A DNA stretch of 36,434 nucleotides from Lactococcus cremoris subsp. cremoris NBRC 100676. Its GTDB lineage: Bacteria > Bacillota > Bacilli > Lactobacillales > Streptococcaceae. The stretch lies in contig NZ_BCVK01000021.1 of the NCBI RefSeq assembly GCF_001591705.1, positions 1 through 36,434 on the forward strand, in the 5' to 3' direction. The notes below the pieces were generated by a model. The model saw nothing but the letters and a program-made list of their open reading frames with translations, was not told the DNA's origin and searched no databases. This document shows, in pieces, positions 1 to 36,434 of the stretch. Every line of letters begins with the position of its first letter. Position 1 is the stretch's first letter. The position numbers were made by a program, and so were the translations under genes.

Positions 1-19
1 CAATTTTATATATATTCAT
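1..19 (-). CDS. 5' end of an unknown gene running off the left edge
   Basis: Only the first six codons (M-N-I-Y-K-I) lie in the window. The minus strand shows a TTGGAG ribosome binding site seven bases before ATG (19..17), a -10 box at 62-67 and a catabolite-responsive-element-like sequence at 43-57, so a genuine gene start is likely. Too little of the protein is present to assign a function. Confidence 0.5.
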
Positions 20-42
20 GAAATAACTCCAAGATAAATTAA

Positions 43-67
43 CGTAATCGTTTGCATTTTGATTATA
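43..67 (-). promoter_or_regulatory. Promoter -10 box with overlapping cre-like (CcpA) site
   Basis: On the minus strand TATAAT (67..62) is followed after four bases by ATGCAAACGATTACG (57..43). This matches the degenerate CcpA-binding consensus WTGNAANCGNWNNCW at every position except the last. Its place over the transcription start suggests glucose repression of the left-edge gene. No convincing -35 box is seen. The motif match is direct; regulation is inferred. Confidence 0.45.
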
Positions 68-131
68 TCGCTTTTTTGTTTTTTTAACCACTATTAATAA
101 TGTAAAATATGTTGGACTAATGAAATTGAAT

Positions 132-162
132 AATAAAAAGCCATACCATAAAGTATAGCTTA
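132..162 (-). terminator. Intrinsic terminator of the APC permease gene
   Basis: An eight-pair stem (153-160 with 139-146, one G-U pair) followed on the minus strand by a T-rich run, 40 bases after the permease stop codon. Confidence 0.65.
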
Positions 163-202
163 AAAAGGACTTACTCTTTTTTGAAATATAAAATCATTGA
201 CT

Positions 203-1726
203 TCAATTATTTTTCTTTTTGTAGTTTCTCATCATGAAGTAAGCAATAATACCAAAGATAAGTGGTCCACCAATCATTGAGATAAATGAGGTCAACATTT
301 CTGATAATGCTTTTGCAGTTTGGTCAACAGCTGGTAATTGAACATAGTTCACAATCGGTTGAATAATTGTGAAGAAGTTCGCGCCACCAACGACTACTAA
401 GACCAAAATTGTCAAGAAATTAACAACGAAGTTTGATTTAAAGAACTCAATTGGTTTAGCAATATTTTTATTTTTCTTGAAGTACCAGAAAGCAATAACG
501 ATGAAGAGATAAGGCAAGGTCATAGAAACATTAGCCATATAAGTCAAAATGAGGAAGAATTGACTTGCACCACCTTGTGAAGTCAAGAAATTCAAAACAA
601 TAATAAAAGTAACAATTGCAAATTGAATCCACATTGCAAATTTTGGCATACCTTCTTCATCAAGTTTACCTAATTTACCAGGCCAAAGTTTTTCTGGTGT
701 ACCAGTAATCAACTGTTTGATTGGGCTGTAAGTTAAGGTAAAGTAAGCACCCATATAGGCAAGAAGCATTGAAAGACCAATATAACGGGCAAAAATTCCA
801 CCAAGCATATCCGCTCCAGAAGTAGAAAGTCCAAGTGCATGACCAACTGCTTCACCAAGATTTTGCAAAAGCATATAAGGAACAGTTCCAAGGTTCATTG
901 ACCCATCTTTTATTGCTGGAATCCATTGTGAATAATCAACAAAGAATCCAACGCTAAGAATAGCTACTGAGTAACCCACCGCAATAATAAGTGCTGATGT
1001 AATAATTCCACGAGGGAAGTTTTTCGCTGGTTCATGTGTTTGATCGACTAAACCGGCGATTGATTCTACCCCACCATAGGCAAATACAGCAAAGACAAGA
1101 AAGGCGATAAAAGCAACGATACTACCATCAAAAGTTGGATTAGGAGATGACGTAAAAGCAGCAAGGTTAATTGGTGTTGCAGGATGTCCATTAACAACTA
1201 GTACAAGAACTGCGCCAAGAATTAAAATAACATTGAGCGAAAGAACGGCAATCCCAGCAATAGAGGTGAACTTTTTAATTGTTTCGACCCCTTTAGATAC
1301 CATAAATGTAATGACGGCCATCCAAACAACGGCTGCAATTGAAATTTAAAGTAATGATGGTGTATGTGTTGAATTACCAAAAATTAAATTCACCATTGGA
1401 ATCAAAATTTTATTTGCGACACTTACCATCCAAATGACATAAGATGCATACCACATGAATGTTCCAATAAAGGCGAAAGTAGGATTAACTGCCTCACTCA
1501 TCCATGAGTAGATTCCTCCTTTTTCATCTTTAAATGCTGATCCCATTTCCGTTACCATAAAGGCAAAGGGGAGGAAAAAGAGGAGAGCTCCGATAATATA
1601 CCAAGGAATAGCACCGTAGCCCATTTGATAGAAGGCAACTGGGATATTCCCAAAGCCAAAGACAGTCGTAAAGATCATCAACGAGAGACCTACGAGTGAG
1701 AGTTTACCTTTTGTGTTTTGTGACAT
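203..1726 (-). pseudogene. APC-family permease (glutamate/GABA antiporter type), interrupted by an in-frame TAA
   Basis: Two consecutive open frames, 1726..1346 (126 residues) and 1321..203 (372 residues), are in the same reading frame. They are separated only by TAA (1348..1346) and eight sense codons (I-S-I-A-A-V-V-W). Read through, the gene gives about 507 residues, the usual length of GadC-like glutamate:GABA antiporter-family permeases. The N-terminal part carries the early helices of the APC fold (GLSLMIFTTVFGFGN) and the second part carries the remaining transmembrane helices. A single CAA-to-TAA change would explain the stop. The start ATG follows AAGGAAAGATT. In this sequence the product is probably a non-functional 126-residue stub, unless the stop is a sequencing error or is read through. 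The substrate is not identifiable. It lies downstream of pepT and has its own terminator. Confidence 0.8.
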
Positions 1727-2008
1727 AATCTTTCCTTTTTACATTGATTAATAATTTTATCAACCAATTTATTTTTAAAGTGTTGAATGATTAACTAAAT
1801 TTTACTTATAAATCTGTCAGTAAAATCTTTAGAAACAGAATAATATTGTAGACAGTAGCAGAAAGTTATCGAAAAGTAGCGATTAGTCTGAAAATTACAT
1901 GCTAAGCGCAAAGCAAGCCGCTCAAGTAGATTTTTTAATAAAAACCTTCTTGGGCGACTTGTTCTTTTATTATCGAGTCCTTAAAAATAATAACTCTATT
2001 TTTTTCTT
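1727..2008. other. Intergenic region between pepT and the permease, with a long inverted repeat
   Basis: This 282-base spacer has no credible gene. An imperfect inverted repeat at 1914-1961 (CAAGCCGC...GCGACTTG arms extended by CTCAAG/CTTGG) could form a stem just after pepT but lacks a T-run. A TCTGTCAGTA word lies at 1813-1822. No clear promoter for the permease is visible. Confidence 0.4.
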
Positions 2009-3265
<1,257 letters not shown>

Positions 3266-3278
3266 TTATTATAATCGC

Positions 3279-4076
3279 CTATTTGTCTCCCAATGAGATA
3301 AAAGGCTCAATAGCTGTGGTTTGTTGGATTTGAGCAATAATAAAAGATTTAGCATCATCATATTTTTGCTCTGGAATCACTTGTTCTGAAAACTCCAAAA
3401 GACATTTATATTCTTTTTCAGAAATCTTTTCAATATAATTATATTTTTCAAGTACATTGACAAAAATATCACTTTTATTTTTGACGATGTCTTTACGCAT
3501 GAATTTTAAGAGAAAAGTCGTCATATATTTTAATGCATACTCAGGGTCCACATCTCCAATCATTTGATAAATTTCTTTTTCAAATGCTGTTAAAGGGAGA
3601 TTACTCGCTACTTTATTAAAATAATTGGCGAGTGTTGGTGTAACTTTTGTATTTTCTGGATATTCCTTGTAAGAAAAAGATGTCACAAAATTCAATATAA
3701 CTTGATTCGTTTGATTAGTTAATCTGGGATAGCAATTGCTTTCTTGCAATAACTTCTCAATCCGTGAATTTTCTTCAATAAAAATCGGCTGTTCATAGAT
3801 ATTTCTCTGCGGTTCAGCCTTTTTATCCTCTATTCTTTTCCAGTCAAAATCGCTGTCTTTAAAAATATGAAAACCAAGTGAATAACGCTTATCCGAACGT
3901 AAGATTAGGCCAGCAGCAATGAATGAATCAATCTGCCGGTCCATATTTTTTACGTCAGCAAAATCTTTATGAATCTGTCTTAGCATGACTTCATCATGTT
4001 CTGCTAAATATTCTATCAAATCTTTAAAAAAGGGCTGACCTGTCAGCCGATTTTCATTATAGATTTTAATAGTCAT
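3279..4076 (-). CDS. DUF1803-like conserved protein
   Basis: A 265-residue soluble protein without signal peptide or membrane segments, rich in charged residues. The N-terminal 70 residues (LIEYLAEHDEVMLRQIHKDF, then DRQIDSFIAAGLILRSDKRY) look like a winged-helix arrangement. I recall proteins of the DUF1803 group next to ppaC in streptococci and assign this one mainly by context. The start codon overlaps the ppaC stop (TAATG), which implies translational coupling. No catalytic motif is recognised and the function is unknown. Confidence 0.7.
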   Translation of the reverse strand: MTIKIYNENRLTGQPFFKDLIEYLAEHDEVMLRQIHKDFADVKNMDRQIDSFIAAGLILRSDKRYSLGFHIFKDSDFDWKRIEDKKAEPQRNIYEQPIFIEENSRIEKLLQESNCYPRLTNQTNQVILNFVTSFSYKEYPENTKVTPTLANYFNKVASNLPLTAFEKEIYQMIGDVDPEYALKYMTTFLLKFMRKDIVKNKSDIFVNVLEKYNYIEKISEKEYKCLLEFSEQVIPEQKYDDAKSFIIAQIQQTTAIEPFISLGDK

Positions 4077-5020
4077 TATTTATTAAAGCTTTCAGTCAAT
4101 TGTGGAACAACTTGCTTTTTACGTGAAACAGCTCCCGCAAGGAAAGCATGGTCATCATTAAGTGTAAAATTGAAGGCCGCTTCTGATTTTTCTGGGTGTG
4201 CGCCCAATGCAATGATTTCAGAGTTTGAGTTAACAATATCCGTAATCATAAAGACAAAATCATCATATCCATTTGCGTTCATTGAAGCTTTAATTGCTAC
4301 TTTAATATCTGAAAGACGTTCCAAAACTTCTGGAATATCAACTGTATTAACTTGTGCAATACGTACGCTTGAACCATTCAATTCAAAAGTTTTAGCATCA
4401 ATATCAATCAATTCTTCTGCTGATTTAGTTGACAAATTTGTTCCAGCTTTAAGCATTGCAAGACCGTATTCTTCAAGATTTACACCAGCAATTTCAGCAA
4501 GCTCTTTAGCTACCTTATGGTCTGTTACGTGAGTCGTTGGTGATTTCAAGAGCAAAGTGTCAGAAATCAAACCTGAAAGTAAAAGTCCTGCAACCTCTTT
4601 AGGAACTTCAACATTAGCTTCAAGGAATTTACGGTAAACAATTGATGATGCAGAACCAACAGGTTCAACAGTCATAAATAAAGGTGCTGCTGTATTAAAG
4701 TTAGCTACACGATGATGGTCAACCACACCATAAATTGTTAGGTCTTCAATATCAGAAATTGATTGTTGGAATTCATTGTGGTCAGTTAAAATTACTGTAT
4801 CCACACCTTCTTCTTTGGCTGATTTTACAACGCGTGGAGCTTGTACTCCAAAGTAATCCAAGACAAATTGTGTTTCTTCATTGGGAGTCCCAAGAGCAAC
4901 AACCTCAGTATTAAGGGCACCATTTGGACGGTGATTGCTCAAGTATGAGAAACCGTATGATGAACCAATAGCGTCAGTATCAGGTTTTTGGTGACCAAAA
5001 ACAAGTATTTTATCAGACAT
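4076..5020 (-). CDS. ppaC: Manganese-dependent inorganic pyrophosphatase (family II)
   Basis: Hydrolyses pyrophosphate to two phosphates, pulling biosynthetic reactions forward; cytoplasmic. The 314 residues match the family II (DHH) enzymes. Metal ligands are visible: GHQKPDTDA with His10, Asp14 and Asp16, TDHNE, and the DHH motif VVDHHR near residue 100. The substrate-binding RKKQ motif lies near the C terminus. The ribosome binding site is weak (TTGAGGTAAAAAA before ATG). The 5' untranslated region carries a hairpin (5051-5087) and an extended -10 promoter at 5103-5111. Confidence 0.95.
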
Positions 5021-5048
5021 TTTTTTACCTCAATTTAAAAATTTTTAT

Positions 5049-5111
5049 CTCTCACTCTTCTTTCATTTTTCTATAAAATAGAGTGAGCTTATCATCTCTT
5101 AAATTATATCA
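5049..5111 (-). promoter_or_regulatory. ppaC promoter and 5'-UTR hairpin
   Basis: TGATATAAT (extended -10, 5111..5103) has only a poor -35. Downstream, CTCACTCT (5087..5080) and AGAGTGAG (5058..5051) form a perfect eight-pair hairpin in the leader, without a terminator-type T-run. The role of the hairpin is unknown. Confidence 0.5.
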
Positions 5112-5180
5112 AAAATTGACTGATTAAGCACACTTTCATTTTCATTTAAGTCTCTTTCTGCTTATTTGTTCGGTTATAAC

Positions 5181-5220
5181 AAAAAATGGATTTGAAATAT
5201 TTTCAAATCCATTTTATTTT
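5181..5220 (-). terminator. Terminator of pflA
   Basis: Perfect 12-pair stem (5186-5197 with 5201-5212), T-rich on the minus strand, directly after the pflA stop codon. Confidence 0.8.
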
Positions 5221-6015
5221 TTATTTTATTCGTTCTAAATAGTCTTGATAAGACTCTGTATTCATGATTTCTTTAGCATTATGAACACGGTCTTTCGTTG
5301 GCGGTTTAACCTCTTCAAGTGGATATTTCCAACCTAATTCACGCCATTTAAATTCACCCATTGTATGGTAGGGTAAAATTTCAAATTTCAAAACATTTTT
5401 CAAAGTCTTAACAAATTCACCCAATTGTACCAAATCTTCGTCAAAATCACTTTCACCAGGGACAAGAACATGACGAAACCACATGGCATTGCCACGGTCT
5501 GATAAATATTGGGCAAAAGCCAAAATATTGTCATTTTTGTTAGCTGTCAGTTCTTTATGACGTTCTGGATTAATTTCTTTGATGTCCAACAAGACCAAAT
5601 CAGTATAATCTAATAATTCATCAATTTTTCCAGTCACATATTTGTCAGTCAAATAAGGTTGAGCTGCTGTATCAAGCGTTGTATGAATACCAAGAGATTT
5701 TGCATATTTAAAAAGAGCCAAAACGAAGTCAATTTGAAGAAGTGCTTCACCACCAGAAACAGTAATTCCCCCTTTTTCTCCCCAGAATCCCCTAAAGCGA
5801 AGTGCCTCATCCATGACATCTTCTACAGTCCGTTTTGTGGCTTTATCCGATTTCAAAGCCCAAGTATCAGGGTTATGACAATACTTACAACGCATCCGAC
5901 AACCTTGCATAAAGATAATAAATCGTACACCAGGCCCATCAACAGAACCAAATGATTCAGTTGAATGAATCAGTCCGGTCACTTTTTTTAGTTCATCTAT
6001 ATTTTCTGACATCAT
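5221..6015 (-). CDS. pflA: Pyruvate formate-lyase-activating enzyme
   Basis: Radical-SAM enzyme that installs the glycyl radical on pyruvate formate-lyase, enabling anaerobic mixed-acid fermentation. The iron-sulfur cluster motif CRMRCKYC (CX3CX2C) and the glycine-rich GGEALLQ segment are visible, followed by the TIM-barrel. A longer frame begins with TTG at 6030, but the ribosome binding site TTGGAG favours ATG at 6015 or the adjacent ATG at 6012, giving 263-264 residues. It is monocistronic, between a good promoter (6049-6077) and its own terminator. Confidence 0.93.
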   Translation of the reverse strand: MMSENIDELKKVTGLIHSTESFGSVDGPGVRFIIFMQGCRMRCKYCHNPDTWALKSDKATKRTVEDVMDEALRFRGFWGEKGGITVSGGEALLQIDFVLALFKYAKSLGIHTTLDTAAQPYLTDKYVTGKIDELLDYTDLVLLDIKEINPERHKELTANKNDNILAFAQYLSDRGNAMWFRHVLVPGESDFDEDLVQLGEFVKTLKNVLKFEILPYHTMGEFKWRELGWKYPLEEVKPPTKDRVHNAKEIMNTESYQDYLERIK

Positions 6016-6048
6016 TTTCTCCAATTTCAAACACTATTTCACACCACT

Positions 6049-6077
6049 ATCATACCGCAATTCGCTGATTTTATCAA
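6049..6077 (-). promoter_or_regulatory. pflA promoter
   Basis: Minus strand TTGATA (6077..6072), a 17-base spacer, then TATGAT (6054..6049). Three CTGTCAG-type words (6086, 6114 and the pair at 6205/6217) lie upstream. Confidence 0.6.
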
Positions 6078-6195
6078 ATTAAATTCTGTCAGTAAAATAT
6101 CCTACTAACGGTTCTGTCAGTAACTTTCTCTTAGTAAATTAAGCTCGGTCAGTCAATAAATGTAAGGGTTTAACTAATTAAAGCTTTTTGATTAA

Positions 6196-6232
6196 ATAAA
6201 AATACTGACAGAAATTCTGTCAGTATTTTTTT
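6196..6232. terminator. Terminator built from an inverted CTGACAG pair
   Basis: ATACTGACAGAA and TTCTGTCAGTAT form a near-perfect stem flanked by A and T runs on both sides. It terminates the CBS/CorC gene on the minus strand. Confidence 0.75.
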
Positions 6233-7568
6233 AAATTTCTGTTTCTTCTGGTTCAACGTCAAATTCAACACGAAGTTTAACCACACGTTTTCCAGAAACT
6301 TCTAAACTTGTCAGTGAAAAATGATCTTCCTCATTATCAACTTTGCAAACAATTTGTTGTCCTTTGGCCGGAATTTTCCCAGTCGTTGCCAAGAAGTAAC
6401 CCGCAATGGTATCTACGTCATTACTTTCAAGATGAGTATCAAATTCTTCATTGAAGTCGTTTAGAGTCATTTTCCCTTGCACGACATAGAGGTTTTCGCC
6501 AATTTTGAAAACTTCTTCTTCGGCAATATCTGTTTCGTCATCAATTTCACCGACGATTTCTTCTAGTAAATCTTCCAATGTTACTACACCTTCAACGCCA
6601 CCATATTCATTTAGCAATACTGCCATTTGATTTTGGGTTTTGCGCATTTGACGCATCAAATCGTCAACGAAGATTGTTTCAGGGACAAACAATGGTTCTT
6701 GAAGAATTTCCCGTAGGTCAATATCATCAAAACCATGCTCAAAACTATATCTCAAAAGTTTTTTGACATGTAGAATCCCTAGAATATTATCTTTGTCATC
6801 ATCATAAACTGGAACTCGTGAATAAGTTTCGTTCAGAATAGCTGTAATATTTTCACGTGAGTCGTCATTAATATCGATCATGAAGGCGTCAGTTCTTGGA
6901 ACCATAATTTCACGCGCCACCAATTCATCCAAACTAAATACACCAGTAATCATCTCACGTTCATTATCATCAAGTGCTTCATCATTGGTATTAAGTAAAT
7001 ACTCAATTTCATCACGAGTCATACTTTCATCCAAATCATCAAATTTCATTGGTGTCAAACGACTCAAAACGTTGGTTGAACTTGCTAAAAACCAAACAAA
7101 AGGTTTCATCACTTTTCCTAAAAATTGGATTGGTGGTGCGACCCGTAGGGCCATTTTTTCTTTGAGGTTTTGGGCAATTCGTTTAGGATAAAGTTCACCA
7201 AATACGAGTGAAACATAAGTCAAAATAGCTAAAACAATAATTTGAGATAAAGTTTTAGCCAGTGCCGTTCCACCTAATAATGGTGCTAGGCGAGATGACA
7301 AAGCTTCGGCCAAACTAGCCCCCGCTAAGATGTTAATCAGAGTAATCCCAATCTGAATTGTCGAGAGGAAATTACTTGGTTGATTAAGAATATTAACAAG
7401 GTTGATATATTTCTTATCACCTTCGCTGGCCTTTTGCTCTACTTTTGTCCGGCTGAGACTGACCATGGCCATCTCACTGGCTGAGAAGAAGGCATTTAAA
7501 GCTGTTAAAAAAATTAGTAAAAGAATCTGCAAGAGTATCGATACACTCTCGGGATCAGGGTTTGACAT
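6231..7568 (-). CDS. CNNM/CorC-type membrane protein with CBS domains (hemolysin-like)
   Basis: A 445-residue membrane protein of the TlyC/CorC/CNNM family, linked in relatives to divalent-cation (Mg2+) transport or homeostasis. The order seen is an N-terminal hydrophobic helix (residues 9-28), further helices to about residue 160 (DUF21/CNNM domain), a paired CBS region at about 215-335 (REIMVPRTDAFMI and a second half with NEYGGVEGVVTLEDLLEEIVG), and a C-terminal CorC/HlyC domain with acidic residues. The start ATG follows AAGGAGCACTA. The older label hemolysin is not supported by any motif here. Confidence 0.88.
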   Translation of the reverse strand: MSNPDPESVSILLQILLLIFLTALNAFFSASEMAMVSLSRTKVEQKASEGDKKYINLVNILNQPSNFLSTIQIGITLINILAGASLAEALSSRLAPLLGGTALAKTLSQIIVLAILTYVSLVFGELYPKRIAQNLKEKMALRVAPPIQFLGKVMKPFVWFLASSTNVLSRLTPMKFDDLDESMTRDEIEYLLNTNDEALDDNEREMITGVFSLDELVAREIMVPRTDAFMIDINDDSRENITAILNETYSRVPVYDDDKDNILGILHVKKLLRYSFEHGFDDIDLREILQEPLFVPETIFVDDLMRQMRKTQNQMAVLLNEYGGVEGVVTLEDLLEEIVGEIDDETDIAEEEVFKIGENLYVVQGKMTLNDFNEEFDTHLESNDVDTIAGYFLATTGKIPAKGQQIVCKVDNEEDHFSLTSLEVSGKRVVKLRVEFDVEPEETEI

Positions 7569-7667
7569 TAGTGCTCCTTGAAAAAGATATTATAGTGTTT
7601 ATTTTAACACTTAAAACTTAGTTAGCTCGAATTTAAGAAAATAAGAGTTAACATTTTAGATAGAATT

Positions 7668-7676
7668 ATTATATCA
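7668..7676 (-). promoter_or_regulatory. Extended -10 promoter for the CBS/CorC gene
   Basis: TGATATAAT on the minus strand, about 100 bases before the start codon, with a weak -35. A second TATAAT-like box lies closer to the gene near 7590, so the transcription start is uncertain. Confidence 0.35.
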
Positions 7677-7687
7677 TATTTTTGTTC

Positions 7688-8803
7688 TCATTTTGAAATA
7701 ATTTTTCTTTGTTCGGCTTTATGGTTATTATAAAGACTATTGGCAAATCTTACAATTTCTTTGACCAAACAATAGGCCGGAACAGCAATAATCATTCCAA
7801 GAATTCCGTATAGGCTTCCTGAAATTAACATCAAAATCATAACTGTAACTGGATGCACTTTAACGGCAGAACCAACAATTTTAGGATAAACCAAATTGCC
7901 ATCAAGTTGTTGTAAGACGAGAACATAGATTACCGCAATTAGGGCTGTAATTGGACGATTAAAAGCAACCGTTACAACCATTGGTAAAACCCCGATATAT
8001 GGTCCCGCATAAGGAATAAGGTTAGTAACACCCGCAAAGAGTGCAAAAAGGAAAGCATACGGAATTCCCAAAACCATATAACCGACGAAAACGACAATGA
8101 AGACCAATAAAGCATCAAGCGCAACTCCAGAAATATAACGAGAAATCGTATGATTCATATTTTCCAAAAGTTCAAAGATATTAAGTTTATCTTCTGTCAG
8201 TACATTTTCTTTCAAGAATGGAATAATTTTTTCACCATCTTTGAGCATGTAGTAAAGAAGAATTGGAACTAAAATCATTACCATGATAATGCTCGTGATA
8301 ATACTTACAATACTTCCAACACTTATCGTAATACTGTTTAAAAGATTATGCAAAATATCAGTATAAGAAAGATTTAGTCTTTCAACAAGGCTCTTAATAT
8401 CAAGTTGTTCATAAATATGCGAGAATCTTGGATTATGTTGAAGTCCTTCTATCCATGTTCGAATCTGAGGATAAGCTTTCCCAGTGGCATTAATCAAACT
8501 TGTCAGCTGTGTAATTAAACTTGGAATGACTGATGCAACTGCAAAAATAATCATTCCTAAAATGAGTATAAGAACAATGAAAATGCCAAATACTTTTTTT
8601 ATTTTTAGCTTTTCTTCCATAAAAGTAACAACCGGATTGAAGACATAATATAAAAAACCTGCAATAATAAATGGAACAAATAAGAGCGTCAGTAACGTCT
8701 TTATGGGCTGGAATACAAATTGAATCTGAGCCAATAGAAAAATTAGTAAAGTAACGGCTAATATTTCAACTGTCCAGAAGAATAATTTACTTTTTTTGAA
8801 CAT
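7688..8803 (-). CDS. AI-2E family membrane protein
   Basis: A 371-residue polytopic protein of the AI-2E/YdbI/PerM family. Members export small molecules or ions in some species; the true substrate is unknown here. Hydrophobic helices are seen at about residues 10-55, 70-95, 165-190, 235-300 and 310-350, with a soluble segment between. The motif GPYIGVLPMV in the C-terminal third is typical of the family. The start ATG follows AAAGGAAATCT. Confidence 0.85.
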   Translation of the reverse strand: MFKKSKLFFWTVEILAVTLLIFLLAQIQFVFQPIKTLLTLLFVPFIIAGFLYYVFNPVVTFMEEKLKIKKVFGIFIVLILILGMIIFAVASVIPSLITQLTSLINATGKAYPQIRTWIEGLQHNPRFSHIYEQLDIKSLVERLNLSYTDILHNLLNSITISVGSIVSIITSIIMVMILVPILLYYMLKDGEKIIPFLKENVLTEDKLNIFELLENMNHTISRYISGVALDALLVFIVVFVGYMVLGIPYAFLFALFAGVTNLIPYAGPYIGVLPMVVTVAFNRPITALIAVIYVLVLQQLDGNLVYPKIVGSAVKVHPVTVMILMLISGSLYGILGMIIAVPAYCLVKEIVRFANSLYNNHKAEQRKIISK

Positions 8804-9063
8804 AGATTTCCTTTATTTAATTTATTTTTATCTTTCTCAAAATAAATCATTATTTTAAGTCAAAGTGAGTTTTATTGAAAGAACTCTAGGCTTATCTCCC
8901 TAATACTATCTATAATACCATAAACTGATTTACCGCGCTAGGTTAGCCTTCAAACAAAAAATAAGTCATCTAAATATTGTTCTTTTAGCGCCTTTCACAT
9001 CCAAAAGTTTCCTCTAAAAAAGCATAGATAAAATCTACTGGCTTTTATAAAGTCTATAAATAT
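8804..9063. other. Intergenic leader of the AI-2E gene
   Basis: This spacer of about 260 bases holds no credible gene. On the minus strand TGGTATTAT (8920..8912) resembles an extended -10 box without a good -35, implying a leader of about 100 bases. Nothing else is recognised. Confidence 0.4.
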
Positions 9064-9123
9064 AAAAAACACCTACAAGGTGTTTTGCTACGGCTAAAAA
9101 GAGACCTCATTCTCTTTTTAGCC
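9064..9123 (-). terminator. Double hairpin terminating the Rrf2/SDR operon
   Basis: Two consecutive stems: a perfect 13-pair stem (9092-9104 with 9111-9123) whose distal arm is made of the last codons of the Rrf2 gene, then a short stem AACACC/GGTGTT (9068-9084) followed on the minus strand by a T-run. The second is the likely terminator. Confidence 0.65.
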
Positions 9124-9571
9124 AGTCTAAAGTCTTATTATCCATCGCTTCGGCTAACAATAAATCACTAAGCTTTAATTTCTCTAATTCTAGTGCATAA
9201 AGATTTTGAGCTTTAGTTAAAGTTTCAATCACTAGACTCTCACTCTCAAGTGTGTGTGCTTTATTTGGAAAGATGCGCTGCCCAATATGACTAAGGTCAG
9301 CACTAATGAATTCTTCCCCCTCTACTGCAGCCATTACGTCCTTTAACGAAATTTCATTTATTCTTTTTTTAAGCTTAAAGCCACCATCCTTACTTGCAGT
9401 AGACTCTATTAAATTATTTACCACTAATTGCCTTAATACTTTTTTTAGAGAGGAGTCGGAAACTTCCAATAATTTGCTGAGCGTTTTACTTTTCAAGGCT
9501 TGTTGGTCTTTTTGAGTCGCTAAAATTAGTAAAACGTAAACGGCTTCCTCTAAATGTTTGGACAGTTTCAT
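9107..9571 (-). CDS. Rrf2-family transcriptional regulator
   Basis: A 154-residue protein with an N-terminal winged helix-turn-helix (residues 1-65) of the Rrf2 type, including the LRQLVVNNLIES...GGFKL wing. It has no cysteine at all, so it cannot bind an iron-sulfur cluster as IscR or NsrR do; it resembles the cysteine-poor YwnA group. Its ATG overlaps the TGA of the upstream SDR gene (ATGA), so they form a two-gene operon like B. subtilis ywnB/ywnA. It probably autoregulates from the palindrome at 10152-10178. The ligand is unknown. Confidence 0.83.
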   Translation of the reverse strand: MKLSKHLEEAVYVLLILATQKDQQALKSKTLSKLLEVSDSSLKKVLRQLVVNNLIESTASKDGGFKLKKRINEISLKDVMAAVEGEEFISADLSHIGQRIFPNKAHTLESESLVIETLTKAQNLYALELEKLKLSDLLLAEAMDNKTLDWLKRE

Positions 9572-10140
9572 TTATTTTCCAATCCCTCAATCATTTCTTT
9601 TACAACTTTTTCTACTCTGATAGGTTTTATATTTTTAGAAAAAACTCCCAAAATATTGAATAAGGGAACCAATTTTGATAGTCTATCTCTCCTATCTCCT
9701 CCATAAACTAAAGTAGGTTCGACAACAACTACAGGTATCTCAGATTCTCTCAACATATTAATTAATTTCGCTTTTGTATTCAAAAAATATTTAGGTCCAA
9801 GTTTTCCTCCTATCATGCCCATGGCCTTAACTTTTTTTATTTGAGCAATTTTCAGCATTACTTCTGCTGGTTGATCATTTATCTCTCTTGATTTAAGTTC
9901 ATCTTTTTCTGGTGCCCCAATTAAATTTATAATAAAGTCAACCTCTTGTGGTAAGAGCTTTTTCAATTTTTCAAAATCATTTACATCTGCTTTGATGTTG
10001 ATCACATTAGGATGCTCAAACTTATTTTTACCACTTCTTGAAATTGTGTATATTTTAATATCATTATTCTTATTTATCCACATTTCTGTAAGATGTCTTC
10101 CTATATAGCCATTTCCGCCTAATAAAACAATATTCATCAT
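9568..10140 (-). CDS. NAD(P)-binding SDR/NmrA-like protein
   Basis: A 190-residue Rossmann-fold protein with the dinucleotide-binding motif LGGNGYIG at residues 6-13 and an extended-SDR style sequence (INLIGAPEKDE, VEPTLVYGG). It lacks a clear catalytic Tyr-X3-Lys, so a redox-sensing or atypical reductase role is possible. Length and operon partner match B. subtilis YwnB. It is first in an operon with the Rrf2 regulator; the start ATG has only a weak upstream GAGAA. Confidence 0.78.
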   Translation of the reverse strand: MMNIVLLGGNGYIGRHLTEMWINKNNDIKIYTISRSGKNKFEHPNVINIKADVNDFEKLKKLLPQEVDFIINLIGAPEKDELKSREINDQPAEVMLKIAQIKKVKAMGMIGGKLGPKYFLNTKAKLINMLRESEIPVVVVEPTLVYGGDRRDRLSKLVPLFNILGVFSKNIKPIRVEKVVKEMIEGLENK

Positions 10141-10151
10141 TTCTCATTGCA

Positions 10152-10207
10152 ATCCGTAGATTTATTTAATCTATGGATATTTTATATCTAAAGATGGGAT
10201 ATGTCAA
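10152..10207 (-). promoter_or_regulatory. Promoter and probable operator of the SDR-Rrf2 operon
   Basis: Minus strand TTGACA (10207..10202), exactly 17 bases, TAAAAT (10184..10179). Immediately downstream an 11-base inverted repeat (10168-10178 and 10152-10162, one mismatch, 5-base spacer) covers the expected transcription start, and related ATATC/GATAT elements lie in the spacer. This is a natural binding site for the Rrf2 protein; binding is inferred. Confidence 0.65.
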
Positions 10208-10313
10208 GGATTTTAATCAGAAATTTTGTAAAATATTTTATTCTTCTTAAAACTAGGCTCTATGCATCACATACAATATAATCCTAAACTATCAGATGTA
10301 GTAATTCCAACAC

Positions 10314-10342
10314 TTGCAAGTATCTATAGAAAGCTTTATAAT
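10314..10342 (+). promoter_or_regulatory. Promoter of the GNAT gene
   Basis: TTGCAA (10314-10319), 17-base spacer, TATAAT (10337-10342), about 40 bases before the start codon. Confidence 0.65.
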
Positions 10343-10383
10343 AAACCCAAGGCTTTTATGTAAACTAATCTTTAGGAGAACTT

Positions 10384-10836
10384 ATGGAAATTAGAGTGAC
10401 TCGTGACACGATGTCCGATATTTATTTTGATGCTTTACGAATTCGCAATCAAGTTTTTGTCAAAGAACAAGGGGTTCCTTATGAACTTGAGGTTAGTAAT
10501 GCCCTTGAGGAAGCTTCTGCTGTTCATTTTGTCCTTTATGATGAAGGAGTTGCCAAGGGGGCTGTTCGCTTACTTACTGATTTGGATGAAAAAACAGCAT
10601 TGGTTCAACGAATGGCAATTTTAAAAGAAGCCCGAGGAAATGGTTATGCAGCAATTTTGATTGACCGCCTGATTGAATTTGCCAAAGAAACTAAGCTAAA
10701 TAAATTAGAACTTCATGCGCAACTTTCTGCACGAGGTTTGTATAGTAAATTCCATTTTAATGAAGTTGGACAAATTTTTGAAGAAGCAGGGATTCAGCAT
10801 ATTCAGATGGAAAGAACTGATTTTAGTGACCAATAG
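10384..10836 (+). CDS. GNAT-family N-acetyltransferase
   Basis: A 150-residue single-domain acyltransferase using acetyl-CoA. The acetyl-CoA binding loop is visible as RMAILKEARGNGYA (Q/RxxGxG/A), preceded by the beta-strand VAKGAVRLL and followed by a C-terminal GLYSKFHF segment. The closest match by style is the ElaA/YjcF-like subgroup; the substrate is unknown. The start ATG follows AGGAGAACTT. It is monocistronic, between its own promoter and a bidirectional terminator. Confidence 0.88.
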   Translation: MEIRVTRDTMSDIYFDALRIRNQVFVKEQGVPYELEVSNALEEASAVHFVLYDEGVAKGAVRLLTDLDEKTALVQRMAILKEARGNGYAAILIDRLIEFAKETKLNKLELHAQLSARGLYSKFHFNEVGQIFEEAGIQHIQMERTDFSDQ

Positions 10837-10860
10837 TTTATATTTTCTTAATTAACAAAT

Positions 10861-10894
10861 AATAAAAACCTGACTAAAGTCAGGCTTTTATTTT
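10861..10894. terminator. Bidirectional terminator between GNAT gene and lysin fragment
   Basis: Stem CCTGACT/AGTCAGG with flanking A and T runs, serving both converging units. Confidence 0.75.
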
Positions 10895-11379
10895 ATATCT
10901 TATTCCAATTCAAAGCTCTTTGAAGTTCTTTCACAGAGTCAGAAACCGAACTAATCATTCCATCTTGTGTTGTTCCAAGATGTTTTTGCAAAGCTTTAAT
11001 TGTAGCTTGGCCAAATAGTCCGTCTTGTTCAATGCCTAAGAATCTTTGCAATGCTTTGACCACGTTTGAACCTGTCAGTGATGAATCAAATTGCGCTGCA
11101 TAAATATTTTGATTAAAGGTCTGTTTGTACTGATGGCTAATTACTCCGTCTTTTCCGGCTGTATCAAAGTATTCTTGTAGCCGTTTAGCGGTCGCATTGC
11201 CAAACTGTCCGTCAAGATTTAAAGTAACCATCTGAGGTTTGTTGTCAGTATTTACTGAGCCTGAACCAACAATTCGGTAAAAATGATGTGGGAGTCGAGT
11301 GCTCATGTAAGCATCATTTGTATCAACCGCAATTCCGTTGTGAGTATGAAAAAAACGTTTAGAAGATAATGGGTTTTCT
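10893..11379 (-). pseudogene. Phage lysin C-terminal fragment with peptidoglycan-binding repeats
   Basis: The 137-residue frame from ATG 11306 contains at least two peptidoglycan-binding (PG_binding_1-like) repeats with the signature DGxFGxATxKxLQ (DGQFGNATAKRLQ, DGLFGQATIKALQ) and a C-terminal half repeat. The same frame continues open upstream of the ATG as ...FFHTHNGIAVDTNDAY before running into the neighbouring gene on the other strand. No ribosome binding site is seen at the ATG and no catalytic domain is present. It is most likely the cell-wall-binding tail of a prophage endolysin left after deletion. Confidence 0.65.
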
Positions 11380-11904
11380 ATGGGCAGACAGGAGCTTTTA
11401 GAATATCTCCTCAGAGAAATTGAAAAATGTGGATTTGAGATTTTTGCTGTGGATATTTTGCCAATCCCCGCAGCAGTTAATGTTGATAAAAAGTTAATGA
11501 TTTATAACTTTAAGGAGGCCTCTCCTTTTGAAATAGCTCATGAACTCATTCATATCCTTAATAAAGATAATCATCGTGGAGAATATTTTGACGCAATAAA
11601 TCCTCAAGAAGTGAGAGCAAATCATGAAGCACTTCTTCTTCTCTGGGAAATATTTGAAGCTAATGGAGGGACTTATGAATATTTTAATGTATTTGTTGAT
11701 ACAACGGATGCCCCATTTGAATTAGCTTACTCAATCATTAGCAAAGAATATTCTGAAATTCATGACTATATTGTTGATTATATTAGCTACTTTAATGTGC
11801 TTGAATCTGTTAATATTTATCATTTTTTAGACCATTATCATCTAAATTATTGCTTATATGAATTAGCAGAAAAAGAATTTAAAAAAATCTTTAAGGTTGC
11901 ATAA
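11380..11904 (+). CDS. ImmA/IrrE-type metallopeptidase (orphan)
   Basis: A 174-residue protein with the zinc-protease motif IAHELIHIL (HExxH) near residue 60 and the downstream EVRANHEALLLL segment typical of ImmA/IrrE. In phages and ICEs such proteases cut a cognate repressor; no repressor gene is adjacent, so it is orphaned. The start is uncertain. ATG 11380 has a poor ribosome binding site. An earlier ATG (11346) followed by A7 would read into this frame if one A were missing (M-K-K-R-L-E-D-N-G-F-S-M-G...), which suggests a homopolymer frameshift at 11349-11355. It sits beside the lysin remnant, which supports a prophage origin. Confidence 0.75.
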   Translation: MGRQELLEYLLREIEKCGFEIFAVDILPIPAAVNVDKKLMIYNFKEASPFEIAHELIHILNKDNHRGEYFDAINPQEVRANHEALLLLWEIFEANGGTYEYFNVFVDTTDAPFELAYSIISKEYSEIHDYIVDYISYFNVLESVNIYHFLDHYHLNYCLYELAEKEFKKIFKVA

Positions 11905-11971
11905 AATATTCAATCATAAATTCTAACCATAATCAGGAAAAATTATCCACGGATTAAAGAGGCAGTCATAT

Positions 11972-12008
11972 AAAAAAGTTACTAACAACCCTGTTAGTAA
12001 CTTTTTTA
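11972..12008. terminator. Bidirectional terminator between ImmA and UDG-family genes
   Basis: Perfect 11-pair stem AGTTACTAACA/TGTTAGTAACT flanked by A6 and T6. Confidence 0.8.
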
Positions 12009-12030
12009 TTACTGTTTATGTATTTATAAT

Positions 12031-12612
12031 TTATTTCATTAATTGTGCAATTCTTTTTTGAAGTTCTGGTACAAGTTGAGGCTCAAACCAAGGATTTTTG
12101 GCTAGCCAAATGTTATTTCTTGGACTAGGGTGAATAAGTGGAAAATATTTTGGCAGATATTTTTCAAAATCACGAATCACTTCTGTTGTTTTTGCTGACG
12201 ATTTTAGATTTAAATAGTATTTTATCGTATAAGATCCAACCAAAACAAAAAATTCAATTTCTGGCATTTGTTGCAAAAGCTGTTCATGCCATTTTTCGGC
12301 AAAGCCTTTTCGAGGGGGCAAATCCCCTGATTTTCCTTTTCCTGGAAAATAGAAATCTAAATGTAAAATTGAAATTTTATTCGATTGATAAAATGTTTCT
12401 CGGTCAATTCCTAGCCAGTCACGCAAGCGTTCTCCTGATGGATCGTTCCAAAAGAGGCGTGATTCCTGCGCTCTAATGCCCGGTGCTTGTCCTATGATAC
12501 AAATTTTGGCTTCTTTATGAACAGAATAAAGTGGTTCAATTCCTTCCTTTGTGTAATTTATATTTTGCGGATCTGCTTTGATGGCTTCAAAAATTTCTTT
12601 TAATTTATCCAT
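12031..12612 (-). CDS. Uracil-DNA glycosylase family protein
   Basis: A 193-residue member of the UDG superfamily. Visible motifs are IIGQAPGIRAQE (motif 1, about 35-46), DPSGERLRDWLGI, LVGSYTIKYYL (beta strand before the leucine loop) and HPSPRNN (motif 2, His then Ser-Pro). The GQAPG version of motif 1 resembles the DUF4/YdcB-like branch rather than classical Ung, so uracil removal is plausible but not assured. The start ATG follows AAGGAAAGAAA. It lies downstream of uvrA with a stem-loop between them. Confidence 0.85.
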   Translation of the reverse strand: MDKLKEIFEAIKADPQNINYTKEGIEPLYSVHKEAKICIIGQAPGIRAQESRLFWNDPSGERLRDWLGIDRETFYQSNKISILHLDFYFPGKGKSGDLPPRKGFAEKWHEQLLQQMPEIEFFVLVGSYTIKYYLNLKSSAKTTEVIRDFEKYLPKYFPLIHPSPRNNIWLAKNPWFEPQLVPELQKRIAQLMK

Positions 12613-12621
12613 TTTCTTTCC

Positions 12622-12655
12622 TTAAAAGCGTAATCTAAATATATAGATTACGCTT
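12622..12655 (-). terminator. Stem-loop after uvrA
   Basis: Perfect 12-pair stem (12626-12637 with 12644-12655) followed on the minus strand by only four Ts, so termination may be partial and leave the UDG-family gene with some readthrough from uvrA. Confidence 0.6.
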
Positions 12656-12693
12656 GTTTGATTATATTTACTGACAAAAATTTCTTAGTATTC

Positions 12694-15525
12694 TCATCCT
12701 TTTGCTTTTTCTAATTTTGCTTTAAGATACTGACCAGTATAGCTGTCAGTAACTTTGGCTACTTCCTCAGGCGTACCCTTGGCAAGAATTATTCCGCCGC
12801 CAGCTCCACCTTCTGGTCCTAAATCAATGATATAATCTGCCGTTTTAATGACGTCCAAATTGTGCTCAATGACCACAATCGTATTTCCTTGTTCAACCAA
12901 ACGGTCTAAAACCTGAATCAATGTCGCAATATCTTCGCTGTGCAAACCAGTTGTTGGCTCATCCAAGATATAAAAAGCTTTACCATTTGAGCGTTTTTGC
13001 AACTCAGAAGCCAATTTCATACGCTGTGCTTCTCCACCTGACAAGGTTGTTGCTGGTTGACCAAGGGTCACATAGCCCAAACCAACATCGACAATGGTTT
13101 GCAATTTCCGCTCGATTTTTGGAATATGACGGAAGAATTCGAGCCCGTCAGACACGCGCATATCAAGCACTTCCGAAATATTTTTCCCTTTATAATGAAC
13201 TTCCAAAGTTTCCGAATTATAACGTCTACCGTGGCAAACTTCACAAGGCACATAAACATCTGGCAAAAAGTGCATTTCAATCTTGATGATTCCATCACCA
13301 GAACAGGCTTCACAACGTCCACCTTTGACATTGAATGAAAAACGTCCTTTTTTATATCCACGAATTTTTGCCTCATTGGTATTGGCAAATAAATCACGAA
13401 TATCATCAAAAACACTGGTATATGTTGCTGGATTTGAGCGCGGTGTACGACCAATTGGACTTTGGTCAATATCAATCAAACGCTCAATTCCTTCATGACC
13501 TGTAATTTTTTTATGTTTACCCGGTTTTTCTGAATTATGATTCAATTTTTGAGCCAATGATTTTTTCAAGATACTATTGACCAAAGTTGATTTACCCGAA
13601 CCAGAAACACCAGTCACAGCAGTCATGACGCCCATTGGGAACTCAGCATCAAGATTTTTCAAATTATTTTCGCTTGCACCTGTAATCTTGACCATCTTTT
13701 TCTTATCAATGGCCCGACGTTTTACAGGAACTGGAATGGCTCTTTTTCCTGACAAATATTGCCCTGTCAGTGATTTCTTATTTTTCATGACTTGTTTTGG
13801 TGTGCCAGAAGCAATAATCTCACCACCTAAATCACCCGCGCCAGGACCGACATCAATCAGCCAATCGGCTGCCATCATCGTGTCTTCATCATGTTCAACA
13901 ACAATCAAAGTATTCCCTAAATCACGCATTTTTTGCAAAGATTCAATCAAACGATCATTATCTCTTTGATGCAAACCGATTGATGGCTCATCCAAAATAT
14001 ACAAAACACCAGACAAATTAGAACCAATCTGTGTCGCCAAGCGAATACGTTGAGATTCGCCACCTGACAAAGTGCCACTCGAACGAGACAAAGTCAAATA
14101 ATCCAAGCCAACATTTTTCAAGAAAGCCAAACGGTCTTTGATTTCTTTCAAAATGGGTTTGGCAATCATTTCATTATTTTCAGAAAGCACCAAACTCTTC
14201 ACATAATCAAGCGTATCGCCGATTGAAAGAATTGAAAATTCAGCAATATTTTTTTCGCCGACTTTGACAGATAAAGCTTGGTCATTCAAACGATAACCAT
14301 GACAAGTCGTACAAGTCAATTCAGTCATGTAAGAACGTGCCATTTCTCTGGCAGACTCACTCATTCCCGAGCGATAACGGCGCCAAAGATTAGGAATGAC
14401 CCCAACAAAAGTCATATCTTGGTCACGTAATCCAAAATCCCCTTCGTGGAGAAAATGAAAAAGTTTATCGCCATTTCCATAAAGGACGATTTGCTGCTCT
14501 TTTTCTGATAATTTTTCCCAAGGCGTGTCTAAATCAATGCCAAATTGCTCCATAGCTTGTTCTAAAAGTGCTGGGTAGTAAGTTGAGGCTTTTCCATACC
14601 AGTAGATAATCGCCCCTTCACGCAGTGTTTTACTGGTGTCAGGAATTAGTAAATCGACGTCTGGTTCCAATTTGACTCCTAGTCCATCACAATCTGGACA
14701 TGAACCAAAAGGTGCATTAAATGAAAAAAGGCGTGGTTCTAATTCTGGAACAGTAAATCCACAAACAGGACAAGCGTAAAATTCACTAAAAAGCAGCTCA
14801 GAGCCATCCATTTTATCAACAATAACATAACCTTCGGCCTGATGAAGCGCGGCTTCTACCGAGTCAAAAAGACGTGAGCGAATACCTTCTTTCACGACAA
14901 TCCGGTCAATAACAATTTCAATGGTATGTTTTTTATTTTTATCAAGCTCTGGAACTTCTGAAATATCATAAACTTCACCATCAACGCGGACGCGCACATA
15001 ACCATCTTTTTGGATACGTTCAAACATCTTAACGTGCGTTCCCTTTTTAGTCCGCACGACAGGAGCAAGGATTTGCAAACGTGTTTTTTCTGGGAGTTCA
15101 AGAATTTGTTCAACAATCTCTTCGACAGATTGTGCCGAAATTTTACCATGACCATTCACACAGTAAGGCGTTCCAACACGAGCATAGAGCAAACGCAAAT
15201 AATCATTAATTTCTGTGACTGTTCCGACCGTTGAACGCGGATTTTTTGAGGTTGTTTTTTGGTCAATGGAAATCGCTGGTGACAAACCATCTATTGAGTC
15301 AACATCTGGTTTATCCATATTTCCCAAAAACTGTCTGGCATAGGCTGACAGGGATTCAACATAACGGCGTTGCCCTTCCGCATATAAAGTTTCAAAGGCC
15401 AGTGATGATTTACCAGAACCTGAAACACCTGTGACTACAACTAATTTATCTCTTGGAATCTCAACATCAATATTTTTTAAATTGTGCTCACGCGCACCGT
15501 GTATTACTATTTTATCTTGTGGCAT
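12694..15525 (-). CDS. uvrA: UvrA, excinuclease ABC subunit A
   Basis: DNA damage recognition ATPase of nucleotide-excision repair, a dimer partnering UvrB. The 943 residues are full length. Walker A motifs GVSGSGKSS (about residue 33) and GVSGSGKST (about residue 640), two ABC signatures ([22 protein letters not shown]) and two Walker B segments ([18 protein letters not shown]) are present. Zinc modules CPVCG...CPDCDG and CEACSG...CEVCHG are complete. The start ATG is preceded by AAAAAGGAAGTAAT. A decayed duplicate of its first 11 codons lies 130 bases upstream. Confidence 0.98.
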
Positions 15526-15574
15526 ATTACTTCCTTTTTATTTTGTTTTTACTCTACAGGTTAGCACGTTTCTT

Positions 15575-15659
15575 TTATTGCAGATGTCCATTCTCACTAA
15601 GAGAGAGTTCACTAGTCCTGTCTAGCACGCACCATGTATTACTATTTGTCTTGTACATT
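15575..15659 (-). pseudogene. Decayed duplicate of the uvrA 5' end
   Basis: 15628-15658 matches the first 33 bases of uvrA (15493-15525) with only a few substitutions and two single-base gaps, including the ATG. The frame is shifted: the copy would encode a 27-residue peptide beginning M-Y-K-T-N-S-N-T and ending at TAA 15577..15575. It is likely the footprint of an old tandem duplication or rearrangement upstream of uvrA. Confidence 0.6.
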
Positions 15660-15669
15660 CCTGTTTGCT

Positions 15670-16308
15670 TTATTTTTTAAAATAATGTTCTACTTCATCT
15701 TCTAGTGACTGAATATCATGTTTAACTTGTTCACCCATTTCATGATTAGATTTTTCGATAATTTCCATCGTATTTCTAGCCAAATTGCGAGCTTCATTCA
15801 TAATAGAACGACAGCCTGCATCATCAGTTTCTTTCATTTTTTTATCATATTCTACATGAATTTTTCTTGTAAACTCATTGATGTCATGCATCAATGTTTC
15901 AAAATTCGAACGAATTTTTATTTGAGTATTCTCAAAATAAGGCTTACGGTCATCAATCACTAGATTTAAAAGCATCATCTGATAATTTAAATCCGCAGCA
16001 TTTCGATCTCTTGACATTGTATTCTCATTAATACGAATAATGCGACGCTGATTACTTGAATCATTTGTGTTCTCAAAATGACGTTGTTCCAAACGGTCCA
16101 TATTAAGCTGAATGGTCACTCGCATCAAGACTTGTGAAATGTGAAGATAATCATAAAACCACTTAATAAAATCATCTTTTTGCTTATGAAGCATTTCAAT
16201 AGAAAGAGTGGTTGAATGACGTCTTTTTCCAGCCTGATATTCCGCAAAAGCAATGATTGCAGTCACAATAATTGCCAGACTTGAAAGAATCGTAAGTGAA
16301 GTAATCAT
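15670..16308 (-). CDS. Single-helix membrane protein of unknown function
   Basis: A 212-residue protein with one N-terminal transmembrane helix (residues 2-22) followed by a highly charged, helical cytoplasmic part containing likely coiled coil (IEKSNHEMGEQVKHDIQSLEDEVEHYF at the end, given here only as context within 190-212). No family is recognised. The start codon has no ribosome binding site. An extended -10 box (16323..16315) ends six bases before ATG, so the mRNA is probably leaderless. Confidence 0.7.
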   Translation of the reverse strand: MITSLTILSSLAIIVTAIIAFAEYQAGKRRHSTTLSIEMLHKQKDDFIKWFYDYLHISQVLMRVTIQLNMDRLEQRHFENTNDSSNQRRIIRINENTMSRDRNAADLNYQMMLLNLVIDDRKPYFENTQIKIRSNFETLMHDINEFTRKIHVEYDKKMKETDDAGCRSIMNEARNLARNTMEIIEKSNHEMGEQVKHDIQSLEDEVEHYFKK

Positions 16309-16314
16309 ACTATT

Positions 16315-16323
16315 ATTATACCA
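16315..16323 (-). promoter_or_regulatory. Extended -10 promoter giving a probable leaderless mRNA
   Basis: TGGTATAAT on the minus strand, six bases from the ATG at 16308. Normal initiation would place +1 on or next to the A of the start codon. Confidence 0.5.
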
Positions 16324-16341
16324 TGAATAGAAAGCTAGCTC

Positions 16342-16370
16342 TTAACTTTGGCTACATGAAATGCTATAAT
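16342..16370 (+). promoter_or_regulatory. Promoter of the GIY-YIG gene
   Basis: TTAACT (16342-16347), 17 bases, TATAAT (16365-16370). It is arranged back-to-back with the minus-strand promoter of the membrane-protein gene. Confidence 0.55.
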
Positions 16371-16414
16371 CAATCTATAGACATTTAGCATTTTAGAAAT
16401 TTTAGGATAATTTT

Positions 16415-16711
16415 ATGAACACCCATTTCACCTATGTTTTACAGTGCGCTGACCAAACGCTTTACTGTGGCTACACCACTGATTTAGAAAAAAGACTCGC
16501 CACTCACAACTCCGGAAAAGGAGCTAAATACACAAAAACGAGGCTTCCAGTTAAGTTACTTGCTTCTGTCAATTTTGATAATAAAAATGATGCCATGTCT
16601 TGTGAATGGTGGTTTAAACATAAACTTGTTCGTCAGCAAAAATTGAAACTTATCAAAAATAATTTGATTAAAGAAAAATTTTTAGAGTATCTTTTAGCCA
16701 AGCAAAAATAA
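16415..16711 (+). CDS. GIY-YIG domain protein (UPF0213-like)
   Basis: A 98-residue protein consisting of a lone GIY-YIG nuclease fold. FTYVLQC and [17 protein letters not shown] correspond to the GIY and YIG strands with the conserved Arg, and [16 protein letters not shown] to the following helix region, as in the UPF0213/YhbQ family. Such stand-alone members are suspected of DNA repair or recombination roles but lack proven function. The start ATG follows AGGATAATTTT. It converges on the permease gene across a shared terminator. Confidence 0.88.
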
Positions 16712-16741
16712 AAACATTCATTATAAAATGAATGTTTTTTC
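16709..16741. terminator. Bidirectional terminator between GIY-YIG and permease genes
   Basis: Perfect 12-pair stem AAAACATTCATT/AATGAATGTTTT with flanking A and T runs. Confidence 0.8.
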
Positions 16742-16743
16742 TA

Positions 16744-18093
16744 TTATGCTTTTTTCTTGCGGTAACTAAAGTAAGACAAAAGGCAAATAACCAAGGCAAA
16801 GACGGACAATGTCCAAGGATTTGTGATAATTTGCATGATAAACACGAGGCTTAAAGCGATAAGTACTACAAGTGTTGCCAATTTAACAAACCAATTTGTG
16901 ACTTCTTTATGTTTAAAATACAAAACTAAAGCAGCAACTAATAAGAGAATCCATACGATTGAAATGGTAAATGAGATTGAACCGGCGACAAATTGCCAGA
17001 AACCATCACCCAAAACAGCTGATAAAAGAACTCCGATAAATAGAACAAATGAAGAAACTAAAATCGCATTCGTTGGCACCTGATTTTTTGATAATTTACC
17101 TAATTTTTTACCCACATAAGTGCTTGAACCTTGAATTCGAGAATAAAGTGAACGTGAAGTAGCATAAATTGCCGAATTCACGGCTGAGAAAATAGCAATA
17201 ACAATAATTACAAGTACAATTTTATCTGCGTGAGGAATTCCAACTCGAGCAAAAATTGTCGCAAATGGACTAGCGGCGTCTGGATTTGACACTTCGCTCC
17301 ATGGCAATAAATGCAAGAATAAAAAGATTGGAATAACATAAAAACTAATAATCCGAATTAAAACGCCTCGAATAGCTCTCGGAATAGCCACTTTTGGATT
17401 TTCTGTTTCAGCAACTGTAATGGCTGCCAATTCAGAACCACCAAATGAGAAAATAACGACTAATAGTGAAGTTAAAAATCCTGAAAAACCATTTGGAGCA
17501 AAACTTGGTGCTGTACTTTTCGTAGTTACTTTTTGAGCACTATCGGCAACAAAACCAAGATGAGCATCATTGATAACCAATAAATAAATACCCAAAGCAA
17601 TCAAAAGTAGGATAACAGCGACCTTGATAAAGGCCAACCAATATTCCATTTCGGCAAAAGCTTTGACTGACCAGAGATTAATTGCCGTTCCAAGAACCGC
17701 AACAACCAAAGCAAAAACCCAAAGTGGGACGCCAGGAATTAGCATAGCAAGGAAAGTTGAAACTCCCGCTTCTTCTGCGATGAGGACCGCCATCCAAGTT
17801 GCCCAGTAAACCCAGTCTGCAAAATGCGCCCAATGATCTCCAATAAAAGGAGCAACAACTCCAGCCATCCCAGCTTTATGGTCATCTTGATGAATGACCA
17901 TTTTTCCAACACCATACATGACGACATAAAGGGTCAGCCCAGCTAAGACGTAGGAGAGCAGCACACTTGGCCCTGCTTGTGCGATGACTTTACCAGAACC
18001 TAAAAATAGTCCTGATCCAATCGCTCCCCCAAGTGAGAGCATAACAATGTGACGAGTCTTTAAAGAAGACTTCAAGCCTGTAGAATTTTCCAT
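16744..18093 (-). CDS. fywP: Aromatic amino-acid permease-like APC transporter
   Basis: A membrane amino-acid:proton symporter of the APC superfamily, about 449 residues with roughly 12 hydrophobic helices. The first helix carries SLGGAIGSGLFLGSG, the substrate-binding glycine motif of the family. By overall sequence I take it as the lactococcal phenylalanine/tyrosine/tryptophan transporter FywP (YsjA); the Phe-Tyr-Phe-Trp leader peptide upstream supports this independently. A longer frame starts at 18162, but the ribosome binding site GAGGA six bases before ATG 18093 and the family N terminus (MENSTGLKSSLKTRHI) fix the start. Expression is probably controlled by the attenuator at 18219-18347. 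Confidence 0.75.
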   Translation of the reverse strand: MENSTGLKSSLKTRHIVMLSLGGAIGSGLFLGSGKVIAQAGPSVLLSYVLAGLTLYVVMYGVGKMVIHQDDHKAGMAGVVAPFIGDHWAHFADWVYWATWMAVLIAEEAGVSTFLAMLIPGVPLWVFALVVAVLGTAINLWSVKAFAEMEYWLAFIKVAVILLLIALGIYLLVINDAHLGFVADSAQKVTTKSTAPSFAPNGFSGFLTSLLVVIFSFGGSELAAITVAETENPKVAIPRAIRGVLIRIISFYVIPIFLFLHLLPWSEVSNPDAASPFATIFARVGIPHADKIVLVIIVIAIFSAVNSAIYATSRSLYSRIQGSSTYVGKKLGKLSKNQVPTNAILVSSFVLFIGVLLSAVLGDGFWQFVAGSISFTISIVWILLLVAALVLYFKHKEVTNWFVKLATLVVLIALSLVFIMQIITNPWTLSVFALVICLLSYFSYRKKKA

Positions 18094-18218
18094 AAAATTC
18101 CTCTTTTCTAATGTGTGAAAGCAAAGCTTTCTTTTATAAGTTACCTTCCAGTCACCTAGCAAAACCCTGCTTGGAGTCGGTCTTTACGATTAATTTTACT
18201 TTAGAGTTGAAAGAAAGG

Positions 18219-18267
18219 TTAAAAAAATTAAAAAAGAAAGACCAGATAGTTTTTACTATCCGGTCTT
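18219..18267 (-). terminator. Attenuator terminator in the permease leader
   Basis: A 13-pair stem (18255-18267 with 18238-18250, one G-U) followed on the minus strand by a long T-rich tract, 125 bases before the permease start codon. It lies between promoter and gene, so it must be bypassed for expression. Confidence 0.85.
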
Positions 18268-18347
18268 CTTTGAATCCCGGCGCAGAAACTTGAGTATACT
18301 CAAAAGTTGTATCTACGCCAATTGCATAAACACAAACTATCTGCGCC
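18268..18347 (-). promoter_or_regulatory. Leader RNA with alternative pairings upstream of the attenuator
   Basis: Segment A (18347..18334, GGCGCAGATAGTTT) directly follows the leader-peptide Trp codon. Segment A' (18319..18312, GGCGTAGA) is a near-copy of A's beginning. Segment B (18286..18279, TCTGCGCC) can pair with A (8 bp) or with A' (8 bp, one G-U), and A' to B encloses a further hairpin (AACTT/AAGTT). A's CAGATAGTTT is also exactly complementary over 10 bases to the 3' arm of the terminator (18252..18243). These mutually exclusive pairings are what an attenuator needs; the direction of switching is not resolved. Confidence 0.7.
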
Positions 18348-18381
18348 AAAAATAAAAGACTGTTGATTGTTGTGTTTTCAT
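18337..18381 (-). CDS. Leader peptide MKTQQSTVFYFWRR
   Basis: A 14-residue reading frame with a strong ribosome binding site (AAGGAG, five bases before ATG 18381). It ends in Phe-Tyr-Phe-Trp-Arg-Arg followed by TAG (18339..18337). The four consecutive aromatic codons sit just before the regulatory stem, as in classical ribosome-mediated attenuation leaders, and the downstream gene is an aromatic-type amino-acid permease. Confidence 0.75.
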   Translation of the reverse strand: MKTQQSTVFYFWRR

Positions 18382-18410
18382 GCGGACTCCTTTTCTTAAT
18401 TTTTTTATAA

Positions 18411-18440
18411 TTATACTTTTTTATTGACAATAATGCAAGG
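18411..18440 (-). promoter_or_regulatory. Promoter of the leader-permease transcript
   Basis: Minus strand TTGCAT, exactly 17 bases, TATAAT, then about 35 bases to the leader-peptide ATG. Confidence 0.65.
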
Positions 18441-18448
18441 GGGCAATC

Positions 18449-18495
18449 AAAAAAAAATACTGACAGAAATTTTTGAAATTCTGTCAGTATTTTCT
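18449..18495 (-). terminator. Terminator of the oxidoreductase gene, made from an inverted CTGACAG pair
   Basis: AATACTGACAGAA...TTTCTGTCAGTATT stem with a T9 run on the minus strand, beginning at the stop codon. Confidence 0.8.
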
Positions 18496-19412
18496 CAGCT
18501 CAACATTTGGGCAATGATTTCATGCGATTTTAAAATATTTTTTTGTTTAAGTTCTGTCAGTAACTCTTCTCGATTTTGACCATCAAATTTTTCAACTGCC
18601 TGAGTCATTGCTGAAATTATTTCATCAAATCCTCGATTATAAGTGGCACTTTTCCAATCACTAATTCCAAATTTTTGGCGGTCAATTCCTGTCATTTTTT
18701 CAAGTTCTGTCAGCTCTGATAAACGGAGAGTTGCATTGGGACTTTCCACTATAAATTCTTCTGTAAAAGCTCCTGCTTCTAAATTCATCGTTGCAATCCC
18801 GCTAGTCGTCGCGGTTTCTAACATAACAATCGCTCGTGTTAAGAGCCCATTTTTATTCTTTTTAAGTGAATAATTCACTTCTAAAATTTCATCATCTAGC
18901 AAATAAATCAAGGTGTCAAGCGGATGAATAAAAATATCATACATCGAAAAAGTGATTTTGTCACTCGCAGAATTCGCTAAATTTTTGCTTACTCTCACCA
19001 TATTTTTTTCTGTTAAGGCTTTTAATTTAGCAGTTTGTGGTGCAAATCTACGATTAAAGGCAACAACAAATAAAACATTTTTTTGCCTTGCTAACTTTTG
19101 TAATTTTTTTACCTCAGCAAGATTTTCGGAAATCGGTTTATCCATTAATACCGGAACCCCTGCTGTCAGATATCTTTTGGCCAATTCAAAATGTTGGCTT
19201 GTCGCAGCTTGGATAATAACTAAATCAACCGTTTCAAGCGCTGATAAATCTTCTGTTGCGTATTCAAATTTATACTGCTTACGAACTTTTTCGGCTTTAT
19301 CCCACTGACGAGAATATAAAATAAAACGGTATTCTTCCTGCATTTTTGCATAAACAGGTAAATAAGCTTTGCTTGCGATATTTGATGTTGCCCCAATGAC
19401 TCCAATAATCAT
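18495..19412 (-). CDS. Gfo/Idh/MocA-family oxidoreductase
   Basis: A 305-residue NAD(P)-dependent dehydrogenase-like protein. The N-terminal Rossmann motif is GVIGATSNIASK (residues 4-15), and the family sequence VLMDKPISENLAEVKKL contains the conserved Glu/Asp-Lys-Pro (here DKP, about residue 90). A C-terminal alpha/beta substrate domain follows (FIHPLDTLIYLL). It is shorter than typical 330-360 residue members. The substrate, probably a sugar or polyol, is unknown. The start ATG has GGAG ten bases upstream. It may be co-transcribed with mazG-thiN, as only about 30 bases separate them. Confidence 0.82.
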   Translation of the reverse strand: MIIGVIGATSNIASKAYLPVYAKMQEEYRFILYSRQWDKAEKVRKQYKFEYATEDLSALETVDLVIIQAATSQHFELAKRYLTAGVPVLMDKPISENLAEVKKLQKLARQKNVLFVVAFNRRFAPQTAKLKALTEKNMVRVSKNLANSASDKITFSMYDIFIHPLDTLIYLLDDEILEVNYSLKKNKNGLLTRAIVMLETATTSGIATMNLEAGAFTEEFIVESPNATLRLSELTELEKMTGIDRQKFGISDWKSATYNRGFDEIISAMTQAVEKFDGQNREELLTELKQKNILKSHEIIAQMLS

Positions 19413-19442
19413 ACTTTTTTCTCTCCTTAAATCTGATGATAC

Positions 19443-20078
19443 TTATTTTTTCCGCAAATCTCCTGAATAAATCACAATAACCACGCCACTTTCAAATGAA
19501 ACTTGCATCTGCTCACTTATAAACTCATTACTTGCATAGATTAAACTAAAATTATCTTCGGCTTTCAAAGGATACTTGGCTCCCACAATAGCCAGACTAT
19601 CTTTTGTATCGACCTGTACAAAACCAATATATTTGTAAGTTGGTATTCTTTTGAGTAAATGCTGACCTGGTAGTAAATAGGTCACCAAATTTTGTTGGTC
19701 AACTAAATATATTTTGGGAGCAAGACTTTGATATTTTGGGCGTGTTGCTAGGTAGGCATTGGTCAGTAAGTGATCCAAACGTCCGCCTAAAGCACCAGCT
19801 ATTGTCAGCTCAGCATCTGGAAAATCTTTTAATATAAAATCTAAAGCTGCTTCTAAATCTGTCAAATCTTTTTCAGCAGGTAATTTAATCAACTTGTCAG
19901 TACTGACAGAAATTTTATCAAGTTCAGTTTTACTGACAGAATCAAAATCACCAATCGCAAGCGTTAACTGAATCCCTTTTTCCACTAAAAAAAGCGAGCC
20001 ACGATCCACTCCAATATATTTATCAAAAGTTTCGTCGGGAATAAAATCAGGCAAGCCTGCTACAATTAATATTTTCAT
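19443..20078 (-). CDS. thiN: Thiamine pyrophosphokinase
   Basis: Transfers pyrophosphate from ATP to thiamine, giving the cofactor thiamine diphosphate. The 211 residues match the family. The catalytic region GVDRGSLFLVEKG...AIGDFDSV (about 23-48), PAEKDLTDLEAAL and GALGGRLDHLLTN are all present, followed by the C-terminal thiamine-binding beta domain. The ATG overlaps the mazG TGA (ATGA), so translation is coupled. The gene contains several ACTGACAGAA words. Confidence 0.92.
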   Translation of the reverse strand: MKILIVAGLPDFIPDETFDKYIGVDRGSLFLVEKGIQLTLAIGDFDSVSKTELDKISVSTDKLIKLPAEKDLTDLEAALDFILKDFPDAELTIAGALGGRLDHLLTNAYLATRPKYQSLAPKIYLVDQQNLVTYLLPGQHLLKRIPTYKYIGFVQVDTKDSLAIVGAKYPLKAEDNFSLIYASNEFISEQMQVSFESGVVIVIYSGDLRKK

Positions 20079-20422
20079 CTTTCATCACCTGATCCTGAAA
20101 TTTTTCCACGATTTAAACGACTTTCTAATTTTTCAATGTTTTCGCTTGCAACTTGTTCTAAGGATATTCCTAAATAACGTGCACTTGTCGCCAGATACCA
20201 CAATAAGTCGCCTAGCTCGTAAGAAATTGCCTTTTTATCATTTACTGACAGCTTTCCCTCTTGGTCCCGAATCACTTTTTTTACTTTGTCAGCAACTTCT
20301 CCTGCCTCGCCAGACAGCCCTAAAATTTTGTCCAAAAAAGCAAAATCAATTTTATCCTGAGACTCAATATTTTTATTTAAATCAAATTTGACAATTGCTT
20401 TTTGATAAGCATCTAAGTCCAT
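20075..20422 (-). CDS. MazG-type nucleotide pyrophosphohydrolase
   Basis: A 115-residue all-alpha NTP-PPase likely cleaving non-canonical or excess nucleoside triphosphates. The Mg-binding signature ExxE...ExxD is visible in GLSGEAGEVADKV (about 35-47) and SYELGDLLWYL (about 68-78). It is a single-domain form, unlike the two-domain E. coli MazG. The start ATG follows AAGGGGGAGAAA, an excellent ribosome binding site. It is coupled to thiN. Confidence 0.88.
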   Translation of the reverse strand: MDLDAYQKAIVKFDLNKNIESQDKIDFAFLDKILGLSGEAGEVADKVKKVIRDQEGKLSVNDKKAISYELGDLLWYLATSARYLGISLEQVASENIEKLESRLNRGKISGSGDER

Positions 20423-20453
20423 TTTCTCCCCCTTAAATTTTACAAACCCTATT

Positions 20454-20903
20454 TCAAAGCTTTTTTCGCAATTTTACTTCCATAAAAATATCCGCTAAAA
20501 TTGCTAAAACCATTTCTTGATAGTCTACTTCATCGACTAAAGCATTTCGCAAGCAACCTTGTTCATAATAAAGGTCACAAAGTTGGCGAAAAAGCCGATG
20601 GTATTGTCCCACTTCATCTGGCAATCCTCGCATATTTTCATAAGCCATATTCACAAATAAAAGCAAAATGGCCTCTTCATCAAGATTTTCAGGTTTAATC
20701 AAATAGGAAGCATAGCCGCTGATGACAAATTCAGCAATAAAATCCGCCACAAACTGCGAATCAAGATAATTATAATCATACAGTTCATGAGTAATCAATG
20801 CCCGCTTGGCCATCCGTTCAGCCAATTGTCTTGTTGCTATGTCAACCATCGCTTCATATTCATCTTCTGACCAACTCATTCGCTGCTCTTCTTTACTTTT
20901 CAT
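20454..20903 (-). CDS. Unknown acidic helical protein
   Basis: A protein of about 149 residues, acidic and predicted mostly helical, with no signal peptide and no recognised motif. The open frame extends to 20930, but the extended -10 box (20919..20911) makes that start impossible to transcribe. ATG 20903 begins seven bases after the -10, so it would be leaderless. ATG 20879 (141 residues, GAAGAG six bases upstream) is the alternative. It is followed by mazG-thiN about 30 bases later, so it may head that operon. Confidence 0.65.
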   Translation of the reverse strand: MKSKEEQRMSWSEDEYEAMVDIATRQLAERMAKRALITHELYDYNYLDSQFVADFIAEFVISGYASYLIKPENLDEEAILLLFVNMAYENMRGLPDEVGQYHRLFRQLCDLYYEQGCLRNALVDEVDYQEMVLAILADIFMEVKLRKKL

Positions 20904-20910
20904 AAGTCTA

Positions 20911-20919
20911 ATTATATCA
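20911..20919 (-). promoter_or_regulatory. Extended -10 promoter next to a start codon
   Basis: TGATATAAT on the minus strand, seven bases from ATG 20903; no good -35 at normal spacing. Confidence 0.5.
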
Positions 20920-21062
20920 CAGTCTTGCAAAGGCTATCATTATCAAAATTTAATGAAAAAATTTTCATTTGCTTCCGATTTACTGACTTAAAAGTAAAAG
21001 ATATCGTAAATTATAAAATAAAAATGTATTTTTTGAAATCAAAATTACATTTTTCGCTTGCT

Positions 21063-21087
21063 TAAATGAAACTAAACATGTTATACT
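21063..21087 (+). promoter_or_regulatory. Promoter of the lipoprotein gene
   Basis: TGTTATACT (extended -10, 21079-21087) lies nine bases before ATG 21097. A partial -35 (TTGCTT) sits 18 bases upstream of the hexamer. The leader would be 0-3 bases long. Confidence 0.45.
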
Positions 21088-21096
21088 CCTAGTATT

Positions 21097-21615
21097 ATGA
21101 AAAAAATTTTAATTAGTACAACTCTTGCACTTGCTCTTCTCTCGTTAGGAGCTTGCTCTAAAAAATCAGACAGTAAAGCCAAAGCCAGTTCATCTGTTTC
21201 ATCAACGGCTATCTCCTCTTCAAGTTCAACATCTTCTTCAAAAAAAGTTGAAAATAATCAAGAAAATATTAGTTCTAGCTTTCAAATGACTGTAGAAGCT
21301 ACACAAAAAAATATGGAAACAACGAAAGCTTCTTTCAAAGATACCTACTCAGATATCAAAGTTACTGCAGAAGCTCCTGAAACAATTGTTTATACCTATA
21401 TTTATAAAAATAAAGTAACCCCTACAGTTTCTAAAGAGGAAATGATTAATCAATTGGCTTTGGGAACAGCGGCTGAGTTCAACAGATTCACCTCCATTTA
21501 TCCCAATTTCAAAGAACGTTACATCTACTTGAATCCAGATAATTCAGAGATTTTTAATCTCTTAATCACACAAAATGACATTGATGCTGCAAGCTCATCC
21601 TCAGATTCTGAATAA
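21097..21615 (+). CDS. Small Ser-rich lipoprotein of unknown function
   Basis: A 172-residue surface lipoprotein: signal peptide MKKILISTTLALALL, lipobox LGAC with the lipidated Cys at residue 20, then a low-complexity Ser/Lys linker (about 22-50) and a small globular domain (about 60-165) with YTYIYKNKV. No family is recognised. There is no ribosome binding site before ATG, and the promoter abuts the start, so a leaderless transcript is likely. It converges on asnS. Confidence 0.8.
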   Translation: MKKILISTTLALALLSLGACSKKSDSKAKASSSVSSTAISSSSSTSSSKKVENNQENISSSFQMTVEATQKNMETTKASFKDTYSDIKVTAEAPETIVYTYIYKNKVTPTVSKEEMINQLALGTAAEFNRFTSIYPNFKERYIYLNPDNSEIFNLLITQNDIDAASSSSDSE

Positions 21616-21621
21616 TAAGTA

Positions 21622-21658
21622 ATAAAAAAGCCTCTAATTTAGAGGCTTTTATTTTTTA
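21622..21658. terminator. Bidirectional terminator between lipoprotein gene and asnS
   Basis: Stem AGCCTCTAA/TTAGAGGCT with A6 and T runs on either side. Confidence 0.8.
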
Positions 21659-22999
21659 AGGTTGGATACGGTTAATCATACGTGGGAATGGAATGGCTTC
21701 ACGAATGTGTTCTGTTCCAGCCACAAAAGTGACCATACGTTCCAGACCAAGTCCGAAACCAGCATGAGGAACTGAACCAAATTTGCGAAGTTCTAAATAC
21801 CAATCATAATCTTTAGGATCTAAACCGAAATCAGCAATTTTCTTAAGTAACAAATCATAATCTGTTTCACGTTCTGAACCACCAATAATTTCACCATAAC
21901 CTTCTGGTGCCAACAAATCAGCACACAAGACACGTTCTGGATTACCAGGAACTGGTTTCATGTAGAAAGCTTTGAAACTTGCAGGATAGTTGACGATAAA
22001 GGTTGGAACACCATAGTAATTTGAAATCCATGTTTCATGTGGTGAGCCAAAGTCATCACCATGTTCTACGTGTTCATAGTCTGTGTCATCATCATTTTCA
22101 TGGGCTTGCAACAAATCTATCGCATCATCATAAGACACACGTTTGAAAGGTGTATCAATATACTTTTGCAACATGCTTGTATCACGTTCAAGTGTTTCAA
22201 GAGCATAAGCCGCATTATCCAAAACGCCTTGAATCAAAGCTTTCACATAAGCTTCTTGAATATCCAAAGAGTCATCATGAGTAACAAATGGATATTCTGC
22301 ATCCATCATCCAAAATTCTGTCAAATGACGACGAGTTTTTGATTTTTCAGCACGGAATACTGGTCCAAAGTCGAAAACACGTCCAAGAGCCATTGCTCCA
22401 GCTTCAAGATAAAGTTGTCCTGATTGTGACAAGAAAGCAGAATTACCAAAATAATCTGTTTCAAAGAGTTCTGTTGTGTTTTCTGCAGCATTTCCTGAAA
22501 GAATTGGGCTATCAAACTTAATAAAGCCGTTTTTCGCAAAGAAATCATAGCTTGCATAGATAATTGCATTACGCACTTGCATCATTGCCATTTGACGTTT
22601 TGAGCGCAACCATAAATGACGGTTATCAAGGAGGAATTCAACTCCATGTTCTTTTGGTGTAATTGGATAATCGTGTGAGTGACCAATCACTTCCAACTCT
22701 GTCACATCAAGTTCATAACCAAATTTTGAACGTGAATCTTCTTTGACCACACCAGTCACATAAACTGAAGTTTCTTGTGATAAATGTTTGATTTCATCAA
22801 ATTTAGCTGTTCCTTCTTCTTCACCAAATTTTTCAATCATATTTGGTTTGAAAACAACAGCTTGGAAAAATGCTGTTCCATCGCGAAGTTGAAGAAATTG
22901 AAGTTTCCCTTTGCCTGATTTGTCAGCGACCCAAGCGCCGATTTTTACTGTTTCACCAACGTGGTCTTTGACGTCGATGATTGAAATTAAGTCTTTCAT
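21656..22999 (-). CDS. asnS: Asparaginyl-tRNA synthetase
   Basis: Class IIb aminoacyl-tRNA synthetase charging tRNA-Asn. The 447 residues are standard. An N-terminal OB-fold anticodon-binding domain (about 15-105) precedes the catalytic core with motif 2 ([19 protein letters not shown]) and motif 3 ([10 protein letters not shown]). The start ATG follows AGAAGGATTTATTT. It is last in the dinG-tseB-aspC-unknown-asnS operon, the arrangement known from B. subtilis (dinG-ypmA-ypmB-aspB-asnS). Confidence 0.97.
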
Positions 23000-23046
23000 A
23001 AATAAATCCTTCTAAATTTTTATTTTATATTTTTTAAATCATACTT

Positions 23047-23358
23047 TTATGACTTTTCAAGCCAGATTTCTTTTAAGGTTTTTAAATCTTCTTTGAATTC
23101 TTTCGTCGTTTGAAGTTCATCTTTTTCTAGTTCTTCAAGAACTTCCAATTCAAAATCAGCCGTTTTTGCTGCTTTTTCAATGGCATAAGGCAAACCAATC
23201 CCAGTCTTTTTAGCAAATTCAAACCGATTTTTTACACCTGCTAAGTCTGGTGCTATATCAATATAGCGTTCATTTGTTTCTAAATTTTTATAAGCAACAA
23301 CTGCCCCTATTTTTTTAGAGAGTTTATAAGCTGATTTTGCTTCTTTTTTATCAATCAT
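23047..23358 (-). CDS. Unknown small charged protein in the aspC-asnS operon
   Basis: A 103-residue soluble protein, very rich in Lys and Glu, with no membrane segment or recognised motif. Its ATG lies inside the end of aspC (eight-base overlap) and it is 47 bases from asnS, so it is certainly an operon member. The corresponding B. subtilis operon has no gene here. Confidence 0.75.
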   Translation of the reverse strand: MIDKKEAKSAYKLSKKIGAVVAYKNLETNERYIDIAPDLAGVKNRFEFAKKTGIGLPYAIEKAAKTADFELEVLEELEKDELQTTKEFKEDLKTLKEIWLEKS

Positions 23359-24532
23359 TCATCCAATCCTTTAATCTTGTTACTGCAGCTTCCAGAGTTT
23401 CAAGACTTGTTGCATAACTCAAACGAACATTTTCTGGAGAACCAAAACCTGCTCCTGTAACTAGAGCTACCCCAGCTTCTTCAAGAATGGCTGTCGTAAA
23501 ATCAGTCACATCCGTATAGCCTTTCATCGCCATAGCCTTGGTCACTTTCGGGAACAAATAGAAAGCACCATTTGGTTTCACAAGTTCAAAACCAGGAACT
23601 TCTGAAAGTTGAAGATAAATTTTATTTAAGCGTTCTTCAAATGCAGCATGCATTTTCTCAAAACTTTTATCATTTTCTTCAAATGCCTCTATGGCAGCAT
23701 ATTGAGCAACAGCGGTCGGATTTGAAGTGGTTTGACTGGCAATTTTAGTCATTGCAGCAATAATTTCTGGAGCACCTACGGCTAAACCAATTCGCCAACC
23801 AGTCATTGCAAATGTTTTAGAAACACCATTAATCACTGTCGTTCTGTTTCTGATTTCATCAGACAGGCTTGAAATTGCTGTAAATTCAGCTCCATTATAA
23901 ACCAAACGATGATAGATATCATCGGCCAAAATCAATAAATCATTGGCAACTGCCCACTCGCCAATGGCTGTTAATTCTTCTTTAGAATAAATCATTCCTG
24001 TTGGATTTGAAGGCGAATTTAGTAATAAAATCTTAGTTTTGCTTGTTCTTGCTTTTTCTAATTGCTCAACCGTAACTTTAAAGTTATTTTCTTGCTTGGC
24101 TTCTACAATTACTGGATTTCCACCAGCCATTTTTACTTGGTCGACATAAGAAACCCAATAAGGTGCTGGTATGATTACCTCATCTAAAGGATCAACAGTT
24201 GCCATAAAGTAAGCGTAGAGGGCAAACTTTGCCCCAGCCGTAATTAATATTTCGTTTGTTTGAATTTCATAAGCATAAAAACGTGTCCAATAATGTTGAA
24301 CGGCTTTTTTAAGTTCTGGAAGTCCACCAGCTTGTGTATAAAAACTAGCTTGTCCATTATTTATCGCTTCGATGGCCGCTTGACCAATTTTTTTAGGAGT
24401 TGGAAAGTCTGGTTGACCAAGGGTCAAGTCGATAATATCTCGTCCTTGTGCTTTTAATGCTTTGGCACGATTGGCCGCCGCAAGGGTCACAGACTCATCC
24501 ATTTTTAATACAAAATCAGAACATTTTTTCAT
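23351..24532 (-). CDS. aspC: Aspartate aminotransferase (class I fold, Ib type)
   Basis: PLP enzyme interconverting aspartate and 2-oxoglutarate with oxaloacetate and glutamate. The 393 residues fit the AspB/AspC subgroup Ib. The PLP-lysine motif NGVSKTFAMTGWRIG (about 230-245), NSPSNPTG and the C-terminal NVRLSYA with the substrate-binding Arg are all present. ATGA overlap with the upstream tseB-like gene. It supplies aspartate, the precursor of asparagine used by the downstream AsnS. Confidence 0.94.
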   Translation of the reverse strand: MKKCSDFVLKMDESVTLAAANRAKALKAQGRDIIDLTLGQPDFPTPKKIGQAAIEAINNGQASFYTQAGGLPELKKAVQHYWTRFYAYEIQTNEILITAGAKFALYAYFMATVDPLDEVIIPAPYWVSYVDQVKMAGGNPVIVEAKQENNFKVTVEQLEKARTSKTKILLLNSPSNPTGMIYSKEELTAIGEWAVANDLLILADDIYHRLVYNGAEFTAISSLSDEIRNRTTVINGVSKTFAMTGWRIGLAVGAPEIIAAMTKIASQTTSNPTAVAQYAAIEAFEENDKSFEKMHAAFEERLNKIYLQLSEVPGFELVKPNGAFYLFPKVTKAMAMKGYTDVTDFTTAILEEAGVALVTGAGFGSPENVRLSYATSLETLEAAVTRLKDWMND

Positions 24533-24972
24533 ATCAACTCTTTTCCTGACTCAAAGTCATAAACTTTAAATCCATTGCTATTATTTACTTCCCAGGCTGG
24601 TTTTCCTTTGTAAAGCGCTAAAACAACTGATTTGGTATCTTTAGTCGTTAAGCTTGCAGGTGAAACCCCCTCAGATAATTGTACCTCTTTGATTTTACCA
24701 GATTTTTTTGGAATTAAAATTCCAACTTCTTGGTTCGCTTTATTGAGCCCGACAATTGAATAAGTCACAGTATCTGTAGACGCAATATCAAATCCCGTCG
24801 CTTTGACTAAATCTGTTTTGTCTTTAGCAATATTTATCGCTTGCACTCGCACAGAATGATAGGGATTCAGACTTTTCCAAAAGAAAAGGCCGATAGACAA
24901 ATAAATGGCTAAAATTATCACTAAAATTCCGATTATAATTTGCGAATGTCGAGTCATTTTCCGCTTTTTCAT
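24529..24972 (-). CDS. TseB/YpmB-like membrane-anchored protein (DUF5590)
   Basis: A 147-residue protein with one N-terminal transmembrane helix (about 10-32, IIIGILVIILAIYLSIGLFF) and an extracytoplasmic domain of the PepSY/DUF5590 kind (YSIVGLNKANQEVGILIPKK, ending in WEVNNSNGFKVYDFESG). Position between dinG and aspC matches B. subtilis ypmB (tseB), a cell-wall elongation factor acting with PBP2A; that function is inferred from context. Only a weak GAAGAA precedes the ATG. A hairpin (about 25045-25073) lies in the 135-base gap after dinG. Confidence 0.8.
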   Translation of the reverse strand: MKKRKMTRHSQIIIGILVIILAIYLSIGLFFWKSLNPYHSVRVQAINIAKDKTDLVKATGFDIASTDTVTYSIVGLNKANQEVGILIPKKSGKIKEVQLSEGVSPASLTTKDTKSVVLALYKGKPAWEVNNSNGFKVYDFESGKELI

Positions 24973-25107
24973 TTTTTTCTTCTTTCAAAATTTGAGCAAA
25001 TCTTTTTCAAAGATATTTCAAGCTATTTATTAGTAAAAATCTCTTATGATTGGCCAAAAATAATTTGTCCAATCTCCCATTTTAAGTTTTTGCTTAAACA
25101 TGTTTTA

Positions 25108-27483
25108 TTATATCAAAAAATTCTTGATTTCGCTGATTGTGTCAAGTAAACTCAGCATTTTTACAGGTAAAGCTTCTGAGAGATTTTTCCGCATTCTTTT
25201 GGCATAGGATTTTCCACCAAGACGTTTATCTAATACAACAATACTTGAGTACTGATTTTTTCGCCGATTCACTCGACCAATTGCTTGACGCATTTTTAAA
25301 GTCGCCATGGGAACGTTGAAGTCATAAAAAGGATTTTCAAATTTTTTAGCATATTTTTTAGTTAAAATATCATCAGGTGTCGCAAAGGGCAATCTTGGTA
25401 TAACCAGAATCACTTGGTTTTGCTTATCAAAATCAACACCCTCCCAAAAAGAGCCGAGTCCTAATAAAATTTTTCCTTCGCCCTTATCAAATTTTTTCTT
25501 GATTTGAGCTGGACTTCCATTTATATCTTGTGCTAAAATATCAAATCCTTCAGCGGATAGTTTTTCAGCAACAAAAGTTAATGACATTTTTGAAGTAAAT
25601 AAAACAACAATTGGGAGATTCAACTTGGCAAGTTCTGCAATGGTATCAGCTGTATAGTCTGCGTAATCAATCAAACTTACATTTTTGATATTAGGAGCAT
25701 CTGCCATTGTCAATAATTCTTGATTGGTGGCTTGACTACCTTCAATTTTGAAAAATCGATAATCTTTAAAACCAAGTAATTCTGGAAAAGAGGGTTTATC
25801 TTTAGATAGAGAAAGTGTCGCTCCCAACACGAACAATTTAGTTTCTTTGGGAATCAGACGCTCAAAATTATAAAAATCTTGGTCGCTACTATAAAGTATG
25901 TCATTTTCACGCCAAACTATCTGATTATCAGCTTCCAAAAGTGCTGATAGTTCTGTCAGCCCGAGTTCATCAGCGTCTATTTTTATTTTACTTAAGTCAA
26001 GTTCTTTTTTATTGAGCTGAAAAACAAGACTTTCTTGAAGACGTTTAGTCAGTTGCGGATTTTCACTTGATTCAGAGTCAATTTTTAAGAGTTCATCCGT
26101 AATTTTTATACTTTTCTGACCAGCATTTTCCATGATTGGAAATAGTTGTTGAGCCTCATCGACGACAAGCACTCGATTTTCCAAAAAAGTTTCTGGATAA
26201 TCTGCTAAACGTTCAATCAGATAAGCATGATTCACTACTTTAATTTCAGCTTGTTCAGCTTCTTTTTGAGCTCTCAACCAAAAATCTTGTTCATAATGAA
26301 AATGTTTAGTGTTGACATAGCCATCGTGGCGAATGCCATCAAAATAATCATCATTTGTCATGACTTTTGAAATTTCATCCAATTCGCCCGTTTTTGTTTC
26401 TGTCAGCCAAATTAAAATCTTCATCTTGAAAATTTCAAAATTTTTGCCATCTGTATTATTTAATAAGAGTTCAGAAAATTTTCTCAAGGAAATGTAGTTT
26501 TTGGTTCCTACAATATTGGCCATTTTAAGACCAAATGTTTCTGCAAGTTTTGGAGCAACATCATTCACCAATTGCTTTTGGAGAACTTTTGTTGCTGTTG
26601 AAACAACAATTCGTTGACCTGCTGCTACTAGGGGTAATAAGTAACCATAAGTTTTCCCAAGTCCTGTCGGAGCCTCAATAAAACTTGCTTGTAAATGTGT
26701 AAGCTCTGTTTCCATTAAATGAGCTAATTTTTCTTGCTTTGAGCGAGAAGCTAAACCTAACTTACTGATGTTTTCCGAAAAATTTGCTGACAGATTCGCC
26801 ACTGAATTTTTTTTACTGACAGAAGATTTAAACTTACGTGTCGCAATATTATGAACCACTTTAAAAGCAGCTGGTCGAATTTTTGTTTTATCTAACTGTT
26901 CTTGTAAGAAGCTTTTACTTTCAAAAAGCAAATTATCTGAATGTCTGAGCAATTCTTCTAAAACACTTCTTGGTAGTTTTTGGATTTTTTCTTCTATTCT
27001 TATTAATAATTCTGCCGTTGCATAAGCATCAGAAACCGCAGCATGCGGATGGTCATGAGCTAAGTCTAATTTTTCGCTTAGCGCTTCTAACCCATATTTT
27101 TCAAAAGTTGGATAGAAAACACGCGCCAAATCAACTGTGTCAACGCGTAACATTTCATTAAATTCTAAACCAGCATTAAGAAAACTTTTTTCTAAAAGTC
27201 CATAATCAAACCGAGCATTATGAGCAACAAAAACACTATCCGTCAGCAGTTTTCTCACCTCTGAGGCAACTTCTGAAAAATCGGGGGCACTTTTTAATTG
27301 CTTATCTGACAAACCAGTTAACTCACTAATCCTTGGAAGCAAAGGTTCATGCGGATTTACTTCTGTGGAATAAGTTTCAACGATTTTTCCACCTTCAACA
27401 AGCGCAATCCCAATCTGTATAATTTTATTTTCACTACTATGAGCATCGGTCGCTTCCAGATCCACCACAGCATATCGAGTCAT
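25108..27483 (-). CDS. dinG: DinG-type exonuclease/helicase
   Basis: A protein of about 791 residues joining a DnaQ-like DEDD 3'-5' exonuclease to an XPD/DinG-type superfamily 2 helicase. Exo motifs VVDLEATD, FVAHNARFDYGLL and HAAVSDAYATAELL occupy the first 170 residues. Helicase motif I is EAPTGLGKTYG, motif II VVDEAQ, and motif VI QAIGRVNRR near the C terminus. The cysteines of the E. coli DinG iron-sulfur cluster are absent, as usual in Bacilli. The frame extends to GTG 27492, but AGGTGA six bases before ATG 27483 fixes the start. First gene of the operon ending with asnS. Confidence 0.93.
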   Translation of the reverse strand: MTRYAVVDLEATDAHSSENKIIQIGIALVEGGKIVETYSTEVNPHEPLLPRISELTGLSDKQLKSAPDFSEVASEVRKLLTDSVFVAHNARFDYGLLEKSFLNAGLEFNEMLRVDTVDLARVFYPTFEKYGLEALSEKLDLAHDHPHAAVSDAYATAELLIRIEEKIQKLPRSVLEELLRHSDNLLFESKSFLQEQLDKTKIRPAAFKVVHNIATRKFKSSVSKKNSVANLSANFSENISKLGLASRSKQEKLAHLMETELTHLQASFIEAPTGLGKTYGYLLPLVAAGQRIVVSTATKVLQKQLVNDVAPKLAETFGLKMANIVGTKNYISLRKFSELLLNNTDGKNFEIFKMKILIWLTETKTGELDEISKVMTNDDYFDGIRHDGYVNTKHFHYEQDFWLRAQKEAEQAEIKVVNHAYLIERLADYPETFLENRVLVVDEAQQLFPIMENAGQKSIKITDELLKIDSESSENPQLTKRLQESLVFQLNKKELDLSKIKIDADELGLTELSALLEADNQIVWRENDILYSSDQDFYNFERLIPKETKLFVLGATLSLSKDKPSFPELLGFKDYRFFKIEGSQATNQELLTMADAPNIKNVSLIDYADYTADTIAELAKLNLPIVVLFTSKMSLTFVAEKLSAEGFDILAQDINGSPAQIKKKFDKGEGKILLGLGSFWEGVDFDKQNQVILVIPRLPFATPDDILTKKYAKKFENPFYDFNVPMATLKMRQAIGRVNRRKNQYSSIVVLDKRLGGKSYAKRMRKNLSEALPVKMLSLLDTISEIKNFLI

Positions 27484-27632
27484 ATTTTTCACCTATTTCT
27501 TACAGTTTTCTTCAATAACCACTCACAAATTTTACTGACAGAAACTCCAGATTGACTTAAGTCCATTTAGAGATAATTTTGAATCTTTGTCAGTATTTTT
27601 TGAATATTGTTTTGAAGAAATTCACTTTATCA

Positions 27633-27641
27633 ATTATACCA
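27633..27641 (-). promoter_or_regulatory. dinG operon promoter (extended -10)
   Basis: TGGTATAAT on the minus strand about 150 bases before dinG, with a poor -35. The leader contains TTCTGTCAGTA (27533-27543 region) and a near-copy TTGTCAGTA. Confidence 0.5.
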
Positions 27642-27674
27642 TAAACCTTTTTTTAACAGTTTTCTTTTTACAAA

Positions 27675-27700
27675 TTGACAAAATAAGAGTAAAATTAAAA
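27675..27700 (+). promoter_or_regulatory. Promoter of the universal stress protein gene
   Basis: A perfect TTGACA (27675-27680) is followed by TAAAAT/AAATAT candidates 15-17 bases downstream; the -10 is ambiguous in the A-rich spacer. Confidence 0.5.
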
Positions 27701-27730
27701 TATAGATAAAAACTTATGAAGGAGTCGCCT

Positions 27731-28168
27731 ATGTTAGATAACTATAAGAAAATCCTTGTTGGTATTGATGGTTCGGTAGAAGCTACTAAAGCCTTTGACA
27801 AAGCAGTCGCAACAGCACTTCGTAACGATGCTGAACTCGTTATCGCTAACGTCATTGACCTTCGTGCCTTCCAATCTATCTCAGCTTATGATTCAGTTGT
27901 TGCTGATGATACACACAAAGGTGCTGAAAATCTCATTAATGACTTTGCTGATGAAGCAAAAAAAGCTGGTGTCAAAAAGGTTAAAACTCGTGTTGAGTTT
28001 GGTTCTCCAAAAGTAATGCTCGGACAAACCCTTCCTAAAGAAGAAGAAATTAGTCTAATCGTTCTTGGAGCTACTGGTCTTTCTTACATTGAGCGTATCT
28101 TTATCGGATCCGTGGCGGACTACATTATCAAGAATGCGCCTTGTGACGTACTCGTTGTCCGCCAATAA
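27731..28168 (+). CDS. Universal stress protein (UspA family)
   Basis: A 145-residue Rossmann-like USP domain. The ATP-binding signature GATGLSYIERIFIGS (G-2X-G-9X-G-S) near residues 113-127 is complete, so it belongs to the ATP-binding MJ0577-like branch. A longer frame starts at 27716, but the strong AAGGAG six bases before ATG 27731 lies within that extension. Own promoter and a terminator; role in stress resistance is inferred from the family. Confidence 0.92.
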   Translation: MLDNYKKILVGIDGSVEATKAFDKAVATALRNDAELVIANVIDLRAFQSISAYDSVVADDTHKGAENLINDFADEAKKAGVKKVKTRVEFGSPKVMLGQTLPKEEEISLIVLGATGLSYIERIFIGSVADYIIKNAPCDVLVVRQ

Positions 28169-28191
28169 AAAATTTACACCTTCAACAAATA

Positions 28192-28228
28192 AAATCACTG
28201 ACAGAATTTTGTCAGTGATTTTTTTATT
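28192..28228. terminator. Terminator after the universal stress gene
   Basis: Perfect AATCACTGACA/TGTCAGTGATT stem followed by T7; contains the CTGACAG word. Confidence 0.8.
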
Positions 28229-28239
28229 TTTATAAAACA

Positions 28240-28296
28240 AAAGAAATTCAAATCATAGACTTGAATTTCTTTGACTTTAGATTGCGAACTAAAGTG
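28240..28296 (-). terminator. Terminator of the opp operon
   Basis: Perfect 12-pair stem AAAGAAATTCAA/TTGAATTTCTTT (28240-28272) with a T-rich tail on the minus strand, preceded by a second small hairpin (28275-28296). Confidence 0.7.
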
Positions 28297-28339
28297 AGGG
28301 TATTTTTACAAAAAAACTTGTAAACATAGTTAATTAAAA

Positions 28340-30142
28340 TTATTTGGTAGCCATCTTATTAGAAGAGACTCCAATTTCTGACCAAAGGTTCATATCCCCA
28401 TAGTCAAGTGTCATTCCGACCACACGTTTATTAACTGGTGTGTAATTTAATGAAAAGTTGGTTGGAACAACATAAGCTTTTTTATTCATATCATTTTGAT
28501 ATTTAACAAAAGCGGCTTTACGATAAGTTGCACTTTCTGACTTAGTTGAATCAATATCATTCAAATCATTCGTAATTTGTGGGTCGTTAAAGTGACCAAT
28601 ATTATAAGGGGCTGCTGCTGAGAATAAATCTTGTTGAGATGGTTCTGACGAAAGTGACCAAGCCCCATCGGTAATATCCCAATCATTTGCTCCTGGAGGA
28701 GTCGTCATATGATCAACCCAAGAATTAAATTCCATCAATTTACCATTGTAAAGACTCATTTTTACACCAATCTTCTTCCATTGTTGGATATAGTTTTGAG
28801 CGATGGTTTCTTGATTAGCATCTCCTTGACGCGCTGCATAGACAAGCGATAATTCTTTTCCGTCTTTTTCACGGTAGCCTGTAGACTTATTGAGTTTCCA
28901 ACCATCTGCATCCAAAAGTTTATTGGCCTTGTCAAGATTTTGTTTTTCATAACCTTTGACTGATGAACTTGTAAACTGTTTAAAGATAGGTGGAATTAAA
29001 CCATTTGCAGGGGTTGCAAGTCCGTTAGAGAACTTATTGTCAACCTCTGCAACATTACGAGCATAAGCAACAGCCTGACGAACACTTTGGTCTTGCAATG
29101 GTGTCTTACGGTCTTGAACATTGATTGAATTTTTTGTGTCATAATGTCCAAGACTGTAGTACATCAGTGAGATATAGAGTGCTTGTTGACCAAGAACTTT
29201 ATAGCCCTTCAAGTTCTTCACTTGTTTGTACTGACTAGCGACCATAGAATTGATGAAGTAATATTTACCAGATGAGAGAGCAGCAACTGATTTATTTGTT
29301 GAAACTGTTTCATAGGTGATAGAGTGTAATTTTGGTTTTTCGCCCCAATAATATGGATTTGGTACATATTTGATTGATTCGCCAGCAACAACATTTGCTG
29401 GTTTGAAAGGACCTGTGACTAATGGTTTGGTTGTCGTTTTTGTACTTGAAGCCAAGTCTTTAGGCGCCACGTCTTTCAAGTATTGATAAGGAGTCACTGT
29501 TTCAAGGAAATAGCCATTCCCTGATTGAGTCATTCCTGGTGTCATTTCTTTAAATTGAATCTTGACAATCTTACCATTTTCACCATCTGGGAAAGTAATG
29601 CCTGAGATTGTTTTTGCTTTACCTGTATGATAATCACTCAAACCAACGATATTGGCTAAAGAATCGGTCCAACGGTCAGAGCCATAAGCAGGATTAGCGA
29701 TTGTTTCATAAGTAAATTCATAGTCTTTAGCCGTAACTTGCGAGCCATCCGACCACTTCAAATCTTTACGCAAGGTAATTGTTGCTGTTTTTGCAGAATC
29801 ATCAAGGCTGATATTCGCAGGACCACCATTGATAAATTTAAAAGCACTATTTGTAAAGAAAATTCCATCTAATCCACCTGCTGGACTAGCCATCGCAGCA
29901 AAAGTAGCATCATTCTCAAGTCCAGCCAGCCATTCGGCTTTCATTGGGGAGTCATTTTGATAGGCGACTTTTAGATTCCCACCTTTGATAGCCTTGTCCG
30001 GATTTTTGTAAGCCACATCAAAACTTCCGGCTTTTAATTTTGTAGCGCTTGTACTTGAGCTTTGGTTGGAGCCACAAGCACTCAAGAGTGCAGTTGCTAA
30101 AACTGCAGTCGTTGCCAATAAAGTTATATTCAATTTTTTCAT
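28340..30142 (-). CDS. oppA: Oligopeptide-binding lipoprotein (OppA type)
   Basis: A 600-residue extracellular substrate-binding protein of the SBP_bac_5 family anchored by a lipid: signal peptide MKKLNITLLATTAVLATALL and lipobox LSAC with Cys23. Family sequences include AVAYARNVAEVDNKFSNGL and KLLDADGWKLN. It feeds peptides to the membrane complex encoded upstream. It appears to be the second, pepO-less opp system rather than the plasmid-type oppDFBCA-pepO. GGGAG ten bases before ATG. It has its own promoter (30198-30225), so it can be made in excess over the other subunits. Confidence 0.92.
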   Translation of the reverse strand: MKKLNITLLATTAVLATALLSACGSNQSSSTSATKLKAGSFDVAYKNPDKAIKGGNLKVAYQNDSPMKAEWLAGLENDATFAAMASPAGGLDGIFFTNSAFKFINGGPANISLDDSAKTATITLRKDLKWSDGSQVTAKDYEFTYETIANPAYGSDRWTDSLANIVGLSDYHTGKAKTISGITFPDGENGKIVKIQFKEMTPGMTQSGNGYFLETVTPYQYLKDVAPKDLASSTKTTTKPLVTGPFKPANVVAGESIKYVPNPYYWGEKPKLHSITYETVSTNKSVAALSSGKYYFINSMVASQYKQVKNLKGYKVLGQQALYISLMYYSLGHYDTKNSINVQDRKTPLQDQSVRQAVAYARNVAEVDNKFSNGLATPANGLIPPIFKQFTSSSVKGYEKQNLDKANKLLDADGWKLNKSTGYREKDGKELSLVYAARQGDANQETIAQNYIQQWKKIGVKMSLYNGKLMEFNSWVDHMTTPPGANDWDITDGAWSLSSEPSQQDLFSAAAPYNIGHFNDPQITNDLNDIDSTKSESATYRKAAFVKYQNDMNKKAYVVPTNFSLNYTPVNKRVVGMTLDYGDMNLWSEIGVSSNKMATK

Positions 30143-30197
30143 GTTAATTTTCTCCCGAAAAATTAAGTTTTATTTCTAGTTTAACTATAATGTTTAG

Positions 30198-30225
30198 ATT
30201 ATATCACTAATTTTATTTTTGTCAA
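30198..30225 (-). promoter_or_regulatory. Internal promoter of oppA
   Basis: TTGACA (30225..30220), 16 bases, TATAAT (30203..30198) with the extended TG (TGATATAAT). A near-consensus promoter between oppC and oppA. Confidence 0.7.
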
Positions 30226-30254
30226 ACTATTTTTTATATTCTGATATTATTATT

Positions 30255-31139
30255 TTATCTTACTGCTTGTCTTTGGTCAGCAACGCGTCTTAGTGCATTA
30301 CCGATGAAAATAATTGCAAGGACCACAATCAAGATGACTACCGTTGCTGGAACCCAAGTCCAAGGTTTGTCAGTCATCGTTTCTGGGTTCGTTGCCTCAC
30401 TAATCATCGTCCCCAAAGAAGGAGTCCCTGCAGGAAGTCCGAATCCCAAGAAAGAAAGTCCTGTTTCTAGCCCAATATTTCCGGAAAAGACTAAAGTAGA
30501 CTCAGCGATAACCAAAGTCGATAAGTTAGGCCAGATTTCTCGGAACATAATTTTTAAATTTGAAGTTCCCGAAGTCTTAGAAGCCCGAACATAGTCTCGA
30601 TTAACCTCTGTCAATGTTTTTGCCCGAATCAGACGTGTTGTTCCTATCCAACTAAAGATACTAATAATCCAAATCAAGGACCAAGCATTAAATCGCGGAA
30701 TAATAGTTACAAAAACGATAATAATCATCAAGTTAGGTAAAATCATCCAAAAATCGGTGAAACGCATGAAGATTAAATCAAACCTTCCCCCGTAATACCC
30801 CGTAATCACCCCTAAAACATTCCCGACAACTAAGGTAATCAAAGTCACTGCAAAGGCGATATTAAAGGAATTCCGCGCACTAATCATTAGCATCATGATG
30901 ATATCGCGTCCCCCATTATCCGTTCCCAGCAAATGACCATTGGTCAAAGGCGCCAGATACTGGTCCATGATATTGACATCAACATAATTTGCTTGCTTGA
31001 GAAACATCGAGTAGATATAAACTGTCAAAAAGACAACTAAGAGGAAAATTGTTGAAATCAATGCCAGTTTATCATGTTTGAGTTCTTCTTTGATTGAGTG
31101 AATCAATGATAGAGAATTTTTTTGTTTTTTTTCTGACAT
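30255..31139 (-). CDS. oppC: Oligopeptide ABC transporter permease (OppC type)
   Basis: A 294-residue inner-membrane subunit with six hydrophobic helices; the first spans about residues 30-50. The BPD permease EAA loop is visible as YVRASKTSGTSNLKIMFREIWPN near residues 185-207, given in part, and the family LLGTDNGGRDI near the N terminus. AAGGAG overlaps the OppB stop and sits five bases before ATG 31139; the GTG at 31145 overlaps that site and is unlikely to start. Confidence 0.92.
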   Translation of the reverse strand: MSEKKQKNSLSLIHSIKEELKHDKLALISTIFLLVVFLTVYIYSMFLKQANYVDVNIMDQYLAPLTNGHLLGTDNGGRDIIMMLMISARNSFNIAFAVTLITLVVGNVLGVITGYYGGRFDLIFMRFTDFWMILPNLMIIIVFVTIIPRFNAWSLIWIISIFSWIGTTRLIRAKTLTEVNRDYVRASKTSGTSNLKIMFREIWPNLSTLVIAESTLVFSGNIGLETGLSFLGFGLPAGTPSLGTMISEATNPETMTDKPWTWVPATVVILIVVLAIIFIGNALRRVADQRQAVR

Positions 31140-31148
31140 TTTCACTCC

Positions 31149-33047
31149 TTACTGAATCCGAATTCGAGGGTCAACAATTGCCATGATAATATCTGACAAA
31201 AGGGCCCCTAATAAACCCAGAAAACCATTTAAAAAAATCAGAGCCGTAATCATTGAATAATCTCGACCAGTGATTGAGGTAATAAAAAGTTGACCCAAAC
31301 CAGGATAGCCGAAAATCGTTTCTGCAAATATCGCCCCTCCTAAAAGTCCCGTAATTACAAAACCAAAGTTTGCCGCAATCGGTAGTGAAGCGTTTCTCAA
31401 GATATGTCGAGTGAAAATCACTCTTTCCTTCACTCCTTTAGCTCGCGCCGTTCGCACATAATCCTGCGTTTCTTCATCCAAAATCCCTGAACGGAAATAA
31501 GTGAATATCGCGACTGTTCCAAAAACTGCCAAGCTAAAAGCCGGAAGAATCATGTGATAGATTCGACTAAAAAAGACGGCGACAAAACCAACAGCATTTG
31601 GACTAACTGTTCCATCCGTTGGAAACCAGCCTAAACTATAACCAAAGATAAAAATCATGACCAAATAGAAAACATAATGTGGAATACCAAAAGTAATCGA
31701 GTTATATGTCAACCATAAACGGTCTTGCCATTTTCCCTCATGACGGGCTGCAACGATAGACATTGGCACAGCAAATAAATAGGTCAAAATCACAGAAAGA
31801 AGCGACATCCAAAAAGTATTAACCGCTCGTTGACCAATGACAGTAGTGACAGGCTCTTTGAGATTATAAGACATCCCCAAATTTCCATGAATCGCATGTC
31901 CCAACCATCTGAGATATTGTTCCCACCAAGGGTCGTACAGGCCAGCTGCACGCCTTAAAGCTTCAATTTCGTGTGGATCTGTATGTGGCCCAATTAAACC
32001 AGAGAAAGGGTCACCTGGTATCAATTTAGCAAAGAAGAAAACAAGAATACTCAGGATAAATAGTTGCGGAATCATCAATAAAACACGTCTAATAATTACT
32101 TTCCACATTTCCCCCCTTTTTGGTAAAGCTGCCCAGTGTGTTTTACTTAATTCTTGTAAGGGCAGAGCGCGTCCCTCCTTATCATAAAAAATTGATTTTT
32201 TAGTTTCAAATTCTTGTTCCACTTCTAATCGTTTCGACCTATTTTCCCTTCTTCTTGAGACATCGATAGAAGGAATAGCGGATAATAAACGTTTTGTGTA
32301 AATATGCTCGGCCTGTTCAAAAATATCCTTTCGCGTTCCTTTTTCTACAATTCGCCCATTGTGCATGACCGCAATATTATCCGTCATATGTCGCACAACT
32401 CCCAAATCATGAGAAATGAACAAAAAAGCGATTCCCAAATCTTTTTGAATGAGTTTCATAAAGTTTAGAACCTGAGCCTGAACAGACAAATCAAGAGCAG
32501 AGACAGGCTCATCGGCCACAATTAATTTAGGATTGGTCGCAACTGCCCGAGCTATTCCAATCCGTTGTTGTTGCCCTCCTGAAAATTGAAAGGGATATTG
32601 ACTTAAAGTTTGTTTGGGTAAGCCCACAATATCCAATAATTCAAGTATCCTTTTATTTTCTGAATTTGGATCCAATTTTTCAAAATTTCTAATCGGTTCA
32701 GCAATAATATCATAAATATTTTTACGAGGATTAAGGCTAGAAAAGGCATCCTGAAAAATCATTTGTACATCTTTGTTATACTTGAACTGATTTCTTATTT
32801 TCTTCTTGCTGACATCTTGCCCCTTGTAAATCAATTTCCCTGAGGTCATTTGCTCTAGTCCGACGATTGTTTTTCCAATCGTTGTCTTTCCTGAACCAGA
32901 CTCACCAACCAGTCCAACCGTCTCTCCCTCATGAATGGTCAAATCTACTCCATCAACTGCCGTTACATTATCTGTTACCCTATTAAAGAAACCTGAACGA
33001 ATCGGGTAATAAACTTTTAAGTCTTTTAGACTAAGAATTTCGCTCAC
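31149..33047 (-). CDS. oppF-oppB: OppF ATPase fused in frame to OppB permease
   Basis: A 632-residue frame containing two complete proteins. Residues 1-313 are an OppF ATPase: Walker [10 protein letters not shown] (about 49), signature [12 protein letters not shown], Walker [13 protein letters not shown]. Residues 314-632 form an OppB permease of 319 residues, the normal lactococcal length, with BPD helices and the loop [15 protein letters not shown]. The start is GTG 33047, coupled to oppD and served by AAAGGAGG in the end of oppD. The join lies at A5G6 (32121..32111). The internal ATG 32108 has AAGG upstream and could start OppB alone. One G fewer would end OppF at 316 residues with a stop just inside oppB. 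The fusion may be real, recent or a sequencing error. Confidence 0.85.
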
Positions 33048-34060
33048 CTCTCACCTCCTTTAACGGTTTGATTTGGGAAATCAAAGTTTTCCCAAGCACT
33101 TCCTCGAACCAAATGATTTGGAGAAATTTCAGTCATCTCATTTGAAATTATCTTTTTAGCCTCTTCTTTCATCCAAGGTACACGTGCAAGAAATAAATCT
33201 TTATCATATTCGATTTCAGATAACGAAGGAACATTTCCCGGTATCACATACAAGTCATCTGAAACAGTTTCGGCCGAAGGGTTTGAGCGTAAAAGTGACC
33301 TTGTGTAAGGGTGTTTAGGATTGTTGAATAGTTCTTCGACAGATGCTTTTTCAACTAATTGTCCCGCATACATGACGGCCACCGTATCAGCGACTTCTGC
33401 CACTACTCCCAAATCATGGGTAATCAAGATAACTCCTGCATTTTTCTTCTTTTGTACATCTAATATCAAATCTAAAATTTGAGCTTGAATCGTAACATCT
33501 AAAGCTGTTGTTGGTTCATCAGCAATAATCAAATCTGGGTCATTGGCTATTGCTATCGCAATCATCACCCGCTGTCGCATTCCTCCTGATAGCTGATGTG
33601 GGAATTGATTGGCAACACGCTTAGAATTTGGAATCCCAACCTGTTCTAAGAGCTGGAAAGTCCTACTTTCATATTGGCTTTCTGGATAAACTTCATGTAC
33701 TGCTAGCATTTCCATGACTTGTTGACCAATTTTCATCAACGGATTCAAAGCAGTTAAAGGATTTTGAAAAATCATCCCTACCTTAGTTCCTCGAAGTTTT
33801 GACATTGAATCTCCAGTTTTGCCAACCACTTCTTCACCATCTAATAAAATGGAACCTTTGATTTGAGTTTGGTTGGGATTATGTAAACCCATGACTGCTG
33901 TTGCAAAAGTAGACTTTCCAGAGCCTGATTCCCCAACAATTGCCAAAACCTCGCCGTGTTTAACCGTTAAATCAATATCATAAATTGCTTTTTGCAATTT
34001 TCCAGCAATCCGAAAAGCAACGCTTACTTGTTTAGCCACTAAAATATTATTATTTTCCAC
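33044..34060 (-). CDS. oppD: Oligopeptide ABC transporter ATPase (OppD type)
   Basis: A 338-residue cytoplasmic ABC ATPase, the exact length of lactococcal OppD. Walker A is [10 protein letters not shown], the signature [12 protein letters not shown] and Walker [13 protein letters not shown]; the C-terminal oligopeptide-ABC extension is present. The frame stays open to ATG 34114, but the ribosome binding site GGAGG five bases before GTG 34060 and the family N terminus support GTG. Transcribed from a promoter at 34147-34175. It overlaps oppF by ATGA-like GTGA. Confidence 0.9.
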
Positions 34061-34146
34061 AGTAACCTCCAAATCGTATCTTTTTTCGTACATTACATAA
34101 TTTATTGCTTTCACGTTACTTTTATTTCAAAAAGATGATTTACGGT

Positions 34147-34175
34147 ATTATAATCCTTTTTATTGAATTTTGCAA
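34147..34175 (-). promoter_or_regulatory. opp operon promoter, with possible CodY-like box
   Basis: TTGCAA (34175..34170), 17 bases, TATAAT (34152..34147), about 80 bases before oppD. AATTATTGCAAAATT overlaps the -35 and matches the CodY box AATTTTCWGAAAATT at 11 of 15 positions. CodY repression of opp genes is known in lactococci; binding here is inferred. Confidence 0.6.
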
Positions 34176-34193
34176 TAATTTAGCATATTCCAA

Positions 34194-34267
34194 ATAAAAA
34201 AACTATCTTCTCAGATAGAATTTGATATAAAATAAAAAAACTCTGCTAGAAAACTAGCAGAGTTTTT
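34194..34267 (-). terminator. Tandem terminators after rplT
   Basis: First CTCTGCTAG/CTAGCAGAG (34241-34262) with T7, then CTATCT/AGATAG (34203-34218) with T7, both on the minus strand. They insulate the opp promoter from the ribosomal operon. Confidence 0.8.
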
Positions 34268-34274
34268 AAGTTAA

Positions 34275-34634
34275 TTATTTAGCCAAAGCTTTTTTTGCTT
34301 CTTCAGCAAGTGCAGTAAATGCAGCAGCATCAGCGATTGCGATGTCAGCAAGCATTTTACGGTTCACTTCGATGTCAGCTAATTTCAAACCGTGCATCAA
34401 TTTGCTGTATGAAAGACCATTCATACGAGCAGCTGCATTGATACGTGCAATCCATAATTTACGGAAGTCGCGTTTCTTTTGACGACGATCGCGGAATGCG
34501 TAGTAGTATGAATTCATGACTTGCTCTTTAGCAGTCTTGAAGAGTCTATGTTTAGCTCCGTAGTAACCTTTAGCGAGCTTTAAAATACGTTTACGGCGTT
34601 TGCGAGTTGCAACGCTACCTTTAACACGTGCCAT
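34275..34634 (-). CDS. rplT: Ribosomal protein bL20
   Basis: A 119-residue RNA-binding protein of the large subunit, needed for early assembly and, in bacilli, the repressor of infC-rpmI-rplT. Typical N terminus [19 protein letters not shown] and the [16 protein letters not shown] segment. The start ATG follows AAAGGAGAACACAC. Last gene of the operon. Confidence 0.98.
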
Positions 34635-34823
34635 GTGTGTTCTCCTTTAATTCTTAGTAGATTTCATTTTTGTCTTTGAAGACAAGTTTATTTTTTTATT
34701 TGAGTTGGAACAAGAATTTTATAATCAACTGTTTAGAGAACTCTCTAAAATCAGATGGGTTATTCCATAGTCCCTTTAGTCGCTTACGCTCCTATAGAGA
34801 TTGCTCCTTGAAATAAGCTTTGC
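34635..34823 (-). promoter_or_regulatory. Structured 189-base rpmI-rplT spacer
   Basis: An unusually long gap inside a ribosomal-protein operon with no gene. It holds perfect small hairpins on the minus strand: GAAATAAGC/GCTTATTTC at the rpmI stop, TTAGAGA/TCTCTAA, and TTGTCTT/AAGACAA near the rplT ribosome binding site. It could host an L20 site, as the E. coli rpmI-rplT mRNA does, or mark processing. No promoter was recognised. Confidence 0.45.
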
Positions 34824-35024
34824 TTATTTCATAGTCGCAACCATGCGACGGATACGTTTGAAGTCACCTTTAGAAACCATAGAAGCTTTACGAAGTTGAC
34901 GACGTTGTTTTACAGATTTACCGTGGAAACGGTGAGAAGTGTAAGCGCGGAAGCGTTTAAGTCCGCCGTTACCTGTACGTTTGAAACGTTTAGCAGATGC
35001 GCGGTGAGTTTTTTGTTTTGGCAT
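34824..35024 (-). CDS. rpmI: Ribosomal protein bL35
   Basis: A 66-residue basic protein of the large subunit: [20 protein letters not shown] start and [16 protein letters not shown] in the middle. The start ATG follows AAGGAGAATTACA. Confidence 0.98.
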
Positions 35025-35151
35025 TGTAATTCTCCTTAATTTATATCAGTTAGCAGAAGATGAATTCTGCTTTCTTTATTCTTAAAGCACTAGTCTAAAG
35101 AATAAAGGCTTGAAAGGTTACCCTTTCGAGACGAGCTTATCTTGTACAGAC
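35025..35151 (-). other. infC-rpmI spacer with two hairpins
   Basis: After infC come CTCGAAAGG/CCTTTCAAG (about 35112-35133) and a perfect ten-pair stem CTTTATTCTT/AAGAATAAAG (35073-35106). Neither has a T-run long enough to be a terminator, so they may be RNA-processing or regulatory structures. Confidence 0.45.
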
Positions 35152-35673
35152 CTATTTTTTTATAGGAGCAAGTTGCAAGAACATTTGACGTCCATCCATT
35201 TTGGCTCTTTGTTCAACGACAGCAACTTCTTTTGTTGCTTCCGCGAACTTGTCCATTACTTGACGACCCACATCTTGGTGAGTAATCATCCGACCTTTAA
35301 ATCGGATTGAAACCTTAACTTTATCGCCTTTTTCAAGGAACTTGATGGCTTGGCGAAGCTTTGTATCAAAGTCGTTTTGGTCAATAACTGGTGACAAACG
35401 GACTTCTTTTACAGAAACAACTGCTTGTTTTTTCTTTGCTTCTTTTTGTTTTTTCTTTTGCTCAAACATGAATTTTGTATAATCCATGATTTTGGCAACA
35501 GGTGGTTCTTGATTTGAAATTAAAACCAAGTCCATGTTAAGATTTTCAGCTTGCATTAGCGCCTCAGACGTTGGTGTGACACCTAATTGTTCACCCTCAG
35601 CGCCAATGAGACGAACCTCACGAGCACGGATTGCACCGTTCATCATAGGTTTTCTATTGTCTTGTTTAGCTAT
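35152..35673 (-). CDS. infC: Translation initiation factor IF-3
   Basis: A 173-residue factor that keeps 30S subunits apart and checks initiator codons. N-domain [20 protein letters not shown], linker with [10 protein letters not shown], and C-domain [12 protein letters not shown] are intact. The frame is open to 35802, but AGAAGGAG sits seven bases before ATA at 35673. The protein starting there (I-A-K-Q-D-N-R-K as Met-A-K-Q...) is the standard length. A rare AUA/AUU/AUC start is a known device by which IF-3 represses its own synthesis. The leader upstream adds an attenuator. Confidence 0.92.
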
Positions 35674-35865
35674 GTTCGTTCTCCTTCTAATATGATGTGA
35701 AAGTTGGCTAAAATTTAGCCCAACTTCTTTTTTAAAGAAAAACAAAAGCGGAACGACAATCTCGCCCCGCTCATGAAAACATTCGTTTTTGAATAATTCC
35801 ATTTGTTTGCCCAGGGCTATAACCTCTAAGGCGAGAAGCGGGTGCTTCTGCTTTTCAACTCTATT
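35674..35865 (-). promoter_or_regulatory. infC leader RNA with attenuator
   Basis: The leader contains AGAAGC-ACCC-GCTTCT (hairpin), then TCTCGCC (35836..35830), which is exactly complementary to GGCGAGA in the terminator's 5' arm (35766..35760). This gives an alternative pairing. The terminator itself is a nine-pair stem (35748-35770) with a T-rich tail (35747-35731). A second hairpin (35701-35726) stands just before the infC ribosome binding site. By analogy with the Bacillus L20 leader, L20 or IF-3 may control it. Confidence 0.7.
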
Positions 35866-35894
35866 ATTCTATCAATTATTTTAGAACTTGTCAA
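35866..35894 (-). promoter_or_regulatory. infC-rpmI-rplT promoter
   Basis: Minus strand TTGACA (35894..35889), 17 bases, TAGAAT (35871..35866) with an extended TGA before it. A strong, near-consensus promoter. Confidence 0.85.
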
Positions 35895-36110
35895 GCCCTA
35901 ATTCTTTATCAACTTTTGACTGATTGTTTTAGATGACTTTTAAGATTAATTTTATTATTTAGATATATATATATATTACAATTTTAGAATATTAGGCCAG
36001 CTCTTATTACTAGCATTTTATTATCTTCAAAATGCATCATATCATTTAGTAAAATGATAATTAAATGATAAAATGATTATAATAAAATAAAAATACGAAA
36101 GGAGAATAAA
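35895..36110 (+). promoter_or_regulatory. AT-rich region with ATGAT repeats upstream of the right-edge gene
   Basis: A (TA)n stretch lies at 35960-35975. ATCATTT/AAATGAT forms a seven-base inverted repeat (about 36041-36058), and ATGATAA/ATGATTA words recur three times at 36054-36079. TATAAT at 36078-36083 is the likely -10 box, with a poor -35. The repeats may be an operator for the gene starting at 36111. Confidence 0.4.
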
Positions 36111-36434
36111 ATGGCAGATACACAACTCATTACGATTTCTAATATCAGCAATACTACCACTACTCAACATCTCAAAACTTATCAAGTGATGCCTGATAAT
36201 TCTCTACGCACACTCAGAGAATCCTCTTCATCAAATTGATTTCCATATAATATACCCGAATTGCTAGTTGATTATTTAGCCATGACTTGATACCCGATAG
36301 AATATCTTAAAGTCTCTGGTTCCAGTGATTTAGCTGATTTTAACAGTAAAGAATACGCTAAAAGTATCATCTCTAATTTCAATTGAAAACCTTGAGGCGA
36401 ACGACTTTTACAACGCTCAGCTCCTAGATTTGTC
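36111..36434 (+). pseudogene. Partial reading frame with four in-frame TGA codons
   Basis: ATG 36111 follows AAGGAGAATAAA, an excellent ribosome binding site. It opens 42 codons (MADTQLITISNIS...ESSSSN) ending in TGA. The same frame then continues for 65 codons to the window edge with three more TGA but no TAA or TAG. TGA stands in SSN-x-FPYN, LAMT-x-YPIE, FN-x-KP and KP-x-GERL, contexts where Trp would fit, and no TGG occurs in the frame. The protein is not recognised. Either it is a decaying gene or its Trp codons have been replaced; the gene continues beyond the window. Confidence 0.45.

Follow-up and report, generated by a model that had tools for sequence, protein, structure and literature searches.

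The permease locus and its leader region

The window, by which we mean the whole 36,434-nucleotide stretch analyzed here from Lactococcus cremoris subsp. cremoris NBRC 100676 (contig NZ_BCVK01000021.1), encodes an APC-family amino-acid permease on its minus strand. Upstream of this gene lie a promoter, a short leader reading frame with aromatic codons near its end, several mutually complementary RNA segments, and an intrinsic terminator. The features are as follows.

18433-18438, minus strand: -35 element TTGCAT, read from the sequence, with a 17-nt spacer to the -10 element
18410-18415, minus strand: -10 element TATAAT, read from the sequence and invariant among six aligned orthologues
18387-18394, minus strand: Shine-Dalgarno (SD) sequence AAAAGGAG of the leader ORF (sequence and leader rule)
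18337-18381, minus strand: leader peptide ORF of 14 codons, MKTQQSTVFYFWRR-stop (ATG at 18381, TAG to 18337; sequence, orthologues and leader rule)
18346-18357, minus strand: sensor codons TTT TAT TTT TGG (Phe-Tyr-Phe-Trp), at positions -6 to -3 relative to the stop
18337-18347, minus strand: segment A, GGCGCAGAUAG, core GGCGCAGA, overlapping codons Trp12-Arg13-Arg14-stop; pairs with B
18324-18335, minus strand: segment 1, UUGUGUUUAUGC, beginning 1 nt past the leader stop; pairs with segment 2 (A')
18307-18319, minus strand: segment 2 (A'), GGCGUAGAUACAA, core GGCGUAGA at 18319-18312; 5' arm of the trpB-motif P1
18279-18286, minus strand: segment 3 (B), UCUGCGCC; 3' arm of P1
18260-18280, minus strand: predicted antiterminator hairpin CCGG-GA-UUC-AAA-GAA-GA-CCGG, made of the end of the B region and segment 4 (C), read by eye from the sequence
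18237-18268, minus strand: intrinsic terminator hairpin (C:D) with a U-rich tail at 18236-18227 (terminator scan, Rfam alignment and fold)
18230-18319, minus strand: match to RF04312, 49.0 bits, E 5.2e-6, from a permissive Rfam scan
18155-18202, minus strand: second conserved structured RNA element, between the attenuator terminator and the permease start
16744-18093, minus strand: APC-family amino-acid permease, fywP-like (PF00324 and permease tree)

A preliminary description of this DNA had claimed a promoter, a strong Shine-Dalgarno sequence and a 14-codon leader, and we located all three on the minus strand between 18438 and 18337. The promoter was absent from the list of a mechanical promoter scan because its -35 element matches the consensus at only three of six bases; by eye, TTGCA[T/A]-17-TATAAT precedes the leader in all six leader-bearing orthologues. 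The clear intrinsic terminator of that description was also found, at 18268-18237 with its U-rich tail, and 18050-18520 contains 3 terminator-like sites on both strands versus 0.3 per shuffle. The 116-nt RNA from leader to terminator folds to -44.4 kcal/mol versus -22.1 kcal/mol for dinucleotide shuffles (z -6.8), and its lowest-energy fold consists of A:B enclosing 1:2, plus the terminator. The 90-nt RF04312 match folds with a z of -7.7. No T-box was found, in line with the preliminary description: there was none in the window at Rfam gathering scores and none among 12 matches (E <= 5) in 18060-18480. A single RNA family exceeded its cut-off in the window, the ribosomal protein L20 leader (RF00558) at 35734-35859 on the minus strand. 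Just 3' of the upstream gene, at 18450-18493, we also noted a palindrome, CTGACAGAA...TTCTGTCAG, with a T run; A/T-rich stretches resembling this region recur elsewhere in the genome.

The permease start codon at 18093 stands 136 nt past the end (18230) of the RF04312 match. The gene had been taken for the Phe/Tyr/Trp permease FywP, and that attribution stands in part: PF00324 and homology place it among fywP-like APC permeases, while confirmation by NCBIfam failed, with no model over its cut-off. On the leader codons and homology we call the permease fywP-like and treat its substrate as predicted.

A permease search of 18 genomes of the genus gave nine orthologues at E <= 1e-150, six of which have a leader upstream (MKTQQSTVFYFWRR, MTTQQSKVFYFWCR, MKTQLFTVFYFWLR, MHHSNRSVFYFWQR, MQTTYQSVFYFWQR and MIKTHQGIFYFGQ, the last having lost its Trp codon); the orthologues of G009, G015 and G017 have no leader upstream. 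With RNA matches added, an aromatic leader precedes a related permease in 14 of the 18 genomes, its codons varying synonymously, and was not found in G009, G014, G015 and G017. These fywP-like leaders read FYFW, YFFW, YYYW or YYYY, and once (G005) FYF without Trp. Toward the N-terminus the leaders of the orthologues vary, whereas the FYF(W) block is kept, as is its spacing to the stop.

In a scan of ten named permease loci, we observed the leader in Lactococcus fujiensis, L. hircilactis and Lactococcus sp. dk101 and saw none in L. nasutitermitis, L. termiticola, two Weissella species and three Streptococcaceae metagenome-assembled genomes. An Rfam scan of the same ten loci at E <= 0.1 returned no match, although three of them (L218, L219 and L226) carry the leader, so divergent members escape the Rfam model in a search of this kind. 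The L. hircilactis leader (L016/L219) reads IFYFGQ-stop; its Trp codon is gone, and the hairpins are still visible. The window's own genome also contains a second attenuator (L048/L112, G000:C3:4197-4286, minus strand), whose leader MNNFSLRHHHLHR-stop contains HHHLHR and stands before another APC permease, which these codons predict to be a histidine permease.

Leader peptides across the RF04312 (trpB motif) family

Judged from its alignment, the window RNA is no isolated case; it is related, at some divergence, to a large family that Rfam lists under a different presumed function. Its score of 49.0 bits falls under the gathering score of 59, and it aligns to model positions 1-107 of 107 as the P1 hairpin followed by the intrinsic terminator, upstream of an amino-acid gene (the APC permease). 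Four of the 18 genomes of the genus exceed the gathering score, through other copies. According to PMC11109978, the trpB motif has more than 900 representatives in Firmicutes and Fusobacteria and lies most often before an uncharacterized ABC transporter with homology to amino-acid transporters. The text on the motif in that paper proposes a riboswitch, allows also for a protein factor or a classic attenuator, and names no leader peptide for it. Within the literature searched, the phrase "trpB motif" occurred in PMC11109978 alone and the accession RF04312 in no paper.

RF04312 was present in at least 160 of the 295 Lactobacillales genomes drawn (52 over the cut-off), from 50 of 75 genera, among matches listed to about E 1.3e-4; 1 of 14 control genomes for this draw was positive at E <= 0.001, and it was Lactococcus lactis. 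At E <= 0.05 all 18 genomes of the genus matched, but so did 4 of 14 controls, so weak matches of this kind are unreliable. A phylum-wide draw yielded only 5 of 398 genomes. From the matches listed in the three draws, minus duplicates and two antisense overlaps (G002:C12:156021 and G008:C108:47056), we assembled 199 distinct loci. We retained 191, namely those at E <= 0.01 together with L158 (E 0.04), an orthologue already known to carry the leader. The eight weak loci set aside (L150-L157, E > 0.01) lack a leader by our rule (0/8), and this split was chosen after seeing them.

The RF04312 model starts at A' and contains no leader ORF, segment A or segment 1, and therefore the frequency of leaders is independent of how the loci were found. 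Our leader rule called for an ORF with an SD, 8-45 codons long and with its stop ending between -40 and +5 of the motif start, and sensor codons were defined as Trp, three His, or three Phe/Tyr within the last ten leader codons. The rule was satisfied at 186 of the 191 retained loci and in 10.4% of 3820 dinucleotide shuffles; adding sensor codons left 185/191 (184/190 without L158) versus 1.5% of the 3820 shuffles, and a chance ORF is ruled out by this comparison. Half of the six exceptions (L116, L091 and L104) visibly carry WQSW or WQSR and fail the SD/start rule. The other three (L110, L111 and L101) look like false RNA matches; L110 and L111 have no leader by the rule, and L111 shows none by eye either.

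Typically, Trp leaders end in W-Q-N/S-W-R-R-stop. Of the leaders, 103 have a Trp codon at -6 and 85 have one at -3, while among the retained loci His codons occupy mainly -6 to -2 and Phe/Tyr codons mainly -7 to -4. Three matches of the phylum-wide draw lie outside Lactobacillales: the two probably false ones (L110 and L111) and L108 (G668:C31; RF04312 at 52 bits), in which an FF-rich leader precedes a sodium-dependent NSS/SNF transporter. The best-scoring trpB motif of the order draw (L018, G081:C1) has a group II intron reverse transcriptase downstream, and no trpX was seen within the stretch fetched.

Sensor codons and downstream genes

We clustered the downstream genes by BLAST and scanned cluster representatives for families. 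Representatives over the cut-off were trpB (L032), hisC (L147) and aroE (L084), and L137 matched Pfam TrpP. Four of the 141 members of the TrpX-like cluster were scanned; L028, L022 and L107 exceeded the NF041285 cut-off, and L210, which has an FSYF leader, fell below it. The class table covers 188 loci (those other than L110, L111 and L101), 185 of them with a rule-based leader.

Leaders with Trp as their only sensor residue occur at 133 of 141 loci in the TrpX-like cluster, 5/5 in the trpB cluster and 2/2 in the trpP cluster. The rest of the TrpX-like cluster comprises the three WQSW/WQSR leaders failing the SD rule, three FYW leaders and two FSYF leaders. His leaders precede hisC (1/1), a polar-amino-acid ABC permease cluster (7/7), a YjeM-type transporter (1/1) and 10 of 23 APC permeases, the remaining 13 of which follow FYFW, YFFW or YYYY leaders. 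Altogether, Trp-only leaders make up 140 of 145 rule-based leaders in the trpX, trpB and trpP clusters (the other five are not Trp-only) versus 0 of 36 in the other clusters, a difference with a Fisher p of 6e-33 when kinship is ignored; four of the 185 leaders, which precede an Opp-like protein, an intron enzyme or no gene at all, were outside this test. Among the other clusters, two genes are named independently of the codons: aroE, behind a YYFSYFR leader, and hisC, behind an HHHHLHR leader. The hisC leader (L147, G005:C45) reads MILLSTLSHHHHLHR-stop, even though PMC9413887 reports T-box control for the his operon of L. lactis.

Because the sensor codons match the amino acid of the gene wherever that amino acid is independently known, the RF04312 family is best explained, on these comparisons, as a leader-peptide attenuator with exchangeable sensor codons and not as a metabolite riboswitch. 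What is kept is the amino acid rather than the RNA sequence, since synonymous codons replace one another (TTT 46/TTC 7, TAT 44/TAC 18 and CAT 85/CAC 19 over the final eight codons) and FYF reshuffles to YFF or YYY. The claim of an aromatic-codon leader and attenuator ahead of an amino-acid permease thus gains support from the orthologues and from the fit of codon to gene across the family, and we put the probability that the window element is a ribosome-mediated transcription attenuator at roughly 90%.

For the permeases, the leader codons predict rather than confirm the substrate. In the permease tree, the ten His-leader permeases form one branch (100/100), apart from 17 with aromatic leaders and three that are leaderless. 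Two TrpX-cluster proteins, L105 and L210 (the latter below the TrpX cut-off), stand behind FSYF leaders without Trp, which predicts that their substrate is Phe/Tyr rather than Trp. A YYYWC leader (L145) is followed by a GNAT gene and then an APC permease; an assignment of the first of these as chorismate mutase was wrong, since the gene has a GNAT domain.

Alternative pairings, proposed switching and related systems

We compared the pairing energy of each locus's own segments with that of segments swapped between genomes at 180 loci (150 and 152 distinct), excluding stops less than 8 nt before the motif; the sequences are related, and kinship was ignored. Segment 1, absent from the preliminary description, pairs with segment 2 at -11.6 kcal/mol on average versus -8.6 when swapped (lower in 165/180) and -4.7 when shuffled, and in 135 of the 150 distinct loci its pairing begins 0-1 nt past the stop of the leader. 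In the window, this duplex has 12 bp and -14.5 kcal/mol. The A':B pairing of P1 averages -15.7 kcal/mol and is stabler than 1:2. For A:B, the mean of -12.6 kcal/mol compares with -10.4 when B is swapped (lower in 120/152) and with -7.3 for synonymous-codon shuffles (lower than their mean in 144/152); the window duplex reaches -19.1 kcal/mol, and the pairing is weak in G012 and G002 (-7.2 and -6.9). This pairing can explain why leaders so frequently end in TGG CGT AGA TAG. The earlier observation that B pairs with either A or A' therefore applies in the window and, for both pairings, across the family.

The 3:4 pairing has the weakest comparative support of 1:2, A':B, A:B and 3:4. Its own mean is -11.6 kcal/mol versus -10.1 swapped (lower in 133/180) and -6.4 shuffled; own pairing is weaker than the swapped mean in L112, L133 and L147 and equal to it in L122. 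The window value is -10.8 kcal/mol versus a swapped-partner mean of -8.1. As for the compensatory changes proposed earlier as a check, most positions of 1:2 and 2:3 show several pair types among the 150 distinct loci. Taken as comparative evidence, these results leave the terminator, 1:2, 2:3 and A:B well supported and 3:4 moderately so.

The leader and pairing data bear directly on other ways in which this RNA could work. A metabolite riboswitch, in which an amino-acid-related ligand bound to P1 would decide on termination and the leader ORF would be a bystander, would agree with the ranking of the trpB motif as strong riboswitch candidate SRC-39-1 in PMC11109978, with the good conservation of P1 and with the several pair types found at each of its positions. 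However, pairing with segment 1, A and C can explain much of that conservation, and the same P1 and terminator precede Trp, His and aromatic-pathway genes, so that one pocket would need to accept several ligands. Leader ORFs are, moreover, near-universal and their codons change along with the gene, and we regard a riboswitch as very improbable. A classical attenuator with A:D as its antiterminator, which the ribosome itself would mask or expose, is at least as hard to sustain. The 10-base match between A and the 3' arm of the terminator (D), noted in the preliminary description, is real in the window and is also present in G007, but by eye there is none in G012, and across relatives own A:D pairing is barely better than swapped (-8.29 versus -7.73 kcal/mol, lower in 92 of 152 distinct loci). 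On this comparison we reject A:D as the antiterminator and give the idea only a few chances in a hundred.

Sensing through the nascent peptide deserves equally little credence. Here, the C-terminal residues would arrest the ribosome near the stop upon binding of a free amino acid in the tunnel, as in TnaC, and the W-x-x-W-R-R repeats close to the stop in the Trp class would suit such an arrest. Yet the peptide is wholly exchanged between loci (FYFW, HHHLH, YYYY, YYFSYF) while the register stays roughly constant, and single-Trp leaders such as RWQSH-stop occur. The WRR itself is largely accounted for by the pairing of TGG CGT AGA TAG to B.

We return to ribosome-mediated attenuation on sensor codons, for which we propose a particular order of switching. 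We infer its ribosome positions, kinetics and response to starvation, and hold this exact order to be slightly better than an even bet. The 14-codon leader would be translated by a ribosome close behind RNA polymerase. On a shortage of charged tRNA-Phe, tRNA-Tyr or tRNA-Trp, that ribosome would stall at the FYFW codons, hiding segment A and leaving segment 1 accessible to pair with A'. With A hidden and A' occupied, B would be free, and its end could pair with the terminator's 5' arm as the antiterminator, allowing transcription of the permease. When amino acids are ample, the ribosome would reach the stop and hide segment 1, so that A':B and the terminator form and transcription ends. If the leader is untranslated, A:B and 1:2 can form and the terminator would be retained. 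The preliminary description feared that stalled and stopped ribosomes could not be told apart. Both may indeed cover A, but they would differ in segment 1, which had been overlooked and can discriminate between them.

The starved state must be kinetic under this scheme, with segment 1 keeping hold of A' while the RNA is being transcribed, because A':B is stabler than 1:2 and the window RNA without A (18338-18274) has a lowest-energy fold that contains A':B and not 1:2. The isolated 61 nt from B onward likewise fold into the terminator rather than the antiterminator. The footprint of a ribosome extends about 12 nt past the first base of the A-site codon. By this value, stalls at codons -4 and -3 agree best with the scheme, and a stall at codon -6 would expose about 9 nt of A.

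More broadly, the trpB-motif RNAs may constitute a codon-programmable attenuator platform that is widespread in Lactobacillales, has been retargeted to Trp, His, Tyr and Phe genes, acts as an AND gate and, in the permease mRNA of Lactococcus, is followed in series by a second structured element; we lean toward this view by a small margin over its opposite. Retargeting would require the exchange of a few codons whose spacing to the leader stop hardly varies, comparable to specifier exchange in T-boxes. Only a ribosome stalled within the sensor window would turn the gate on; it would be off with a ribosome at the stop or with none.

Ribosome-mediated attenuators with control codons in a leader peptide, mutually exclusive hairpins and an intrinsic terminator are known from the enteric trp, his and phe operons, and the window system has the leader, the terminator and, by prediction, the hairpins in common with them. 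It differs from them in its proposed discriminator segment right after the stop, in an A and an A' that can each sequester the antiterminator strand, and in that most targets of the family are transporters. In lactic acid bacteria, amino-acid genes are best known for T-boxes, and our results suggest that these bacteria also use a switch that reads translation with a few sensor codons. The P1 hairpin (A':B) and terminator of RF04312 are shared with the window; the leader ORF, A and segment 1 lie outside the Rfam model. The trpB motif, published as a riboswitch candidate and an orphan so far, has over 900 reported representatives and would in this way gain a concrete proposal for its function.

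The preliminary description also suggested that such an attenuator might be undescribed. The leader peptide of this RNA is unreported in the literature searched, where most subscription journals were missing, but the RNA is already Rfam RF04312 and leader attenuators are known in other Firmicutes. His leader attenuators have been described in bacilli, the B. cereus group, Peptostreptococcaceae and Lutispora, and Erysipelotrichales (PMC9413887; for hisS/hisZ in bacilli, PMC2965389); they likewise combine a His-codon peptide with a terminator and occur in different taxa, PMC9413887 (2022) reporting T-boxes for His genes in Lactobacillales. A Phe-codon leader with a terminator before an aromatic pathway gene, as here, is found in uORFC-13-1, although before a different gene, aroF, and in other taxa, being reported from Acholeplasma and environmental sequences only (PMC8632094). 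TrpX of Streptococcus suis is part of a Trp uptake system whose trpXYZ operon is under a T-box (PMC9382623); the kind of target and the attenuation in response to Trp shortage are the same, whereas that RNA reads the tRNA directly. The T-box scan in PMC9382623 gave none for S. pyogenes. The main text of an Enterococcus transcriptome paper (PMC7724050) contains no mention of tryptophan, trp, attenuation, leader peptide or premature termination.

If the codons are read correctly, leaders could predict the substrates of uncharacterized transporters, among them the TrpX paralogues with FSYF leaders, the NSS transporter behind FFNNHF, and the permease and ABC transporter behind HHHxH leaders. Exchangeable sensor codons would also help to engineer food-grade strains.

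The read-through mRNA of the permease contains the second element, a conserved fold around UUAAUC...GACUCCAAGCAGGG. We aligned 13 sequences (12 distinct), picking the structure by eye from the same sequences. Six of its nine pairs change on both sides, and covariation was 0.426 versus 0.212 for shuffles, a value reached in 0 of 500 of them; the count of further pair types was not above shuffles (235/500). It had no Rfam match at the thresholds used (E <= 5 in 18060-18480; E <= 0.1 at the ten named loci) and is possibly an orphan riboswitch or a protein site. Searched with a model built from the alignment, 13 of the 18 genomes of the genus each have a single copy, next to the aromatic leader, and 11 of these 13 had supplied sequences for the model; among the 295 genomes of the order draw, the model matched the window's genome only. 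In Weissella oryzae and W. muntiaci, whose sequences were part of the alignment, the element precedes the orthologous permease too, there without the attenuator.
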